This document shows positions 1 to 64,000 of a stretch of 64,000 bases of DNA, one piece after another (position 1 is the first letter of the stretch; every line of letters begins with the position of its first letter). The position numbers were made by a program, and so were the translations under genes. Origin of the DNA: Planctomycetota bacterium (lineage in GTDB: Bacteria; Planctomycetota; SZUA-567; H5-PLA8); the NCBI GenBank assembly GCA_015075375.1, contig JABTUM010000001.1, positions 1,731,201 through 1,795,200 of the forward strand, in the 5' to 3' direction. Under the pieces are notes generated by a model, which saw only the letters and a program-made list of their open reading frames with translations, was not told the origin of the DNA and ran no database searches.

Positions 1-320
1 ATCCCGCAGGTCTTGATCCAGCCTTCCGGGATCTCCAGGTAGCCGATGGTCTCGCCCATGCTGGCTTGGCCCTTCTTCATCACCACGTGGCCGGATTTCG
101 GTTCCTTATCTTCGATCGACTCGTAGTTCTCGCATTCCACCACGACCTTCACCGCCGACTGAACCACGATGCCGCCCTGTCCAGTGGGCTGAGGCTGGAC
201 CGCCGAGGGACCTCCCGGAGTTGCCGGAACACCGGGCGGTGGAGTCTGTTTACCTCGACCCAACACCACCACCATGACTACGAGAGCCAAAACAATCCCT
301 AAGGCCGCTACTCCACGCAT
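1..320 (-). CDS. N-terminal part of a membrane-anchored protein (runs off the window)
   Basis: An open frame on the minus strand starts with ATG at 320 and runs off the left edge, giving about 106 residues with no stop. Residues 1-22 (MRGVAALGIVLALVVMVVVL) form one hydrophobic anchor or signal sequence, followed by a Pro/Gly/Gln-rich linker (to about residue 50) and the beginning of a globular domain with VVVECENYESI and GYLEIPEGW. The product is therefore expected at or outside the membrane. I do not recognise the domain; the short ECENYESI stretch is reminiscent of carbohydrate-binding modules, but this is not enough for a call. Function unknown. Confidence 0.6.
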   Translation of the reverse strand, partial: MRGVAALGIVLALVVMVVVLGRGKQTPPPGVPATPGGPSAVQPQPTGQGGIVVQSAVKVVVECENYESIEDKEPKSGHVVMKKGQASMGETIGYLEIPEGWIKTCG

Positions 321-745
321 GGGTATTCCCTTTGCCGAAAGACTCGATTCAATTCCGCGAAAGCGCCACCCACAAGCCGCGACCTCACACCGTTAACCTA
401 CCCGATTAACCGAAATAAGCGCATTTAAGTCACAACTTCTTTATACGTAAGCAGTTCAGCGAACTCCAGGTGCGCCTTCAAAGCCAGATTCCGCCATTAA
501 GTTCGAGGAACCTCCAACGGGAGATGTGTTTACCTCGTTGGGTTCGACGCACCTTTCGCCAGAAATCTTCTCAAGGTGCGTGCAGTTTTCACTTCTTGGG
601 AAACGACCTAACAGGAATCCACACTCAAAGAGGCCGGCAGCCCAATTTTGTTTAGATGAATATTTGGGTTCCAGTCTAAGATTTTTCGAGTGACAGGCCG
701 AACTACCCAGAGGTTTGGGACGTAATTGGCGCGAAGCTTAGGGGA
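321..745. other. Intergenic region between divergent genes
   Basis: About 425 bases with no convincing gene. It lies between the left-edge minus-strand gene and the structured leader of the pilin gene and must hold promoters for both. The stretch around 405-450 is AT-rich (ATAAGCGCATTTAAG, TTTATACG) and is the likeliest promoter area, but I cannot assign a -35/-10 pair with confidence. Confidence 0.3.
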
Positions 746-848
746 GATGGCAAAAAGCCATTTGACGGTAAGGCCTTCAGCGGCGAAACCTTCTCCCTTT
801 CCGCCAAGCTGATTAGGCAAAACGGTTGCCTGGGTAAGCCCCCAGGCC
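746..848 (+). ncRNA. Structured 5' leader, possible riboswitch
   Basis: Four hairpins can be drawn just before the pilin-like gene: ATGGC-AAAAA-GCCAT (747-761); CAGCGGCG (778-785) with CGCC-AA-GCTG (802-811); AGGCAA-AACGG-TTGCCT (815-831); and GCCTGGG-TAAGCC-CCCAGGC (828-847). The last two share GCCT at 828-831 and cannot form together, which is what an expression platform looks like. GGCAA at 749 could also pair with TTGCC at 826, and the strings GACGGTAAGGCC and GGTTGCC loosely recall the c-di-GMP-I (GEMM) aptamer, a class often found before pilin genes. The match to that consensus is poor, so the ligand is unknown. The pilin ribosome binding site follows at 861-865. Confidence 0.35.
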
Positions 849-872
849 TGACAAAGGCGAAGGAGCAAAGCC

Positions 873-1517
873 ATGAGGGACAGGACCGCACGGGGCTTTA
901 CCCTGGTCGAACTGCTGGTCGTGATCGCGATCATCGGGATTCTGGCCGGGTTGTTGTTGCCGGTGCTTGCTCGCGCGAAGGAACAGGCTCGCCGCGCGCA
1001 GTGCGCCAGCAACCTTTCGCAGATCGGCAAGGCCTGCAACATGTACGCCGACGTAGGCGCGCACATGGGCCGCTTCCCGAACAACGGTGGCGACCGGATC
1101 TCATCCATGGGGCAGCTCTTTAAGGGCTACGTCCAGGATGCGCGTGTCTTCCAGTGCCCGTCGAACCCGAAGGATATCTCCGGGTTCACGGATACGACCG
1201 ACGGCACGGTCAGCACCGCGACAAATGCCAACTCCGCGTACGGCTACGACGACCGCCATACCCAGAGTCACGGGATGGCCGGTGTTGCGGCCGACCACGG
1301 CACGCTCGACACAGGCGGCGTAGGTAACTCCTCCAACCACGGCACCAGCAACAGCGTCGGATTGGGTGAGAACTTCCTCCAGGGCGACGGGCACGTCGAA
1401 TGGCTGACTACGCCCGAACGCGACCTGGATGCCAACGGCACGCCCGACGATACCGACATCTACGATGTGGACGGTACCATCGGCGTGGACGAAGACTCGG
1501 ACTGCAAAGACGCCTAA
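873..1517 (+). CDS. Pilin-like (pseudopilin) protein with H-X9-DG type C-terminus
   Basis: A 214-residue protein with a class III signal: a short basic leader MRDRTARG followed by [20 protein letters not shown], in which prepilin peptidase is expected to cut after the Gly and methylate the Phe, with Glu at mature position 5. The hydrophobic helix is followed by a soluble domain ending in a GDGHVEW motif that resembles the H-X9-DG C-terminus common in PVC bacteria. Such proteins are exported by type II secretion/type IV pilus machinery; no other secretion gene is nearby. The C-terminal 30 residues are strongly acidic ([12 protein letters not shown] type repeats, possible calcium binding). AGGAG lies 7 bases before the ATG. 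A strong terminator follows the stop. Confidence 0.85.
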
Positions 1518-1540
1518 GCCTTACGGCCTTCCGGCCTGAA

Positions 1541-1574
1541 AAGCCCCTCCCGACCGGGAGGGGCTTTTTTTTTT
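1541..1574 (+). terminator. Intrinsic terminator of the pilin-like gene
   Basis: A perfect 11-bp stem AAGCCCCTCCC (1541-1551) with GGGAGGGGCTT (1556-1566), GACC loop, followed by ten T residues. It starts 24 bases after the stop codon. Confidence 0.95.
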
Positions 1575-1696
1575 GGCCTTACGCGGGTTCTTGGGCAAAC
1601 CGCGTTGCCACTCGCGGGCACTCCGTTAGGGTGCCTTTTGCTTTCGATAAACATTGCTCGTGAAGCGCACCGCTCGAAAGCCGTCCTTGGTACTGT

Positions 1697-3220
1697 ATGC
1701 GCACTCGCTTAACCCTGTTCCAAAGCCGCATCGCGCACGTGCTGCTGGCGCTCCCGGCCGTCATCGCCGCCGGTTGTGCGATGGACACCCAGATCGCCAC
1801 CGTTGTCCAGGCCGACGGCTCGGGCTCCCGTACGGTCCACCTGCAGCTGCGCGACCTCGAACGCACCAAGGAAGCCGAGACCTATCCCACCAAGCGTTTC
1901 GCCCTCCCCGCCGCTCCGGATTGGACCGTCGAGGACACCGGCGCCACCGCCCTGAAAGCGAATGCCAAGTGGGCACCGGGGCAGGCCGTCCCGTCGGGCT
2001 ACCGGCGCGAAGTTCCGGCGCTGGAACGGACCGCCGGCGCCGAAGTGCGGCTCGAGGTCCGCGATCATTTCGTCTGCACTTCCTACCGCTACCTCGAAAC
2101 GTACCGCGACGCGAATACGGCCGAAGAATTCCAGGAGACGCTGCTGGCCGAATACGACCGCTTCCAGCTTTGGATGTACCGGGAAGCCGAACGGGAACTG
2201 GCCGCGACTCACGAACTGGAAGCCATGAAGAAGTACCTGGAGAAGGATCTCCAGAAGCTCGTCGCCGATTCCGCCGAACGCCTGCCGAAGAGCGGCATCA
2301 TGTCGACGCTGGGCATCGTCGCCTTCCGCCTGGCCATGGGCGGCTTCCCGATCAAGAACGCGAATCAGCTCTTCGAAACCGATCCGCGCGACGTGATGCG
2401 CCTGCTGGCGCGGCATTGCCTCAACCGCACCCGCCTGAAGCCCGACCCAAAGCTCGAACGCGACGGCGCAGCCATTCGCCTCGCCCTGGAAAAGCTCGTC
2501 GGCGGCGATGTGGACGAACAGGAACTGGCCCATCAGGAGTTGCTCAAGCTCGGCCCGCTCGCGTTGCGCGCCGCGCAGACCGCGGCCAAGGAAGCGCACG
2601 GGAAGGATCCCGAAAGCGGAGCCGCCAAGCGTTTGGGCAAACTCGCGGCGGACCTTGAGGCCGCGCTGGAAGCGAAATTCGAAGCCCTCGCCAAGCGCCT
2701 CGCCGCCGAGCTGGAGGACTACTACCTCAAGCCTCCGGCAGCCGAAAAATCCGCGCGAGAGAAAACGCTCGCCCGCATGCTGGGCGGGCACATCGAAGCC
2801 AACTTCGCGTCGATCGAGTACTTTTTCCTCGTGCGCCTTCAGCTCCCCGGCGAATGGGCCTTCGTCGGCCCCAACGGGCACAAGCTGGAAGACGGGACCG
2901 TGCGCTGGAATTTCAGCGCCCTCGATTTCTTCCTCAAGGATTTCGCCTGCGAAGCGCGCTCGCGCGTCTGGAAGGACGAACCGCTCGCCAAACTCGGCGC
3001 GGCCCTGCACGGCCCCGGCGAAGCGCTGACCGTCCGCGAGCGCGAACAGCTCGACGAAGAACTCGCCAAGCATCCCGAAGCCGTGGTGAAAGAAGTCGTC
3101 GCCGCACTGCAAGCCTGCACAGAACAAGCCGGTCGCGCGCCGCTGGACGCGCTCGCCGTAAAGGATTCGCCCGCGGGGAAAGCAGCGCAAGAACTCGCTA
3201 AGGCGCTGGGAACAAAGTAG
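1697..3220 (+). CDS. Large hypothetical lipoprotein
   Basis: A 507-residue protein. The N-terminus has basic residues, a hydrophobic stretch and a lipobox VIAAGC with the candidate lipidated Cys at residue 27, so an outer-surface or periplasmic lipoprotein is expected. The rest is rich in Glu, Lys, Ala and Leu and probably largely helical (about residues 110-350), with a mixed segment around 370-410 (FVGPNGHKLEDGTVRWNFSA). I do not recognise a family. No obvious Shine-Dalgarno precedes the ATG at 1697, but the lipobox position supports this start. It is the only gene between the pilin terminator and the convergent tsaD block. Confidence 0.75.
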   Translation: MRTRLTLFQSRIAHVLLALPAVIAAGCAMDTQIATVVQADGSGSRTVHLQLRDLERTKEAETYPTKRFALPAAPDWTVEDTGATALKANAKWAPGQAVPSGYRREVPALERTAGAEVRLEVRDHFVCTSYRYLETYRDANTAEEFQETLLAEYDRFQLWMYREAERELAATHELEAMKKYLEKDLQKLVADSAERLPKSGIMSTLGIVAFRLAMGGFPIKNANQLFETDPRDVMRLLARHCLNRTRLKPDPKLERDGAAIRLALEKLVGGDVDEQELAHQELLKLGPLALRAAQTAAKEAHGKDPESGAAKRLGKLAADLEAALEAKFEALAKRLAAELEDYYLKPPAAEKSAREKTLARMLGGHIEANFASIEYFFLVRLQLPGEWAFVGPNGHKLEDGTVRWNFSALDFFLKDFACEARSRVWKDEPLAKLGAALHGPGEALTVREREQLDEELAKHPEAVVKEVVAALQACTEQAGRAPLDALAVKDSPAGKAAQELAKALGTK

Positions 3221-3260
3221 CGCACCGCTCCCGCGCAGGCCGCAAGCGGCGGACGTTTTA

Positions 3261-4313
3261 CTATTTACCTCTTACTTTTCGCCGCTTCGGCGTCGGATCG
3301 ACATCCAGCTCCCAGCCGTCCGCTTCGCCGCGCGCCAGCCGGTGATAAGCCAGCCCCGCGGTCATCGCGGCGTTGTCCGTGCACAGCGCAGGCGGCGGAA
3401 AAAAGACGCGCAGCTTCGGCTGCGCGGCCTCCGCGCGCGTTTGAAAAATCTCGCGCAGGCGTTTGTTGCACGCCACGCCGCCGCCTACGGCCGCCGCGTC
3501 CAACTTCAACCGCGCGCACGCGCTCAGCGTCTTCTCGACCAATATTTCGCACGCCGCTTCCTGGAACGAAGCCGCCATGTCCGCGCGCTGTGCCTCGCTC
3601 AGCGCCACCGGCTCCTTACCCTTGCCGCGCGCGCCGCCGTGGAGTTTGTAGTACACGGCCGTCTTGAGTCCGGAGAAGCTGAAGTCGAGCGTATCGCCGG
3701 GCTTCTCGTTGGGGCCGCAGCGCGGAAACTCGATCGCGTGCGCGTTCCCGGCGCTCGCGCAGCGCGCCAGCGCCGGCCCGCCGGGAAACGGAAGTCCCAG
3801 CAGCTTCGCCACCTTGTCGAACGCTTCGCCCGCCGCGTCGTCGCGCGTCTGCCCCGCCAGTTCCAGACTCCCCGGCGCGTCCACGCGATACAGGCACGTA
3901 TGCCCGCCGCTCACGATCAGCGAAACGTGCGGGTACACCTCGAACCCCGCCAGATGCGCGGCGTAGACGTGCGCTTCGATGTGATCGATGCCCAGGAGCG
4001 GCTTGTTCCAGGCCAGCGCCAGGCCCTTGGCCGCGGCCACGCCCACCAGCAGCGCGCCCACCAGGCCCGGCCGGTTGACGACGGCCACCGCGTCGAGGTC
4101 CCGCGGCGAGCAGCCGGCCTGCGCGAGCGCCTCGTCGGCCAGCGCGGTGATCCGCTCGGCGTGCGCGCGCGCGGCGACTTCCGGAACCACGCCGCCGAAG
4201 GGGCGATGCAGATCGTGCTGCGTCGCGACCACGTTGCTCCGGATCGTCCGCCCGTCTTCGACGACCGCGGCGCCCGTCTCGTCGCAGGAACTTTCCAGAC
4301 CCAGCACCAGCAT
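3261..4313 (-). CDS. tsaD: tRNA N6-adenosine threonylcarbamoyltransferase TsaD
   Basis: A 350-residue protein of usual TsaD length, the subunit that transfers the threonylcarbamoyl group from TC-AMP to A37 of ANN-decoding tRNAs. Visible family signatures: LVLGLESSCDETGAAVV at the N-terminus, GGVVPEVAARAHAERI with the metal-binding His region, SGGHTCLY in the ASKHA nucleotide-binding fold, FSFSGLKTAV, the GGVACNKRLR segment and DNAAMTAGLAYHR near the C-terminus. It lies 24 bases downstream of the S41 protease gene on the same strand and is probably cotranscribed with it. TsaB and TsaE are not in the window. Confidence 0.97.
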   Translation of the reverse strand: MLVLGLESSCDETGAAVVEDGRTIRSNVVATQHDLHRPFGGVVPEVAARAHAERITALADEALAQAGCSPRDLDAVAVVNRPGLVGALLVGVAAAKGLALAWNKPLLGIDHIEAHVYAAHLAGFEVYPHVSLIVSGGHTCLYRVDAPGSLELAGQTRDDAAGEAFDKVAKLLGLPFPGGPALARCASAGNAHAIEFPRCGPNEKPGDTLDFSFSGLKTAVYYKLHGGARGKGKEPVALSEAQRADMAASFQEAACEILVEKTLSACARLKLDAAAVGGGVACNKRLREIFQTRAEAAQPKLRVFFPPPALCTDNAAMTAGLAYHRLARGEADGWELDVDPTPKRRKVRGK

Positions 4314-4337
4314 GAGCGAACTCTTTCGTATGCGCGG

Positions 4338-5687
4338 TTACTTCGGCTTCATCTGTTCGAGCAGCACCGTTACGGCCTTTTCGAGCTGCGTATCGTGAAA
4401 CGGCTTTTCGGCCGGCGCTTCGGCGCCCGGCGGCAGGGCCGGCACCGCCGGCGCTTCGCCGCCGTTGCGCCGCGGATCGTTATTCTCCAGCCGCCGCTTG
4501 CGCCGCCCCAGCAGCAGCCCGCGCAATTCTTCGTCCCCGAACTTCTCCTCATAATCCGGCTTGATGCCTTTCCCGTCGATGCTTTCGCCGGACGGCGTGT
4601 AATACTTCCCCGTCGTCAGCTTCAACGCGCCTTCGCCCAGCGCGCCCAGTTCCACCGGCACGATCGTCTGCACCGAGCCCTTGCCGAACGACTTCTCGCC
4701 CACCAGCACCGCCCGGCCGCGGTCTTTCATGCAGCCCGCGACGATCTCCGATGCCGACGCGCTGCGCCCGTCGATCAGCACCGCGAGCGGATAAGCCGGG
4801 TGCGTGCCTTCGCCGCGCGCGAAAAAAACCTCCTCTTCCGTCGCGCCGTCGCGGTCGGCACGCGCGCGCGTGCTGACCAGCTTCCCATCGGCCAGGAACA
4901 GATCGCAGACGTCGATGGCGCTGGTAAGCAGCCCGCCCGGATTCTGGCGCAAATCGAGGATCAGCGCCTGCATCCCCTGCGCCTCCATGCGCCGGATCGC
5001 CGCATCGAGGTCCGCCGCCGACTCTTCCTGGAACTGGATCAACTGAACGTAGCCGATCTTCGACGCTTCCGCCGGCACGCGCGCAGCGAAGGCTTCCGGC
5101 GCTCCCAGCAAGCCCCACTCCTGCACCGACTGCACTTTGATGATGTCGCGCACGACCTTGAAATCGACCGGCTGCTCCACCCCTTCGCGCCCGATGCTCA
5201 AGACCACCGTGCTCTTTGGCGGCCCGCGCAACAGCCGGCTCGCATCGGCCAGATCCATGTTCTCGGTGCTCGTCCCGTCGATGGCCAGGATGCGGTCCTG
5301 CGGCAGCAGCCCCGCCTTGAAGGCCGGCGTATCGGCCAGCGGCGTGACGATCGTCAGCCCGTGCTCCTCGTCGTCGACGATCTCGATGCCCAGACCGCCG
5401 AAATGCCCGCTCGTCGAACTCTTCTCCGACTCGTACCGCTCCGGCGGCCAGAAGACCGTATGCCGGTCCAGCGCCGAAGCCATCCCTTCCAGCGCGCCGT
5501 AGAAGAGCTTCTTGCGGTCCACTTCGTCGACGTAGCGGTCGTCGATCAACCGCCGCAGTTCGCGGTACGCGTCCTGCTCCTGCGCGAGCCCCAGCGCCTC
5601 CGCGCGGTTGAACCACGCTTCGCCGCGCAACGCCAGCGCCATCAGGAATGCGCAGAGCACCAGCCAGACCAGCGTGCGGCGAGACAT
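4338..5687 (-). CDS. S41 family carboxy-terminal processing protease (CtpA/Prc type)
   Basis: A 449-residue exported protease. Order of parts: N-terminal signal/anchor (VWLVLCAFLMALAL, residues 7-20), a helical pre-domain containing LEGMASALDRHTVF, a PDZ domain at about 95-180 (FGGLGIEIV ... DRILAIDGTST), then the S41 core with LDLRQNPGG, the nucleophile Ser in SASASEIVAGC and the general-base Lys in GEKSFGKGSVQT. These proteases cut at C-terminal tails of periplasmic or secreted proteins. The C-terminal 60 residues are charged and Pro-rich and outside the usual core. The gene is upstream of tsaD in the same operon. Confidence 0.93.
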   Translation of the reverse strand: MSRRTLVWLVLCAFLMALALRGEAWFNRAEALGLAQEQDAYRELRRLIDDRYVDEVDRKKLFYGALEGMASALDRHTVFWPPERYESEKSSTSGHFGGLGIEIVDDEEHGLTIVTPLADTPAFKAGLLPQDRILAIDGTSTENMDLADASRLLRGPPKSTVVLSIGREGVEQPVDFKVVRDIIKVQSVQEWGLLGAPEAFAARVPAEASKIGYVQLIQFQEESAADLDAAIRRMEAQGMQALILDLRQNPGGLLTSAIDVCDLFLADGKLVSTRARADRDGATEEEVFFARGEGTHPAYPLAVLIDGRSASASEIVAGCMKDRGRAVLVGEKSFGKGSVQTIVPVELGALGEGALKLTTGKYYTPSGESIDGKGIKPDYEEKFGDEELRGLLLGRRKRRLENNDPRRNGGEAPAVPALPPGAEAPAEKPFHDTQLEKAVTVLLEQMKPK

Positions 5688-5861
5688 GCGGACTCCTCAG
5701 GACGCCCTGCAGAACGGGCCGGGCCGGCACGAGCCAGGAACAATCAAAATTAGAAATTAAAAGTCCGAAATGAAAAGCGAATCGGCGCAAAATCCAGCCC
5801 GCGTCAGCCGCCTCTTCTCCTGTCCTTCGAAACGGCTCCTCCCCGCGGCGGCAGGCGGCGC

Positions 5862-8800
5862 TTACTGTTCGAGCGCGCCCTTCGAACCCGGCTCCACCGG
5901 CATCTGCTGCAGGCGGAACAGCGCGTAGGGCCACTGGCGCGCTTCCTTGGCTTTTCCTGCGGCGGCCTCGAAGGCCGCGGCCGCGCCCGGCAACTGCTGG
6001 TCGCCCACCAGCCGCATCACCTTCAGCATCTCCCACTCGGTCTCGTTGAAGACCGAAGGTCCGCCCACGCGGCGAATCTCCTCGTCCAGCTCCTGCGGAC
6101 TGTAGCTGCCCGCCAGATAGCGCCCGGCGACGTGCGCCTCTTCGGGCAGGTCGGCGCTGTTCTCCAGCGCCAGGCCCAGATCGGTGGGGTTCCCGTTGCG
6201 TCCCAGTACGTCCAGCGCGCCCAGGCGCAGAGCCGCGCGCGAGCGCAGATCCGGATCGGCCTCGGGGTGCGCGCGCAGGTCGCGCCACGCCGTCGCCGCG
6301 CGTTCGACGAAGCCGCCCGCCAGCAGCAGGTCCGCGCGGTGCAGCCGCCACGCGCGCCCGTCCGCCGACTCCAGCGCCAACTGCTCGATGACGCCTTCGT
6401 CCATCGCCACCACGGCCTTCTCGCGTTCCGCCGACGGCATCGTTTCCATCGCCAGCACCGCCCGCAGCCGCAGCGCCGCGCGCTGCGCCGGGAAGAGCCA
6501 CCACGCCTTCGCGCAGAAGACCAGCGCGGGCTGATACTGTTCCTTCCTAAGCAGTTCCTCCGAAACCTTCGCCGCCAGCGTGCCCAGTTCCGCCGTCGGA
6601 TAGGCCTGCTGGACCTTGAGCAACTGCGGATGCCGCTCGCCGGCGTACGCGGCCGCCTTGGCCGCCAGCGCGTAGGCCGCACGCGAAACGTCGGCGTGCT
6701 CCGCCGCCACCTGCGTCCGGCAGTACGTCAACAGGCCCAGCGCCGCGTCGAAAGCGTCGGGCGCTTCGCTGGCCGCCAGCGTCTGCACGGCCTTGGCGAA
6801 GACCACCGCCAGCCCCGCGTCGCTCCAGGCCTGGTGCAGCGTGCGTACTTCCACCGGCCGGCCCCCGTCCACCAGCGCCAGCCCGTACGCGCGCACGCCC
6901 GCCGCCAGCTTCTGCCCTTCGGGCTGCAGCGGCGTGACCACGCCGCGCGCCACCGTCAGGATCCGCAGCAGCGGCTCGCGCTCGTGCTGGACCAGTTCGG
7001 CCGCGCGCTCGGCCAGCACCACGCCGAGACGGTCCACCAAAAGCGGGCGCGGGAGCAGATCGAGCGTGCCGCGCGCCGTATCGAAGCGCGCGTCGCGCAA
7101 GGCGTTGGCGAGCAGTTCGGCGCCGGCCTGTTCGAGCGGCTTGTTGTCCGTCTCGTCGCGGAAGTTCAGTGCCGCGTATTGCAGCGTCTCGAAAGCTTCC
7201 GGATGCCGCCCTTGCAGCGTCAGGCGGTGCACGATGCCCAGGAACGCCGGGCGCAGCGCACCGGCGGGGAACGACTGATGCAGCGCCACCAGGTCCTTCA
7301 CGCGGTCGGCCGCGGCCAGTTGCAGGCCCAGCTTTCCGGCCAGTGCGCCCAGCCGCCGCGAGCCCGGCTCCAAGCCCATCAGCTTGAACAGCCCCAGCGC
7401 CAGGTCGGCCGTCTCCTTCTTTTCTTCGCCGGCCAGCACCGCGCCGACCAGCGGCTGCATTTCCCAGCCGAACGGCTCCCCCAGCCCGCGCGCGCGCGGC
7501 GCGTGCCGCGCCAGCGCCTTGGCCAGCTCCGGCAGCCGCGCCAGCTCGGGCTCGGCGTTCACCCAGCTCCCTTCCCGCGTCGCGCGGATCAACCGGCGCA
7601 GGCGCACCTGACCTTCGATCCGCGCCGTCTCGTCGCCCGCCGGACAGCGCCGCAGCAAGTCCAGCGCATTGGCGTAATAGTGGTCCGCCGCGCGCCCGCC
7701 TTCGTGCCAGAGTTCCTGGACCAGCCCGAGGTAGTACAGCGCAAGCGCCGCGTCGGTCAGCTCGCGCGGCTCCGGCGCTTCCATCTCGCGCACCGTCTCG
7801 TAGATCATCTTGAGGTCGCCTTCGGCCTCGTTGTGATCGCCCTTGTAGAACTTGTCCAGCGTGTGCGTCAGCGAGTCGAGCTGCTGCGGGTACACCTTGC
7901 GCTGCACCACCGCTTCCAGCACCTCGAAATCCTTGGGCATGTCGCGAATCGTGAGCAGCGCGTTCTTGAACTTCCAGTGCGCCAGACCCAGATCCCAGAT
8001 CCAGAGCGTCTGCTTGTGCTTCTCGCCCGGCCAGACCAGCTCGAAGCTCAGTTCCAGCCCTTCCCGCGCGATGTTGACTTCGTAGATGCCGGCGCTCAGC
8101 GGCGGGCCGATCCGTTCGGCCTTCGCCTGCAGCGTCGCCGCCACGCCCGGCTGATTCGCCCGCAGATGCACATCCACCGGCGCGACGATCGCCAGCCGGC
8201 CCGACTGGATCTCCAGCAGGAACGGGATCTGGCTGTCGGTGCTGAAGAGCCCCACGCGCAGCGGATGCTCCAGCCCTTCCGGATCGAACTTCAGGCGCAG
8301 CTTGGCGCGGAAGTCCCCGATGATCGTCCGCGCGGCCGGGCTGACCAGGTTCTGCGGCGGGTAGACCGTGCGCGTGCCGCTCTCGGTCTTCTCCAGCATC
8401 TGCACGCGCGGGTGCTGGAACCCTTGCGCGTACTGCTCGGCGTCCTCGCGGTCCAGTTCGTCGCCGTCCGCGATGGGGAACCACCAGATCGGCTTCCACG
8501 TCGGCGGCTTGGTCTCCAGGCGGCTCTTCAATATCTCGAGCTGCTCCTCGCCCTGCTGCTGCGCCTGCCGCGCGCGCTGAATCTCCCACGTCGAGACGCC
8601 CACCGCGATCAGCACCGTCGCCACCGCGGTGAGGAACCACGAATTTTGCTTCACCAGGCGGCCCAGCGAGCGGAACATCCCCACCGGCCGCGCGCGGATC
8701 GCTTCCCCGCTGCGGAAGCGCTGGATGTCGTCGCGCAGTTCCTCCGACGAGGCGTAACGGTTGCGCGGGTCCTTCTCCAGGCACTTCATCACGATCGTCT

Positions 8801-9833
8801 GGATATCGCGGTGAATCTTCGGGTTGAGCTGCCGCGGCGGGCGCACCGGCTCGTTGATCACCGCCACCACCACCTCCAGCAGCGACCGGCCCGCGAAAGG
8901 CGGACGTCCCGTGAGCATCTCGTACAGCACCGCCCCCAGCGCGTACCCGTCGCTGCGCGCGTCGATCTTCTCCACTTCGCCGCGCGCCTGCTCCGGCGGC
9001 ATGTACGCCGGCGTCCCCAGCGTCGTCCCCGACTGCGTGTACTGCGTGTCCAGATCGACCTGCTTGGCCAGGCCGAAGTCGGTCACGTGCGGCGTCCCCG
9101 CCGGATCGACGATGATGTTCGACGGCTTGATGTCGCGGTGGATCACGCCCGCCTGGTGCGCCACCCGCATCGCGTCGGCCAGCGTCTCCGCGATTTGCAG
9201 CGCCATCGGAATCGAGACCTGCTTGTCCGCGATCAGCCGCGAAAGCGGCGAGCCTTCCACGAACTCCATCGCGAAGTAGTGGTGCCCGCCCTCCTCGCCG
9301 ATCTCGTAGATCGGCACGATCGCCGCGTGCTTCAGCTTCGCCGCCGCCTTCGCCTCGCGCTGAAAGCGCGCCACCGCCTCGGGCGATGCGTGCGTCCCGG
9401 CCAGCAGCACCTTCAGCGCCACAACGCGGTCCAGCCCGCGCTGCCGCGCGCGATACACCACGCCGAAGCTGCCGCGGCTGATCTCTTCGACGATCTCGTA
9501 GTTGCCGAATATCTTGCCCGCACCCGGACCGGTCTTCGATCCGCGGCGGCTGCCTTCCTGCGGAGCTTCGCGCGCCGGCGTCTTGGCGTCCTTGAAGAGC
9601 AGCACCTCCTGCGTCCCGCTCGTGCTGTCCAAAGGCGTGGGTTCGTGCGCCGAGCCCGACCGCAGGCCCGTCGGACGCAGGATCGTGCTCCCCTTGGCCG
9701 GACCCTCGTCGGGGTTCGAATCGGAAGGCCGCGCCGAAGAACCCGGCGCGGGCGGCACGGTATCCGCGGCGGGATCGTAGCTCGATCCGCCGGCCGTGCC
9801 TTCGTCCGCGTTCGGTTCCTGCGCCTGCGCCAA
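5862..9833 (-). CDS. Very large Hanks-type Ser/Thr protein kinase with extracytoplasmic repeat region
   Basis: A 1323-residue protein. Residues 1-107 are a Pro/Ser/Gly-rich disordered region. The kinase domain spans about 110-373 with a glycine-rich loop (ISRGSFGVVYRA), catalytic Lys141 (VALKV), HRDIKPSN with Asp234, the DFG at 252-254 and the APE-equivalent MPPEQARG. One membrane helix follows (about 399-415), then roughly 900 residues outside, first a beta-rich domain (about 430-620) and then Leu/Ala-rich helical repeats resembling TPR. Kinases of this shape are common in Planctomycetota. The start is a TTG at 9833 with GGGAG upstream; no better in-frame ATG is present. Sensor input and substrates are unknown. 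Confidence 0.9.
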   Translation of the reverse strand: MAQAQEPNADEGTAGGSSYDPAADTVPPAPGSSARPSDSNPDEGPAKGSTILRPTGLRSGSAHEPTPLDSTSGTQEVLLFKDAKTPAREAPQEGSRRGSKTGPGAGKIFGNYEIVEEISRGSFGVVYRARQRGLDRVVALKVLLAGTHASPEAVARFQREAKAAAKLKHAAIVPIYEIGEEGGHHYFAMEFVEGSPLSRLIADKQVSIPMALQIAETLADAMRVAHQAGVIHRDIKPSNIIVDPAGTPHVTDFGLAKQVDLDTQYTQSGTTLGTPAYMPPEQARGEVEKIDARSDGYALGAVLYEMLTGRPPFAGRSLLEVVVAVINEPVRPPRQLNPKIHRDIQTIVMKCLEKDPRNRYASSEELRDDIQRFRSGEAIRARPVGMFRSLGRLVKQNSWFLTAVATVLIAVGVSTWEIQRARQAQQQGEEQLEILKSRLETKPPTWKPIWWFPIADGDELDREDAEQYAQGFQHPRVQMLEKTESGTRTVYPPQNLVSPAARTIIGDFRAKLRLKFDPEGLEHPLRVGLFSTDSQIPFLLEIQSGRLAIVAPVDVHLRANQPGVAATLQAKAERIGPPLSAGIYEVNIAREGLELSFELVWPGEKHKQTLWIWDLGLAHWKFKNALLTIRDMPKDFEVLEAVVQRKVYPQQLDSLTHTLDKFYKGDHNEAEGDLKMIYETVREMEAPEPRELTDAALALYYLGLVQELWHEGGRAADHYYANALDLLRRCPAGDETARIEGQVRLRRLIRATREGSWVNAEPELARLPELAKALARHAPRARGLGEPFGWEMQPLVGAVLAGEEKKETADLALGLFKLMGLEPGSRRLGALAGKLGLQLAAADRVKDLVALHQSFPAGALRPAFLGIVHRLTLQGRHPEAFETLQYAALNFRDETDNKPLEQAGAELLANALRDARFDTARGTLDLLPRPLLVDRLGVVLAERAAELVQHEREPLLRILTVARGVVTPLQPEGQKLAAGVRAYGLALVDGGRPVEVRTLHQAWSDAGLAVVFAKAVQTLAASEAPDAFDAALGLLTYCRTQVAAEHADVSRAAYALAAKAAAYAGERHPQLLKVQQAYPTAELGTLAAKVSEELLRKEQYQPALVFCAKAWWLFPAQRAALRLRAVLAMETMPSAEREKAVVAMDEGVIEQLALESADGRAWRLHRADLLLAGGFVERAATAWRDLRAHPEADPDLRSRAALRLGALDVLGRNGNPTDLGLALENSADLPEEAHVAGRYLAGSYSPQELDEEIRRVGGPSVFNETEWEMLKVMRLVGDQQLPGAAAAFEAAAGKAKEARQWPYALFRLQQMPVEPGSKGALEQ

Positions 9834-10241
9834 GCGACCCGTCTCCCGCCTAAAAGCCAGAACGGCTCCCGCCTACTTGGTACGCCTCACCCGGCCTTCC
9901 GTTGCCGCCGCCATCACTCTATCGCGCCTCTCGCCACCCGGTGCTCCCGGAAGCGGGGTTTCAACCTCTTTGTATCGCCCAAACGCGGGCGCGAGCGCAT
10001 CCGCACCGGAAGCTTCACCAAGCGCCGGAACCGTTCGCGCGTACGCCCAGTTAGACGCTGCTCCACGCCCAAGTCTTGCCGCTGCTTGGTCGGAAGACTC
10101 GTACGGAAAAGAGTGCCGCATGCGGCCAATCCTGCCTGGTTCTGACCAACTCCTACTTAGGAAGTGTGGCCAAGAATGGTCACCCGTTCGAAATTCGGCC
10201 GGAATCTTGAATACCATTCGGTCGGTGGACGATAAGAATAG
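9834..10241. other. Intergenic region upstream of the kinase gene
   Basis: About 400 bases of GC-rich sequence with no convincing gene. A 137-codon frame exists on the minus strand (9873-10286) but has no recognisable domain, unusual composition and no clear ribosome binding site. It may be a long 5' leader of the kinase gene. I see no tmRNA or RNase P signature on either strand. Confidence 0.3.
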
Positions 10242-10380
10242 TGAACGCGCATGGTGCTGTAGCGCGTTGATAGGGTGATTCAGCAATGGTGCATAGGGGT
10301 TTTGGTTCTTATCGAGCCCTATGTCTAGTGGATAACACCCTGATCTTAATCAATCAGGGGGCATGGAGAAGGTGTTATGA
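10242..10380. ncRNA. Cluster of hairpins in AT-rich intergenic DNA, possible structured RNA
   Basis: Three perfect inverted repeats in succession: AACGCGC (10244-10250) with GCGCGTT (10262-10268); CATAGGG (10292-10298) with CCCTATG (10317-10323); and a long-range ATAACACC (10332-10339) with GGTGTTAT (10371-10378) enclosing CCCTGAT/ATCAGGG (10338-10344/10353-10359). They sit between two divergent genes. The order suggests a folded transcript, but no known family is recognised and the transcribed strand is unclear. Confidence 0.3.
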
Positions 10381-10463
10381 GCCTCATACGCCTATTTTAC
10401 AATCGTATAAATTATGAATTGCCTAAAAAAATATCGATCTAAAGCGATTTCTGTTTTGTTTAA

Positions 10464-10491
10464 TTGACTTCCGGTGGAAAGATGATATTAA
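10464..10491 (+). promoter_or_regulatory. Sigma-70 type promoter for the zinc-ribbon gene
   Basis: TTGACT (10464-10469), 16-base spacer, TATTAA (10486-10491), in an AT-rich tract about 90 bases before the GTG start. Position and fit make it the probable promoter. Confidence 0.5.
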
Positions 10492-10580
10492 AGTAAACGC
10501 CGGATGAAGGGGTTCTGCGCCATGTAAGGGCTGGTCTGGTGCTTGCTACAGAGGAGGAGTGAGGGGGAAAGGAGGTCGCC

Positions 10581-10745
10581 GTGCGAAAACGCCATCCGTA
10601 CGAGAACCGGTACTGCAACGCATGCAAGTGCACGACGCGGCACGAGGTGAAGGAATCGAACTTCACCTGTCTGCGCTGTGGCTTGGTGAAGGTACCGCCG
10701 CGCGTCCTGAAGCCCGTGGTTCGGCCGTTGCCGCTTTCGGCTTAA
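10581..10745 (+). CDS. Small zinc-ribbon protein (54 residues)
   Basis: A GTG-started frame with a strong GGAGG five bases upstream (10571-10575) encodes 54 residues: a basic N-terminus (MRKRHPYENR), then YCNACKC, a spacer of about 20 residues and CLRCG, i.e. two CxxC pairs (C12/C15 plus C17, and C30/C33) that form a typical zinc ribbon, followed by a hydrophobic, Pro-rich tail. Both the Cys pattern and the Shine-Dalgarno argue that it is real despite its size. Zinc ribbons of this size usually bind nucleic acid or act in ribosome or transcription complexes, but there is no direct clue here. It is monocistronic, with a candidate promoter at 10464 and a hairpin CTCGGC-TTCGC-GCCGAG about 85 bases after the stop. 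Confidence 0.7.
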   Translation: MRKRHPYENRYCNACKCTTRHEVKESNFTCLRCGLVKVPPRVLKPVVRPLPLSA

Positions 10746-10906
10746 CGATTCTGGCTGCGGTTCCGAGGGTTCGTACGCTTCACGCCGGCGCTGCGCTTTC
10801 ACGCCCGGTCGACTTCGCGCCCACTCCGGCTCGGCTTCGCGCCGAGCGCCACGCCTCACGCTCCATCTAAAATCGTTGCATACGCGATCGATCCGCCGCG
10901 GAATTC

Positions 10907-11929
10907 TTATGCCGTCGGGGCCAGTTCCTGCCGCGTCTGCGCCAGGCTCTTGAGCTGCGCGTGCGGACCCAGCATCTTCGGCGCGTCGTTGCGTTCGGCG
11001 TAGAACGGCGCCGTCAGCAGCGCGACGCGTTCGCCGAAGGGCGTCCCGACCCCGCCGCCGGCCCATTGCGCCAGCCGCAGCATGAACAGCGGCAGGTGCA
11101 CCTTCACCTTGAAGCGCCGCTCGGCTTCGATCACGCGGTCCAACAGCTCCAGGTGCGACATCGCTTCCTGGCCCGCCACGGCGTAAACGCCGGGGCGCAG
11201 ATCGTCGAGCGAACGCGTGAAGCAGCGCGCGATGCAGCGCCCCAGATCCTCGATATGCAGCGGCTGCAGCGCCGTATCGCCGTAACCCCAGACCAGCATG
11301 AACGGGCTGCCTTGCCGGGCGGCGTGCAGCGCCGGGCCGACCAGGCCGTCGCCCGGGCCCATCAGCGGCGCGGCGCGCAGCACGAAGTCGGCGATATGCG
11401 CGTCCTTGGTCAGCCCTTCCGCCTGCACCGCTTCTCGCAGCACCGGCACGCGCGACTTCGAGTCCGCGGCCACCGTCGAGAGGTACACGATCCGCTCGAC
11501 CTTGCACGCCTCGCCCGCCGCGATCAGCGCCTTCAGCTCGTCCAGATGCCGCTCGCGCCGCCAGCGCCGCCCGTTCAGCTCGATCGGCGCCAGCAGCGCC
11601 ACGCCCCGTGCATCCTGGCAGAGCTTATGCAAATCTTCCGAACGCTCCGGCGATCCGCGCAGCACTTCCAGCGCGTCGGCCGAGGCCTTCACGCCCTTCA
11701 TCGCCTCCGCGGTGGGCTCGTCGGGCGCCAGCACGCGGACCCGGAAATCGCGGTCGAGCAGCGCCTGGGCCACCCCGGCCACCACCCATGCTTCGCCCAG
11801 CAGCGCGATGCGCGGACCGGCCTCGGCCGGAGCCGCCGCGGGCGCCGCTTCGGGCGCGGGCTCGGCTGGCGTAACCGGTTCCGCAGGGGCGGGCGGATCG
11901 GACGGTGCGGCGGATGCGGGGTCGCTCAC
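10907..11929 (-). CDS. NAD(P)-binding Rossmann-fold (atypical SDR, NmrA/NDUFA9-like) protein
   Basis: A 340-residue protein beginning at GTG 11929. The first 38 residues are a low-complexity Ala/Pro/Glu linker; the fold then starts with PRIALLGEAWVVAGVAQALL, a degenerate dinucleotide-binding turn (GEAWVVAG instead of GxxGxxG). Later signatures fit extended/atypical SDRs: ERIVYLSTVAADS, a LRAAPLMGPGDGLV segment and LQPLHIEDLGRCIA, as in NDUFA9-like or NmrA-like proteins that bind NAD(P) without being classic dehydrogenases. The catalytic YxxxK is not evident. Substrate unknown; neighbours do not help. Confidence 0.75.
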   Translation of the reverse strand: MSDPASAAPSDPPAPAEPVTPAEPAPEAAPAAAPAEAGPRIALLGEAWVVAGVAQALLDRDFRVRVLAPDEPTAEAMKGVKASADALEVLRGSPERSEDLHKLCQDARGVALLAPIELNGRRWRRERHLDELKALIAAGEACKVERIVYLSTVAADSKSRVPVLREAVQAEGLTKDAHIADFVLRAAPLMGPGDGLVGPALHAARQGSPFMLVWGYGDTALQPLHIEDLGRCIARCFTRSLDDLRPGVYAVAGQEAMSHLELLDRVIEAERRFKVKVHLPLFMLRLAQWAGGGVGTPFGERVALLTAPFYAERNDAPKMLGPHAQLKSLAQTRQELAPTA

Positions 11930-12107
11930 GTGGAACTCCTTGCGGGGACTGGGACTTCAGCCTGCGACGATTGTATGGACGCGCCGTCCCGCGGCAAGCA
12001 GGCGGATAAATTCGATGGATCGGATGCTCCCGTGCGTCGATGCCATACTGGACAGTGGCCCCTGCGGCGAGTATGTTCGAAGGTGGCTCAAGAATGGGAG
12101 TACGGGC

Positions 12108-12248
12108 ATGCGTAAGCTGTTGATGATCCTGGCGTTGCTGGTCGGCCTCGGTTCCATGACTGGCTGCGGAAGCCGGCGCGGTTCGGCCGAAGTCTATTCC
12201 AAGCAGAACCATTACGAGAACGTCGGCGAAATGCCGAAGGGCCAGTAG
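12108..12248 (+). CDS. Small lipoprotein (46 residues)
   Basis: ATG at 12108 with GGGAG seven bases upstream encodes 46 residues: MRKLL, a hydrophobic core LMILALLVGLGSM and a lipobox MTGC with Cys20, leaving a mature peptide of only 27 residues (CGSRRGSAEVYS ... MPKGQ). This is the layout of a small entericidin-like or structural lipoprotein. The longer open frame upstream in the same frame overlaps the divergent SDR gene and is not coding. A hairpin at 12304-12332 follows. Function unknown. Confidence 0.65.
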   Translation: MRKLLMILALLVGLGSMTGCGSRRGSAEVYSKQNHYENVGEMPKGQ

Positions 12249-12303
12249 TTCCCGACGGCCGGCCAAGCATTCCAATCGCCCTCTACCTAAGCCCTGAAAT
12301 GCG

Positions 12304-12332
12304 CGCGCCCTGCGATGATCTCGCAGGGCGCG
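12304..12332. terminator. Bidirectional terminator-like hairpin between convergent genes
   Basis: Perfect 12-bp stem CGCGCCCTGCGA (12304-12315) and TCGCAGGGCGCG (12321-12332) with loop TGATC, between the end of the small lipoprotein gene and the end of the opposing exported-protein gene. There is no good T tract, so function as an intrinsic terminator is uncertain. Confidence 0.55.
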
Positions 12333-12359
12333 GGCGTTCGGAGGCCTCACCGGCAGGCA

Positions 12360-12782
12360 TCAGAACCTGAAGAAGGCGTTCAAGTTCAGCCGCGGGCGGT
12401 CGTGATGGTAAACCTCGCGGTGATGGATCGGCGCCGGCACCCAGACCCGCACGCGGCGATCTTCGTAGCGCGCCGGGTGGCAGATCTCACGGTAGTACCC
12501 CGGGCGGACCACCACATCGTAATGGCGTCCAAACCGGTCGTGGCGGTGTTCGACCACCGGCGGCACCCAGACGCGGTCCGTATGCGCCGGCTGCACCAGC
12601 ACGCGCTCGACTCGGTATTCGTAGTGCCCCGGCGCCCGGTACGTTTCGTGATGGTAATGTCCGCTGCCGCCCAAGTTTACGCTCACGAATCCGCCGTCCC
12701 GCGCCTGCGCCGAACTCGGCGTCGCCCCGAAGACCACCACCGCCAGAGCCAAGCCCATCGTCATCATCAGTTGGCTGCGCAT
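12360..12782 (-). CDS. Exported His/Tyr/Arg-rich protein
   Basis: A 140-residue protein. ATG 12782 is chosen over the in-frame GTG at 12791 because AAGGAG is correctly spaced to the ATG. A signal peptide (LMMTMGLALAVVVFGATPSSAQA) is followed by a mature region exceptionally rich in His, Tyr, Arg, Val and Pro (GHYHHETYRAPGHYEYRVE; HHREVYHHDRP). Such proteins occur widely in PVC and Acidobacteria genomes and could bind metal or polyanions, but no function is established. Predicted periplasmic or surface location. It has its own AT-rich upstream region with no partner gene. Confidence 0.75.
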   Translation of the reverse strand: MRSQLMMTMGLALAVVVFGATPSSAQARDGGFVSVNLGGSGHYHHETYRAPGHYEYRVERVLVQPAHTDRVWVPPVVEHRHDRFGRHYDVVVRPGYYREICHPARYEDRRVRVWVPAPIHHREVYHHDRPRLNLNAFFRF

Positions 12783-13028
12783 ATCCCTCACTCCTTATTC
12801 CCGTTCCCCGCTTCGTGCTCGGCGGCCCCTGCCGCCCGCTTCCCTCTTCAGCTATATCGACGCCAAGGGCAGAGCCCTATTCAGGATATTCTACGTCTAC
12901 GTAATATTTTTTTGGGGGTGCCAAAAACACCATAACCCACTGCTATTAATAGCTTTGCATAGACAAAAGCGGGGTTGTTCAGAGGTCGAACAGGCGTCCA
13001 AACGGCCGAAACGCCGCCGCCCACCTTA

Positions 13029-13751
13029 TTAAAAGGAGGCCGTAGGCTGCCGCTCCGCCCAAAGTTCCCGGCCCAATTTGATCAGCCGGCGCGCCAGCAG
13101 GCGCTTGGTCAGACGCTGCTGGTTGCCTTCGTCGTGAGCGGCGCGCAGGATGCGGAACTCGGCCGCGTCGGCGCCCATCGCGTCGGGCGTGTCGAGGACC
13201 AGCGCGTCGAGGTTCTTGGTCGTCAGCTTGCGATACGCTTCGCGCAGCCGTTCGGCCGCGCGGGCTTGTTCGGTCGAACCGCGGCCCGTCTCGAGCGCGA
13301 AGCCGATCAGGACCAGATCCTTGCGCTGCGTCCGCTTCTGCTCGCCCAGTTCGGCTAAAATGTCGTGCGTCGGCTTCAGGCGCAGGGACAGACCGGCCTC
13401 GCGCTTCTTCAACTTCGCGTTCGACGGCGCTTCGACCGTGAAGTCGGCCACCGCGGCGGACATCACCACCACCTGCACGTCCTTGAGATGCCGCTGCACG
13501 CGGCGGTGCATCTCGTCGGCCGAGCGGACGGCGACCTTCATCAGCCCCGCCGTGCGCGCGGGCAGCGAGCGCTCGACCTCCTCCGGCACCGGCCCGTGGA
13601 TCAGGATCACGCGGTGCCCGCCGGCCAGCGCGGCCTGAGCGGTCAAGAATCCCAGTTTCCCCGTCGCGCGATTGGAGATGAAGCGGACCGGATCGATATC
13701 CTCGACCGTGGGTCCGGCGGTGATCAGGAAGGTGGGCGGGCGCGGCGGCAT
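13029..13751 (-). CDS. coaB: Phosphopantothenate-cysteine ligase domain protein (stand-alone CoaB)
   Basis: A 240-residue protein matching only the CoaB half of the usual CoaBC fusion: FLITAGPTVEDIDPVRFISN (the ITAGGTxExIDPVR motif), NRATGKLG, VVMSAAVADF, the KLKK and KPTHDIL segments (family K-x-P-D-I-L), and LVLIGFALET (family GFAAET). It would join phosphopantothenate and cysteine in coenzyme A synthesis. The decarboxylase half (CoaC) is absent from the window, so it is presumably encoded elsewhere. ATG 13751 is preferred to the longer start at 13787. It lies downstream of nrdR on the same strand with a 59-base gap. Confidence 0.88.
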   Translation of the reverse strand: MPPRPPTFLITAGPTVEDIDPVRFISNRATGKLGFLTAQAALAGGHRVILIHGPVPEEVERSLPARTAGLMKVAVRSADEMHRRVQRHLKDVQVVVMSAAVADFTVEAPSNAKLKKREAGLSLRLKPTHDILAELGEQKRTQRKDLVLIGFALETGRGSTEQARAAERLREAYRKLTTKNLDALVLDTPDAMGADAAEFRILRAAHDEGNQQRLTKRLLARRLIKLGRELWAERQPTASF

Positions 13752-13810
13752 GCGAACTACCTTAATCGAGCGGCGTCCGGAACCCAAGGCCCTTCAGGCG
13801 GCGCGCGGCG

Positions 13811-14305
13811 TCATTCCGCCTTGGGCGGCGCCCCGTTGCTCGGCCCCAGCTTGCGCCCCTTGAGGAACTCTTCGAGCACGTCCATGAACTCGCTGGCGTC
13901 CTTGAATTCCTTGTACACGCTCGCGAAGCGCACGTACGCGACCTGGTGCAGCTTGCGCAACTCGCGCATCACCAGCTCGCCCAGGAACTGGCTGGGCACC
14001 TCGCGGTCGAACTGCTCGAACGCCTCGCTCTCGACGCACGTCACCACCTGATCGACCTGCTCGGCACTGATCGGCAGGTTCCAGCACGCGCGTTCGATGC
14101 CGCGGCGCAGCTTATCGCGGTCGTACGGGACGCGGCGGCCGTCCTTCTTGATCACGCGCAGCGGATTTTCTTCGATCCGTTCGTAGGTGGTGAAGCGGCG
14201 GTTGCACGATAGGCATTCGCGGCGGCGGCGGATCGTCTGGCCGTCCTCGCTGGCGCGGCTGTCGACGACTTTATCCTGATCGACACGGCAGAACGGACAC
14301 CGCAT
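13811..14305 (-). CDS. nrdR: Transcriptional repressor NrdR
   Basis: A 164-residue protein of normal NrdR length. It starts at ATG 14305 ([17 protein letters not shown]); longer in-frame starts are upstream leader. The N-terminal zinc ribbon has C3/C6 and C31/C34, followed by the ATP-cone domain with [16 protein letters not shown]. NrdR senses ATP/dATP and represses ribonucleotide reductase genes; no nrd genes are in the window. The C-terminus ([13 protein letters not shown]) is a short tail beyond the conserved domain. Cotranscription with coaB is likely. Confidence 0.96.
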
Positions 14306-14419
14306 GAGCGTCGCGCGCCTCGCTGAAAAGAGTTGGAACTGCAGCAGGGAATAGCACGCCGCGCGAAACGCGTCAAGCAGGGGGGCGCGCTTGTGCCGGA
14401 TCTGCACCTGGGGAGCGAC

Positions 14420-15046
14420 CTACCAAGTCGGCGGCTTGTGAATCGTACCGTGAGCGTCGTAGAGAATAGGCGGCAACTGAGAGTGTGCCAGGACTCCCGT
14501 ACGAATGGTCTTAACGAAATGCGCATGCTGAGTCAGCATTCGGCTGGGATGTTTATGCGGGTTCAATACTCCGACGCGCTTCTGTAACTCCTGCCGAACG
14601 ATGCGTAATGGTTCCTGCAAATCCGAATCGTTCGAAACGAGAACCGCGCACTCGTAGTCATTCCTGAACGCGTCAAACAGAAGGTGAGTTGCTAAATTTA
14701 CGTCTGAGCCCTTTTCTTCAGTTTTAATTACTGTGGCAAATTTTTGTTGACCCGGTGCGCATCCCGCGAGAGGCATGCGCACTTCGTGGGATAAATAGTG
14801 TCCTTCTATAATCTCTATTTCTGGAAGCGTTCGCAGCGCCCGAAAATAAGCCATCTGCCGTTGGGGCTGTGTGAGGTCATTCGGCCTTGGCTTAACAAGT
14901 GCCGCAAATACTTTTACCTTGTTTATCTTATGGTACGGCTTCAACAGCAAGCGGCTCATGGCCACCAAATCCAACCACTTATAGGGAGTCTTCTTAAGGG
15001 ACCCGAAATACAAGTTAAAGGCATCGATGTAAACATTGGTAACCAT
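14420..15046 (-). CDS. NYN domain (PIN-like) putative ribonuclease
   Basis: A 208-residue protein with the NYN/LabA-like signatures: NVYIDAFNLYFG at the N-terminus (first acidic residue), EEKGSDVNLATHLLFDA and CAVLVSNDSDLQEPLRIV, which together supply the cluster of Asp residues for metal-dependent RNA cleavage. The C-terminus carries a PSRMLTQHAHFVKTI segment typical of these proteins. NYN proteins act on RNA, sometimes in toxin or phage-defence settings. The base composition is visibly less GC-rich than its neighbours, with codons such as TTA, AAT and ATA, suggesting acquisition. No partner gene lies beside it. Its leader contains two strong hairpins (15068-15113). Confidence 0.85.
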   Translation of the reverse strand: MVTNVYIDAFNLYFGSLKKTPYKWLDLVAMSRLLLKPYHKINKVKVFAALVKPRPNDLTQPQRQMAYFRALRTLPEIEIIEGHYLSHEVRMPLAGCAPGQQKFATVIKTEEKGSDVNLATHLLFDAFRNDYECAVLVSNDSDLQEPLRIVRQELQKRVGVLNPHKHPSRMLTQHAHFVKTIRTGVLAHSQLPPILYDAHGTIHKPPTW

Positions 15047-15067
15047 GTTTAGTCCGTAAAATAAGCA

Positions 15068-15113
15068 GGGGCCACCTTTCGGTGACCCCGCGCCCTGTGC
15101 CGAAGCAACAGGG
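15068..15113 (-). promoter_or_regulatory. Tandem hairpins in the leader of the NYN gene
   Basis: Read on the minus strand: CCCTGT/ACAGGG hairpin (15113-15093), then GGGGTCACC-GAAA-GGTGGCCCC (15089-15068), a 9-bp stem with one G-U pair and a GNRA tetraloop, then TGCTTATTTTA just before the NYN start codon 22 bases further on. It could be an attenuator-like terminator or a stabilising 5' structure. Confidence 0.4.
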
Positions 15114-15238
15114 GGTGTAATCTGCTGACAAGTATGCTTGCTTTGCTCTCGATGTCAACCAATCTCCCACCCCCCACCCGCTCTAGACCCGCCCGCTTCC
15201 TGCCGATACCGTGGAGGCGGGTGAAAGCGAGGCGCCTC

Positions 15239-15784
15239 ATGCGCTCGATCCATCGAACGTCTCCGGGCTGGATCTGCGCCGCGAGCTTCGCGCTGCTCCT
15301 GGCGCCCGTCTGCCCGGCCGCCGAACCGCCCGCGCCCGAAGCGCCCTCCCCCACCCCCGAATTGAAGCTCGAAGGCCCCCGCGACGCCCCGCGCGTGGCG
15401 AAGGCCATCGCCCGAACCCGGCTCAGCGAAGAACAATGGCAGGCCGAATTCGAAGCGATGCAAAAGAAGTACGCAAGCTGGGCCCAGCAGCGCCGCCGCG
15501 AAAGCCTCCCCGACGATCTCGGGCGCTACCTCAACGACCGGCTCACCATCCTCGCCTTCCGCGCCATGAGCGGCGATCCGGCCGTCCTGCAGGAAGGCGC
15601 GCTCTGGCTCTCGTTCTACGCGCCCTCCCGCGAACCCCTGCCCGGCATCGTGACCGCGTTTGCCGAAGAACACCGCGACTCCATCAACCGCGTGCTCGAA
15701 GCCTTCACTTGGGAACGCGCGGCCGCGTACGTCAAAGCGAAGCAGTGGGCGAAGGACGCCGAAGCCAAACGCAAGAAAAAGTAG
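15239..15784 (+). CDS. Hypothetical exported protein
   Basis: A 181-residue protein. ATG 15239 is chosen because GAGG sits six bases upstream and it gives a signal peptide (SPGWICAASFALLLAPVCPAA); the open frame extends further 5' without support. After a Pro/Glu-rich linker (residues 30-55) the mature part is helical and charged (LSEEQWQAEFEAMQKKY ... AEEHRDSINRVLEAFTWERA) and ends in a Lys-rich tail. Not recognised. Probably periplasmic. It is divergent from the NYN gene and is followed after 80 bases by another hypothetical gene on the same strand. Confidence 0.65.
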   Translation: MRSIHRTSPGWICAASFALLLAPVCPAAEPPAPEAPSPTPELKLEGPRDAPRVAKAIARTRLSEEQWQAEFEAMQKKYASWAQQRRRESLPDDLGRYLNDRLTILAFRAMSGDPAVLQEGALWLSFYAPSREPLPGIVTAFAEEHRDSINRVLEAFTWERAAAYVKAKQWAKDAEAKRKKK

Positions 15785-15865
15785 CCGGCGCTTCGATTCC
15801 CCGGCGCGTCCCGAAGCCCCGAGCCCCCCGCCGCACTCGGCGCAAAACCCGCGGAGACAGCGCGC

Positions 15866-16522
15866 ATGAGCGAGGATCGGATTCGAACGGCGCATGCCGC
15901 CGCGCAAGCTTGGGCTCAACGGCGCGACGATGCGGCCGTGAATGCCGTCCTGGCGCTCTTGGATACGCATGCGCCTGAATCCCTGCTGGGCGACGCGCGC
16001 ACGGAATACTGGTGGCATGGCTGCGAAGCCATGGCCGACGCGATCGGGCCTGGCCGCCCCGCCGCGGCCGTTCGCCTGCTGGAACTCGCCCGCGTCAGCA
16101 ACCAGAAAGAAGGCTCCATGGCCACCGGCTCCGGCGAAGGGCTGGCCTCCCGGGAGAACCTCCGCCGCATCGATGCCAAGATCGCGGCGCTGCGCGCGCA
16201 GGCGCCGGAAGCTCCGGCTTCCGCCTCTGCCGCGGGGCCGGCCTGTTCCTGCGGGCGGACGCTCGATACCGCGCGGCCGGCGGCGCGCCTGGCCTTCGAA
16301 GTCATGGGCGATACTTACGAGATGAAGCTGGGGCGCTGCGCAGGCTGCGGATCGCACTGGCGCGCGCTGGCCCGCGAACGCTTCACCGGCCCCGAGAGCG
16401 AGTCCGCCGGACCGATCGAAGCGAACGAAGCGGCGGCACTGCTCGACCTGATCGCCGCGTGCCCCGATCCCACGCAGGCGCGCTGCCGCTGCGCCGCGCA
16501 CCGGAAAATCGCCTGGGGCTGA
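15866..16522 (+). CDS. Hypothetical protein with a Cys-rich putative metal site
   Basis: A 218-residue cytoplasmic-looking protein with no signal peptide. The N-terminal 110 residues are helical and Ala-rich (TAHAAAQAWAQRRDDAAV). The second half has CSCG, CAGCGSHW, CPDP and CRCAAH, a spacing compatible with a zinc ribbon or knuckle. I do not recognise the family. Its stop codon abuts the stop of the opposing phosphoesterase gene with no gap (16522/16523). Confidence 0.65.
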   Translation: MSEDRIRTAHAAAQAWAQRRDDAAVNAVLALLDTHAPESLLGDARTEYWWHGCEAMADAIGPGRPAAAVRLLELARVSNQKEGSMATGSGEGLASRENLRRIDAKIAALRAQAPEAPASASAAGPACSCGRTLDTARPAARLAFEVMGDTYEMKLGRCAGCGSHWRALARERFTGPESESAGPIEANEAAALLDLIAACPDPTQARCRCAAHRKIAWG

Positions 16523-17494
16523 TCATTCCGACGCGGGAACGAACGGAATCAGCGGCGGCGCGACCAGCCGTCCGTCGGGCAATACGCGCCAGTATTTACG
16601 CTGAAATTCCTGCCAGCCCCGCGGCAAGCGTCGTTCCGCGTAAGGGCATTCGCCCAAGTGGACCAGGCACCAGCCTTCCGCTCCAGGTTGCCCCCGGCTG
16701 TTGTTTTTCATCGAAAATCCGGGCGCCAATACCTGCTTGATCAGGATCGGCAGGTCGCGTTTGACGCTGACGCCCAAGTCGGGGCGGATGTTTCCGAGCC
16801 CGTGGCAGTGGCTGTAACACCAAACGCGTGCGAGGGGTTCCACGGCCAGCGCATCGAGCAGCGCCGAGCCGTGCTGCGGGCCCTGATGGACCGCCGGGCC
16901 TTGATGCGTGAGCAGCAGATCGACCGGGCCGCCCTCGACGAACGCGCGGATGCGCTCCGCGTCGAAGAAGGCCTGCGGATGCCAGGCGCGCGAAGCGTGG
17001 CGTTTGCGCCGCTCGATACCGCCCAGCGCGCCGACCACCGGCCCAGAGGCCAGCCGCAAGCGCCAGCCGCTGGGCAGGTAGCGCAGGTAGCCGCCCGGGT
17101 CGAGTACCGGGAGTTCCTGCACGAGCACCGGGTCGCGCGGCGGCGGAACGTCCGCGTGCGGCGCGATCAACTCGAATGCGTCGCGGTCGCCGTGAATCGC
17201 CACGACCGGACAGGTCAAACCCAGGCCGCCTTCCTCAAGCGGCTTGAAAATCGCCGCCAGCCACGGCGAAGCCGCCGGACGATGCCACTGCGTAAAGTAC
17301 TCCAATTCGCAAGGGTTCGCCTCGGCGCGCTGCCGCGTGGCTTCGTCGAGCCCGTCGATCTGCGTGAAGAGTCCCAGATCTCCGCAGAGGAAAACCGCGT
17401 CGAACGGAACGCTCCGATGCCAGACCGCCGCCAGCCCCAGCGCGAGTTGCAAGTGACCGTGCAGATCGCCGATCACGCAGACGCTTTTATCCAT
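16523..17494 (-). CDS. Calcineurin-like metallophosphoesterase
   Basis: A 323-residue protein with the di-metal phosphoesterase motifs in order: VIGDLHGH (D-x-H), FLCGDLGLFTQ (GD), AIHGDRDAFEL in place of GNHD/E, LLLTHQGP and CYSHCHGLGN (GHxH-like). The third motif carries Asp instead of the usual Asn, seen in some distant members. No membrane segment or signal, so a cytoplasmic enzyme acting on a phosphodiester or phosphoprotein is likely; substrate unknown. Convergent with the preceding hypothetical gene. Confidence 0.85.
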   Translation of the reverse strand: MDKSVCVIGDLHGHLQLALGLAAVWHRSVPFDAVFLCGDLGLFTQIDGLDEATRQRAEANPCELEYFTQWHRPAASPWLAAIFKPLEEGGLGLTCPVVAIHGDRDAFELIAPHADVPPPRDPVLVQELPVLDPGGYLRYLPSGWRLRLASGPVVGALGGIERRKRHASRAWHPQAFFDAERIRAFVEGGPVDLLLTHQGPAVHQGPQHGSALLDALAVEPLARVWCYSHCHGLGNIRPDLGVSVKRDLPILIKQVLAPGFSMKNNSRGQPGAEGWCLVHLGECPYAERRLPRGWQEFQRKYWRVLPDGRLVAPPLIPFVPASE

Positions 17495-17631
17495 GCGCGG
17501 TGCACCGAACCTTGAGCGAACGGCCTTCGTCTATCGCTGCCTGGGCCATCCTGGGCCGCCGGACCCGGCCGGCCGTTCCTTGCGGCCGGCCCTTCCGTTC
17601 TTCGCGCGCTTCGCGGGGAAATCCGCCCGCG

Positions 17632-19065
17632 CTACGCCTCCGCCGCGAGCGGCCCCACGTGCGCCCAGCGCACGCCCGGCCAGTGCGATTCCCAAAGCGT
17701 CTGGTCGCCCGTATCGCGCACGCGCTTCCATACCTGCGCCATCATCTCGTCGGCTTTGCCGCGATGCAGCGGATCGCGCGCCAAATTGCGGCGTTCCTGC
17801 GGATCGTTCGCCAGATCGTACAGCTCGTCCTCGTCGAAGCCGTTGAAGACGAATTTCCAGTTTCCGTTCCACCAGACGCGCTGGGTGAGCGTGTAACGCG
17901 CGCCGAAGTACTCGGCGTAGGCCGTCTGGAAGTTCCGCGCTTCGCCGTCCGGATCCTTCAAGAGCGCCGCGAACGAGCGCGAATCGGGTGCGCCCAGCGC
18001 CGGCAGCCCGGCCAGGTCGAGCAGCGTGGGGCCGAGATCGGGGAGCGTCACCAGTCCGTGCGCCAGCGCCCCGCGCGCGAGGCCCGGGCCGCTGAAGATC
18101 ATCGGGATGTGGTAATTCTCCTCGAAGGCCGAGACGTTGTGCGCGATCAAGCCGTGCGCGCCGAGCAGGTTTCCGTGATCGCTGGTGAAGACGACGATCG
18201 TGCGTTCGCGCTGCCCGCTCGCGTCGAGCCGGGCAAGGAGCCGCCCGTACAGCCGGTCGATCTCCGTCATGCTCGCGTACTGCCCCACCAGCATCTCGCG
18301 CCGCTCGCGCTCGCTCAGCGCCTGCCACAGCCCCGACGCTTTGCGGTACAACCCCGGCCGCCCGGCCAGATCGTCGTCGGCGTGCTCCGGCAGCCGCGCA
18401 GCGCCGAGTTCGTACGCATCGAAGACGTCCTTCCCGCAGATCGGCGGCTCGTTCGGCTCGGGCAGGCTGACGAAGCAGCACCACGGCTTGCCGCTCTTTA
18501 GCGACTCCTCGAGGAACCCCTCGGCCGCGGCCACCGTCCGGCCCGGCGTGCGCGCCTCCGCCGGCTCGTGCGCGACCCCGTACAGCATGCTCGCCTTGTA
18601 GCCGCGCGGGACGTCCAGCGTCTTACGCAACGCGAACTCGTCCCCGCCGCCGTCCGAAACGCGGTTGCGATTGCGGTAGTATTCGCCGTCGGTGCTCCCG
18701 TTCACCTGCCAGCCGTACGCCTCCAGGTCTTCCGGGCGGTCGACGTGCCACTTGCCGAAGTAACCGGTGCGGTAACCGGCCGCCGCGAAGCGCTGCGCCC
18801 AGTGCGGCTTCTCGCGGCGCAGGCACGACTGGTCGTCGGCGACGCTGTGGATCACGTCCAGCACGCCGTGGTTGTGCGGCAAGAGGCCCGTCAGCATGCT
18901 CGCCCGAGACGGCGAACTGATCGGATTGATCGAATACGCCCGCGCCACGCGCACGCCGCCTGCGGCCAGCGCGCGCAGGTGCGGCATCCGGCACGGATGC
19001 CCCGGATCGAAAAAACGGCCCTGCAAGCCATCCACCATCAGCACGAGCACGTTGGGCTGGGCCAT
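17632..19065 (-). CDS. Sulfatase (arylsulfatase A superfamily, Ser-type)
   Basis: A 477-residue sulfatase starting at ATG 19065 (MAQPNVLVLMVDGLQGR; the VDG Asp binds calcium). The catalytic motif is SSPSRASMLTG, so the first Ser of S-x-P-x-R is the residue converted to formylglycine, requiring an anSME-type radical SAM maturase not found here. TGYFGKWH, VVFTSDHGNLLGAHG and the FDEDELYDLANDPQE C-terminal segment are all classic. No signal peptide is evident, so the enzyme may be cytoplasmic or exported by other means. Sulfatases are abundant in Planctomycetota and strip sulfate esters from algal polysaccharides. Confidence 0.94.
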   Translation of the reverse strand: MAQPNVLVLMVDGLQGRFFDPGHPCRMPHLRALAAGGVRVARAYSINPISSPSRASMLTGLLPHNHGVLDVIHSVADDQSCLRREKPHWAQRFAAAGYRTGYFGKWHVDRPEDLEAYGWQVNGSTDGEYYRNRNRVSDGGGDEFALRKTLDVPRGYKASMLYGVAHEPAEARTPGRTVAAAEGFLEESLKSGKPWCCFVSLPEPNEPPICGKDVFDAYELGAARLPEHADDDLAGRPGLYRKASGLWQALSERERREMLVGQYASMTEIDRLYGRLLARLDASGQRERTIVVFTSDHGNLLGAHGLIAHNVSAFEENYHIPMIFSGPGLARGALAHGLVTLPDLGPTLLDLAGLPALGAPDSRSFAALLKDPDGEARNFQTAYAEYFGARYTLTQRVWWNGNWKFVFNGFDEDELYDLANDPQERRNLARDPLHRGKADEMMAQVWKRVRDTGDQTLWESHWPGVRWAHVGPLAAEA

Positions 19066-19257
19066 ATAGGTCGCCGCTCCTGTCCATTCGAGACCGCGAT
19101 CGAAGCTCCAGCCTACCCGATGCACGCACGCACGACGAGCGGCCGAGCGTATCGGCGCGCGAACCGCCGGACTTTTTGCCCGATCGTTCGATTCGATCCA
19201 ATCTTTCTTTACGCGTCTGCTTCCGTTTGGTACAGGTAAGGTGGGTAGAGGTTCCGC

Positions 19258-19593
19258 ATGCGGCGATCCGATCTCTTGCGCCTATTTTTTCTTGCCGCGC
19301 TGGCGGCCGGATGTCCGATTCCGGGCCTGCTGCCACAGCCTCAGCCGGCCTTCGATACCAAGCCCCTGGTAAAAGCAGGATCCTCCTGCGCCGTCTGTTT
19401 ACCCGCGGACCCGTCCGCCAAATCCTGGAAATCCGAATCCGGCTCCTTCTTCGCGGAAGTCCCCGGAACCGCGATTCGGCCCGGCGCCGCCGGCGAAGGC
19501 TGCACCGCACTGCTCGCGGCGGCGCCGCGGCGGTCCGAGTTCGCCCGTGGAGAGCGCCTGGCGCGCGCACCTCCCGGATTCGCCTCGCTGTAA
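19258..19593 (+). CDS. Small hypothetical lipoprotein
   Basis: A 111-residue frame with ATG at 19258 and GAGG six bases upstream. The N-terminus MRRSDLLRLFFLAALAAGC is a good lipoprotein signal with the lipobox LAAGC and Cys19. The mature part is short, contains a SSCAVC pair and has no recognisable domain; its C-terminal third is Arg/Ala-rich and may be a less constrained tail. It is divergent from the sulfatase and upstream of another small gene. Real coding is likely but not certain. Confidence 0.5.
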   Translation: MRRSDLLRLFFLAALAAGCPIPGLLPQPQPAFDTKPLVKAGSSCAVCLPADPSAKSWKSESGSFFAEVPGTAIRPGAAGEGCTALLAAAPRRSEFARGERLARAPPGFASL

Positions 19594-19695
19594 CCCATCC
19601 CGTTTTTCTCCTGGCCGGTATTCGACGTTCACGCATGGACGCCCGTGGCGCCGCCATGCGTCGTTCTCACGTCTTCCATTCCGGAGTTCGCGAAC

Positions 19696-19980
19696 ATGGT
19701 TACCTACTACGTGGCTTGGTGCGCGGCAGCGCCCCAGCCCCTGCCGAAGGCCGCTTTCGAATACCTCGTCCATCCCAATTCCGGCGACGGCGGGATCCGC
19801 TACTTCAACGCGATGCTGGATGCGCCCGACGAACGCTCCGCCTGGGAACTCGTCAGCCGCCGGTTTCCGGGGGCGGCGCGCAATTTGCTCGAAAAAGCGA
19901 CCGATAAATCCCGGAAGCGCTACGCGGCGACGCGCGGCATGCCGGGGGTGCAAACCGTCAAAGCCAGTCAGGCAGAATAG
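19696..19980 (+). CDS. Small hypothetical protein (94 residues)
   Basis: ATG 19696 with GGAG nine bases upstream encodes MVTYYVAWCAAAPQPLPKAA followed by a compact soluble domain (FEYLVHPNSGDGGIRYFNAM, AWELVSRRFPGAARNLLEK). No signal or membrane helix. The in-frame extension to 19645 lacks support. The family is not recognised. It is followed after 8 bases by a long perfect hairpin and then by the antiporter gene. Confidence 0.55.
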   Translation: MVTYYVAWCAAAPQPLPKAAFEYLVHPNSGDGGIRYFNAMLDAPDERSAWELVSRRFPGAARNLLEKATDKSRKRYAATRGMPGVQTVKASQAE

Positions 19981-19988
19981 CGAAAAAA

Positions 19989-20024
19989 GTGCGCGGAGCG
20001 GCTTGGTCGAGTCGCTCCGCGCAC
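19989..20024. repeat. Perfect 12-bp inverted repeat before the antiporter gene
   Basis: GTGCGCGGAGCG (19989-20000) and CGCTCCGCGCAC (20013-20024), 12-base loop. It follows the stop of the 94-residue gene by 8 bases and precedes the antiporter ATG by 15. The A6 tract is on its 5' side, so it would be an intrinsic terminator only for minus-strand transcription; on the plus strand it is a stable 5' or 3' structure. Confidence 0.6.
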
Positions 20025-20039
20025 GCTATAAGGGCGCTT

Positions 20040-21833
20040 ATGCACAACATCGATCTCATCGTCACCATCGCCACCGGGCTGGCCGTCGCGCTCGCCTTCG
20101 GACTGCTCACGCATCGCCTGGGCCTCTCGCCCATCCTCGGATACTTGCTCGCCGGCGTCGCCTTGGGCCCGCACACGCCAGGCTTCATCGCCGACAGCCA
20201 TCTCGCCGCGCAACTCGCCGAAATAGGCGTGATCCTGATGATGTTCGGCGTCGGCATGCACTTTCACTGGAAGGATCTGCTCGCGGTGAAAGGCGTCGCC
20301 TTGCCGGGCGCGATCGGGCAAAGCGCCGTGGCGACCGTGCTGGGCTGCGCCGTGGGCCTTGCCTTCGGCATGCCGCTGGGCGCGGGCATCGTCATGGGCC
20401 TCGCGATCTCCGTCGCCAGCACCGTCGTGCTGCTGCGCGTGCTGGCCGATAACCACGTGCTGCTGACCGGCGCGGGGCGCATCGCCGTCGGCTGGCTGGT
20501 CGTCGAAGACCTGTTCACGGTCCTGATCCTCGTGCTGCTGCCGGCTTTTGCCGGAGCGGCCGGCGCGACGGGCGAGGAAATGTCCGCCGCCGGAGCGCTG
20601 GGCTGGGCGCTCGTGCGCCTGACCGCGCTGACCCTCCTCGTGCTCCTGGGCGGCGGCCTGGCGATCCCCTGGTTCCTCGAACGCATCGCGCGCCTGCGCT
20701 CGGGCGAACTGTTCACCCTCGCCGTCCTCGCCTTGGCCCTGGGCATCGCCACCGCGTCGGCCGTCTTCTTCGGAGCCTCCATGGCGCTGGGCGCGTTCCT
20801 GGCCGGCATGGTCGTCAGCCAGTCGAAGGTCCACCACCAGGCCGCCGCCGACGCGCTGCCGATGCGCGACGCGTTCGCGGTGCTCTTCTTCGTCTCCGTG
20901 GGCATGCTCTTCGATCCGCGCTTCCTCTGGGAAAATCCCGGCATGGTCGCCGCGATGCTCGCCGTGATCCTGATCGGAAAATCCGCCGCCGCGCTTTTGA
21001 TCGTTCTCGTCCTCGGGCATCCCGTGAAGACCGCGCTCACCGCCGCCGTCAGCCTCGCGCAGATCGGAGAGTTCTCGTTCATCGTCGGCGAACTGGGCCA
21101 CGCCTTGGGGCTCGTCCCCGACGAAGGCCGCAGCCTGCTCGTCGCGTGCGCCCTGATCTCGATCACGCTCAACCCGGTCCTCTTCCGGCGCATCGGCGGC
21201 GTCGAGCGCTTCCTGCGCGCGCGTCCCGCGCTCTGGCGCGTCTTGAATCTGCGCAACCGCAACGAGCAGGCCGCCGCCAGCGGCATCCGTCCCGCCGTCG
21301 AACTCGGCACCGTCGGAGCCATCGTCATCGGCTACGGTCCCGTCGGACGCACGCTCACCCGCATCCTCACCGACTTCGGCATCCGCCCCACCGTCGTGGA
21401 CCTGAACGTCGATACCGTGCGGAAACTCAACGACTCCGGACTCGCCGCCGTCTACGGCGACGCCAGCCGCTCCGAAATCCTCAAGGCCGCCGGCGTCCAG
21501 GACGCCAGCTACCTGCTCGTCACGCTGCCCGATCTGACCGGGCGCGTTCCCGTCCTCGCCGCCGCGCGCGCGATCAATCCTAAGATCCGCGTCTTCGTCC
21601 GCGCGCACTACCTGGGCGAACGCGCGATGCTCGACGAATTCGGCGCGACCATCGTCGCGTACGAAGAAGCCGAGGTGGCCGTCTCGCTGGCGCAGAGCCT
21701 GCTGCACGAAGTCGGAGCGTCCGAGGACGCCATCCGGCAGAACCTCGCGCGCATCCGCGAAGAACTCGCCGCCCCCGCGCCGAGATCCGCGCCCGCCGCC
21801 TCGAACGGCGCTCCTCCACCCGCCCCCGCCTGA
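20040..21833 (+). CDS. KefB/YbaL-type cation:proton antiporter with TrkA-N domain
   Basis: A 597-residue membrane protein starting at ATG 20040 (MHNIDLIVTIATGLAVALAF). About residues 1-385 hold some twelve membrane helices of the CPA2 antiporter fold (LSPILGYLLAGVALGPHTPG, GVGMHFHWKDLL, SVASTVVLLRVLADN, GAFLAGMVVSQSK). After a linker, a RCK/TrkA-N regulatory domain begins at about residue 420 (GAIVIGYGPVGRTLTRILTD, a GxGxxG NAD site) and ends near 545. The C-terminal 30 residues are Pro/Ala-rich. The protein probably exchanges K+ or Na+ for H+ under nucleotide control. Confidence 0.94.
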   Translation: MHNIDLIVTIATGLAVALAFGLLTHRLGLSPILGYLLAGVALGPHTPGFIADSHLAAQLAEIGVILMMFGVGMHFHWKDLLAVKGVALPGAIGQSAVATVLGCAVGLAFGMPLGAGIVMGLAISVASTVVLLRVLADNHVLLTGAGRIAVGWLVVEDLFTVLILVLLPAFAGAAGATGEEMSAAGALGWALVRLTALTLLVLLGGGLAIPWFLERIARLRSGELFTLAVLALALGIATASAVFFGASMALGAFLAGMVVSQSKVHHQAAADALPMRDAFAVLFFVSVGMLFDPRFLWENPGMVAAMLAVILIGKSAAALLIVLVLGHPVKTALTAAVSLAQIGEFSFIVGELGHALGLVPDEGRSLLVACALISITLNPVLFRRIGGVERFLRARPALWRVLNLRNRNEQAAASGIRPAVELGTVGAIVIGYGPVGRTLTRILTDFGIRPTVVDLNVDTVRKLNDSGLAAVYGDASRSEILKAAGVQDASYLLVTLPDLTGRVPVLAAARAINPKIRVFVRAHYLGERAMLDEFGATIVAYEEAEVAVSLAQSLLHEVGASEDAIRQNLARIREELAAPAPRSAPAASNGAPPPAPA

Positions 21834-21995
21834 ACGGCCCGCCGCTTGCGCCGCATCCGGACATGGCGCACGCGCATCCGCAACCTGTCACTCCCGCCCC
21901 GCCGCGAACCGGTCTGCGCGCGCGGCCTTTACACGTCCGCCCCGCGAACTTCGCGAAGGCATGGCGCGCGCGGCGCGGCGCGCTATTCTGGAGTC

Positions 21996-22730
21996 ATGCC
22001 GGATTCCGAGGCGATAGCGTTGGTCACGGGCGGCTCGCGCGGCATCGGCGCGGCGTGCGCCCGCGCATTGGCCCAAGACGGCTGGCGCGTGGCGCTGCAG
22101 TACCGCGAACGCGCCGCAGAAGCCCAGGCGCTGGCCGCCGGACTCCCCGGGGCTCAAGCCTTCGCGGCCGACCTCGCCCAACCCGGCGCGGCGCAGCAAC
22201 TCGTCGATACGGTGGCCGAATCGTGCGGGCCGCCGCGCGCGCTCATCCACGCCGCCGGCGCGATGCTCGAAAAACCCCTCCTGTTCACCAAGCCCGAAGA
22301 ATGGTCGCGGCTGCTGGAACTGCACGCGCTGAGCGCTTGGGCGCTCTCGAAGGCGCTGCTGCGCCATCTGCGCAAGGCGCCGCACGGGACCGGCCGCTTG
22401 GTCTTCGTCGGCAGCCTCGCCGGCGTGGTGGGCTTGGGCAACGGCGTCGCGTACGCCGCCGGCAAGGGCGCGCTGCACGGACTGGCCAAAAGCCTCGCGC
22501 TGGAATGCGCGCGCTGGGGCGCGACGGCCAACGTCGTCGCGCCCGGCTACGTCGAGACCGCGATGACGGCGCATCACGACGCGGCGCGCAAGGCCGCGCA
22601 TGCCGCGGCCATACCGCTCGGACGCTACGCGCGGCCCGAGGAAGTCGCCGCGCAGGCCGCTTTCCTGTGCCGCCCCGAGGCCGCGTACACCACCGGGCAA
22701 ATCCTGGTTCTTGACGGCGGGATGAACTGA
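21996..22730 (+). CDS. Short-chain dehydrogenase/reductase (FabG-like)
   Basis: A 244-residue classical SDR from ATG 21996 (MPDSEAIALVTGGSRGIGAA, the TGxxxGxG cofactor motif), then LIHAAGA (NAG equivalent), catalytic Ser in VGSLAGVVG, YAAGKGAL with the Tyr-x3-Lys pair, NVVAPGYVETAM and a C-terminal TTGQILVLDGGMN as in FabG. It likely reduces a 3-oxoacyl thioester. The next gene, a hotdog thioesterase, starts on the base after its stop, so the two are cotranscribed and may act on the same acyl substrates. Longer in-frame 5' extensions are Arg-rich and not coding. Confidence 0.93.
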   Translation: MPDSEAIALVTGGSRGIGAACARALAQDGWRVALQYRERAAEAQALAAGLPGAQAFAADLAQPGAAQQLVDTVAESCGPPRALIHAAGAMLEKPLLFTKPEEWSRLLELHALSAWALSKALLRHLRKAPHGTGRLVFVGSLAGVVGLGNGVAYAAGKGALHGLAKSLALECARWGATANVVAPGYVETAMTAHHDAARKAAHAAAIPLGRYARPEEVAAQAAFLCRPEAAYTTGQILVLDGGMN

Positions 22731-23228
22731 ATGGCCGTCGAATCGATGATCCTCGTGCGCCCCGAGCACCTCAACCACCACGGCTTCCTCTACGGCGGCA
22801 AGCTCTTGGAATGGCTCGACGAACACAGCTACATCGGAGCGATGGCGCACCTCAAGCCCGAGGCCAGCCTAGTCACGAAGGGCATCGACCGCGTCGAATT
22901 CCGCCACCAGGTCCGCGACGGCTCGCTCTTGAAAGTCCGCGCGCAACTCGTCCACGTCGGACACACCTCGCTGACGACCTATACGTCCTTCGAACGGACC
23001 CGCGATCCGGTTAAGATCTTCCGCGCGCTGGTCACGTTCGTCTCGCTGGACAAGCAGGGCCAGCCCACGCCGATCGCGCCGTTTCTGCTCCGGCCGTTCC
23101 GGCCGCAAAGCGCGGAGGAACGCCGCTACTGGGCCGAAGTCGAAGCCGCGCGCAGCCGGCGCAGCGCGGCGGGGAAACCCGAAGTGAAGAAGAAAAAGAA
23201 GACGACGATGAAGAAGGATACGCCATGA
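22731..23228 (+). CDS. Acyl-CoA thioesterase, hotdog fold (YciA/BFIT type)
   Basis: A 165-residue protein. The hotdog thioesterase signature is clear: VRPEHLNHHGFLYGGKLLEWLDE (N, HG, GG and D positions) and the EFRHQVRDGSLLKVRAQLV strand region, then TTYTSFERT. The C-terminal 20 residues are a Lys-rich tail (KKKKKTT). It hydrolyses acyl-CoA esters. It begins directly after the SDR stop and overlaps the following small membrane protein gene by 4 bases (ATGA), indicating translational coupling of three genes. Confidence 0.92.
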   Translation: MAVESMILVRPEHLNHHGFLYGGKLLEWLDEHSYIGAMAHLKPEASLVTKGIDRVEFRHQVRDGSLLKVRAQLVHVGHTSLTTYTSFERTRDPVKIFRALVTFVSLDKQGQPTPIAPFLLRPFRPQSAEERRYWAEVEAARSRRSAAGKPEVKKKKKTTMKKDTP

Positions 23229-23422
23229 GCAAAGCGGCCACCGAGCCTGCGGAAAGCGAAGCCGCTTCGGAAAGTCCGAAATCCGGAGCGGCGCGGCCGC
23301 GCTGGATCATGTGGGCCGGCGTGCTGGCCGCGGCCTTGGCCGTGGGGCTCCTGCTGGGCTACCTCTTCCCGATCTTCGGCGGCGCCGAGAAGCCCAACGC
23401 CGCCGCGCCCGCCGCCAAGTAA
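23225..23422 (+). CDS. Small single-pass membrane protein
   Basis: A 65-residue protein whose ATG overlaps the TGA of the thioesterase gene. Residues 1-26 are Ala/Glu/Ser-rich, one hydrophobic helix follows (WIMWAGVLAAALAVGLLLGY), then a 20-residue tail with GGAEKPNAAAPAAK. No family recognised. Cotranscription with the SDR and thioesterase suggests a membrane-associated accessory role, which is speculation. Confidence 0.7.
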   Translation: MSKAATEPAESEAASESPKSGAARPRWIMWAGVLAAALAVGLLLGYLFPIFGGAEKPNAAAPAAK

Positions 23423-23482
23423 GCGCACGCCGCAAGACCTAAACCGTTCCACCATCCGCCGCCGTAGCCCGCGCCACCCCGC

Positions 23483-24436
23483 TCACGCCCGCGGATGAAA
23501 TCGTTCGTGCACGCTCAGCAGCCGTTGGGCATCGACGTGCGTATACAGTTCCGTGGTCGCGATGTTGGCGTGCCCGAGCAGTTCCTGAACGGCGCGCAGA
23601 TTGGCGCCGCCTTCCAGCAGGTGCGTCGCGAAGCTGTGCCGCATCGTGTGCGGGCTGACTTTCCCCGTCAGGCCGATACGCCTTGCGTACTTGCGCAGCA
23701 GCGACCAGACCGCCTGACGGTCCAGCGGCCGGCCGCCTTTGCTCAAAAACAGCCGGCCGCCGTCCCGCGTGCCGCGCTGCTTCGGGCGGACCGAAACCGT
23801 GTAGCGCCGCAGCGCCGCCAGCGCGCTGTGCCCCACCGGCACCACGCGCGTCTTGCTCCCCTTCCCCGTCACGCGCACCACGCCCTGCGAGGCGTCCAGA
23901 TCCTCTTCGCACAGCCCGCACAGTTCGCTGACGCGCAGGCCCGAAGCGTACAGCAGTTCCAGGATCGCACGGTCGCGGCACGGAAGCCGCCAACGCTTTG
24001 CGCTACTGCTCGTTTCTTCATGCGGCGCCCGGACCAGCGCGTCGGCGCGATCGGCGCTAAGCACATGGGGCAACCGGCGCCACGTGCGCGGCGCATCGAC
24101 GGTGGCCGACGGATCGGCGGAGAGCTGGCCTTCGTGAACCAGGAAGCGCAGGAAGACGCGCACCGCCGCCAGCGCACGAGCCACGGACGACTCCCGGTGA
24201 CCGCGCTGTGATCGCTGCAAGGACATGAAGGCGCCGATGTGCGAAGCGTCAATCTCGGCGGCGGAACCGATCCCCTGCTCGTCGAGGTACTTCGCGAATT
24301 GTTCCAGATCCCGCCCGTAGGACGTGACCGTATGCGCCGAAAGGCCGCGCTCGACGGCGAGGTGCTCCAGAAAGGTCGCCCGTTCGGCGGCGAGGCTGGC
24401 CGCGGAGGCGCGCACGGGCTGGTGAGTGGCGGGCAT
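23483..24436 (-). CDS. XerC/XerD-type tyrosine recombinase
   Basis: A 317-residue integrase starting at ATG 24436, with GGGGGAG seven bases upstream. The N-terminal SAM-like core-binding domain (FLEHLAVERGLSAHTVTSYG) is followed by the catalytic domain with Arg in LLYASGLRVSELCGL, Lys in GKGSKTRVVPVG, HTMRHSFATHLLEGG (His and Arg), LGHANIATTELYTHV (His and the Tyr nucleophile). Length and sequence fit housekeeping XerC/D, which resolve chromosome dimers at dif; I cannot tell C from D. A small Ser-rich insertion (ETSSSAKRWRLP) precedes the first catalytic Arg. No integron or phage context is visible. Confidence 0.93.
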   Translation of the reverse strand: MPATHQPVRASAASLAAERATFLEHLAVERGLSAHTVTSYGRDLEQFAKYLDEQGIGSAAEIDASHIGAFMSLQRSQRGHRESSVARALAAVRVFLRFLVHEGQLSADPSATVDAPRTWRRLPHVLSADRADALVRAPHEETSSSAKRWRLPCRDRAILELLYASGLRVSELCGLCEEDLDASQGVVRVTGKGSKTRVVPVGHSALAALRRYTVSVRPKQRGTRDGGRLFLSKGGRPLDRQAVWSLLRKYARRIGLTGKVSPHTMRHSFATHLLEGGANLRAVQELLGHANIATTELYTHVDAQRLLSVHERFHPRA

Positions 24437-24573
24437 GGCGGGACTCCCCCGGATCGTTCCCTCCGTATCGTCCAATCGGCGGCCCCAACTGCACCCGAAT
24501 GCCCAGTGGACGAGGGGCCCCGTGCGGACTATAAAAAGGTAGCAGGAATGCCGCTGCTATTTATAGGAAATGA

Positions 24574-26193
<1,620 letters not shown>

Positions 26194-26321
26194 CCCTCGC
26201 GCCGGCGCTCGCGATAACCTGAAACGGATGAGGCATGGCGCGCGCCCCCGCGCTGTGTTACGCTCCTCGTCGAGCGGCACGTACCGCAACTCCGCCGCGC
26301 CGGAACAGAACTCGAGTCTCC

Positions 26322-27665
26322 ATGCACGACCCGGACGCCGAAGAAACGCCCGATACCCTGCCCCAGCCGCCCGACGAAGCGGATGCCTCCTCCGCACCCG
26401 TCCCCGCGCTGCGCTCCGTCCAAGCCGAACCCGTTCAGGTCAAGGGCGGCGCCACCGGCGGCGGCGAGGACGAGATGGTCGTCGTGCTCCAGGATTCCGA
26501 ACACCTCGCGCCCCAGCCGGCCGTGCTCAGCCCCGCCGCCTACGCCCTCGTCCAGCTCTTCGACGGGCGCCGCAACGCCGCCGAGATCGCCGAACTCTTC
26601 GAACAAATGTACGGGCAGGAAGTCCCCGTCGAACAAGTCCACGCGCTCAAGCGCGAACTCGATCAGGCGCTCTTCCTCAACAGCCCGCACTTCGAGAAGA
26701 CCATCAAGGCCCAGCTCGTCGGCTACCTGAAGGCCAAGGTCCGCCCCGAAGCCCACGCCGGACAGGCCTATCCCGAAGAACCCGCCGAACTGCGCAAAAC
26801 CGTCGAAGGCTTCTTCACGCTCCCCGGCGGCCCCGGCGCCCTCCCGCCCGCCCAGCCCGCCGCGGCCCACAGCCTCCGCGCGCTCATGCTCCCGCACATC
26901 GACTTGCGCGTCGGCGGAGCCGCCTATGCGCACGGCTACAAGGAACTCCTCGAGAAAAGCCAGGCCGATCTCTTCGTCGTCCTCGGCGTCGCGCATCAGG
27001 CCCTCGCCGAAGGAACCTTCTACGTCTCGCGCAAGCATTTCTGCACGCCCTTCGGCGAAGTGAAGACCGAACGCGGCCTCGCCGGACGCCTCCAGAAGAA
27101 AGCCGGCCTCGAAGAAGCCATGGCCGAATTCGCCCACAAGTCCGAACACTCCATCGAATTCCAGACCACGCTCCTCCAGACGCTCCTCCACGAACGCGCC
27201 GGCCGCGACTTCGAGATCGTTCCCATCCTCTGCGGCTCCGCCGAACCCTTCGTCGAAGCCGAAAAAAATCCCTGCGGCGACGACCGCTTCAAGCGCTTCG
27301 TCGAAACGCTGGGCGAGGAACTCGCGCACTGCAAGCGCCGCTGGTGCGTCATCGCCAGCGTCGATCTCAGCCACGTCGGACCCAAGTTCGGGCATTCCAC
27401 CTCCATGGACGAAAAGCTCCTCAAGCCCGTCGCGCGAGCCGACCGCAGGATGCTCGGCTTCCTCGAACGCCTCGACGCCTCCGGCTTCTTCCAGGAAATC
27501 CTGCGCACCCAGAACTCGCGCAACGTCGACGCCGTCATGGCCATGCTCGCCTTGCTCACCCTCGGCGAAGGCCAGCTCAAGCAGGGCAAACTGCTCCACT
27601 ACGCCCAGAACTTCGAAGCAGCCACCAAGTCCGCCGTCACCTACGCCAGCATGTCCTTCGAGTAG
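26322..27665 (+). CDS. Memo-like protein (AmmeMemoRadiSam system protein B) with N-terminal PqqD-like domain
   Basis: A 447-residue protein from ATG 26322. Residues 1-50 are a disordered linker; 55-115 (LSPAAYALVQLFDGRRNAAE and a following helix-turn-helix-like segment) look like the PqqD/winged-helix peptide-binding fold; from about 180 the Memo domain is present, with LMLPHIDLRVGG, GVAHQ, YVSRKHFCTPFGEVKTE, EHSIEFQTTLLQ and ASVDLSHVGPKFGH carrying the His residues of the copper/iron site. Memo family members are metal-dependent redox or dioxygenase-like proteins; in bacteria they often occur with AMMECR1 and a radical SAM protein, neither seen here. The fusion is unusual and is discussed as a finding. 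Confidence 0.85.
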   Translation: MHDPDAEETPDTLPQPPDEADASSAPVPALRSVQAEPVQVKGGATGGGEDEMVVVLQDSEHLAPQPAVLSPAAYALVQLFDGRRNAAEIAELFEQMYGQEVPVEQVHALKRELDQALFLNSPHFEKTIKAQLVGYLKAKVRPEAHAGQAYPEEPAELRKTVEGFFTLPGGPGALPPAQPAAAHSLRALMLPHIDLRVGGAAYAHGYKELLEKSQADLFVVLGVAHQALAEGTFYVSRKHFCTPFGEVKTERGLAGRLQKKAGLEEAMAEFAHKSEHSIEFQTTLLQTLLHERAGRDFEIVPILCGSAEPFVEAEKNPCGDDRFKRFVETLGEELAHCKRRWCVIASVDLSHVGPKFGHSTSMDEKLLKPVARADRRMLGFLERLDASGFFQEILRTQNSRNVDAVMAMLALLTLGEGQLKQGKLLHYAQNFEAATKSAVTYASMSFE

Positions 27666-27673
27666 CCCCGCGC

Positions 27674-28348
27674 ATGCCCGATCCCGCCGCCGAGATCGCC
27701 AACAAGCGCCGCCTCTTCCGCCGCCGGCTGGCCCAAAGCGCGCGCGCACTCGCCGAACGCTCCGCCCCGCTGCGCGCCTGGATCGAAACCTGCGGACCCT
27801 GCACCCTCGAAATCCGCTGGGAGCAAAGCCCCTACGAATCCCTCGTCCGCGCCATCGCGCACCAGCAGCTCCACGGACGCGCCGCGCAGACGATCCTCGG
27901 ACGCCTGCAGGCCGGCTTCCGCGGCGACGGCTTCCCCGAACCCAAACAGCTCGCCCGCGCCAAGCTCGATAAGCTTCGCCGCATGGGCTTCTCCGCCGCC
28001 AAAGCCGCCGCGATCCAAGGCATCGCCGCCGCCGCGATCAAAGGCCAAGTCCCCGCCCGCGCCGAAGCCGAACGCCTCTCCGACGCCGAACTGATCCAAC
28101 GCCTCGTCGAACTCAAAGGCGTCGGCGTCTGGACCGTCGAAATGCTCCTCATCTTTACGCTCGGCCGCCTCGACGTGATGCCCGCCGATGATTACGGCGT
28201 CAAAACCGGACTGAAATTACTCCTCGACCTGCCCGATCTGCCCAAGAAGCCCGCCTTCGCCGAACACACCGCCGCCTGGAGCCCCCACCGCTCCGTCGCC
28301 GCCTGGTACCTTTGGCGCCGCGCCGACGCCGCCAAATCCCAAGCCTGA
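27674..28348 (+). CDS. DNA-3-methyladenine glycosylase II (AlkA-like, HhH-GPD)
   Basis: A 224-residue helix-hairpin-helix glycosylase, 8 bases after the Memo-like gene. LVRAIAHQQLHGRAAQTILG starts the HhH-GPD fold; LKGVGVWTVEMLLIF is the hairpin and MPADDYGVKTGL holds the catalytic Asp. It excises alkylated purines to start base-excision repair. It lacks the N-terminal TBP-like domain of E. coli AlkA and thus resembles the shorter bacterial type. Shared transcription with the Memo-like gene is likely but a functional link is not known. Confidence 0.93.
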   Translation: MPDPAAEIANKRRLFRRRLAQSARALAERSAPLRAWIETCGPCTLEIRWEQSPYESLVRAIAHQQLHGRAAQTILGRLQAGFRGDGFPEPKQLARAKLDKLRRMGFSAAKAAAIQGIAAAAIKGQVPARAEAERLSDAELIQRLVELKGVGVWTVEMLLIFTLGRLDVMPADDYGVKTGLKLLLDLPDLPKKPAFAEHTAAWSPHRSVAAWYLWRRADAAKSQA

Positions 28349-28402
28349 TCGCCGCCTGAATTCGCCTCCTTCCCAAGACGCGGTCAGACCGCCCTGCCCT
28401 TA

Positions 28403-28439
28403 TTTCTCCCCCTTACCAAGGGGGAGTTAGAGGGGGTGC
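28403..28439. repeat. Copy of a dispersed palindromic repeat core
   Basis: The string CTCCCCCTTACCAAGGGGGA, followed by GTTAGAGGGGGT, resembles the centre of the two longer elements at 34338-34478 and 40986-41122 (CCTCCTTGCCAAGGAGG ... AGGGAGGTG). Only the palindromic core is recognisable here. Non-coding and between two genes. Confidence 0.5.
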
Positions 28440-28579
28440 CGTGCTTTTTCCTCTCCCTTACCAACAGGAAGACAGATGACGTGCTCTGCCCCCGCAGCGC
28501 GGACGTCTCGCCCGCCGAGCATTTCCGCCGCAAATCCAGTATGCTTTCGGCCTGCGCACACCCGGAGATTCCACCACGC

Positions 28580-29722
28580 ATGACCACACCCCGCGATCGA
28601 GGAGTCGAGCGGACGACGTTTCGGGATGCGGCCACCGGACGGAACGTGGTCCAGTGGACGAACAACGCCCTCTGGGAAAGCCGCCACGCCTACTACGATC
28701 ACTGCCCCTGGAGTTACGACGGCCGGTACATCGCCTTCGCTTCGGCGCGGTCCGCCGAGGTGAAGGTTCCCGAGCGCGACGGCTTCGCCTGCTCGAACGC
28801 GCAGGTCTGCGTCATGGACTGCGCCACCGGAGCGATCCGGACCGTCGTCGAACCCGTGCCCTATTTCACGCACACCGGCGCCTTCACGCTCTGGCATCCG
28901 CGCCAGAACCGGATTTTCTACCGCAGCTCGGCGGGGCAGGAAGGCGGGCAAATCGGCTCGGTCGATCTCGAAACCGGCAAGGTGGAACACGTAGAGGCCG
29001 ACATGCAGAGCCTCGATTGCCACGGCCGCGCCTTCGTCATCGCCTACAACCGGACCTCTCCGCGCCACCCCGAAGCGGGCATCTACGTCACCGCCACCGA
29101 CGGCTCGAGTTCCACCCTCATCGCAACCAAAACGCAGCTATACGAGGCGACGCCCAACCGCGACCGCTTCGACGCATCGGAAATGACCGTCGGCAATACG
29201 AAGTGGTCGCCCGACGGAGAATACGTGCTCGCGGCCATGTGGGTGAACTCGAAGCCCGCCCTCCACCGCAGTCTGTACCTGATCCGCGGGGACGGCAGCC
29301 AGGTTCGATGGCTCAGCTACTTCGGCGGCCACCACGGCTGGACGCCGGACGGCAAGGCCGTCATTCACCGCGATTGGCTGACGCGCCAGGCGGACGGCCA
29401 AAAGAGCGATCCGCGCCTGATGCTCATTGACGTGGCCACCGGGAAAACCAGGCTCGTCATCGACGAACCTCTGGGCTCGCATCCCGTCATGCATCCCCAA
29501 GGCCATCTGGTCTTCGATTGGGACGAAGCCGGCGTATACGCCGTCAACATCCGGCGCAAACGATACGATTACCTGGTCCGATTCCGCCAGGCGTTTGACC
29601 AAAGCCACGCCGGCACGCACCCGCACGCCGTCCTCAGCCGCGACGGCGCCAACCTGCTCTACGCCTCGGCCGAAACCGGCCACGCCGAACTGTACACCGT
29701 CTCCATCGCCGAAGAACGGTAG
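28580..29722 (+). CDS. Beta-propeller protein resembling oligogalacturonate lyase (PL22)
   Basis: A 380-residue protein from ATG 28580 (MTTPRDRGVERTTFRDAATG). It has no signal peptide and consists of WD40/TolB-like blades (CPWSYDGRYIAFAS, FTLWHPRQNRIFYRS, KWSPDGEYVLAAMW, WTPDGKAVIH, HPHAVLSRDGANLLYAS). The overall layout and His-containing blades (HHGWTPDG, GTHPHAVLS) are as in PL22 oligogalacturonate lyases, which cleave pectin-derived disaccharides in the cytoplasm using a His-bound metal. The downstream GntR/LacI-like regulator and kelch protein support a role in pectin or uronate oligosaccharide use. Activity is inferred, not certain. Confidence 0.7.
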   Translation: MTTPRDRGVERTTFRDAATGRNVVQWTNNALWESRHAYYDHCPWSYDGRYIAFASARSAEVKVPERDGFACSNAQVCVMDCATGAIRTVVEPVPYFTHTGAFTLWHPRQNRIFYRSSAGQEGGQIGSVDLETGKVEHVEADMQSLDCHGRAFVIAYNRTSPRHPEAGIYVTATDGSSSTLIATKTQLYEATPNRDRFDASEMTVGNTKWSPDGEYVLAAMWVNSKPALHRSLYLIRGDGSQVRWLSYFGGHHGWTPDGKAVIHRDWLTRQADGQKSDPRLMLIDVATGKTRLVIDEPLGSHPVMHPQGHLVFDWDEAGVYAVNIRRKRYDYLVRFRQAFDQSHAGTHPHAVLSRDGANLLYASAETGHAELYTVSIAEER

Positions 29723-29906
29723 CGCGCCGCGCGTCTGCGCCCCTAACCGGATACGGGAACCAGCCCGCGCCAGCAGCCCAAAGCGCCGCAATCGCCTCAG
29801 ATTCGATTGTAAGTCCTCATCTCGAATAGATTTAGACCCTCGTCCGCGAACGGCCCACACCCACGGCATCGCGCCGTGAATCGTAAAATAATCGTAATTA
29901 TATTTT

Positions 29907-29922
29907 AAAAGACCGGTCTTTT
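29907..29922. promoter_or_regulatory. Perfect 16-bp palindrome, probable operator of the GntR-type regulator
   Basis: AAAAGACCGGTCTTTT lies immediately before the regulator gene and just downstream of an AT-rich promoter-like tract with two TCGTAA direct repeats (29881 and 29892). Its position over the likely transcription start fits autorepression. Confidence 0.7.
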
Positions 29923-29938
29923 GGAGTATTCATGCGGT

Positions 29939-31180
29939 ATGGACAAGACCCGCGCGCCAGCCAGGTCGGCTTCGCTCAAGCATGAGCGGGTATTGAACGT
30001 GATTCGGCGGCGGATCGAGAACGGCCAGTACTCCACCGGCATGCTGCTGCCGACCGGTTCGCAACTGAGCAAGGCCTTGCGGGTCGGAAAGCAGACCGTC
30101 GTACGCGCGCTCGGCGAACTGGCGCGCGAGGGCATCATCGTCCGCCGCCGCGGCGACGGGACCTACGTCGCCGACCGCCAGCGGCCGCCGTTGCTGCCCG
30201 GAAAGACGCTGCGCATCGGCTTGCTCTGGAACCGGTCCATTCTGCCCGAGCGACTGTACACCAGCTTTCAGGGCGCGATCACGCGTGGAATCCTCGAGAC
30301 CTGGGGAATCGATGCGGTCCTGCCCGTCTGGTCGAAAACGAGTGAACGCGAACCGACGCGGGTGACGTGGACTTCGGCGGAATGCGCGGCGACCGTGGAA
30401 GTGCTCGGCGAATCGCTGCTCAGCCGCACCCGCTACCCGGATCTGCAAGCCGTCAAGGCTGCGCGATTCGATGCGCTGATCACGCTCAGCATCATCCGTG
30501 AGGAATGGCTGCAGGAGCTGCTGGCGCTCAAACTCCCGACCGTGATCGTCGACTTTCCCAGCAACCGCATCGCCCCTCAAGCCGACTCGGTCTTCGTCGA
30601 CGGGCAGGCCGCCTATCGCGAAGCGATCTTCAAAATGGCGGCGCAAGGGCTCAAGAAAATTCATTTCCTGGGCGCGAAATTGGTGGTGCCGGCCCCGTCA
30701 CCCGAGATGACCCCGGAGGCCGTCCGTGCCTTTCAGGCCGGCAAGCATCAGGTCGATCCCGACAGCTATCTGCGTCTCGGCGCATGGCATTCGGCGATGA
30801 CGGAATGCGGGCTCGAAGCCCCGGATTCGCACGCGCATTTCGAGTTCTACCATCGGGAAGCCCAGTTCGCGGAACGACTGCTGGCGTTGCCGCCGGATCG
30901 ACAGCCGGATGGATTCGTCTGTCACGATCATCGGCAGGCCGAGGCGCTCTGTCGCGAGTGGGCGAAGCGCGGAAAAAAAATCCTGGCCGCGGGCGCCACC
31001 GATACGCCGGTTGCCGGCAGCGCCTGGCCCATCCTGATCGACGGCTTGGAAGTCGGACACGCAGCCGCGAACCTGCTGCTTTGGAAACTCCGGCAGCCCG
31101 AGCGCGCGGCCATGCGCCTGGGCGTGGCCATGTCGCTCGGAGCGAAGCAGCCAACCGCGGTCTCGACGGGCATGCGATAG
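29939..31180 (+). CDS. GntR-family regulator with LacI-type sugar-sensor domain
   Basis: A 413-residue protein. The frame is open from TTG 29921, but that start overlaps the operator; ATG 29939 (MDKTRAPARSASLKHERVL) is preferred. Residues 17-85 are a GntR winged helix (VIRRRIENGQYSTGMLLPT, SKALRVGKQTVVRALGELA, GIIVRRRGDGTYVA). The rest is a periplasmic-binding-protein-like effector domain (LRIGLLWNRSILPERLY, FDALITLSI, PTVIVDFPSNRIAP, DGFVCHDHRQAEALCREW) as in AraR-type regulators. A sugar or uronate effector is likely. It sits between the PL22-like and kelch genes, which are its probable targets. Confidence 0.9.
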   Translation: MDKTRAPARSASLKHERVLNVIRRRIENGQYSTGMLLPTGSQLSKALRVGKQTVVRALGELAREGIIVRRRGDGTYVADRQRPPLLPGKTLRIGLLWNRSILPERLYTSFQGAITRGILETWGIDAVLPVWSKTSEREPTRVTWTSAECAATVEVLGESLLSRTRYPDLQAVKAARFDALITLSIIREEWLQELLALKLPTVIVDFPSNRIAPQADSVFVDGQAAYREAIFKMAAQGLKKIHFLGAKLVVPAPSPEMTPEAVRAFQAGKHQVDPDSYLRLGAWHSAMTECGLEAPDSHAHFEFYHREAQFAERLLALPPDRQPDGFVCHDHRQAEALCREWAKRGKKILAAGATDTPVAGSAWPILIDGLEVGHAAANLLLWKLRQPERAAMRLGVAMSLGAKQPTAVSTGMR

Positions 31181-31202
31181 GAACCGCAAAGGGGAAACCG
31201 AA

Positions 31203-32351
31203 ATGAACATACGGCCTCTGGCAACGCTGCTGCTCGTGTGGGCTCTGGGCGCGCGGAGTGACGTGTACGCCGTGGACTGGCAGGCGCTGCCGCCTAATAC
31301 CTGGGTTCCCATCAAGCCCGTGCTGGTGCAGCCCGACGGGAGCGACGACCGCGGAACGTGGGTGCAGGCAGGATGGAACAAGCTCGTCTTCGACGCGGAT
31401 GGAAAGCGCGTGCTGTTTTACGACCGCTGGGTCGACAAGAAGCACGGCGGCGACACCATTTACGGCAACTGCCTCTACAGCTTCGAACCGGACTCCGCGA
31501 AACTGATACCCATCAAGATTGCCAACTGGGTCAAAGAACCCAAACCCGGCGGCGGATACGCCACCAAGCCGCTGCCCGAAAACGCGCAGGAACCCACGCC
31601 GTGCGACCGGCATGTTTACCATGCCTTCGAATGGGTTCCGGATCTCAAGGAGATCTTCATCTGCAACGGAGCCAATCAGACCGCGGTGCGGGACGAGAAA
31701 GTGGTAGGTCACAAAGAGGTGAACGACACCTGGCGGTTCGGCCTCGAGCAGAAAGTCTGGAAGAAAGTCGATTCCCAGCAACATCCCGCCAACCATCTGG
31801 AAGACGGCATGGGCTATTGCCCCGACACGAAGGCGATCGTCTATGCCGGACATGGCAAGATCTGGATTTTGGATCTGGCTTCCGGCCAGTGGCGGCCCGC
31901 GAAGAACAACCTTCCCCGCGCGCACATGGGTATGTCGGTCTTCTACGACGGACCACGCAAGCGCATGCTGCTCGTAGGCGGCGGCGCCTACGGAGCATGG
32001 ACGACAAGGGCGGGCGGATTCAACGGTCTGTATGCCTTTGACCCAAGGACCGAAACGGTGAGTGCGCTCGCCGACTGCCCCACGGCGCTATGCAGGGGCG
32101 CCTTGGCCCACGACACCCAGCGAGACCTGTTTGTGACGGCCGCCGTCATGCCCAAAAAGGAGGGCGTCGAACAGCCGTCCGGCGTCTTCTGCTACGATCC
32201 CAAGCGAAACGAATGGAAAGAAATCAAGTCCGCCAATGCGATTCCCGCCACGGGGTGGATGCCCTTGTGCTACGACGCGGTGCACGATTGCTTTATCGGA
32301 ATGGGCAGCGGAAAAACATTTCATGCTTTCCGCCCGGCCCTCGAAAAATAA
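31203..32351 (+). CDS. Exported kelch-type beta-propeller protein
   Basis: A 382-residue protein 22 bases after the regulator gene, with a signal peptide (IRPLATLLLVWALGARS). Kelch-like blades are visible: WNKLVFDADGKRVLFYDRW, HAFEWVPDLKEIFICNG, DTWRFGLEQKVWKKV, GYCPDTKAIVYAGHGKIWIL, GMSVFYDGPRKRMLLVGGG, LAHDTQRDLFVTAAV. Such propellers bind or modify glycans or act as scaffolds in PVC bacteria; no catalytic motif of galactose oxidase can be pinned down. Cotranscription with the regulator is likely, making it part of the carbohydrate locus. Confidence 0.82.
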   Translation: MNIRPLATLLLVWALGARSDVYAVDWQALPPNTWVPIKPVLVQPDGSDDRGTWVQAGWNKLVFDADGKRVLFYDRWVDKKHGGDTIYGNCLYSFEPDSAKLIPIKIANWVKEPKPGGGYATKPLPENAQEPTPCDRHVYHAFEWVPDLKEIFICNGANQTAVRDEKVVGHKEVNDTWRFGLEQKVWKKVDSQQHPANHLEDGMGYCPDTKAIVYAGHGKIWILDLASGQWRPAKNNLPRAHMGMSVFYDGPRKRMLLVGGGAYGAWTTRAGGFNGLYAFDPRTETVSALADCPTALCRGALAHDTQRDLFVTAAVMPKKEGVEQPSGVFCYDPKRNEWKEIKSANAIPATGWMPLCYDAVHDCFIGMGSGKTFHAFRPALEK

Positions 32352-32750
32352 ATTCGGGTGCCCCCCATCACCTCGTGATGAGCGCGCCGCAGGCGTCTAC
32401 AACTTCATGGCAGCCGGCTACGCTGGCGCGGCACACCCGGCTCCAACAGTCGGGGCTCCGCCGCCCCCTATGCGAAATGATTCCCCTTCCCGCCCGCCGC
32501 GTCAAAGCCCTGACCGAACAAGTCCGTCATCCACCCTTGTGCCAAAGGCACAACCTTGGTTAGCCCAGGGCAAGGCGCGCCCCGAGCGCCGCCGCCCTGG
32601 GTACCCGGCCCCTAAAACCCGTTTGTCCTGAAGGGACAACCTAAACGCACCGGTTGCGAACGTCCGCATCCCGTGGCACCAAATCCAGAAGGAGCAACGC
32701 GTTCACGATCGGTTGGATGAGTTACCCGCGCCATCCGCCATGGGCTCTCG
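32352..32750. repeat. Hairpin-rich intergenic repeat region
   Basis: About 400 non-coding bases. Between 32537 and 32639 three hairpins stand in a row: TTGTGCC-AAA-GGCACAA (32537-32553), CCCAGGGC (32564-32571) with GCCCTGGG (32594-32601), and TTGTCC-TGAAG-GGACAA (32623-32639). The arrangement and adjacent text (CGCACCGGTTGCGAACGTCC, CCAAATCCAGAAGGAGCAAC) match my memory of abundant palindromic intergenic repeats in PVC genomes, but no second copy is in this window, so the call rests on structure. Confidence 0.5.
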
Positions 32751-33410
32751 TTAATCCAACTTGCGACCCGTCCTTTCCTTAAATCTTTTAAGTCCATCGT
32801 GAATCTTCATCCGAACATCGGGGTGAGGGTCTTGGGAAAGAGCTTCAACGACTTTACTCACAAAGCTCTCGTTACGACTGCGCCAAAATACTAAGGCGAT
32901 AAAAAATCTGCCCTCCAGTTCTAATGCAGGAACTTCCACGGCATTGAAATAGTCGGAAGGGTCACCCCAAAACTCATGATCGAAATGAAACGAAGCCGAA
33001 AATGGAAGCGCACTGTAGGCAACACCATTCTCTAAAAGGTAGGTCATCAGCTTCTTGGACTCAGGAATACGGGCAACCGACCCTGCATGAATAAAGCGCT
33101 GAAGAAAGCTAATTTTCCACCAAATGGGGTGCGAATAAATATACGCCAATTGAAGGCTAGGAGTGCGCTTCTCCTTTAGGTTCATTTGCCAATAGGTCGC
33201 AAGAGCGGTTAGCGTGCCATAGCAAGTGACGTCGTCTTCCGAAAAACCATCCTTCTGGGTCCAAGGCCGAAGGCATTCGCTTGTCGCTACCCGTGCAACG
33301 GTGTCAACGATATCAATACGAGTGAATAAGGACGACTCCACTTGGTTTAAGTAATGAGCCGCTCTGGGGCACAAATTTAGATCGTTAAAGACCTGATTCC
33401 AAGTTAGCAT
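32751..33410 (-). CDS. Hypothetical protein of low GC content
   Basis: A 219-residue protein. ATG 33410 (MLTWNQVFNDLNLCPRAAHY) has GGAG six bases upstream and is chosen over the longer frame to 33434. No signal or membrane helix; many aromatic residues (YIYSHPIWWKISFLQRFIHA), helical ends (VSKVVEALSQDPHPDVRMKI, then HDGLKRFKERTGRKLD). No family recognised; the C-terminus could be a HEAT-like repeat. GC content and codon use (many ATA, TTA, AAA, AAT) differ strongly from most of the window, consistent with recent acquisition. It stands next to the hairpin-rich repeat region. Confidence 0.7.
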   Translation of the reverse strand: MLTWNQVFNDLNLCPRAAHYLNQVESSLFTRIDIVDTVARVATSECLRPWTQKDGFSEDDVTCYGTLTALATYWQMNLKEKRTPSLQLAYIYSHPIWWKISFLQRFIHAGSVARIPESKKLMTYLLENGVAYSALPFSASFHFDHEFWGDPSDYFNAVEVPALELEGRFFIALVFWRSRNESFVSKVVEALSQDPHPDVRMKIHDGLKRFKERTGRKLD

Positions 33411-33452
33411 AATCAACTCCTCGGCAGCGCACACCGCGTGTCTGCCCCCCCC

Positions 33453-34247
33453 TCACCCCTGCTCCGCCAGATACATCAACGACGCCGGCGTCGTCAGCGT
33501 CTCCCCCGTCTCCAGGTACGTCTTCAAACCGGAAAGCAGCATCGGCCAGCCGCCGTAAAGCTGGCTGTTCGCACCCTCGCGCAGTTGGTCGTGAGTCACC
33601 CTCAAGCGGCACGAATCGCCCACCGGCTCGATCTCCCACGTCACCCGCGACGTCCCTTCGCCCGTAATCTCCTCGCTCCACAGCGCACGGAAACTCTGCA
33701 CCAGCTTGCGCGGCGGATCGACCTCCAAGTTCTCCCCAGCGAAGATATCCACGCCCGGACTGCGCGTCAGCTCCGTCGTGCGGCCCGTGTACGCCGATCC
33801 CGCCTTCCAGTCGCTGTACACGCCCACGCCGAACGAGAACCGCTTGCGCCGTTCCGGATCGGTGATCGCCGCCCACAGCCGCTCCGGCGTCGTCTTGATG
33901 TAAATCTCGAATACCTTTTCCATGGTCCGCTCCAGGTTCTGCTTCAATGCGCTGAGCGCCGACGCCCAGGGCTCCGTGTACTTGTCGATCCAGCGGTCGT
34001 GGATCAGCCGGATCGGGACGGCGTTGAGGAAATGCCGCTTCGTGCGGCCCTCGCGCCGCGTCACCACCAGCCGCGCGGCCTCCAGAATGCGCAGATGCTT
34101 CATCACGCCGAAGCGCGTCATCTCCAACTGCGACGCCAGTTCCGTCAGCGTCCGTCCGTCGCGCTTGCGCAGCGCATCCAAAAGGAAACGCCGCGTCGGG
34201 TCCGCCAGAGCCTTAAAGACGCGATCGTCCCGCTTCATCCGCGCCAT
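33453..34247 (-). CDS. ArsR-type HTH fused to SRPBCC (AHSA1-like) domain
   Basis: A 264-residue fusion. Residues 1-95 are an ArsR winged helix (VFKALADPTRRFLLDALRKR, LTELASQLEMTRFGVMKHLR, LVVTRREGRTKRHFLN). From about 108 (MEKVFEIYIKTTPERLWAAI) an SRPBCC/AHSA1 domain follows, with TDPERRKRF, GVYSDWKAGS and TWEIEPVGDSCRLRVTHDQL, ending in a YGGWPMLLSGLKTYLETGE signature. These domains bind hydrophobic ligands, so the fusion is probably a one-component sensor-repressor. A palindrome three bases before the start codon points to autoregulation. Confidence 0.9.
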   Translation of the reverse strand: MARMKRDDRVFKALADPTRRFLLDALRKRDGRTLTELASQLEMTRFGVMKHLRILEAARLVVTRREGRTKRHFLNAVPIRLIHDRWIDKYTEPWASALSALKQNLERTMEKVFEIYIKTTPERLWAAITDPERRKRFSFGVGVYSDWKAGSAYTGRTTELTRSPGVDIFAGENLEVDPPRKLVQSFRALWSEEITGEGTSRVTWEIEPVGDSCRLRVTHDQLREGANSQLYGGWPMLLSGLKTYLETGETLTTPASLMYLAEQG

Positions 34248-34249
34248 TA

Positions 34250-34267
34250 TGTGACTAAATGGTCACA
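34250..34267. promoter_or_regulatory. Inverted repeat operator at the ArsR-SRPBCC gene
   Basis: TGTGAC-TAAATG-GTCACA, a perfect 6-bp inverted repeat with a 6-base spacer, ending three bases upstream of the ArsR-fusion start codon, where it would cover the ribosome binding region. Typical of ArsR-family operator symmetry. Confidence 0.65.
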
Positions 34268-34337
34268 CGTCAAGAACGATCGAATCTTTTTCCCGCGCCG
34301 CACACCGGATGGAGTTCCGCGCTTCTGCCGCAACCCG

Positions 34338-34478
34338 CTCGAAGCGATCTCACCCAATTCCTTTTCCTTGGACCGGCCGAGCCCTTCCCCTCCTTGCCAA
34401 GGAGGAGTAAGGGAGGTGAACCCAACAGCCGGCGCGCAGCGCCACCCAAACGAATGAAACCCAGGCAAGCCCGCTTAG
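34338..34478 (-). repeat. MITE-like dispersed repeat, copy A (141 bp)
   Basis: Read on the minus strand, this segment aligns end to end with 40986-41122: both begin CTAAGCGG, share TTTCATTCG(T/C)TTGGGT near the left end and TTCACCTCCC in the middle, a CTCCT(T/C)GCCAAGGAGGGG core (one base differs) and end in GG(T/C)GAGA(T/C)CGCTT. Its terminal inverted repeats are more degraded than in copy B. Non-coding. Confidence 0.7.
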
Positions 34479-35270
34479 TATCCCGCCGATGCCGCCTTTG
34501 CTCCGCGACCCCCTTAGCATCCCTTCGATGCCTCCGGCACCTCGTGCATAGCGCCCCACGCGGCATGCACCTGCACGCGTGCATATACGCTTTGCGGTAG
34601 CTATTTATAGCAGTTTTATAGCAGAATCGAATTTTTGCTCGACGTGCGCGAGGTGGTATAGATCGCGTTTTTGCTCCTATAAGTCCTTAAAACAGGCTCG
34701 ACATTCGGCCGCACGTGAGCACCCCACGCCACGGCGTTCATGCTTCAGGCCAGGCCCTAAATAGCTTCCCGGCGCCTCCAACGCGGCATCCTAATATATA
34801 CCTTATATAACCGACCGGCCGGACTGTTCCACGTGGAACATTTGCCCCTTTCAAACCGGCCGAACGCCGCCCCCGCCGGCGCGACGAGTTCCCAAATGCC
34901 CCGTTCCGGCGTCGCGCGACCCGTTTCCGGCCCCGCCGCTCGGGCGACTCGACCTCCGCTCCGCGATCTTTAATCAACCTCATCTTGTTTGTAAATAAGC
35001 ACTTACAGTACGGTCACCGACTTTCCGCACATTCCTTAAAGGGCGCGCGCCGGCGCGGCGTCTCTGCCACGGAGTAGAAACCCGCTCGAGCCCCGGTTTT
35101 CGGGGGACAGCCGCAACGGGGACGGCACGCGTGCACGGCTCGGACGGAACGCAGGAATGACGCTTGAAGGCTCCTTAAGCGGCCCCTTATCCTGGGCCAC
35201 GGCGATCGGACAGCGCGCTTCTGGGCGGCGCTCGAAGAACGTCTTGGCGCATCGGGATTTAGGAGCCCCC
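34479..35270. other. Large divergent intergenic region with AT-rich islands
   Basis: Almost 800 bases without a gene between the minus-strand ArsR fusion and the plus-strand sigma factor. It contains the palindrome TGCACGCGTGCA (34572-34583), GCTATTTATAGC (34600-34611) followed by a second TTTATAGCAG, an AT-rich tract CTAATATATACCTTATATAA (34791-34810) and the parS-type site just after it. No strong DnaA boxes were found, so it is not evidently the replication origin. Confidence 0.5.
34825..34840. promoter_or_regulatory. parS: parS-type centromere site (ParB binding)
   Basis: TGTTCCACGTGGAACA, a perfect 16-bp palindrome that agrees with the parS consensus TGTTNCACGTGNAACA and is identical to a form used in Pseudomonas. 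It lies in a long non-coding region beside an AT-rich tract. parS sites bind ParB and usually cluster near oriC. No parA, parB or dnaA gene is in the window. Confidence 0.8.
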
Positions 35271-35912
35271 TTGTCCAGCGATTCGCAACGCTCGGCGGCC
35301 GCGGCCGATTCGGCCACTCCGGCCGGCGCGAAGCTTTCCGCCCGGGAAGCGCTCGATAAGAAATTGCTCGGCCTGGTCGAACGCTTTCGCGCCGGCGACG
35401 ACGCCGCATTCGACGAACTCGCTCCGCTGGCCGGGCGCATGGCCTATCACCTGGCGCTTCGTTCCGTCGCCGATACCAATCTCGCCGAAGATGTTGCACA
35501 GGAAGCGCTGGTCAAGCTTTACAAGCACGTCCACGAGATGGAAGGCCTCGGCGCGTTCAAGACCTGGTTCTACCGCGTGGTTTTGAATCTGGTGCACGAC
35601 CACTACCGCCGCAGCAGCCGTAAAGACGCGGCGCTGGGGACGTTGGAAGAATTGCGCACGCTGGAAAGCAAGGCGCGCGAAGAACCGCTGGGCGCGGTCG
35701 AACGCGATACGCTGCGGCAGTCGCTGCAGGAAGCGCTGGCGAGTTTGGACGACAAGCATCGCGAAGTCTTTATCATGAAAGAAGTAGAAGGGCTGGGCCA
35801 CGCGGAAATCGCCGAACGGCTGGGCGTGCCGGAAGGCACCGTCTGGTCGCGGCTGAGCTACGCGCGCAAGAAGTTGCAGGAGAAGCTAAGGCGGCGCGGA
35901 TACACGGGGTAG
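35271..35912 (+). CDS. ECF-type RNA polymerase sigma factor
   Basis: A 213-residue sigma factor. The frame is open from ATG 35157, but TTG 35271 has AGGAG five bases upstream and leaves a normal-sized protein. Region 2 (about 35-105) has DDAAFDELAPLAGRMAYHLA, AEDVAQEALVKLYKHVHEME and FKTWFYRVVLNLVHDHYRR; region 4 (about 150-205) has LDDKHREVFIMKEVEGLGHA and EIAERLGVPEGTVWSRLSYA. The next gene, 98 bases downstream, encodes its probable anti-sigma factor, so both form a signalling pair for envelope or protein-quality stress. Confidence 0.94.
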   Translation: MSSDSQRSAAAADSATPAGAKLSAREALDKKLLGLVERFRAGDDAAFDELAPLAGRMAYHLALRSVADTNLAEDVAQEALVKLYKHVHEMEGLGAFKTWFYRVVLNLVHDHYRRSSRKDAALGTLEELRTLESKAREEPLGAVERDTLRQSLQEALASLDDKHREVFIMKEVEGLGHAEIAERLGVPEGTVWSRLSYARKKLQEKLRRRGYTG

Positions 35913-36010
35913 CGCGCCGCGGACGGCGTTCGGGTTCGCTCAACCGTTGGGGACGGAAGAGCGAAGGACACACAACCGGCGGCGTCGAATCAACGGGTAG
36001 GGAGTAGGAG

Positions 36011-37093
36011 ATGAAGGACGTGACGATGCCCGACTGTTCGAACTCGGCGGCGCCGGCTTGCGCGGAAGTGCAAGCGGCGCTGAGCGATCTGCTGGATCTG
36101 CGAAGCGGATCGAGTCATCCGCCCGAAGGGCCGCTCAGCGCGCCCGAAGCGTACGCGGCGTATATGGATCACCTCGAGCGCTGCGCGGAATGCCGCTCGG
36201 AACTGGAGAGCCTGTCCGAAGTGGGCGCGCTGTATGCCGAATTCAGCGTCGGCGAACTGCCGGCGCAGGCGTTCGAAACGATGGGTGCTCGAGTGCGCCA
36301 GCGCATGGCCGCCGAAGCGGGCGTGCGCCCGGTGCTGCGTCTGGCCGATGCGCCAGCCGCGGCCGTTCCGGCTCGGCCGCGCGGCTGGATGCCGGTCTTC
36401 GCCACCGCGGCCGCCGCCGCGGCCTTGGCGCTCGTGGCGACGCTTTTCGTCGCCGACAGCCAGAACGGCGGCTCCCAAGAGCCCGCCGTCGTCCAAGCGG
36501 GCGCCACCTCGGCGAACCCCGGGCCGATGCCCAAGCGCTTCGAAAGCAGCCGGCCCGTCAGGCCGCTGGCGAACGTGCCGCTGGCGACGACGCCCGCGAT
36601 GCCGGTGACCCTGATGGTTCCGCGCGGCCCGCAGATGGTCAACCAGACCGTCGATCCCAGCGCGCTGCCTGGCCCCGACGAGTTCATGCGCATGCTCGAA
36701 CGCGAGTTCGAACGCCAGCGCTACGTGGGCGTGGGCGAATGCGCGAAGGCGCGGCCCAGCGGCGAAGCGGTCTGCCTGCTCGGCGCGGTCTTCCGAATCC
36801 AGCGCGAAGCCGAAGCGGCGGCCAAGTCGCCCCAAGGGATCGAAGTTTGGGATGTCTATCCGGGCAGCCCCGCCGATCAGGCCGGCTTGCACCGCGGCGA
36901 CCGGATCCTGGGGCTCAACGATCTGAAGTTCGAACAGAGTTCGCCGTGCGAGGTGATCAAGCTCCTGAACGCGCTCGAGAAGCTCGGCGCCGGCGAGTTG
37001 GTGGAACTCGATTTCGCGCGCCGCGAAGCAGGTAACGGTCCCGAAGCCGGGCAGTGGTCGTGGCAGAAGTCGCTGATCGAACTTTCGAAATAG
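36011..37093 (+). CDS. ZAS-type anti-sigma factor with C-terminal PDZ domain
   Basis: A 360-residue protein. The cytoplasmic part has the zinc-binding anti-sigma motif His54-x3-Cys58-x2-Cys61 (HLERCAEC). A membrane helix lies at about 126-147 (WMPVFATAAAAAALALVATL), then a Pro-rich linker and a PDZ domain at about 237-345 (IEVWDVYPGSPADQAGLHRG, DRILGLNDLKF). Anti-sigma factors normally hold their ECF sigma until cleaved; a periplasmic PDZ suggests binding of misfolded C-termini as the signal, as in RseP/DegS logic but in the same polypeptide. A strong terminator follows. Confidence 0.85.
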   Translation: MKDVTMPDCSNSAAPACAEVQAALSDLLDLRSGSSHPPEGPLSAPEAYAAYMDHLERCAECRSELESLSEVGALYAEFSVGELPAQAFETMGARVRQRMAAEAGVRPVLRLADAPAAAVPARPRGWMPVFATAAAAAALALVATLFVADSQNGGSQEPAVVQAGATSANPGPMPKRFESSRPVRPLANVPLATTPAMPVTLMVPRGPQMVNQTVDPSALPGPDEFMRMLEREFERQRYVGVGECAKARPSGEAVCLLGAVFRIQREAEAAAKSPQGIEVWDVYPGSPADQAGLHRGDRILGLNDLKFEQSSPCEVIKLLNALEKLGAGELVELDFARREAGNGPEAGQWSWQKSLIELSK

Positions 37094-37122
37094 GCCTTAA
37101 TCCCTTTCCTCCCTGTCGTACG

Positions 37123-37150
37123 GCGCCGCTCTCCCCAGCGGCGCTTTTTT
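37123..37150 (+). terminator. Intrinsic terminator of the sigma/anti-sigma operon
   Basis: GCGCCGCT (37123-37130) and AGCGGCGC (37137-37144) with a 6-base loop, followed by TTTTTT; 30 bases after the stop codon. Confidence 0.9.
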
Positions 37151-37223
37151 ATGCACCCGAACATCCATAACACTCCTCGCAGCGTACGCTTTCGATAACA
37201 CCCTAATTTTTTATTTTTACGAA

Positions 37224-37251
37224 TTGACCTGTTATGAAACGAGGGTATGAA
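37224..37251 (+). promoter_or_regulatory. Strong promoter of the candidate small RNA
   Basis: TTGACC (37224-37229), 16-base spacer, TATGAA (37246-37251), preceded by an AT-rich UP-like tract (CTAATTTTTTATTTTTACG, 37204-37221). The layout is that of a strong constitutive or stable-RNA promoter. Confidence 0.65.
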
Positions 37252-37257
37252 TGGCCC

Positions 37258-37406
37258 TGTCTCCAGAACCTGAAAACTAAATGCAGGCCCAATAAGGGCA
37301 AGATGTTACTTTAGATCGTGCCGGTTGCGCGAGGTACTATCCCCCCCACTACTTCGTGTGGTCGCGCACGGTGAGGCCGGAGATCGCAAGATCTCCGGCC
37401 TTTTTT
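37258..37406 (+). ncRNA. Candidate free-standing small RNA (about 150 nt)
   Basis: Bounded by a good promoter (37224-37251) and an excellent terminator (37375-37406), with no credible protein frame. Internal pairings: GGCCCTG near 37253 with CAGGCCC near 37284 (one mismatch), or alternatively GCCC-AATAA-GGGC; and TGCGCGA (37326-37332) with TCGCGCA (37362-37368), enclosing a C7 run and a CCAC/GTGG hairpin. It shows neither the SRP RNA tetraloop domain nor tmRNA or RNase P signatures; a 6S-like rod cannot be drawn convincingly. It is separated from the downstream subtilase, which has its own promoter. Confidence 0.5.
37375..37406 (+). terminator. Intrinsic terminator with GCAA tetraloop
   Basis: Perfect 11-bp stem GGCCGGAGATC (37375-37385) and GATCTCCGGCC (37390-37400), GCAA tetraloop, then TTTTTT (37401-37406). 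Ends the candidate small RNA. Confidence 0.95.
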
Positions 37407-37543
37407 ATTGTTATGACCTCCTGCGCTTCCCTCGCCGGCCCTTCTGGAATTCCTTTAATCTTCAAGCGCTTAGCGCGTCCGTTCCCCGGTTGAATCGCCG
37501 GCTGCGGGGCCGTTTCGATTGACCGGAAGCGCCTCAATTCGGG

Positions 37544-37571
37544 TTGAACCCCTTTAGAGTTCCGGTACAGT
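37544..37571 (+). promoter_or_regulatory. Probable promoter of the subtilase gene
   Basis: TTGAAC (37544-37549), 16-base spacer, TACAGT (37566-37571). The start codon ATG 37602 lies about 24 bases after the expected transcription start. Confidence 0.45.
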
Positions 37572-37601
37572 CGCCAGTTCGTGCTTGGGTGGGGTTGCCT
37601 T

Positions 37602-40600
37602 ATGCGTTGGTCTGCTTGGCGTTATGCGATTGCGGCGGCGTTGGCCGTGCTGCTGGCGGTGGCCTTTTGGGCTGGGCCGCCCGCCCGCCCCGAAGCGCCC
37701 GCCACGGAACCCGTCGTAGCCGGCGAGCCGCCCGCCGCCGAACCCGCGCCACCCGTGCATCCGTTGGACGCCTATCCGCGCTGGGGCGGAGCCTGGAACA
37801 GCGCCGATGTCGGCGGCGACGGCTTCTTCGATCCCGTTCGCGCTCAACGCTTTGCCGAAGACGCCGGAACCGATAACCGCTTCGTGATCCAGCTTCAATC
37901 CCGCGCGCTGCTGCCCGATCCGAAGGCGCCGCTGGAAGAGATCGTCCCGCCCGAAGGCGAGCACCTCGTCTATCTCCAGTTCGAAAAGAACCCCACGCCC
38001 GAACAGAAAGAACAGCTCCAAGCCGCCGGCGTGGAACTTTTCCGCTACGTGACGGGATCGGCTTGGCCGGCGCGCGGCACGCGCGCGGCGTTCGAGAAGG
38101 CCAAGGCGCTGGGCTTCGTGCGCGCGCTGGCGAGTTCCGATGCGCGGGACAAGCTGCACTTCAGCGTCTTCGCCGATGCGCGGCCGGAACACGCGCAAGC
38201 CGCCGAAGGCCAGGTGCGCTACCGGCTGCTCACGTATCCCGGTACGGCGCTGGAAGATCTGCAAGCGGCCGCGCAAGCCTCGGGCGGCCAGGTGCGGCCG
38301 TGGCGCACGAGCGTGCTGGGTCCGCTTTTTGAAGTGATCGGCCCGCCCGAAAGCGCGCTGGCGATGGCGCAGCTTCCGCAAGCCAAGTTCGTACTCTACG
38401 CCGAGCCGCCCGTCGGCAAGCGCGACGCGACCACGGACGAAAATACTAATGTCACTGATGTGCGCGACGGTCTGGGTTTAACCGGTGCAGGCATTGAGGT
38501 GATGGTTCGTGAAGTATATAAGGTTGGAACTGAAATATCTGGGTTTCTGGAATACCACTTAGACATTGAACCAAATTTTTTCGATAACGAACCCCTTTCA
38601 GATGCCCCTGTAGATGATTCGCCTTTCGTTCCGCCTCCATATCAGCATTCAACCCAAGTTGCAGGACAAATAGGTGGACAAGGAATTGAAATTCCCGGTG
38701 CCAAAGGCGTAGCGCCTGGCGTAATGATGTTCGGTTACGATATTTCGCCTCAAAATACGGATGCTTTTTCAACTGCAGATATTCTTGACGCCGACTCTTC
38801 AGCCATTCGAATTAGCAACCACTCATACGGCCCGACCGGCGAAGGCGATGGCTCGTATGACCCGATCAGCGCCGACTGGGACCAAGCGCTGCGCGACGGC
38901 GCGGAGGGCGAAGGGCTGGTGGCGATGTTCGCCAGCGCAGAGGTCTTGCCTGTGCGTTTCAAGCAGATTGACTATTTCAGTGGGATGAAGAACGGAATCT
39001 GCGTCAGCGCCAGCAACGACACGGCGCACTGCGGGGACGACGATCCGCTGGCCGCAGTAGCGAGCGGAATCGCCACCTTCGTGGACTTCGGCCCGATGCT
39101 CGACAGCCGCATCAAACCCGACTGCGTCGCGCCGGGTACCTCTGTCACACTCCTGTACCGAGTTGAGGATTTCACCACCAGCAACGGAACGTCATTCGCT
39201 GCACCTGCAGTTACTGGGATGCAAGCCCTACTGTTCGAACATTTCCTTAACGAGAGTCCCGGCCTGGAGCCCAGTGCGGCACTAGCAAAAGCCCTGATAC
39301 TTAATAGCTGCACAGATATCGGCCGAACTGGTCCAGACGCACGATATGGCTATGGCATTACGAATATCGAGAAGGCAGTACACGTGGTTTCTCAGCACTT
39401 TAACACCCCACTCGACCCCCTAATCTTTGAAGGTCGTGTTGGAACTGGCGAGGAAGATGAGTTTATTGTCTCCGTTCCAACCACCGAGCCGCTCAGGGTA
39501 ATGCTCGTCTGGATGGACCCTGCCGGCGAGCCTATGGCCGCAAAAGCCATCACAAATGACTTGGATCTAGAGGTCGTGACACCGGCCTCGGTGACGGTCT
39601 TCCCCTTCTCGCTCAATGCCAACGCTTCAGGGTTTGGCTCAAGCCCAACAGGCGAACAAAGCGATCCTCTGGCCACTGCGACTGCTGCCAATCGCCAAGA
39701 CAACGTTGAGCAGGTTGTTATAAATAACCCGGCCAGCGGGAGCTACACCATCCGCGTGCGTGGCTTCAACGTGCCAGTAGGAGATGCCCCAGACGACGAT
39801 CAAGCCTACGCCGTTGTCGTCTGCAAAGGAGAGGCCATCGCCGCGACTCTAGTGACGGCCCCTGACACCCCAGGAAAAACAGTCAACGGAATCACCTACC
39901 TGCCCGTAGTAGGCGGACATGTAGATTTTACTGTGAACATCGTGGGCGGTACGCCTCCATTCATTATTGACTGGGATTTCGATGGGGATGGAACTCCAGA
40001 CGATACTTCCACAGATGTCATGACGCAAAGCTTCACGCATCCCATCGGGTTCGATTACCCAGGTGGTGCTGATACTTTCGTAGCGGAAGTCACTATCACC
40101 GACAACTCGGCACCGACACAATTCAGTACGCAGGCGATGCGAACAGTTATCGTGCTAGACCCGCCTGAAGTCACAATCGCCGCTGCACCATTAACGGGTG
40201 AGGTGCCGCTTAACGTATTTTTCTCCGCGATTGACGTGACTGGAATCGTCGAGACCTACTTCTGGGATTTCGGTGATTCGACGGTGTCTCTAGAAAGCGA
40301 TCTAAACACCACCCACTTATACGAAACGCTTGGGATGTACACGGTGGAACTGACCGTGACGGACATTGTTGGACAAACCGGAACCGCGTCACCCGTGGAC
40401 ATTACTGTGGAGAAGCGCATCCGCGATGCTTTCGTGCAGAAGTTCTCGGGCAGTGTGAATTACATCCGCCGCACCGGCAGCTTCACGTTCACGCTCGTCT
40501 CCGACGATCTGGCACTCTCGCGGCAGGAGTACCGTAACGCAGTAAAGGCTGTGCCCCCCAAGTTTGAGGGCAAGTCGTTCGACCTGTACTATTTTAGCGA

Positions 40601-40976
40601 TAAAACTGAGGTCGACCCTGAAGATAAGCTTGGAGAGAAGTTTGAAACCTTCATCATCAACAAGGTCGGCCAACGCGTCGTGCCCAACGACCGTAACAAG
40701 CAGTTTAAGATCCAGTACGCGCGAAAAGGTTGGATTGTTGTCAAGTGGGGCGTGCCCGAAGATATGTTCGCGCCAGATGGCAGCTCGGCCGTGGAGGTCT
40801 TCGAGACGATCGGCATGGACGGATTTACCGAGAGCAGCGATCCGGACGATCCGCTCACGGACTTCCCCTTCGAAGTCGCCATCGATACCGACGACGCGAC
40901 CTACCGCGCGACGTTCAACCTCATCTTCAAGAACATCCGCGGGATCACCGGGCGAGCGACGCACCGCAAACCTTAG
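37602..40976 (+). CDS. Subtilisin-like (S8) protein with PKD domains and an incomplete active site
   Basis: An 1124-residue exported protein from ATG 37602 (GGGTGGGG upstream; GTG 37581 is an alternative). Signal peptide at 1-25, a 270-residue pro-region, then an S8 domain at about 285-600. His349 (HSTQVAG) and Ser531 (NGTSFAAP) are present, but the Asp position (family V-x-V-x-D-G) reads VMVREVY and the oxyanion Asn (AAGN) reads FASAE, so cleavage activity is doubtful. A P-domain-like region (about 610-745) and two PKD domains follow (FIIDWDFDGDG; YFWDFGDSTVS), then about 180 residues unlike anything I know. GC content changes abruptly inside the gene. Repeat copy B starts 9 bases after the stop. 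Confidence 0.85.
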   Translation: MRWSAWRYAIAAALAVLLAVAFWAGPPARPEAPATEPVVAGEPPAAEPAPPVHPLDAYPRWGGAWNSADVGGDGFFDPVRAQRFAEDAGTDNRFVIQLQSRALLPDPKAPLEEIVPPEGEHLVYLQFEKNPTPEQKEQLQAAGVELFRYVTGSAWPARGTRAAFEKAKALGFVRALASSDARDKLHFSVFADARPEHAQAAEGQVRYRLLTYPGTALEDLQAAAQASGGQVRPWRTSVLGPLFEVIGPPESALAMAQLPQAKFVLYAEPPVGKRDATTDENTNVTDVRDGLGLTGAGIEVMVREVYKVGTEISGFLEYHLDIEPNFFDNEPLSDAPVDDSPFVPPPYQHSTQVAGQIGGQGIEIPGAKGVAPGVMMFGYDISPQNTDAFSTADILDADSSAIRISNHSYGPTGEGDGSYDPISADWDQALRDGAEGEGLVAMFASAEVLPVRFKQIDYFSGMKNGICVSASNDTAHCGDDDPLAAVASGIATFVDFGPMLDSRIKPDCVAPGTSVTLLYRVEDFTTSNGTSFAAPAVTGMQALLFEHFLNESPGLEPSAALAKALILNSCTDIGRTGPDARYGYGITNIEKAVHVVSQHFNTPLDPLIFEGRVGTGEEDEFIVSVPTTEPLRVMLVWMDPAGEPMAAKAITNDLDLEVVTPASVTVFPFSLNANASGFGSSPTGEQSDPLATATAANRQDNVEQVVINNPASGSYTIRVRGFNVPVGDAPDDDQAYAVVVCKGEAIAATLVTAPDTPGKTVNGITYLPVVGGHVDFTVNIVGGTPPFIIDWDFDGDGTPDDTSTDVMTQSFTHPIGFDYPGGADTFVAEVTITDNSAPTQFSTQAMRTVIVLDPPEVTIAAAPLTGEVPLNVFFSAIDVTGIVETYFWDFGDSTVSLESDLNTTHLYETLGMYTVELTVTDIVGQTGTASPVDITVEKRIRDAFVQKFSGSVNYIRRTGSFTFTLVSDDLALSRQEYRNAVKAVPPKFEGKSFDLYYFSDKTEVDPEDKLGEKFETFIINKVGQRVVPNDRNKQFKIQYARKGWIVVKWGVPEDMFAPDGSSAVEVFETIGMDGFTESSDPDDPLTDFPFEVAIDTDDATYRATFNLIFKNIRGITGRATHRKP

Positions 40977-40985
40977 AGCGAGTTC

Positions 40986-41122
40986 CTAAGCGGTCTCGCT
41001 CAAGTTTCATTCGCTTGGGTTCGCGCCGCGCGCTGTCTGCTGAGTTCACCTCCCCTGCCCCTCCTCGCCAAGGAGGGGAAACTTCTCCGACCCTAGCAAA
41101 AGACTTGGGCGAGACCGCTTAG
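40986..41122 (+). repeat. MITE-like dispersed repeat, copy B (137 bp)
   Basis: Flanked by 20-bp terminal inverted repeats with one mismatch: CTAAGCGGTCTCGCTCAAGT (40986-41005) and ACTTGGGCGAGACCGCTTAG (41103-41122). The interior carries the palindrome CCCTCCTCGCCAAGGAGGGG. Aligns over its full length with copy A at 34338-34478 in the opposite orientation. No transposase is encoded, as in MITEs. No clear target duplication is visible. Confidence 0.8.
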
Positions 41123-41209
41123 CAGACCAGGTTCGTGAACTGGCCGCTGGCAACCGGCCGTGAACATTCCGGCATTTGAAATCGCGCAGGGGTTCCGCAA
41201 ACTGGCGGA

Positions 41210-43279
41210 ATGCTTGCCGCTCAACGTACCGCGCCGAAGGCTCCGGCTTTCACCGCCACGCTCTTCGAGGATGCTTACCAGGGCTTGAACCTGGGGCTCT
41301 TTCCGATGCAGAACTCGCCGCTGGGCGAGTACCACGCACTGCCGCTGCCGGGCCCGACGGGCGCGTGGCGGGTGCCGACGAATCACTGGTCGTGGAGCAA
41401 GGAAGGGCGCTGCTTCCAGGTGGTCCCGCAGGGCGGCGGGCGGGCGATCGAGACGCTGGGGGCGAGCGCGCATTACGACAATCGCCTGCTGGTAGCGGGC
41501 CTTTGCGATTGGGGCGATTACGAGTTCCACGCCGAGGTCACGCCGCTGCCGCTGGAAGCCGGCGCATCGGGCAGCCCCGCCGGCGGCCTGTGCGGGCTGA
41601 TCGCGCGGTACACCGACAGCCGCACGTACCTGGCGCTGGTGCTCGATCGCGACGGGCAACTCAAGCTGCTGCGCCGCCGCGAGAACGTCTTCGACGTGCT
41701 GGCGGCCGCGCCGCTGGCGCACGAAACCGGCGCTGCGCTGAGTTTCTCGTTCTCGGTGCAGGGCGGGCGGCTGATCGGACGCGCCGGCGAGACGGTGGTG
41801 CAGGCGGCGGTGGACGGTTACCGCCGCGGCGGCATCGGGATACTGGCCGACGTACCCGCGCGCTTCGGTCCGGTGCAGGTGCGGACGAGCGACGCGGAAC
41901 TCGCGCGGTTGAAGCGCGAACGCGAACGAGCGAGCGTGCAGGCGACGCGGCGGATCGGCAAGTTTCCGTCGATGCGCCTGGAGCGGACGATCCCGCTGCA
42001 CGGGCTGGTCAACGGGCGCAACCTGCGCATCGCGGACATCAACGGCGACGGAAAGCCCGAAATCATCCTGGCCCAAGGCTCGCGGACGGTGGCCGACCGC
42101 TTCGACCTGACGCGCCTGACGTGCCTGAGCGTGCTCGATCTGGACGGCAAGCTGCTCTGGCAGGCCGGCGTGCCCGACACGGACGCGCCGATCGCGAACG
42201 GAGATCTGCCGTTCCAGGTCTGCGACATCGACGGCGACGGGAAGCTCGAGATCGTCTGCGTCTTCGGCTTCGACGCGCAGATCCGGCACGGGCGGACGGG
42301 CAAAATCCTGTGGAGCGCCGGGACGCCGGAGACGGTACCGGTGCCGCGGGACTTCAAGGAAGTCTCGAGCAGTTGGGGGAGCGCGTGGGGCGACGAGACG
42401 CTGTACATGAACGTCGCTCAACTGGCCGTCACGAACCTGCAAGGCCGGCCGAAGGCTCGCGAGATTCTGCTCAAGGACGATTACCACCATCTGGTGGTGC
42501 TCGACCCGTTCTCCGACAACGCGGCGATCCTGCGGCATCGCGGCGTGCACGGGCACTTCCCGTGGATTGGCGATCTGGACGGCGACGGGCACGACGAACT
42601 GATGGCCGGGTACTCGCTGCTGGACCACGACGGCTCGCGCAAGTGGTCGCTGCATCTGCAAGACCACCAGGACGCCATCGCGATCGTGGACCCGCTGGCG
42701 CCGGGCGGGAAGCACAAGCGTATCGTGCTGTGCGGCGGCGAAGACGGCCTGCTGATGCTGGGCTTGAACGCGGAATTTCACACGCGGCTGGAAGGGCATT
42801 GCCAGCGCCTGGGCGTGGCGAAGTTCCGCGCCGATCTGCCGGGCTTGCAGTTCGCGACGGTCACGTTCTGGGGCAATCCGGGGATCTTCAGCCTCCACGA
42901 CGCGACGGGGAAGAATCTCTGGTCGAAAGAACTGCCCGTGGCCGGCGGGCTGGCCGCGCCGGTGAATTGGACCGGACGCTCCGAAGAGCTGCTGCTTTAC
43001 AGCATGCAGCCGGGCGCGGGGCTGCTGAATGGGCACGGCGACCTTTGTGTCGAAGCGCCGAGTTCCGGGCCGCATGCCTGCTTCGATACGTGCGGCGCGT
43101 TCGGTTCGGACGGGCGCGACGCGCTGATCGCGTGGGACCGCGAGAGCCTGGCCGTGTATGTGCCGTCGGATGCGCCGCTGAAGGGCGCGCGCGCGAAGAA
43201 CGTGTACCGCCCGCAGCGCTCGGACGGTCAGAACAAGTCGAACTATCAGGCCTACGTGAGCTTGCCGCCGGGATGGTGA
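41210..43279 (+). CDS. FG-GAP/VCBS-type beta-propeller protein
   Basis: A 689-residue protein. The N-terminal 230 residues look like a concanavalin-type lectin fold (WGDYEFHAEVTPLPL, CGLIARYTDSRTYLALVLDR). From about residue 265 there are repeated FG-GAP motifs with calcium-binding DxDGDG loops: LRIADINGDGKPEIILAQ, VCDIDGDGKLEIVCVF, IGDLDGDGHDELMAGY. The layout recalls rhamnogalacturonan lyases of PL11, but I cannot confirm catalytic residues. No signal peptide is evident at the chosen ATG 41210, which is odd for this family. The gene follows repeat copy B. Confidence 0.75.
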   Translation: MLAAQRTAPKAPAFTATLFEDAYQGLNLGLFPMQNSPLGEYHALPLPGPTGAWRVPTNHWSWSKEGRCFQVVPQGGGRAIETLGASAHYDNRLLVAGLCDWGDYEFHAEVTPLPLEAGASGSPAGGLCGLIARYTDSRTYLALVLDRDGQLKLLRRRENVFDVLAAAPLAHETGAALSFSFSVQGGRLIGRAGETVVQAAVDGYRRGGIGILADVPARFGPVQVRTSDAELARLKRERERASVQATRRIGKFPSMRLERTIPLHGLVNGRNLRIADINGDGKPEIILAQGSRTVADRFDLTRLTCLSVLDLDGKLLWQAGVPDTDAPIANGDLPFQVCDIDGDGKLEIVCVFGFDAQIRHGRTGKILWSAGTPETVPVPRDFKEVSSSWGSAWGDETLYMNVAQLAVTNLQGRPKAREILLKDDYHHLVVLDPFSDNAAILRHRGVHGHFPWIGDLDGDGHDELMAGYSLLDHDGSRKWSLHLQDHQDAIAIVDPLAPGGKHKRIVLCGGEDGLLMLGLNAEFHTRLEGHCQRLGVAKFRADLPGLQFATVTFWGNPGIFSLHDATGKNLWSKELPVAGGLAAPVNWTGRSEELLLYSMQPGAGLLNGHGDLCVEAPSSGPHACFDTCGAFGSDGRDALIAWDRESLAVYVPSDAPLKGARAKNVYRPQRSDGQNKSNYQAYVSLPPGW

Positions 43280-43283
43280 GGGG

Positions 43284-43312
43284 TTGAAGGGGCTCATGCG
43301 CGCACGTATGAT
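43284..43312 (+). promoter_or_regulatory. Promoter of the DUF433 gene
   Basis: TTGAAG (43284-43289), 17-base spacer, TATGAT (43307-43312), about 30 bases before the ATG at 43342. Confidence 0.6.
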
Positions 43313-43341
43313 CGATTGCGTGCTTGGGTGGAGGTTCGGTT

Positions 43342-43590
43342 ATGGACGAAAAGAAGCTGCTCAAGCGAATCGCGCTGAAGCCGGGAGTTATGGCAGGCAA
43401 GCCCGTCATTCGCGGCACTCGATTAACCGTGGAAAGCGTGCTCAATCAGTTGGCGCATGGAGCCACGGCCGAGGATTTGATCCGCGAGTATAGGGGACTC
43501 AAACGGGCGGACATCCAGGCGTGCCTGCTTTACGCCAGTAAGGCCCTCGAGTTTACCGAGATCGACGCGTTGGCGCTGGGTCGCGCCTGA
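43342..43590 (+). CDS. DUF433 family antitoxin-like protein
   Basis: An 82-residue protein from ATG 43342 with GGAGG seven bases upstream. MAGKPVIRGTRLTVESVLNQ is the DUF433 signature, followed by HGATAEDLIREYRGLKRADI and a helix with QACLLYAS. DUF433 proteins contain a small HTH and usually act as the antitoxin partner of a DUF5615 PIN-like toxin encoded directly downstream. Here the next frame starts with a GTG right after the TGA and looks like a broken toxin gene, so the antitoxin appears orphaned. Confidence 0.88.
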   Translation: MDEKKLLKRIALKPGVMAGKPVIRGTRLTVESVLNQLAHGATAEDLIREYRGLKRADIQACLLYASKALEFTEIDALALGRA

Positions 43591-43706
43591 GTGCGGTTTC
43601 TCGTCGATGAATGCACCGATTGCTATCGCGACACGCCGCGCGATTGCCCGGAGGCTTTACGGTTGCATCCGAGACTCGCGTGCGCTTCTCGCTTCGCTAG
43701 CCGCCC
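43591..43706 (+). pseudogene. Remnant of a DUF5615 (PIN-like) toxin gene
   Basis: GTG 43591, immediately after the DUF433 stop, encodes MRFLVDECT, the canonical start of DUF5615 toxins (first catalytic Asp included). Similarity then stops: the frame continues with unrelated sequence and runs into the aldo/keto reductase gene. The normal family length is about 110 residues. A deletion that fused the toxin start to the next gene's upstream region is the simplest explanation. Confidence 0.6.
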
Positions 43707-43718
43707 ATGGAGGCCGCC

Positions 43719-44537
43719 ATGCTCCACGCCACCCTTTCCTCCGGCGCCGGAATGCCGATGCTGGGCATGGGCACGTACCAACTCCGCGACGCCGCGTGCA
43801 CGCGCGCGGTGAGCGAGGCGCTCGATCTGGGCTACCGCCATTTCGACACCGCGGCGATGTACGGGAATCACACCGCCGTCGGCGCGGCGCTGGGCGAGAC
43901 GAAAGTTCCGCGCGAGCAGCTGTTCGTCACCACCAAGGTCTGGCGCGACAGCCTGAAGCGCAAGGACGTGCTGAAGAGCTGCGACGAAGCCCTGCGCGAC
44001 CTGCGTTGCGCGTACCTTGATCTGTACCTGATTCACTGGCCGAATAACGCGGTGCCGCTCGCCGAAACGCTGGGGGCCTTCGCCGAACTGCTCGACGCCG
44101 GCAAGATCCGCCACGCCGGCGTGAGCAACTTCACCGTCAAGCGCCTGCGGGAAGCGCTGGCGCTGAACGCGTGCCCGATCGTGTGCAATCAGGTCGAGTA
44201 TCACGTGCATCTGAATCAGGAAGCGCTGCGCGCGTTCTGCGCCGAGCGCGGGATCGCGGTGACGGCGTACTGCCCGCTGGGCAAGGGACGCTGGCACGAC
44301 GACGCGCTGCTGAGCGAGATCGGGCGGGCGCACGGAAAATCGGCCGCGCAGACGGCGCTGCGCTGGCTGCTGCAGAAGGGGATCGCCGCCATCCCGAAGG
44401 CCGGCTCGCGCGAGCACCTCGCCGCGAATCTGGACGTCTTCGAGTGGTCGCTGAGCGCGGCGGAGATGGGGCGGCTCGATTTGGAGCCTGCGCGCGAGCG
44501 GCTGATCGACTGGGACGTGGCGGAGTTCGAGGATTGA
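43719..44537 (+). CDS. Aldo/keto reductase
   Basis: A 272-residue AKR. ATG 43719 (MLHATLSSGAGMPMLGMGTY) is preferred because GGAGG lies five bases upstream, inside the possible earlier start at 43707. Catalytic tetrad: Asp and Tyr in YRHFDTAAMYGNH, Lys in FVTTKVW, His in YLIHWP. GVSNFTVKRLREAL, NQVEYHVHL, TAYCPLGKG and IAAIPKAGSREHL (NADPH binding) complete the family pattern. It resembles the 2,5-diketo-gluconate/methylglyoxal reductase group; substrate unknown. A bidirectional terminator follows. Confidence 0.95.
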   Translation: MLHATLSSGAGMPMLGMGTYQLRDAACTRAVSEALDLGYRHFDTAAMYGNHTAVGAALGETKVPREQLFVTTKVWRDSLKRKDVLKSCDEALRDLRCAYLDLYLIHWPNNAVPLAETLGAFAELLDAGKIRHAGVSNFTVKRLREALALNACPIVCNQVEYHVHLNQEALRAFCAERGIAVTAYCPLGKGRWHDDALLSEIGRAHGKSAAQTALRWLLQKGIAAIPKAGSREHLAANLDVFEWSLSAAEMGRLDLEPARERLIDWDVAEFED

Positions 44538-44542
44538 AAAAA

Positions 44543-44571
44543 GAAACGGGCGCCGCAAGGGCGCCCGTTTC
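44543..44571. terminator. Bidirectional intrinsic terminator
   Basis: GAAACGGGCGCC (44543-44554) and GGCGCCCGTTTC (44560-44571), 12-bp stem with loop GCAAG, between the aldo/keto reductase gene and the convergent exported-protein gene; A-rich on the left and T-rich on the right of each strand. Confidence 0.9.
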
Positions 44572-44597
44572 GGTTCGCGTTCGATGGCTGGCCGGGT

Positions 44598-46658
44598 TTA
44601 GAAGCCGCCGGGCGCCGGGCCCACGACTCCACCGCCGCCGCCCATGCCGGCCGCTTCGCCCCGAGCCATCATGAAGTACCCCATGACGCCGGCCATCAGG
44701 CCGCCGTAGGCCGGCACCATGCCGACGGGCGAGCGGACCACCGTGACTTGCACGCCGGCCTGCGGCGCAAAGCCCAATCCGGTGACCGGAGGCAGGTCCT
44801 TGAAGAGTTCCGGCTGCTGCGTCAGGCCCAGCAGCGCCTGCTGCAGTTCCGCCTGCTCGGCGGGCATGAACATCGCCGCCATCGGAAGCCCCTGCTTGAC
44901 GCCCAGGTCGAGGATCTGCTTAAGATCCAACGACATCACCACCTTCGGCGCAAGCTGCCCCGGCGGCAATTCGCCCACGAGCTTGGCCGGATCGTAAGCC
45001 GGTTCGGCGGCCGCGATGCCCTTGAGCCGGTTCTGCAGCGCGAGCGCCGAAGAGCCGAAGAGCACGCGGTTGCCCGAAACCGTCCAGCACAGCCGGTAAG
45101 GAATGGCCTTGCGCTGCGGATCTTCCAGCAGCGGGCTGTCTTCAGACTCGATCCAGATCGTGGCGCCTTCCTTGGTCTGCTTTTCGATCGCCGGGGCTTC
45201 CTTCCCTTCGGCCGATTTGATCGCCGCGTTGACGACCTTCTCGAAGGTCGCGGCCAGTTCGGCGGACTTCTCGGGGGTCGCGCAGGTCAGCGCCATGCCG
45301 ATATCCGGCGGGATCAAGCCGGGGTGCAGCTTGGCCCAGTAGACGAGATCGCCCTGCACGGCGCCGGCCACGTCGGCCATCTTGAGCCCCATGATGGCTT
45401 CGGCCTTCGGAATCATCTCGTCGGGGTTCAACTCCATCGGCTGGCCCATCTGCGCCTGCATCTCGGCGATGCCCTTCATGTAGCCGACGAAGTATTCCAG
45501 CAGGCCCGCGCCGTCCACGTAGCTGTTCCCGACCAGGACCGCGTCGGCCGGAACGACCGCAAAGATGTCCTTGAGCGGCGTGGTGCTCTTCCAGCCCATG
45601 TTCATGATCTTGGTCAGGCTCGTCTCTTTATCGGCGATGCTCACCACCATGCGGTCCTCGATCATCGGGCCGCGGATGTGGCTGGCGAGCGCGACGTACT
45701 CGAGCGCGTCGTAGCCGAGTTTTTCGAGCAGGTTTCCGCCGCCCATCATGGCCATCATGCCGCCCAGCATCTTCTGGTACTCGGCCATGTTCATGACGAA
45801 GGTGAAGTCGGCGCCTTCGCCCAGATGCGGCCGCAGCTTGGAGTAGGCGGGGCTGGTCGTGAGGCGCTGTTCGGCGGGCGCGATGAGGCCGTCGGCGATG
45901 CGCATGGCGCTGTCGGGATTGGACGCGAAGATCATATGCCGGCCGGCCAGCGCGAGGGCGCCGTTCCCGCCGGGCGCGGCCCACATCGGCAGCCCGCGTG
46001 AGGTATCGGCCTGCAAGCCCTGGTCGAGCCCCGTATCGGCGAGGAGTTCGCGCAGCACCTTCTCCGGCTCTTCGGCCGGAAGCTGCACCACCAGCGCGGC
46101 GCCCATCTTGGCGGGGTCCATCGGGTTGAACGCCCACAGACCCGCGGCGGCCGAACCGTTGAAGCGCGCCAGCCACTTCTCGATCAGCGGCCAACCCGGC
46201 GCGGCTTTCATCTCTTTATCCGCCAGACCCATCAGCGGCTTGAAGGCCTCGCCCTGAAGCACTTTACCGAAGGCCGAATCCTTCAAGCGGCTCCACGAGG
46301 CCGAAGCATTGGAAAGTCCGGCGACCATCACCGTATCGGCCGGGAAGAGATCCAAGTACTGGGCCTCGCCGGGCACCGCGGCCCACTTGAGCCGCAGCAG
46401 CACTTGGCCGATGGCGTTCTTGACTTCGATATCCTGGCTCGCGGTCTGGGCGGCCTTGAGCGGTTCGATGGCCGGCGAGCCGGATTTGACCAGGCTTTCC
46501 TGTGCGGCGGTGCGCACGTCGAAGTTCTCGTCGCCCAGGTCTTTGATCCACTGTGCAACCTGTTCGGGCGTCGCGCCTTCCGCGGCCTCCACCGGCACTC
46601 CAGCGCCCAGCGCCAGAACCAGTCCAAGAGTCCAAATTGCCTTCATGCGCATCGACAT
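44598..46658 (-). CDS. Large exported protein with N-terminal HEAT-like repeats (DUF3352-like)
   Basis: A 686-residue protein from ATG 46658 with GGAGAG six bases upstream. A signal peptide (KAIWTLGLVLALGAGVPVEA) is followed by one or two HEAT-like repeats (DLGDENFDVRTAAQESLVKS, AIEPLKAAQTASQDIEVKNA) and then a long alpha/beta region beginning YLDLFPADTVMVAGLSNAS, with MWAAPGGNGALALAGRHMIF, like the DUF3352 family of exported proteins. The C-terminus is a hydrophobic, Gly-rich tail (MAGVMGYFMMA). Function unknown. Monocistronic between a terminator and the glnA terminator. Confidence 0.75.
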   Translation of the reverse strand: MSMRMKAIWTLGLVLALGAGVPVEAAEGATPEQVAQWIKDLGDENFDVRTAAQESLVKSGSPAIEPLKAAQTASQDIEVKNAIGQVLLRLKWAAVPGEAQYLDLFPADTVMVAGLSNASASWSRLKDSAFGKVLQGEAFKPLMGLADKEMKAAPGWPLIEKWLARFNGSAAAGLWAFNPMDPAKMGAALVVQLPAEEPEKVLRELLADTGLDQGLQADTSRGLPMWAAPGGNGALALAGRHMIFASNPDSAMRIADGLIAPAEQRLTTSPAYSKLRPHLGEGADFTFVMNMAEYQKMLGGMMAMMGGGNLLEKLGYDALEYVALASHIRGPMIEDRMVVSIADKETSLTKIMNMGWKSTTPLKDIFAVVPADAVLVGNSYVDGAGLLEYFVGYMKGIAEMQAQMGQPMELNPDEMIPKAEAIMGLKMADVAGAVQGDLVYWAKLHPGLIPPDIGMALTCATPEKSAELAATFEKVVNAAIKSAEGKEAPAIEKQTKEGATIWIESEDSPLLEDPQRKAIPYRLCWTVSGNRVLFGSSALALQNRLKGIAAAEPAYDPAKLVGELPPGQLAPKVVMSLDLKQILDLGVKQGLPMAAMFMPAEQAELQQALLGLTQQPELFKDLPPVTGLGFAPQAGVQVTVVRSPVGMVPAYGGLMAGVMGYFMMARGEAAGMGGGGGVVGPAPGGF

Positions 46659-46822
46659 GCGTCGCTCTCCAGCCTCGCTCGTACTTCCAGGAAAAGGAGT
46701 CAGGTAAATCCAGCACCTATTAGGTTACAGAACCGCACCTGTTCTTTCGAAGGAAATTCGCGATCCGGCCGCCAGCCATCCCAATGCCTGGACGTGCGGC
46801 AGGTCCTTACCATTCAAGGAGT

Positions 46823-46857
46823 AAAGAAAACGGCGGCCTGGGTATGCCAGGCCGCCG
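46823..46857 (-). terminator. Intrinsic terminator of glnA
   Basis: CGGCGGCCTGG/CCAGGCCGCCG, 11-bp stem (46831-46841 and 46847-46857), followed on the minus strand by TTTTCTTTAC; 31 bases after the glnA stop. Confidence 0.9.
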
Positions 46858-46887
46858 CTCAGAATTTCGCAGGACTTTCCCGCGGAA

Positions 46888-48318
46888 TTACATGTCGAAG
46901 TACAGGTAGAACTCGTGCGGATGCGGGCGCAGGCGAACCTGGTCCGACTCCTTCTTGCGCTTGTAGTTGATCCACGTATCGACCACGTCGTTGGTGAAGA
47001 CCTCGCCCTTGAGCAGGAACTCGTGATCTTCCTCCAGCGCCTCCAGGGCTTCGTCGAGGCTGCCCGGCGTGTTGGGAACCTTGGCCAGTTCGTCCGGCGG
47101 CAGGTCGTAGATGTCCTTGTCGAGCGGCCGGCCCGGATCGATCTTGTTCTGGATGCCGTCGACGGCGGCCATCAGGAGCGCCGAGAAGGCCAAGTACGGA
47201 TTGCAGGTCGGATCCGGACAGCGGAACTCGAAGCGCTTGGCCTTCGGGTTGTTGCTAAACATCGGGATGCGCAGACAAGCCGAGCGGTTACGGGCGCTGT
47301 ACGCCAAGTTGATCGGCGCTTCGTAGCCGGGCGTGAGGCGCTTGTAGCTGTTGGTCGTGGGGTTGGTGAAGGCCGTCAGCGCGCGAGCGTGCTTGAGGAT
47401 GCCGCCCATGGCGTGCAGCGCCATCTCCGAGAGCCCCGCGTAGCCGCTTCCGGCGAAGGCGTTCTTGCCGCCCTTCCAGAAGGACATGTGGGTGTGCATG
47501 CCGCTGCCGTTGTCGCCAAAGAGCGGCTTGGGCATGAAGGTCGCGCACTTGCCGTGCTTCTTGGCCACGTTCTTGACGACGTACTTGTACTTCATCAGGT
47601 TGTCGGCGGTCTTGACGAGCGTATCGAAGACGAAGTCGATTTCGGCCTGTCCGGCGGTGGCGACTTCGTGGTGCTGGCGCTCGATCTTGAGCCCGATTTC
47701 TTCCATCGTCAGCGACATCTCGTTGCGGATGTCCTGCTGCTGGTCGATGGGCGGAACGGGGAAGTAGCCTTCCTTGGGGCGGATGTCGTGGCCAAGGTTG
47801 GGGCGGGATTCGCTGGACGCGCGGGAGCTGGTCCAGTGGCCTTCTTCGGACTCGATCTCGTAGCCGGCCGCGTTGGTCTGCCCGAAGATGCGAATGTTGT
47901 CGAAGATGAAGAACTCGGCTTCCGGCCCGACGTAGACGGTGTCGGCGATGCCGGTGCTGGCCAGGTACTTCTCGGCCTTGAGCGCGATGTTGCGCGGATC
48001 GCGGCTGTAGTCGGCGCGCGTGATCGGATCCTGAATGTTGCAGATCAGGACGACGGTCGGATCCTTGAAGAAGGGATCGATGAAGGCCGTATCCGGTACG
48101 GGAATCACGAGCATGTCGGACTCGTGGATGCCCTGCCAGCCGCGGATGGACGAACCGTCGAAGCCCAAACCATCGGCGAAGACTTCTTCCGTCAGCTCAC
48201 GGATCGGCGTCGAGAAATGCTGCCAGGTCCCGATGAAGTCCATGAAGCGGAAGTCCACCGTATTCGCGCCCTTGGCCTTGGCCAGCTCCAGGACGTCCTT
48301 CGCCGTCTTAATCGCCAT
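46888..48318 (-). CDS. glnA: Glutamine synthetase type I
   Basis: A 476-residue GSI of normal length, which makes glutamine from glutamate, ammonia and ATP. Visible features: DGSSIRGW in the N-terminal domain, the metal/glutamate-binding [39 protein letters not shown] (ATP/ammonium site), NRSACLRIP and, near the C-terminus, DKDIYDLPP, whose Tyr is the adenylylation site of the I-beta subclass. The gene follows a PII gene on the same strand (161-base gap), so activity is probably coupled to nitrogen status through PII and an adenylyltransferase located elsewhere. Confidence 0.98.
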
Positions 48319-48479
48319 CGCTACGCTCCTATCCCGACTGCTCCCCCGCCGGCAAACCGGCGGGCACCCTTAAGTGTGGTTTCATCGAGGCGCAAGGAGG
48401 ACCCGGCGTCCCCCCGAACGCCGCCGGCACGCGGACCCAATCCGGCGCCGGCGCATGACCACGATCGGCCGCGGAAGCG

Positions 48480-48827
48480 TCAGATCGCTTCCGGACCGCG
48501 CTCGCCCGTGCGAATGCGAATGCAGTCCTCTAACGGCAACACGAAGATCTTGCCATCTCCGATTTGACCTTCTTCACCGGAGCGCCCGCCGCGGATGATC
48601 GCCTGGATCGTCGGCTCGACGAAATCGTCGTTCACCGCGATCTCCAGCTTCACCTTGCGCAGCAAATTCACCGTGTACTCATGCCCGCGGTAGATTTCCG
48701 TGCGCCCCTTCTGGCGCCCGAAGCCCTGCACGTCGCAAACCGTCAAGCGCACGACTTCCACCTCGCTGAGGGCCTCCTTCACGGCCTCCAGGCGCGACGG
48801 CTGAATAATCGCTTCGATCAACTTCAT
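48480..48827 (-). CDS. glnB: Nitrogen regulatory protein P-II
   Basis: A 115-residue PII protein starting at ATG 48827 (MKLIEAIIQPSRLEAVKEAL); an in-frame upstream extension is not PII-like. The T-loop has GRTEIYRGHEYTVN with the uridylylatable Tyr51, and the C-terminal ATP-binding segment GEEGQIGDGKIFVLPLED is intact. PII binds ATP/ADP and 2-oxoglutarate and reports nitrogen status to GlnE, NtrB or AmtB. It is upstream of glnA in one transcription unit. I call it glnB by convention; glnK cannot be excluded. Confidence 0.96.
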   Translation of the reverse strand: MKLIEAIIQPSRLEAVKEALSEVEVVRLTVCDVQGFGRQKGRTEIYRGHEYTVNLLRKVKLEIAVNDDFVEPTIQAIIRGGRSGEEGQIGDGKIFVLPLEDCIRIRTGERGPEAI

Positions 48828-49134
48828 GGCTGGGCATCCTCGACTGGGTTTAACGGCGGTCGCTACAGGCTGTTCCAAGCCCTACAGAACGGCATGGAAC
48901 CACTATCAAGCGTGAGGCCAATCCGCAGCCTGCGGACGGTTCTTCACACAATCTAGAAAGCCTCGCTGCTGTCACATGTTGCAGCGGCGAGCTTACGCCC
49001 GAAGGCTCAGGACTCAACAGAAGGGTGTATGAATTTAATCACTAAGTTCAATTATGGGCTACCAATCCTGAACACCTAGGTCTGCACATCGTATAAAAAT
49101 CACCACCCGGAAGGTCCAGATTGGAAGCTTGGCG
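48828..49134. other. Intergenic region upstream of the PII-glnA unit
   Basis: Just over 300 bases without a gene. It contains a CGCTGC/GCAGCG hairpin (48964-48986) and, on the minus strand, a weak sigma-54-like string ATTGGCCTCACGCTTGAT that lacks the conserved C at -12. The promoter of PII must lie here but cannot be fixed from sequence alone. Confidence 0.35.
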
Positions 49135-49863
49135 TCAGTCGTCTTCGTGCTTTTTCTTGGTCTTGGCTTTCGAGCCCGGCATCTGGGCGAGCGGGTCGGC
49201 GCGGTTCGCGCGTTCGCGGTCCAGCCACGGGCGGATCTGCGCCAGCACCTCGGGGCGGTGCGTGACCGCCAATTGTCCGCGCAGCACCTCGGCGCTCGCC
49301 TGCTTCTCGCTCCAACTGCCCGGCGCGACCGCGCGCTGCAGGCGGCTCACGATCGCCCGCGCTTCGGCGTCCGCGGCTTTCTGTTTGTCGAGCATGTGCG
49401 GGCAGCAGCCGTAGCGCTCCTCGGCGCTGAGGTACAACTCTTCGGCCGTCTTGGGGCGGCTGTCGCCGGCCGCCAAGTCGCTGACTTCGAACACTCCCAG
49501 CAGTTCGCGGTACGGAAGCGACGCGTGCGAGACATGCGCCTTCTCGCCGCGCATTTCCAGGATCAGCCCCGCTTGCTTGACAAGCGATTCCAGGACACTG
49601 CGCAGCGGCTGGCCTTGGCCTTTGAGGCTGACCAGACGTTTCGCTTCGGGCAGGCGGTGAATGCGCGGATCGATGTAGACTTCGGCCTTGGTCGAGGAAG
49701 AAAACGCGGCCAGCGCCGCGAGAATGTAGGTCTGTTCGATCTCGATGGTCGCGGTGCGTTGCCAGATCGAGACCGGCGCGGCCGCGGGCTTTTCGGCTTC
49801 CGCCCGCAGCGCTCCTGCCGCCAGCGCACCGCCCAGCAGTAAGATCCCCGTTCCCACGCGCAT
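49135..49863 (-). CDS. Exported protein with a secretin-type STN domain
   Basis: A 242-residue protein. ATG 49863 (MRVGTGILLLGGALAAGALR, signal peptide) has GGAGAG five bases upstream and is preferred to the longer frame. Residues 45-110 (ILAALAAFSSSTKAEVYIDP ... PLRSVLESLVKQAGLILEM) match the STN fold found at the N-terminus of secretins and TonB-dependent receptors, but no secretin barrel follows. The C-terminal half is helical with a Lys-rich end. Possibly a peptidoglycan or secretion-associated adaptor. It is 46 bases downstream of a small membrane protein gene. Confidence 0.75.
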   Translation of the reverse strand: MRVGTGILLLGGALAAGALRAEAEKPAAAPVSIWQRTATIEIEQTYILAALAAFSSSTKAEVYIDPRIHRLPEAKRLVSLKGQGQPLRSVLESLVKQAGLILEMRGEKAHVSHASLPYRELLGVFEVSDLAAGDSRPKTAEELYLSAEERYGCCPHMLDKQKAADAEARAIVSRLQRAVAPGSWSEKQASAEVLRGQLAVTHRPEVLAQIRPWLDRERANRADPLAQMPGSKAKTKKKHEDD

Positions 49864-49909
49864 CGTCACTCTCCACTTCGCCCGCTTGCTCAAGGTGCTA
49901 ACCTAACGC

Positions 49910-50380
49910 TCAGGAAGCCGATTCCTTCAATTCTGCCCGGTCTTGAGCTTCGCGCATGCGCAATGCTGCGTATACGCCCACCGGGACCGCCGCCAAGCAC
50001 CATCCGCCGCTCACGTTCAGCAGCGTCCGCTTCGCCTCGGACCACGCCACGGTTCCACTCAGCAGCGATCCGGCATAGATCGCCCAGCCCGCATGCAGGA
50101 TGGCCAATCCCCACAACATCCAGCAGTACATCTCGCGCTCTTCAATGCCGCCCACCGTACCCAGCCCCACCGCGGCGACGCGAGCGAAAAGGAGGATCAG
50201 GCCGCACCACAGCAACAAGCAGAGGATCTCCGCGCCCGTCCGGCCGAACCATTCGTGGGCGCGTAGAAAGATCGTTCCGGAAGGCATCACGAGCAGAAGC
50301 GTCAGGGACAGGACCCACGGGACGCCACGGCCCGAAACGGGCGCCGGTCCGGCCTCCGGTTCGTTCAGCGTTTGCGGCAT
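49910..50380 (-). CDS. Hypothetical integral membrane protein
   Basis: A 156-residue protein from ATG 50380 with about four membrane helices (VPWVLSLTLLLVMPSGTIFL, AEILCLLLWCGLILLFARVA, MYCWMLWGLAILHAGWAIYA, GGWCLAAVPVGVYAALRM). The C-terminus is a charged cytoplasmic tail. No family recognised. It precedes the STN-domain gene in the same direction, probably as one unit. Confidence 0.7.
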   Translation of the reverse strand: MPQTLNEPEAGPAPVSGRGVPWVLSLTLLLVMPSGTIFLRAHEWFGRTGAEILCLLLWCGLILLFARVAAVGLGTVGGIEEREMYCWMLWGLAILHAGWAIYAGSLLSGTVAWSEAKRTLLNVSGGWCLAAVPVGVYAALRMREAQDRAELKESAS

Positions 50381-50520
50381 GGCCCGTGCTCCGGCCTTCC
50401 GATACGGCTCCATTCATTCTCGCCAGGCCGGGCGGCAGGTCCATCCTTAAATGAGGCCTCTCAAGGGCCGCGGACGTATCTCTCCTTGCGGCTACCCCGG
50501 CGACTCGCCATAACCCCCGC

Positions 50521-51510
50521 ATGTCCTTTATGCGAAGCGCGCGTGCGTGGTGGCGGCTGGCGCGCCCCTTTACCTGCCTGCCTCCCGCGGTGGGCGTCGT
50601 GACCGGCGCGCTGGCGGCCATCGGCGCGCGGATGCGCGCGGACGGTTCGAGCTTCGAGACGGTCACGACCGGCCTGAACGCGCTGGGTTTGCGCGACGAT
50701 CCGCCGCGCGAATGGAGCCACGTGCTCGCCGTCGGCGCGCTCGCGGCCATCGCGCTCAATATCTACAGCAACGTCTTGAACCAGCTCTGCGACGTGGAGA
50801 TCGACCGGCGTGCGAAGCCCGAACGGCCGCTGCCGTCGGGCGAGCTTTCACGCGGCGCGGCGTGGAGCTGCGCGTTCGCGGCGCTGCTGGCGAGCATGAC
50901 GTGGGGACTCTTCGCGCGCCCTCCGGGCTCGCGGAACCCGGAGTTCCTCTACTGCGCGCTGCTGGCCGCGATCCTGACCACCCTGTACAGCCTGCCGCCC
51001 GTGCGCCTGAAACGCTGGGGACTGGCCGCGAACTTCGCCATCGCGCTCGCGCGCGGGTTGCTCTTAAAGGTAGCCGGGTGGGCGGTGCTCTTCCCGGCGT
51101 TGAGTCCCTTCGATCCCGAGCCTTGGGCGCTGGGAAGCGTATTCTTCGTCTTCACGTTCGGCGCGGTGACGACGAAGGACTTTTCGGACGCGGAAGCCGA
51201 TGCCGCGGACGGGGTGCGCTCGCTGCCGGTGGCGTGGGGCTTCCGTTCGGCGGCGCGTCTGGCCGCGGCGTGCTTAGCCCTCCCGTGGCTGGCGCTGCCC
51301 GTGCTGGGCGCGGCGGGAGTGCTGCACGCGCCGCTGGGCGCGCTGGCCGCGCTGGGACTCGGCTTGTCGGCTTACGGCGGCTGGATCGGTTCGCGACTGC
51401 TGCGCGATCCCGATGCGCTGGGCCGCGAGCGGAATCATCCGGCCTGGACGCACATGTACGTACTGATGCTGGCGGCGCAAGCAGGTACGGCCGGCGTGTA
51501 TCTCCTGTAG
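50521..51510 (+). CDS. UbiA-family prenyltransferase
   Basis: A 329-residue membrane enzyme with about eight helices. The first Asp-rich motif NVLNQLCDVEIDRRAKPERP (N-x3-D-x3-D) and the second, TTKDFSDAEADAADGV, are both intact, and YSLPPVRLKRW is the conserved cytoplasmic loop. These enzymes join an isoprenoid diphosphate to an aromatic or other acceptor (quinone, heme O, chlorophyll synthesis or archaeal-type lipids). It resembles the homogentisate/chlorophyll-synthase side of the family, but the substrate cannot be read from sequence. Confidence 0.93.
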   Translation: MSFMRSARAWWRLARPFTCLPPAVGVVTGALAAIGARMRADGSSFETVTTGLNALGLRDDPPREWSHVLAVGALAAIALNIYSNVLNQLCDVEIDRRAKPERPLPSGELSRGAAWSCAFAALLASMTWGLFARPPGSRNPEFLYCALLAAILTTLYSLPPVRLKRWGLAANFAIALARGLLLKVAGWAVLFPALSPFDPEPWALGSVFFVFTFGAVTTKDFSDAEADAADGVRSLPVAWGFRSAARLAAACLALPWLALPVLGAAGVLHAPLGALAALGLGLSAYGGWIGSRLLRDPDALGRERNHPAWTHMYVLMLAAQAGTAGVYLL

Positions 51511-51622
51511 CGGATCGATGCGGATGCGCCTGCGCGCGGCCCCGCGCGCCTTGGCCTGAATCTTGCGCACGATCCAGGCAGAGCGTAATTTGGCTCCCTT
51601 CGCACCACGGGAGGCGACCGCC

Positions 51623-52033
51623 GTGTCCCAGCCGCTCATCTCCGAACGCGTCGTCGCGTACATCGCCGAGCAGCGCATCCAGCGCGCGATAGAAGCAGGT
51701 GAGTTCGACAAGCTCCCCGGCATGGGTGAGCCCATTCCGGACCTCGACCAGCCGTACGACGAACTGTGGTGGGTCAAGAAGACGATCCGGCGCGAAGGGC
51801 TAAGCGCGCTGACCAAAGAGATGGCGCTGCGCAAGACGCTGAGCCAGCGCTTTCAAGGGTTGCTCGCCCTGCCCGACGAAGCCGCGGTACGCGCGGGTGT
51901 CGAGGACTTGAACCGGCTGGTGAGCGAGCTGAACGCCAAACCCTTCGCGCAGGAGTGCGGCGGATTCGAAGCGTACGAGGCCGCCGCCGTGGTCAAGGCG
52001 TGGCGCGCGCGCCGCGAAGCACCGGCTTCCTGA
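51623..52033 (+). CDS. DUF1992 (DnaJ-C28-like) protein
   Basis: A 136-residue protein. GTG 51623, with GGGAGG nine bases upstream, begins at VSQPLISERVVAYIAEQRIQ; the open frame extends 20 codons further but without a ribosome site. ERVVAYIAEQRIQRAIEAGE, then FDKLPGMGEPIPDLD and DELWWVKKTIRREGLS, is the DUF1992 signature. The family is a conserved cytoplasmic domain, in some organisms fused to DnaJ; function unknown. Short gaps to UbiA and the PQQ propeller gene suggest a common transcript. Confidence 0.9.
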   Translation: MSQPLISERVVAYIAEQRIQRAIEAGEFDKLPGMGEPIPDLDQPYDELWWVKKTIRREGLSALTKEMALRKTLSQRFQGLLALPDEAAVRAGVEDLNRLVSELNAKPFAQECGGFEAYEAAAVVKAWRARREAPAS

Positions 52034-52119
52034 GCGCGTTCCGCCCGGCGGCGGCGCTTGCCGTTGCTCTCCTTCCGCGTTCACGGTCTACTGGGGCCGC
52101 GTAACGACGAGGAGCCGCC

Positions 52120-53688
52120 ATGACGTCCGATCCGCCCCGCCCGCGCTGGATGCTGCTCGCCGCCCTGCTGGCTCTGGGCGCGGCGGCGCTCGCATTCGTG
52201 CGCTTGAATCCGGAATTCGAATTGAAGGGCCTGACCACGGGCCTGACGCTGATAACGTTGGTGCTGCTGGCGGGCGCGGTGGGCTTATGGTTCGCGTTCG
52301 TGAGCCGCCTGCCGGGGCGCGTACGGCTGGGAGGTTCGTTGGCCGCCGTCGCGCTCATCGCGGGCCTCGCGCTTTGCGTGCGTGTCGAAGGCTATTACGG
52401 CGACATTCTTCCGATCCTCGGCTGGCGCTGGACGCCGCCGCGCGATTACGCGCTGCCGGACCTTAAGCCTGCGGCGGCGCCGGCGGCCGAGGCCGCTCCC
52501 GCTCCGGAAGGGGCGAAGATCGCCGCCACCGACTGGCCGCGCTTTCTGGGACCGCGCGGCGACGGCTGGGCCGACGTGTCGGACCTTCCCCCGGATTGGG
52601 CGAAGCAGCCGCCGCGCGAAGCCTGGCGCGTAGCCTGCGGCGCGGGCTGGTCGGGGTGCGCCGTCGCCGGGGGGCTCGTCTATACCCAAGAGCAGCGCGG
52701 CGAGAAGGAACTCGTCGTCTGCCGCGATCTTAAGAACGGCGACGTGCGCTGGGTGCACGAAGCCGCCGCGCGCTTCAGCGAAGAGATGGGCGGCGACGGC
52801 CCGCGCGCCACGCCTACCGTATCAGGCGGCTTCGTCTACGCGCTCGGCGCCACCGGCCTGCTCCACGCGCTGGATGCGCAAACGGGAACCACGCGCTGGA
52901 CGCGCGATACGCTGGGCGAATCCGGCCAGCCGAACTTGCAGTGGGGCAAGAGCGGTTCCCCGCTGGTCATCCACGATCTGGTCGTCGTCACGCTCGGCGG
53001 AAAGCCCGAGACCACGACGGCCGCGTTTCACGCGCTGACCGGCGAACCGGCCTGGCGCGCGGGGAACGACAAATCGAGCTACAGCACACCGGCCCTCGGC
53101 ACGCTGGGCGGGCGCGAGCAACTGGTCGTCGTCTACGCCGACAGCGTGGCCGCGCACGATCCGGCCGGGGGCGCAGAACTCTGGCGCTTCGCATGGCCCG
53201 GCGCGCCCGCGAAGGTCGCCAGCCCCCAGTTCGTCGATGCCGAGCGCGTCCTGATCACCGTAGGGTACGGCCTCGGCGCGAAGATGCTCAAGGTCACGCC
53301 GCCCGCCGCCGAGGGGCAGCCGTGGAGCGTCGCTCAAGTCTGGCACAGTCTGGACATGAAGACGAAATTCACCAACGCGCTCGTAAAGGGTGCTCACGCG
53401 TACGGACTCGACGAAGGCCGGCTGGCGTGCATCGCGCTGGCCGACGGCAAGCGAACCTGGAAAGACGAGAACTTCGGGCACGGGCAAGTGATCGGAGCGG
53501 GCGACGCGCTGATCGTGCAGTCGGAGCGCGGCGAGGTGGTGCTCGTCGCCGCCGATCCGGGCGCGTACCGCGTACTGCAACGTATTCCCGCGCTGACGAG
53601 CAAGACCTGGAACTATCCGGCGCTGGCGGGTAAGCACCTGCTGGTGCGAAACGACCGGGAGTTGGTGTGTTACCGGTGGGGCGAGTGA
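52120..53688 (+). CDS. Membrane-anchored PQQ-like beta-propeller protein
   Basis: A 522-residue protein from ATG 52120 with GAGGAG upstream. Three hydrophobic N-terminal helices (WMLLAALLALGAAALAFVRL, LTLITLVLLAGAVGLWFAFV, LGGSLAAVALIAGLALCVRV) anchor it; from about residue 140 a PQQ-type propeller follows (DWPRFLGPRGDGWADV, GLVYTQEQRGEKELVVCRDL, YALGATGLLHALDAQTGTTR, ALTGEPAWRAGNDKSSYSTP). The fold is widespread in PVC bacteria as an outer-facing protein-binding or BamB-like scaffold. There is no sign of actual PQQ-enzyme residues. Confidence 0.88.
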   Translation: MTSDPPRPRWMLLAALLALGAAALAFVRLNPEFELKGLTTGLTLITLVLLAGAVGLWFAFVSRLPGRVRLGGSLAAVALIAGLALCVRVEGYYGDILPILGWRWTPPRDYALPDLKPAAAPAAEAAPAPEGAKIAATDWPRFLGPRGDGWADVSDLPPDWAKQPPREAWRVACGAGWSGCAVAGGLVYTQEQRGEKELVVCRDLKNGDVRWVHEAAARFSEEMGGDGPRATPTVSGGFVYALGATGLLHALDAQTGTTRWTRDTLGESGQPNLQWGKSGSPLVIHDLVVVTLGGKPETTTAAFHALTGEPAWRAGNDKSSYSTPALGTLGGREQLVVVYADSVAAHDPAGGAELWRFAWPGAPAKVASPQFVDAERVLITVGYGLGAKMLKVTPPAAEGQPWSVAQVWHSLDMKTKFTNALVKGAHAYGLDEGRLACIALADGKRTWKDENFGHGQVIGAGDALIVQSERGEVVLVAADPGAYRVLQRIPALTSKTWNYPALAGKHLLVRNDRELVCYRWGE

Positions 53689-53720
53689 ATTAGCCTACGT
53701 AGGTGGATTCGGGACAGCCC

Positions 53721-54719
53721 ATGGACCGCTCACAGCTTTCCCCCACTTTCATCATTCCCAAAGGCTCGCAGGTCGTGCTGACGAAGGATCTTCAGGTCTC
53801 GGGTGCGCACAAGCACGCGGATGGTAGTCCGCTCTACAAAAAGTCCGGAAGCGTGGGAGAAGTCACCGATCCGCCGCTCACCAACGAGTACCCGTACCTC
53901 GTGCGGTTCGCAGACGGACACACGGTATCCGCCAAGCGCCACGAGTTGACCGTGCGGCGCTCCGACGCACCGGAAGATCACGTGCCCAAACGAGAGCTTG
54001 CCGCATTCGAGCCACACGTCTTCTACAAGGTGCTCGTGGGCTCCCGCGCGTTCGGCCTTGCCGACGAACAGTCCGATGAGGACGAGCGCGGCGTCTACTT
54101 GCCGCCAGCGGATTGGCACTGGTCGCTGCAGCCACTACCCGAACAGATAGAGTTCAAACGCATGCCCGACGGGCGCTGGCTGGACCACAACGAACAGACC
54201 GACGGAGACGATGTCTGCTGGTGGGAGCTCGAAAAGTTTCTCCGCCTCGCGCTAAAGGCCAATCCCAACGTGCTGGAGGTCCTCTACGTACCCGAGTCAT
54301 GCATCTTGCATGCCGATGTCTGGGGGCAGCGCCTGCGCGCATTAGCACCGAGTTTTCTTTCCAAGTACCTCTACCAGACCTACTCCGGCTACGTGCTCAG
54401 CCAATTCCGAAAAATGAAGCGCGAACTCGAAAAGGGACGTGCCCACCGCCCAAAGCATGCCATGCATCTGATCCGGCTGCTGTATTCCGGCATCACCGCG
54501 CTGCAAGGGCAAGGCATCCTGGTAGATGTCGGACCTTACCGCGACGAGTTGCTGCGCATCAAGCGCGAACAGATCCCCTTCGACGTCATTTTTGCGCGCG
54601 CGCTGGAACTTGATGCTCGCTTTCAGGATGCCTACAACGTAACGGCGCTTCCCGACCGCCCAGACGTGGAAGCCGTGGATCGCTTTCTAATCGAGGCTCG
54701 CAAAAGCCGGGCTGAATAA
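53721..54719 (+). CDS. RlaP/YcgL-type nucleotidyltransferase with N-terminal SH3-like domain
   Basis: A 332-residue protein (ATG 53721; GTG 53703 is possible). Residues 8-80 look like a small beta-barrel (FIIPKGSQVVLTKDLQ, YLVRFADGHTVSAKRHELTV). The polymerase-beta-type nucleotidyltransferase follows with VGSRAFGLADEQSDEDERG: G-S at 107-108 and Asp119/Asp121. WELEKFLRLALKANPNVLEV and the Tyr/Arg-rich C-terminal half are typical of COG3541, which includes RlaP, the partner of some RNA ligases in RNA repair. The substrate is unknown. The next gene is a shorter homologue; the two form a tandem pair. Confidence 0.85.
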   Translation: MDRSQLSPTFIIPKGSQVVLTKDLQVSGAHKHADGSPLYKKSGSVGEVTDPPLTNEYPYLVRFADGHTVSAKRHELTVRRSDAPEDHVPKRELAAFEPHVFYKVLVGSRAFGLADEQSDEDERGVYLPPADWHWSLQPLPEQIEFKRMPDGRWLDHNEQTDGDDVCWWELEKFLRLALKANPNVLEVLYVPESCILHADVWGQRLRALAPSFLSKYLYQTYSGYVLSQFRKMKRELEKGRAHRPKHAMHLIRLLYSGITALQGQGILVDVGPYRDELLRIKREQIPFDVIFARALELDARFQDAYNVTALPDRPDVEAVDRFLIEARKSRAE

Positions 54720-54770
54720 TTAAAAGTAATGGGCCTTCCTCGCAACGGGCTCCGGACCAGGCTGCGGATC

Positions 54771-55580
54771 ATGAACCTCCAATTGATCAATGACCGAGCT
54801 GTCGACCTCGGCCGCCAAGCACTCCGGTCCGGCACACTGCCCGGCCGCCAGCCCAACCAGTTTCTGTTCGTGACTATTTCCGGTGCGCATCTCTACGGTT
54901 TTCCTTCACACGATTCGGACATCGACCTGCGCGGATCGCACGTGCTACCTATGCGCGAACTCGCGGGATTGAAACCGGTCCAGGAGACCTACGAATCTCA
55001 CGGCGGCGAAATCGAGGGCATCGAAGTCGACTGCGTGACCCACGATCTGGCCAAGTATCTAGGGCTGCTCACCAAGAAGAACGGCTACGTGCTTGAGCAG
55101 ATATTCTCGCCGCTCGTGGTTCACGATGACGGGCGGCTGCAGGAACTTCGAGCGCTGGCTCGTGGCGCAATCACGCGCCATGTGGTTCATCACTACCTGG
55201 GCTTCTTTCGCACCCAGGAAAAGCTGGTTCTGAAGGACCAAGCGCCCACGGCCAAAGCAGTGCTTTACCTGTTTCGTGTCGCCATGACCGGGTTGCACCT
55301 GTTGCGGAGCGGTGAGGTCGAAGCCAATCTTACAACTCTGAATGAAAGCATATTCAAGCTGCCTTTCATCGCTGACTTGGTGGCACGCAAGCTTGAGGGC
55401 GGTGAATGTGGCCGCCTGAGCCCCTTAGAGCGCGACTCGCTTGTCGACGCAGCCCGAACATTGGAAGCCCAGTTGCAACCGACCGCCGATGCTTCCGCTC
55501 TGCCCGATTCGGTACAGAATTTCGACGCGCTCGACGATTTTCTCGTTCGCTTGCGTATGGAAACCCTGAAAAGCTCGTAA
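54771..55580 (+). CDS. RlaP/YcgL-type nucleotidyltransferase, second copy
   Basis: A 269-residue protein (ATG 54771; an earlier in-frame ATG at 54729 lacks a clear ribosome site). ISGAHLYGFPSHDSDIDLRG holds the G-x-x-[YF]-G loop and Asp50/Asp52; Asp87 in IEGIEVDCVTHDL is the third carboxylate. DLAKYLGLLTKKNGYVLEQI aligns with the equivalent segment of the preceding protein, showing paralogy, but the N-terminal barrel is missing. GC content is lower than in flanking genes. Cotranscription with the first copy (51-base gap) is likely, suggesting the two work together. Confidence 0.88.
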   Translation: MNLQLINDRAVDLGRQALRSGTLPGRQPNQFLFVTISGAHLYGFPSHDSDIDLRGSHVLPMRELAGLKPVQETYESHGGEIEGIEVDCVTHDLAKYLGLLTKKNGYVLEQIFSPLVVHDDGRLQELRALARGAITRHVVHHYLGFFRTQEKLVLKDQAPTAKAVLYLFRVAMTGLHLLRSGEVEANLTTLNESIFKLPFIADLVARKLEGGECGRLSPLERDSLVDAARTLEAQLQPTADASALPDSVQNFDALDDFLVRLRMETLKSS

Positions 55581-55647
55581 CGATATAGCCCTGATTATAG
55601 TCTACTAAGGTACTGCGGCGCCTACGGCCGCAGGTGGAGGATCGCAC

Positions 55648-56139
55648 ATGCCGCGCTTGGCTCTCGCCCTTCTGCTCCTGGTCGCTTTTACCGCGCGTGC
55701 GGAAGAACCCGCGCGCGTCGCCGGGTTTGCGGCGTTGCCCGGCGCCGATACATTGAGGGTTCGTTACGACACGACGGGCTGTTTCCATTCCGCCAGCTAT
55801 GAGTTCACGTTCACGGCCGGCGCAGCGCCCCGCGTTATGGCCGCGCGATTGAACCTGGAATGGTCGGAAGCGGAGCGCAAATTTGTGGAGGCCAGCCGTG
55901 TAACCTTGGGCGATTTAGCGTTGGCGGCTGAAGACCTGCGCCAACTCGACGCATTGATCGCCTTTTACCGTACCAAACCCAATGGCGGCTGCACGTCTAT
56001 TGATAAATTGCACTTCGAGCAAGTCAGCGGCGGGAAGGTTGTGGCCAAAGAGGCTTTTACCGACGCTTCTTGTTCGGTGCATGAACGCAAAGGGGTGCTC
56101 AGCTTGAGCACGCTCCTGGACCGCATGCAGAAAAAGTAA
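55648..56139 (+). CDS. Hypothetical exported protein
   Basis: A 163-residue protein with a signal peptide (RLALALLLLVAFTARAEE). The mature part is a small beta-rich domain with two conserved-looking Cys (GCFHSASYEFTFT and GGCTSIDKLHFEQ) and a third near the end (DASCSVHE), possibly one disulfide. No family recognised. Located after the nucleotidyltransferase pair but with a distinct start region, so a separate unit is likely. Confidence 0.7.
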   Translation: MPRLALALLLLVAFTARAEEPARVAGFAALPGADTLRVRYDTTGCFHSASYEFTFTAGAAPRVMAARLNLEWSEAERKFVEASRVTLGDLALAAEDLRQLDALIAFYRTKPNGGCTSIDKLHFEQVSGGKVVAKEAFTDASCSVHERKGVLSLSTLLDRMQKK

Positions 56140-56270
56140 CTCCCCCACCCGCTGCCGCACGGCGGAATCTTCTTTCCGCCCCGTCTTGAGAAAAAACCGA
56201 CCGCCGGGTAGCTTATTGAAACAGATGGGCCGGCCGAGCCCATGATCGTGCACCTGCGGACGCCGCTCGC

Positions 56271-56516
56271 ATGCTCACTACCGTCGAAGTCCCGCCGCTC
56301 GGCGAGCAGAAGCAGACCGAAACGCTGTTGAATTTCTGGTACGTCGCGCCCGGCGAACGGGTCGAAGAAGGCGACGACCTGGCCGAACTGGTCACGGACA
56401 AAGCCGCCTTCAATCTGCCCGCCCCGCGCGCGGGCACGGTCAAACGCCTGCTGGTCGAAGAAGGCGCCAAGGTCAAGGCCGGCGACAAGCTCGTCGAACT
56501 GGAATTCGCGGACTAG
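56271..56516 (+). CDS. Stand-alone lipoyl/biotinyl-attachment domain protein
   Basis: An 81-residue protein consisting only of a biotinyl/lipoyl barrel: MLTTVEVPPLGEQKQTETLL, FWYVAPGERVEEGDDLAELV, then TDKAAFNLPAP with Lys as the lipoylation site (DKA is the lipoyl type), and AGTVKRLLVEEGAKVKAGDK. Normally it is part of an E2 subunit of 2-oxoacid dehydrogenases, but no E1, E2 core or E3 gene is close. A carrier for a complex encoded elsewhere or for a lipoate-dependent redox enzyme is possible. Confidence 0.88.
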   Translation: MLTTVEVPPLGEQKQTETLLNFWYVAPGERVEEGDDLAELVTDKAAFNLPAPRAGTVKRLLVEEGAKVKAGDKLVELEFAD

Positions 56517-56589
56517 CCCGCTCTCCTTTATAAACACCGCTCCGGAAGCCCGTTTCCCCGTGGTTCGGCCGTTCGCTCAAGGAGCCCCA

Positions 56590-57231
56590 GTGTCCGCCGC
56601 GCGCGCCAAGTCTAAAGCCGGCCGCTTTATCGTCGTCGACGGCCCAGACGGCGTGGGCAAGTCGACGCAGGTCCAGCTTCTGGTCGAACAACTCGACATG
56701 CGCGGCGTCCACACGCTTTCGTTGCGCGAGCCCGGCGGCACGACGGCCGGCGAGATCATCCGTTCGCTGCTGCTGGAAAAGCGCCAGGAGAAGCTCACGG
56801 CCGTTGCCGAGGCGTTTCTATTCCAGGCGGCGCGCGCGCAATTGGTGGCGGAAGTGATCCGCCCCGCGCTGGCCCGCGGCACCTGGGTCGTCTGCGACCG
56901 CTTCACGCTCTCGACGCTCGTCTATCAGGGCGATGCCGGACACGTGAGCGCGCGCGCGATCCAGCAGCTTTCGGAGCTTTCCACCGGGGGCTTGAAGCCC
57001 GATCTGTACCTCGTGCTGTGGGCCGCGACGACGGTCTGCGTCGGGCGCCGCGCCGAACGCGAGGCCGACCGCATGGAATCGAAAGGCGCGCGCTTCCTGC
57101 GCGACGTGAGCGGTGCGTACAAGCGACATGCCGAGCGCGGGCGCGGCAAGTACAAGCTCGTGGATGCCGCCGGCCCGATCGAAGAAGTCCGGGCGCGATT
57201 GTGGAAGCACGTGGAGCGGCTCTTGCCGTGA
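56590..57231 (+). CDS. tmk: Thymidylate kinase
   Basis: A 213-residue dTMP kinase. GTG 56590 has AAGGAG five bases upstream. FIVVDGPDGVGKSTQVQLL is the P-loop, REPGGTTAGEIIR the dTMP-binding segment, VVCDRFTLSTLVYQG the DR(Y/F) motif and RREADRMESK-like residues (EREADRMESKGARFL) the LID. It phosphorylates dTMP to dTDP for DNA synthesis. Its stop overlaps the start of holB by four bases (GTGA), the usual tmk-holB arrangement. Confidence 0.96.
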   Translation: MSAARAKSKAGRFIVVDGPDGVGKSTQVQLLVEQLDMRGVHTLSLREPGGTTAGEIIRSLLLEKRQEKLTAVAEAFLFQAARAQLVAEVIRPALARGTWVVCDRFTLSTLVYQGDAGHVSARAIQQLSELSTGGLKPDLYLVLWAATTVCVGRRAEREADRMESKGARFLRDVSGAYKRHAERGRGKYKLVDAAGPIEEVRARLWKHVERLLP

Positions 57232-58433
57232 GCTGGGATGAATTGCTTGGGCAAGCGCCCGCCCAGAAGTTCCTGCGCACGGTGCTGCGCAACGGCCGGC
57301 TCGCACACGCTTACCTTTTCACGGGTCCCTCCGGTGTGGGCAAGCGCACGGCGGCGCGCGTCCTCGCCCGTGTATTGCTCTGCCACCAGCCGCCCGCACC
57401 GGACGAAGCCTGCGGGACGTGCAAGTCGTGCCGCTGGCTGTCCGCGCCGCCGGGACAGCCCGTCGAACATCCCGATCTGCTCGTCCCGATCAAGACGCTC
57501 ACCGGCGGCGAGAAGCTCGTCGGCGACCAGGAACCGATCATCCCGCTCGACGCCGCCAAGCGCTTGGCCGAACAACTTCACCGCACGCCGCACAGCGGAC
57601 CGCGCCGCGTCGCGATCGTCCCCGAAGCGCAGCGTCTCTGCCGCGGGCAGGCCGAAGCCGCCAACAGCTTCCTGAAATCGCTCGAAGAGCCGCCGGCCGG
57701 CGCGGTGGTGATCCTGACCACCAGCCACCCCGAGGCGCTGCTGGAGACGATCGTCTCGCGCTGCCAGCCTGTGACTTTCCGGCGCTTGGCCAAGTCCGAG
57801 GTCCTGGCCGGGTTGAGCGCGCTTTCTCCGAGCGCCGCGTCGGCGGAACTGGCGGCGGCATTGGCCGACGGCAGCCTGGGCCGCGCGAAGGAAATTCTCT
57901 CCGGCGACCTGGGCCGCTGGCGCATGGGGCTCGCCAAGGCGCTGGGCGACTTCACGCCGCAGACGGGCGTGCGCTTCGGGCTCGCGCTGTGGGCGCTGGC
58001 CGAAGCCGAAGGGACACGCTACTTCGAGGCCGAGAAGGAATCCGGCCGCGGCAGCGAGACCGCCGTCGTGGAAGATGAGGACGATGCGGAGAACGCGCGC
58101 GAAGCCGAAGAGGCGCAGAAGACAGCCGCGGGCTGGAAGCGTTTTGTCTTCACGCGGCTGCTGGAACTGTGCGAGCTGAACTTCCGCGATGCGCTCGTCC
58201 GCGCCTCCGGAGCGGGCGAGGAAGCGCTGTTGCAGCGCGATCAGGCGCCGCTCGCCGAGAAGCTTGCCGCGCTGTTCGGCGCGGAAGGCTGCGAGAACAT
58301 CCTGCTGGCGCTGCGTGAAGCCCTGTTCGCCACGCGCCTGTACGTCCGCGGGGATTTGGTGGGGCGCTTTATCGCCGGGCGCATGATCGAAGCCGCCGCT
58401 CGCGGCGCCGGCATTCCGGCTGGCCGCGCGTAG
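57228..58433 (+). CDS. holB: DNA polymerase III delta' subunit (clamp loader)
   Basis: A 401-residue protein whose GTG overlaps the tmk stop. SWDELLGQAPAQKFLRTVLR and LAHAYLFTGPSGVGKRTAAR form a modified Walker A (Lys then Arg; delta' is normally ATPase-inactive), CGTCKSCRWL is a zinc site, and SFLKSLEEPPAGAVVILTTS with SRCQPVTFRRL the SRC motif. It is part of the clamp loader. An acidic linker (VVEDEDDAENAREAEEAQKT) between the second and third domains is unusual for the family. Confidence 0.93.
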   Translation: MSWDELLGQAPAQKFLRTVLRNGRLAHAYLFTGPSGVGKRTAARVLARVLLCHQPPAPDEACGTCKSCRWLSAPPGQPVEHPDLLVPIKTLTGGEKLVGDQEPIIPLDAAKRLAEQLHRTPHSGPRRVAIVPEAQRLCRGQAEAANSFLKSLEEPPAGAVVILTTSHPEALLETIVSRCQPVTFRRLAKSEVLAGLSALSPSAASAELAAALADGSLGRAKEILSGDLGRWRMGLAKALGDFTPQTGVRFGLALWALAEAEGTRYFEAEKESGRGSETAVVEDEDDAENAREAEEAQKTAAGWKRFVFTRLLELCELNFRDALVRASGAGEEALLQRDQAPLAEKLAALFGAEGCENILLALREALFATRLYVRGDLVGRFIAGRMIEAAARGAGIPAGRA

Positions 58434-58448
58434 CCGGAACGGCTTCAA

Positions 58449-59240
58449 TTACTTCTCGAAGCGCAAGCCGTCGTACTCGTCGAACGCATGAAAGTTCAGC
58501 GCGAGCATCGGAGCGGTGCAACTGATCTCCGGGCTGGGCTTATCGCGCGCCGAGTAATCGTAGCGCCCCAGCGCGAAGTACCAGACGCTCCCCGCGCTCG
58601 GGGCGGGAGCCGTCTGCGCGAACGCGCTCCACGGGACGCGCACTTCGGCGCTCCAGCCGCCGTCTTCGTCGGTCGCATCGTTCAAGGTTCCGCGCAGGCC
58701 GGCGGCGCCTTCCAGGCGGGACTCCCAGCCACGGTCGGTCTTGGCTTTGCGGTCGCGCCCGAGCACGCGCAGATCCATCGTCGCGCGGTTGGCGGCAAAG
58801 AGCAGCTCGAAGTGGTCGTCCTGGCCGCGGTCGGGGCGCACGAACAGTTCGAAGACATCGTTCAAGTAGACGTCGCCGTCGTGCGTCGAAACGCTTGCAC
58901 GCAGATCGCGGTCGGCAAACTCGCCCGCCAGATACAGGTAAGCATCGTCCCACAGCATCCAAGCGCGGCCCTCGCGCGCCGGCTTGGCCTTGGCCCAATG
59001 CTGCACGAATTCCAACGGCCGCGCTTCGCGCCAGGCGCGCTCGTCGAGCTTCCCGTCGAGCTTGATCTTTCCCTTGAGTCGCGCGCAGACGAAGTGGCGC
59101 TCGGAACGATCCGGCTTTCCGGGTACCGGTACGGCCACGAGTTCCGGTTCCTGAAACGCCGGCGCCGCCGCGGGCTCGGCGTCCCGTTCGCCGCAGCCGG
59201 ACAGCAGCGCGAGCGCCAAAACCGCACACGCCGCGCGCAT
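58449..59240 (-). CDS. CBM9-like lipoprotein
   Basis: A 263-residue protein with a lipoprotein signal: CAVLALALLSGC, lipidated Cys at residue 16. After a short Pro/Ala linker the mature part is a CBM9/DOMON-like beta-sandwich (KIKLDGKLDERAWREARPLE, AYLYLAGEFADRDLRA, NDVFELFVRPDRGQDDHFEL, GWSAEVRVPWSAF, ALNFHAFDEYDGLRFEK). Such domains bind xylan and other glycans or act in electron transfer. Its ATG overlaps the stop of the PrkA gene (ATGA at 59240), so it is translated by coupling, a link that deserves attention. Confidence 0.85.
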   Translation of the reverse strand: MRAACAVLALALLSGCGERDAEPAAAPAFQEPELVAVPVPGKPDRSERHFVCARLKGKIKLDGKLDERAWREARPLEFVQHWAKAKPAREGRAWMLWDDAYLYLAGEFADRDLRASVSTHDGDVYLNDVFELFVRPDRGQDDHFELLFAANRATMDLRVLGRDRKAKTDRGWESRLEGAAGLRGTLNDATDEDGGWSAEVRVPWSAFAQTAPAPSAGSVWYFALGRYDYSARDKPSPEISCTAPMLALNFHAFDEYDGLRFEK

Positions 59241-61501
59241 CAGGCTTTCTCGTTCAGCCGCCGCAGCATGAACGAAAGCGCCTCTTTAGCGCAGGCGTCG
59301 CAGTAGCCGTACTTCTCGCGCATCGTGCCGAGCGCTTTCTCGACGCGCGGGCGCTGCGCTTGCGGCACCAGCGCCGCGTCCTCCGTGCCGGACGTCAGGA
59401 TGTACTGCGCCAGGGTTTCGAGATCCTTCTGCTTGTTCTTGTAGTAACTGGCGCGCAGGTTGTGAACCAGGTCGGGGAAAATCTCGGGGTAGCTGAGCTT
59501 CACGTTGGGATGCTCCAGCGACCACGCGGCGATCTTGGTCATCACGTTGCGCCGAAAATTGTCCGCCGACTCCTTCAGGTCCATCAGCTTCTCGAGGCCT
59601 TCCATCACGCTGGTGCTGGCCGGTTCGTATTGGCCCGTCCGCACATTCTCGATCTTCTCGCCCGAGACGTACCCGCGGACGTGGCGGAAGTAGTCTTCGA
59701 CGCGGCGGGTAAATTCCTGTTCTTCGATCAGCTCCATCGAATCGTAGGCTTCGACCATGATCCAGCGGAAGTACTCGTCCTCGACTTCGCCGATGTGGCT
59801 CTCCGGATCGCTGTAGCCGTCCTCCGGCTCCAAGCGCAGGAAGTCGTAAACGCTGCGGTCCTTCATGAGGTTGCGCATCTCGTTGAATACGGCCAGCGGG
59901 GAGAGGCACGGTTTGTCGTGGTTGCCCGCGGCGTCGGCCAGGAGCGAACGCATCTCTCGCGCGCTGGCTCCGCGGCGGCCTTCGTAGGCGCTGCAGACGA
60001 AATTCTCGAACTCCGCCGCATCCTCGTTGTGTTCGTCGCGCATGCGCACGACCACGGAGAGCAGTGCGCGCTTCTGGTCGGTGTTTAACCGTTCGGGGGC
60101 CGTGCCTTCGCCGTACAGCCGCGCTTTTTCCAGCGGCGTCAGTTTCTTCACGACGGCCTGCGCTTCCTCCGAGTAGCGTTCGGGGTCGGGCTTGCGCAGC
60201 CGCGTCATCACCGCCCAAAGAGCCGCCGCGTCGAGCGTGTGCGGCGCGACATGCCGCTCGCCGCGCAGTTCCTCTATGAAGTCCCGGTAGACCTCGCGCT
60301 CCTTGCGCCACTCCAGCAGGTACCCCATCCGCACCAGTTCGATGCGGCCCTTGAAGCTCGTGAAGTCGGGGTTCGCCTTGAAGGCGCTCAGGTATTTCTC
60401 GTTGCAGGTGCCCATCAGGACGGTGTTGAGGTGCGCGACGACGCCGTGCAGCGAAATCGAACCCCGCTCGCAGGTGTTCAGGAGGTACTTGTTCAGCTCC
60501 AGCGGCCGCTTCAGGACATCGCTGTATTCCACGATCCCGCCGCTCGCGTCGATCAGTTCGCCGGAAAGCTCCAGGAGTTGCAACCCCTGCAGGGCCGGGG
60601 GCAGCACCGCGCCGGCCTCGAAGCTCATCGGCCGCGCCGCCGCGTCCACATTCTGCTGCGGCTCGATCACCGAAGAAGCCACGCGGAAGCGCTTGCTCAC
60701 GAAATAGCGCTCCACCTGGACGTGCTTGATCACCTTCAGCCAGTCGCCGCGGTAGGCGTTCAGGAGCGCCTCGAAGATCGCCTTGCTCTTGGCCGAAAGA
60801 TCGCCTTCGCGCAGGTAACTCCCCTTCAGCCGCTCCACGCGCTTGGGACTGCGCTCGCCTTCGGCCAGGAGTCTGTCCAGCAGCCGGTTGCGCTCGGGCT
60901 GTGGGATGAGGAAAAGCGGGCTTTCGCGCAGCTCGCTGACGATTTTGCAACTGATCAAGTTCTCGTCGATGAACGCGAGGCTGTCCTTGGGCAGTTCGTC
61001 GCGGGCGCTGAAGCCCATCTGACCGCTGCCTTCCAGCCGCTCGGTGAAAATCCAATTAAAGGTGAAGATCGAACCTTCGTCGGTGCGGCTGTAGGCTTCC
61101 TGCCCGCGCACCAGGAGGTCGATCAGCGTGCTTTTGCCGCTCCCGTTCGGGCCGTGGCTTAGCACCAGACGGTCGGCTTTGCCCGTGGCGGCGAAGCGGT
61201 GGAAGAGATCGTAGACGTCGTGCTGTGCGGCCTCGTGCCCGATCATGCGGGTGCGGCCGGCGTCGAAGGGCGCGTCGAAGAGCTTGTAGCGCCGCGCCTT
61301 CCCGCCAATGGAATCCACTTCGTAGTGCCCGTAATAGTCCAGGCAGTCCACCAGATACTGAGCCGCGTTCCGTCCCTGCGTCGCCGGATCCTTCAAGAAG
61401 AGGTCCAGCCACTGCTGGAACGAAAGCACACGCCGCTGCTTCTGGAAGGCCTCCAAGGAGTGTTGCGTCGCTTCCTTCAAAAAATCGTCTACTTTGAACA
61501 T
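59240..61501 (-). CDS. prkA: PrkA-type serine protein kinase/AAA protein
   Basis: A 753-residue protein. The N-terminal AAA_PrkA region has GPNGSGKSTLIDLLVRG (Walker A, residues 117-124), LAFIDENLISCKIV (Walker B-like) and GTCNEKYLSAFKANPDFTSF; the C-terminal half is the PrkA domain (RNLMKDRSVYDFLRLEPEDG, NVRTGQYEPASTSVMEGLEK) ending YGYCDACAKEALSFM. PrkA proteins are stationary-phase or stress proteins, with kinase and, for YeaG, protease-related activity reported in other bacteria. The usual partners YeaH and SpoVR are not here; instead the CBM9-like lipoprotein follows with overlapping codons. ATG 61501 fits the family start. Confidence 0.93.
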   Translation of the reverse strand: MFKVDDFLKEATQHSLEAFQKQRRVLSFQQWLDLFLKDPATQGRNAAQYLVDCLDYYGHYEVDSIGGKARRYKLFDAPFDAGRTRMIGHEAAQHDVYDLFHRFAATGKADRLVLSHGPNGSGKSTLIDLLVRGQEAYSRTDEGSIFTFNWIFTERLEGSGQMGFSARDELPKDSLAFIDENLISCKIVSELRESPLFLIPQPERNRLLDRLLAEGERSPKRVERLKGSYLREGDLSAKSKAIFEALLNAYRGDWLKVIKHVQVERYFVSKRFRVASSVIEPQQNVDAAARPMSFEAGAVLPPALQGLQLLELSGELIDASGGIVEYSDVLKRPLELNKYLLNTCERGSISLHGVVAHLNTVLMGTCNEKYLSAFKANPDFTSFKGRIELVRMGYLLEWRKEREVYRDFIEELRGERHVAPHTLDAAALWAVMTRLRKPDPERYSEEAQAVVKKLTPLEKARLYGEGTAPERLNTDQKRALLSVVVRMRDEHNEDAAEFENFVCSAYEGRRGASAREMRSLLADAAGNHDKPCLSPLAVFNEMRNLMKDRSVYDFLRLEPEDGYSDPESHIGEVEDEYFRWIMVEAYDSMELIEEQEFTRRVEDYFRHVRGYVSGEKIENVRTGQYEPASTSVMEGLEKLMDLKESADNFRRNVMTKIAAWSLEHPNVKLSYPEIFPDLVHNLRASYYKNKQKDLETLAQYILTSGTEDAALVPQAQRPRVEKALGTMREKYGYCDACAKEALSFMLRRLNEKA

Positions 61502-61682
61502 GTTCGGCCCCGGGGCTTCGAAGAATGGTAATGTGGCTGTCCGAATCCGTCTGCTTGCATCCTCTTAGTATGGAAAGAACGGGGTGGGCGGACCGGGAAG
61601 CGTACGGTGGTAGACGCTCCCGCCGCGTCTCGATTAGCATACGAACTTTCGTACCGGCACCGCAAGGGTCAACGCGCCCCTC

Positions 61683-64000
61683 ATGACCTGGATCGTCTGG
61701 CTTCTTTTCCTCCTCTCCGGCGCTTGCGGGCTGATTTACGAAGTCCTCTGGTCGCGCCAGTTGGGGTTGGTGTTAGGGCATTCGGTACACAGCCTCGCGG
61801 CGGTGCTCAGCGCCTTCATGGCCGGACTCGCGCTAGGCAGCTTCCTCGCGGGGCGCTATCTCGTCAAATTCCGGCGCCTCCTGGCGCTGTACGGCATGCT
61901 CGAAATCCTGATCGGCGCGTATTGCCTGGCGCTCCCGTGGCTCTTCGAGGCCGCTATCCCCCTCTACACCCGGCTTTACGGCGAGACCGGCGGGACTGCG
62001 CTTACCGTCGCCCGCTTCGCGATCTGCTTTTTGCTCCTGATGATTCCCACCACCTGCATGGGCGCGACGCTGCCGATCCTATCCCAGTTTCTCGTCCGTT
62101 CGCCCGCCGGCCTCGCGCGCACCGCCGGAACGCTCTACGCCGTCAACACCTTCGGCGCTGTGATGGGCGCGGCCGGCGCCGGATTCTTTTTGCTCCCGAT
62201 CCTCGGGCTATCCTCCACCAACCACTTGGCCGTCGCCATCAACCTGGCCTTGGGCGTCGCTTCCTTGATGCTGGGACGCCGGGAATCCGCCCCGGCGGAT
62301 GAAACGCCCGAGCCTGCGCCCGATCCGGCCGCTCCAGCGCCGGCCGAACCGCCTTCGCCCCGCGCCGTCCGCTTCGCGGCGCTTACCTTCGGACTCACCG
62401 GCTTCGCGGCCATGGCCACGCAGATCGCCTGGACGCGCGCGCTGACGCTTTGCCTGGGCAGCAGCACCTATGCCTTCAGCCTGATCGTAGCCCTCTTCAT
62501 CCTGGGACTGGCGCTTGGCGGAACCTGGGGCGCGCGCCGCGCTGCGCGCCTGGACGATCCCATTGCCGAACTCTCGCGGGTGCTGCTCCTGATCGGCCTC
62601 CAAGCCATGACGCTGGTACCGATCCTGGGCTTCGCGCCAATCCTGTTCTTCTGGCTGATGGCCGTGGGCAGCCAGTGGGGCTTCGCGGCGCTCCTGGCCG
62701 CCGAAGCGCTGGGCGTCACGCTGCTGCTCATCCTGCCCACCTTCCTGATGGGCTCCACGCTCCCGCTCACGCTCCAAATCGTCCGCCATGCCGGGCGCGA
62801 CGCGGGACGAACCGTCGGCGGGCTTTATGCGCTCAACACGCTCGGTTCGATCCTCGGAAGTCTGGCCGGCGGATTTGTGTTACTTCCGCTGCTGCAACTG
62901 GAAGGCACCCTGAAGCTGGCCGCGCTGCTGTACGCGTTGCCGGGCGCGGCACTCTTCCTGCACGCACCGAGTTACGCCGACCGGCGCAAGCAACTCGTCT
63001 CCGGCGTGCTGCTCGGCGCGACGCTGCTCCTGATCTTCGCCCCGCGCTGGGATCCGCGGCGCATGAGCGCCGGCGCGTTCCTGCTGCGCCAGCCCGATAA
63101 GGTCGAAGCCGCGCGGGAAGGCCGCTTCCTCGACGCGCTCCCCGGACTTACCGGCGACCGCCTGCTTTTCTACCGCGAAGGCGCGTCCGCCACCGTCGCC
63201 GTCTACGAGACGCCCGACGGGCTGACCATGGCCATCGGCGGTAAGCCCGACGCCAGCAGCCACGGAGACATGAGCACCCAAGTGGGGCTCACCATGGTCC
63301 CGATGCTCCTGCACGACGGCGTACCCGAAGAGATTCTCGTCATCGGCATGGGCTCGGGGGTCAGTCTCGGAGCGGCGCTCGCGCCGGAGGCCGTCCGTCG
63401 CGTCGATTTGGTGGAACTGGCGCCGGAAGTGATCGAAGCGGCCCAAGCATTCGAGCCGTACAGCAAGTTGCGCTACAAGATCGACGGCCGCCTCGACGAA
63501 CCCAAGCTCGACGTCATCCTCGAGGACGGCCGCAGCCACCTGCAGCTCACCTCGCGCCGCTACGACGTCATTGCCAGCGAACCGTCGAATCCCTGGATCG
63601 CCGGAATCGGGAACCTCTTCACGCGGGAGTCGTTCGAACTTTGCCGCCGCGCGCTGAAGCCGAAGGGGATCATGGCCCAATGGCTGCACCGCTACGGCTT
63701 GGGCGAGCGCGAGTTCGCCAGCGTGGTGCGCACCTTCATGGAAGTCTTCCCGCATACGCAGGTCTGGTGCGTCCTGCCCGGCCAGGATTATCTTCTGGTG
63801 GGCAGCGAAACTCCGCTACACGCGGAATTGGCGCAATGGATCCCGCGATCCCGCGATCCCGGCGCGCAGGCATACCTGCGCAAAGTCGGCTTCCACGGCG
63901 CCGACGAGTTTTTTGCCTGCTTCATGGCCGACCGCGCGCGCCTCGAGCAGGTTCTGGCGCCCGCGCCGCTGCATACCGACGATAACCTGCTGCTGGAGTT
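61683..64000 (+). CDS. Fused MFS-like membrane region and spermidine-synthase-like domain (3' end outside window)
   Basis: At least 772 residues from ATG 61683, open to the window edge. The first half has about twelve membrane helices in two sets with internal repeats: AGLALGSFLAGRYL and LALGGTWGARRAAR, LYAVNTFGAVMGAAGAGFFL and LYALNTLGSILGSLAGGFVL. From about residue 500 the SpeE-like Rossmann domain follows: LVIGMGSGVSLGAAL (cofactor loop), RVDLVELAPEVIEAAQAFE and VIASEPSNPWIAGIGNLF. Such fusions occur widely in PVC and Proteobacteria; whether they transfer aminopropyl groups is unproven. Confidence 0.9.
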   Translation, partial: MTWIVWLLFLLSGACGLIYEVLWSRQLGLVLGHSVHSLAAVLSAFMAGLALGSFLAGRYLVKFRRLLALYGMLEILIGAYCLALPWLFEAAIPLYTRLYGETGGTALTVARFAICFLLLMIPTTCMGATLPILSQFLVRSPAGLARTAGTLYAVNTFGAVMGAAGAGFFLLPILGLSSTNHLAVAINLALGVASLMLGRRESAPADETPEPAPDPAAPAPAEPPSPRAVRFAALTFGLTGFAAMATQIAWTRALTLCLGSSTYAFSLIVALFILGLALGGTWGARRAARLDDPIAELSRVLLLIGLQAMTLVPILGFAPILFFWLMAVGSQWGFAALLAAEALGVTLLLILPTFLMGSTLPLTLQIVRHAGRDAGRTVGGLYALNTLGSILGSLAGGFVLLPLLQLEGTLKLAALLYALPGAALFLHAPSYADRRKQLVSGVLLGATLLLIFAPRWDPRRMSAGAFLLRQPDKVEAAREGRFLDALPGLTGDRLLFYREGASATVAVYETPDGLTMAIGGKPDASSHGDMSTQVGLTMVPMLLHDGVPEEILVIGMGSGVSLGAALAPEAVRRVDLVELAPEVIEAAQAFEPYSKLRYKIDGRLDEPKLDVILEDGRSHLQLTSRRYDVIASEPSNPWIAGIGNLFTRESFELCRRALKPKGIMAQWLHRYGLGEREFASVVRTFMEVFPHTQVWCVLPGQDYLLVGSETPLHAELAQWIPRSRDPGAQAYLRKVGFHGADEFFACFMADRARLEQVLAPAPLHTDDNLLLE

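Follow-up and report, generated by a model that had tools for sequence, protein, structure and literature searches.

Does the intergenic region between an anti-sigma-like gene and an S8 peptidase gene of this Planctomycetota bacterium encode an RNA of its own, and what could the run of seven Cs within it recognize? The earlier note on the window (the whole 64,000-nt stretch of DNA analyzed) had proposed a free-standing small RNA of no known family, with an AT-rich upstream tract, a textbook promoter and a very strong terminator. It had suggested alignment with relatives, an Rfam search and target prediction for the C7 stretch as checks. Comparison with related genomes indicates that the interval listed in Table 1 is a genuine small regulatory RNA gene, not catalogued before, with a predicted transcript, and that the RNA represents a new family of the C-rich-loop kind. 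On sequence grounds, it probably tunes the amount of SMC protein made.

Table 1. Predicted features of the small RNA locus and its flanking genes (positions in the window).
Feature	Positions	Strand	Basis
Anti-sigma-like membrane protein with PDZ domain (neighbor outside the RNA)	36011..37093	+	Pfam/NCBIfam
Terminator belonging to the upstream gene and setting the RNA gene apart	37122..37150	+	
AT-rich, UP-element-like tract upstream of the promoter	37201..37223	+	A/T at 18 of 23 positions
Sigma-70-type promoter, TTGACC-N16-TATGAA	37224..37251	+	9 of 12 consensus matches; similar promoters in homologues
Small RNA gene, ~150 nt, both ends predicted	37258..37406	+	Promoter-to-terminator span; homologues in nine genomes
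Conserved long hairpin	37315..37372	+	Covariation in nine sequences; predicted folds
Apical loop CUAUCCCCCCCAC, proposed seed (C7, 37341-37347)	37337..37349	+	Unpaired in 9/9; complementary site in the smc leader
Intrinsic terminator with GCAA tetraloop	37373..37406	+	13-bp stem and T run; conserved
Secreted-type S8 peptidase with PKD domains (neighbor outside the RNA)	37602..40976	+	Pfam

The AT-rich tract is present as claimed, and in a sequence of 65% GC only 97 of 63,977 windows match it. The promoter is also present, although 'textbook' was a generous word for its partial consensus match and a −10 element ending in A; because of that final base, the window promoter scan omits it. Its main support is conservation, as a TTGAC-like and TAT-like pair lies at a similar spacing to the hairpin in most homologues and is weak in G001 and G005. 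Transcription is predicted to start at ~37258. The terminator ranks among the two best between 30 and 45 kb of the window, in agreement with the strength first ascribed to it, and the independent upstream terminator is likewise real. The C-run of the homologues is 6, 7, 8 or 10 long and would shift any reading frame, leaving no plausible coding frame, as the earlier note had held. A tRNA search of the region returned none. The sole other C or G run of at least seven in the window is a C8 at 33445.

Homologues were sought by DNA comparison, which located one in G004 after the same sigma and anti-sigma genes, followed by those in G006 and G002. A first covariance model built from these three and the window sequence gave a single match each in five more genomes: G001 (E = 3.5e-7), G003 (E = 4.4e-8), and G005, G007 and G008 (E = 0.005–0.012). 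The three weaker homologues share the anatomy of the others, with a C-run loop, a conserved AC..UUC on its 3′ side and a terminator. The RNA is thus single-copy in all nine examined genomes of this Planctomycetota order (G000–G008, most of them fragmented assemblies), seven in the RNA's own family and two, G007 and G008, in a second family (f2). The sole other match in the class, in G015 (E = 0.53), was rejected as a sequence without the C-loop. Across 383 further genomes of the phylum, a second model, built from all nine sequences, gave no credible match; its weak hits in G041 and G150 resemble coding sequence and a self-complementary G/C repeat and were set aside. The motif was also absent from the viral collection searched. 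Because the second model includes the nine sequences, its scores for them are circular, and independent support for the homologues comes from the first model together with the shared anatomy. The alignment with relatives yields nine homologues that keep promoter, hairpin, C-loop and terminator together as one conserved unit.

The neighboring genes are not conserved with this unit. An ECF sigma gene, ending at 35912, precedes the anti-sigma-like gene in the window, and this operon adjoins the RNA in G000, G004 and G006, with the anti-sigma part also next to it in G002, where the contig begins there. An S8 peptidase gene follows the RNA in only four of the nine genomes (G000, G004, G001 and G005); the downstream gene is unrelated in G003 and G006 and convergent in G002, G007 and G008. 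Since downstream genes vary and can face the RNA, it is a free-standing RNA and not a leader, consistent with the initial claim of an independent unit, here a conserved promoter–hairpin–terminator whose neighbors are exchanged. A cis-acting leader or attenuator of the S8 peptidase gene would account for the four genomes in which the RNA precedes that gene, and for G001, where the RNA moves with it. Gene order in the remaining five genomes rejects such a leader, and the terminator lies outside any alternative fold with the conserved hairpin, so that we regard this explanation as highly improbable.

At the G001 site (L024), the RNA is missing from its place just downstream of the anti-sigma gene and sits instead before the S8 peptidase gene. 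The vacant place holds an element of ~180 nt, bounded by inverted terminal repeats (GAGTGCGTCCTAAAAC...GTTTTAGGACGCACTC), which looks like a small mobile repeat. In five of the nine genomes a palindrome, ATAAC-N9/10-GTTAT, precedes the RNA promoter, 151–170 nt upstream of the C-loop (G001, L044; G002, L023; G003, L043; G005, L047; G006, L022); such palindromes total only one to five per genome. The window carries half-sites, with ATAAC at two positions (37167 and 37195) and GTTAT at one (37231). The palindrome looks like an operator for a regulator of the RNA.

The compact fold was then assessed in the nine-sequence alignment. The fold energy gives z = −5.1 with the terminator and only −1.7 without it; thermodynamics alone being weak, the hairpin was accepted on its covariation across the nine genomes. 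Its 18 stem pairs form in 84% of the alignment cells, and nine of them are changed on both sides, which no shuffle equals. When the partner was slid by one to three columns as a control, 27–46% of cells formed pairs, with zero to four double-change pairs. The apical loop of every sequence holds a C-run of 6 to 10 that is predicted to be unpaired, with a mean probability of 0.98–1.0 per sequence and ~1.0 for the C7 of the window. Both the internal complementary segments and the single-stranded C7 that had been proposed from the letters alone are therefore upheld. The AC..UUC on the 3′ side of loop and stem is unusually invariant, while the 5′ third of the RNA is without sequence conservation. 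The second hairpin is the terminator, closed by GCAA or another loop, leaving one C-loop per RNA. A pseudoknot of the C-loop with Gs in the 5′ part of the same RNA was set aside, as G006 and G001 are without suitable Gs.

The RNA matches no catalogued family. Searched against Rfam at the gathering thresholds and at E ≤ 10, the RNA returned no family; relaxed matches, here and in the eight homologous loci, were to generic terminators or chance only. 6C RNAs have two hairpins with six or more Cs per loop, a two-C-loop architecture that the single C-loop found here does not share. The 6C model (RF01066) matched neither the RNA, at gathering or E ≤ 10, nor the eight homologous loci at E ≤ 5. For sX13 (RF02232), neither its three hairpins with C-rich loops nor an Rfam match was found over the RNA; a generic sX13 match falls on the separate upstream terminator (37100–37150) at 12.8 bits versus the 50 required. 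Searches of the seven family genomes for 6S RNA (RF00013) and for Hfq found neither, with the controls detected in both cases. The original view that the RNA belongs to no known family holds against Rfam. What the RNA does share with trans-acting sRNAs of the C-rich-loop kind is its own promoter and terminator with no fixed flanking gene, a conserved unpaired C-run in an apical loop and a complementary G-run conserved near a start codon, found in the smc leader of all seven family genomes and not in f2.

The partner of the C-loop was explored by scanning 621 predicted gene starts from 864 kb, ~12% of the RNA's own genome, where translation is SD-driven (start choice favors the SD, and the profile is partly circular). 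The smc leader formed the strongest duplex with the loop, at −22.5 kcal/mol, and was the only leader among the 621 with GTG6 within 60 nt of the start. The product of this candidate target gene is SMC. The SD of the S8 peptidase gene, GGGUGGGG, was no better than the control (−14.9 versus −15.4). Whole-genome target searches used an exact 10-mer. The exact complement, GTGGGGGGGA, is rare, occurring only 36 times in the nine genomes, in some cases antisense to the RNA gene. Near gene starts, the recurrent place of the exact loop complement is smc, where GUGGGGGGGA lies at −32 to −35 in four genomes (G000, G004, G002 and G003). Other 10-mer sites near starts (L103, L104 and L110) do not recur in orthologues, and the 10-mer shared by the f2 genomes (L108 and L117) lies inside a coding frame.

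In all seven family genomes, a TG6-8A run is found at −30 to −35 of smc, and none of 19 other genomes of the class has it, including the two f2 genomes that carry the RNA. The lengths of the C-run and the leader G-run are 7/7 in G000, G003 and G004, 6/6 in G001, 8/8 in G006, 8/7 in G002 and 10/7 in G005. They are identical in five of the seven, with a marginal permutation fraction of 0.048 among leaders that are related by descent. The loop flanks fit the leader in six of the seven, loop U facing leader A and loop AC facing leader GU. The C7 stretch does have a G-rich complement, as the earlier note had suggested for an antisense seed; that complement is, however, not the Shine–Dalgarno sequence in general, the recurrent partner being the G6–G8 run ~30–35 nt upstream of the smc start, beside the SD.

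Two other explanations bear on this match. The C-loop could serve a broad regulator of many G-rich ribosome-binding sites, like sX13 and 6C RNA, with smc merely its best match. The SD zones of ~3% of genes contain G5 runs, several start regions form duplexes below −16 kcal/mol and f2 keeps the C-loop without the smc site. Start-region duplexes nevertheless barely beat those of a reversed loop (11 versus 6 below −16), and no other perfect site recurs near orthologous starts, making this reading rather unlikely. Even less probable is a protein-binding or housekeeping RNA, such as a divergent form of 6S RNA or an RNA sponge sequestering a C-binding protein, with the smc G-run a separate leader element. 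Its single copy per genome, the invariance of AC..UUC, the want of a 6S match in the family and the two f2 genomes would suit such a role, whereas the ends do not pair together, a central bubble is absent and in six of seven genomes the smc site complements the loop, non-C flanks included. A 6S identity was rejected on this architecture and the Rfam result. The f2 loci (L045 in G007 and L046 in G008) retain the RNA and its C-loop with no smc G-run, so the RNA would have another target there or the smc link would be younger.

The main reading is accordingly weighed at a probability of about 0.6: a ~150-nt trans-acting sRNA, working in a bacterium with no recognizable Hfq, would pair through its C6–C10 hairpin loop with the smc leader and control translation. 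In seven of seven genomes the leader itself, at approximately −45 to −10 of the start codon (L129–L135), is predicted to fold into a hairpin of −16 to −20 kcal/mol that pairs with the SD; the lower 3′ arm contains the SD, and the G-run occupies the loop together with the 5′ arm. Because its covariation is weak (one double change among five sequences, with 114 of 500 shuffles as good), this hairpin stays a prediction, and it may have a regulatory role of its own. With the G-run occupied, computed accessibility of the SD rises in some genomes and falls in others.

A bolder reading, held with less confidence than the main one, is that a dedicated Hfq-independent sRNA sets condensin (SMC) synthesis, its C-loop acting as a toehold that invades the SD-sequestering hairpin while the two homopolymer lengths co-evolve. 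In the main reading, the loop UCCCCCCCAC would base-pair with the G6–G8 run of the smc mRNA, ~30–35 nt before the start codon; this run would supply the loop and the 5′ arm of the predicted hairpin, in which the SD is paired in the lower stem. Pairing would begin as a loop–loop contact on the exposed Gs and then invade the 5′ arm, and displacement of that arm would free the SD, so that smc translation would depend on the amount of RNA. Alternatively, RNA bound ~10 nt upstream of the SD could block ribosome loading. Activation through opening of the hairpin is slightly favored over repression, since it is the loop and the 5′ arm of the sequestering hairpin, and not the SD, that are complementary to the RNA.

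Comparable designs are known from other bacteria. RepG (HPnc5490), a conserved sRNA of Helicobacter pylori, likewise directs a C/U-rich loop at an mRNA leader, where it pairs with a homopolymeric G-run that varies in length, repressing with 7–12 Gs and activating with 14 or more (PMC8295292). Its target is tlpB and its loop lies in the terminator hairpin, whereas the present RNA, from another phylum, has smc as its predicted target and carries the loop in a separate hairpin ahead of the terminator. In Xanthomonas, the Hfq-independent sX13 acts through apical C-rich loops to repress mRNAs that carry G-rich motifs close to their start codons (RF02232, PMC3771888), but with three loops of 4–5 Cs and many targets instead of one loop of 6–10 Cs. 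The 6C RNA or B11 of Actinobacteria also pairs a C-rich loop with mRNA targets (RF01066, PMC12395582), as predicted here. GsrN of Caulobacter pairs its C-rich loop with a G-tract in the katG leader, activating katG, and is linked to an ECF-type stress sigma factor (PMC5869019). GsrN is, however, transcribed by that factor, while the present RNA has a sigma-70-like promoter and lies beside the sigma operon in just four of the nine genomes. EcpR1 of Sinorhizobium is Hfq-independent with a conserved GC-rich loop acting on cell-cycle genes (PMC4414408); its targets are dnaA and gcrA, not smc, and its sequence is unrelated.

Catalogued small RNAs are few in the PVC group, which includes planctomycetes, with eight given in a review table (PMC9029176), and no report of an sRNA acting on smc turned up in a limited literature search. 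A conserved sRNA with smc as its specific predicted target would make chromosome condensation a testable case of RNA-based control. If true, it would extend the design of a C-loop facing a G-run to another phylum, in genomes where Hfq was not found.
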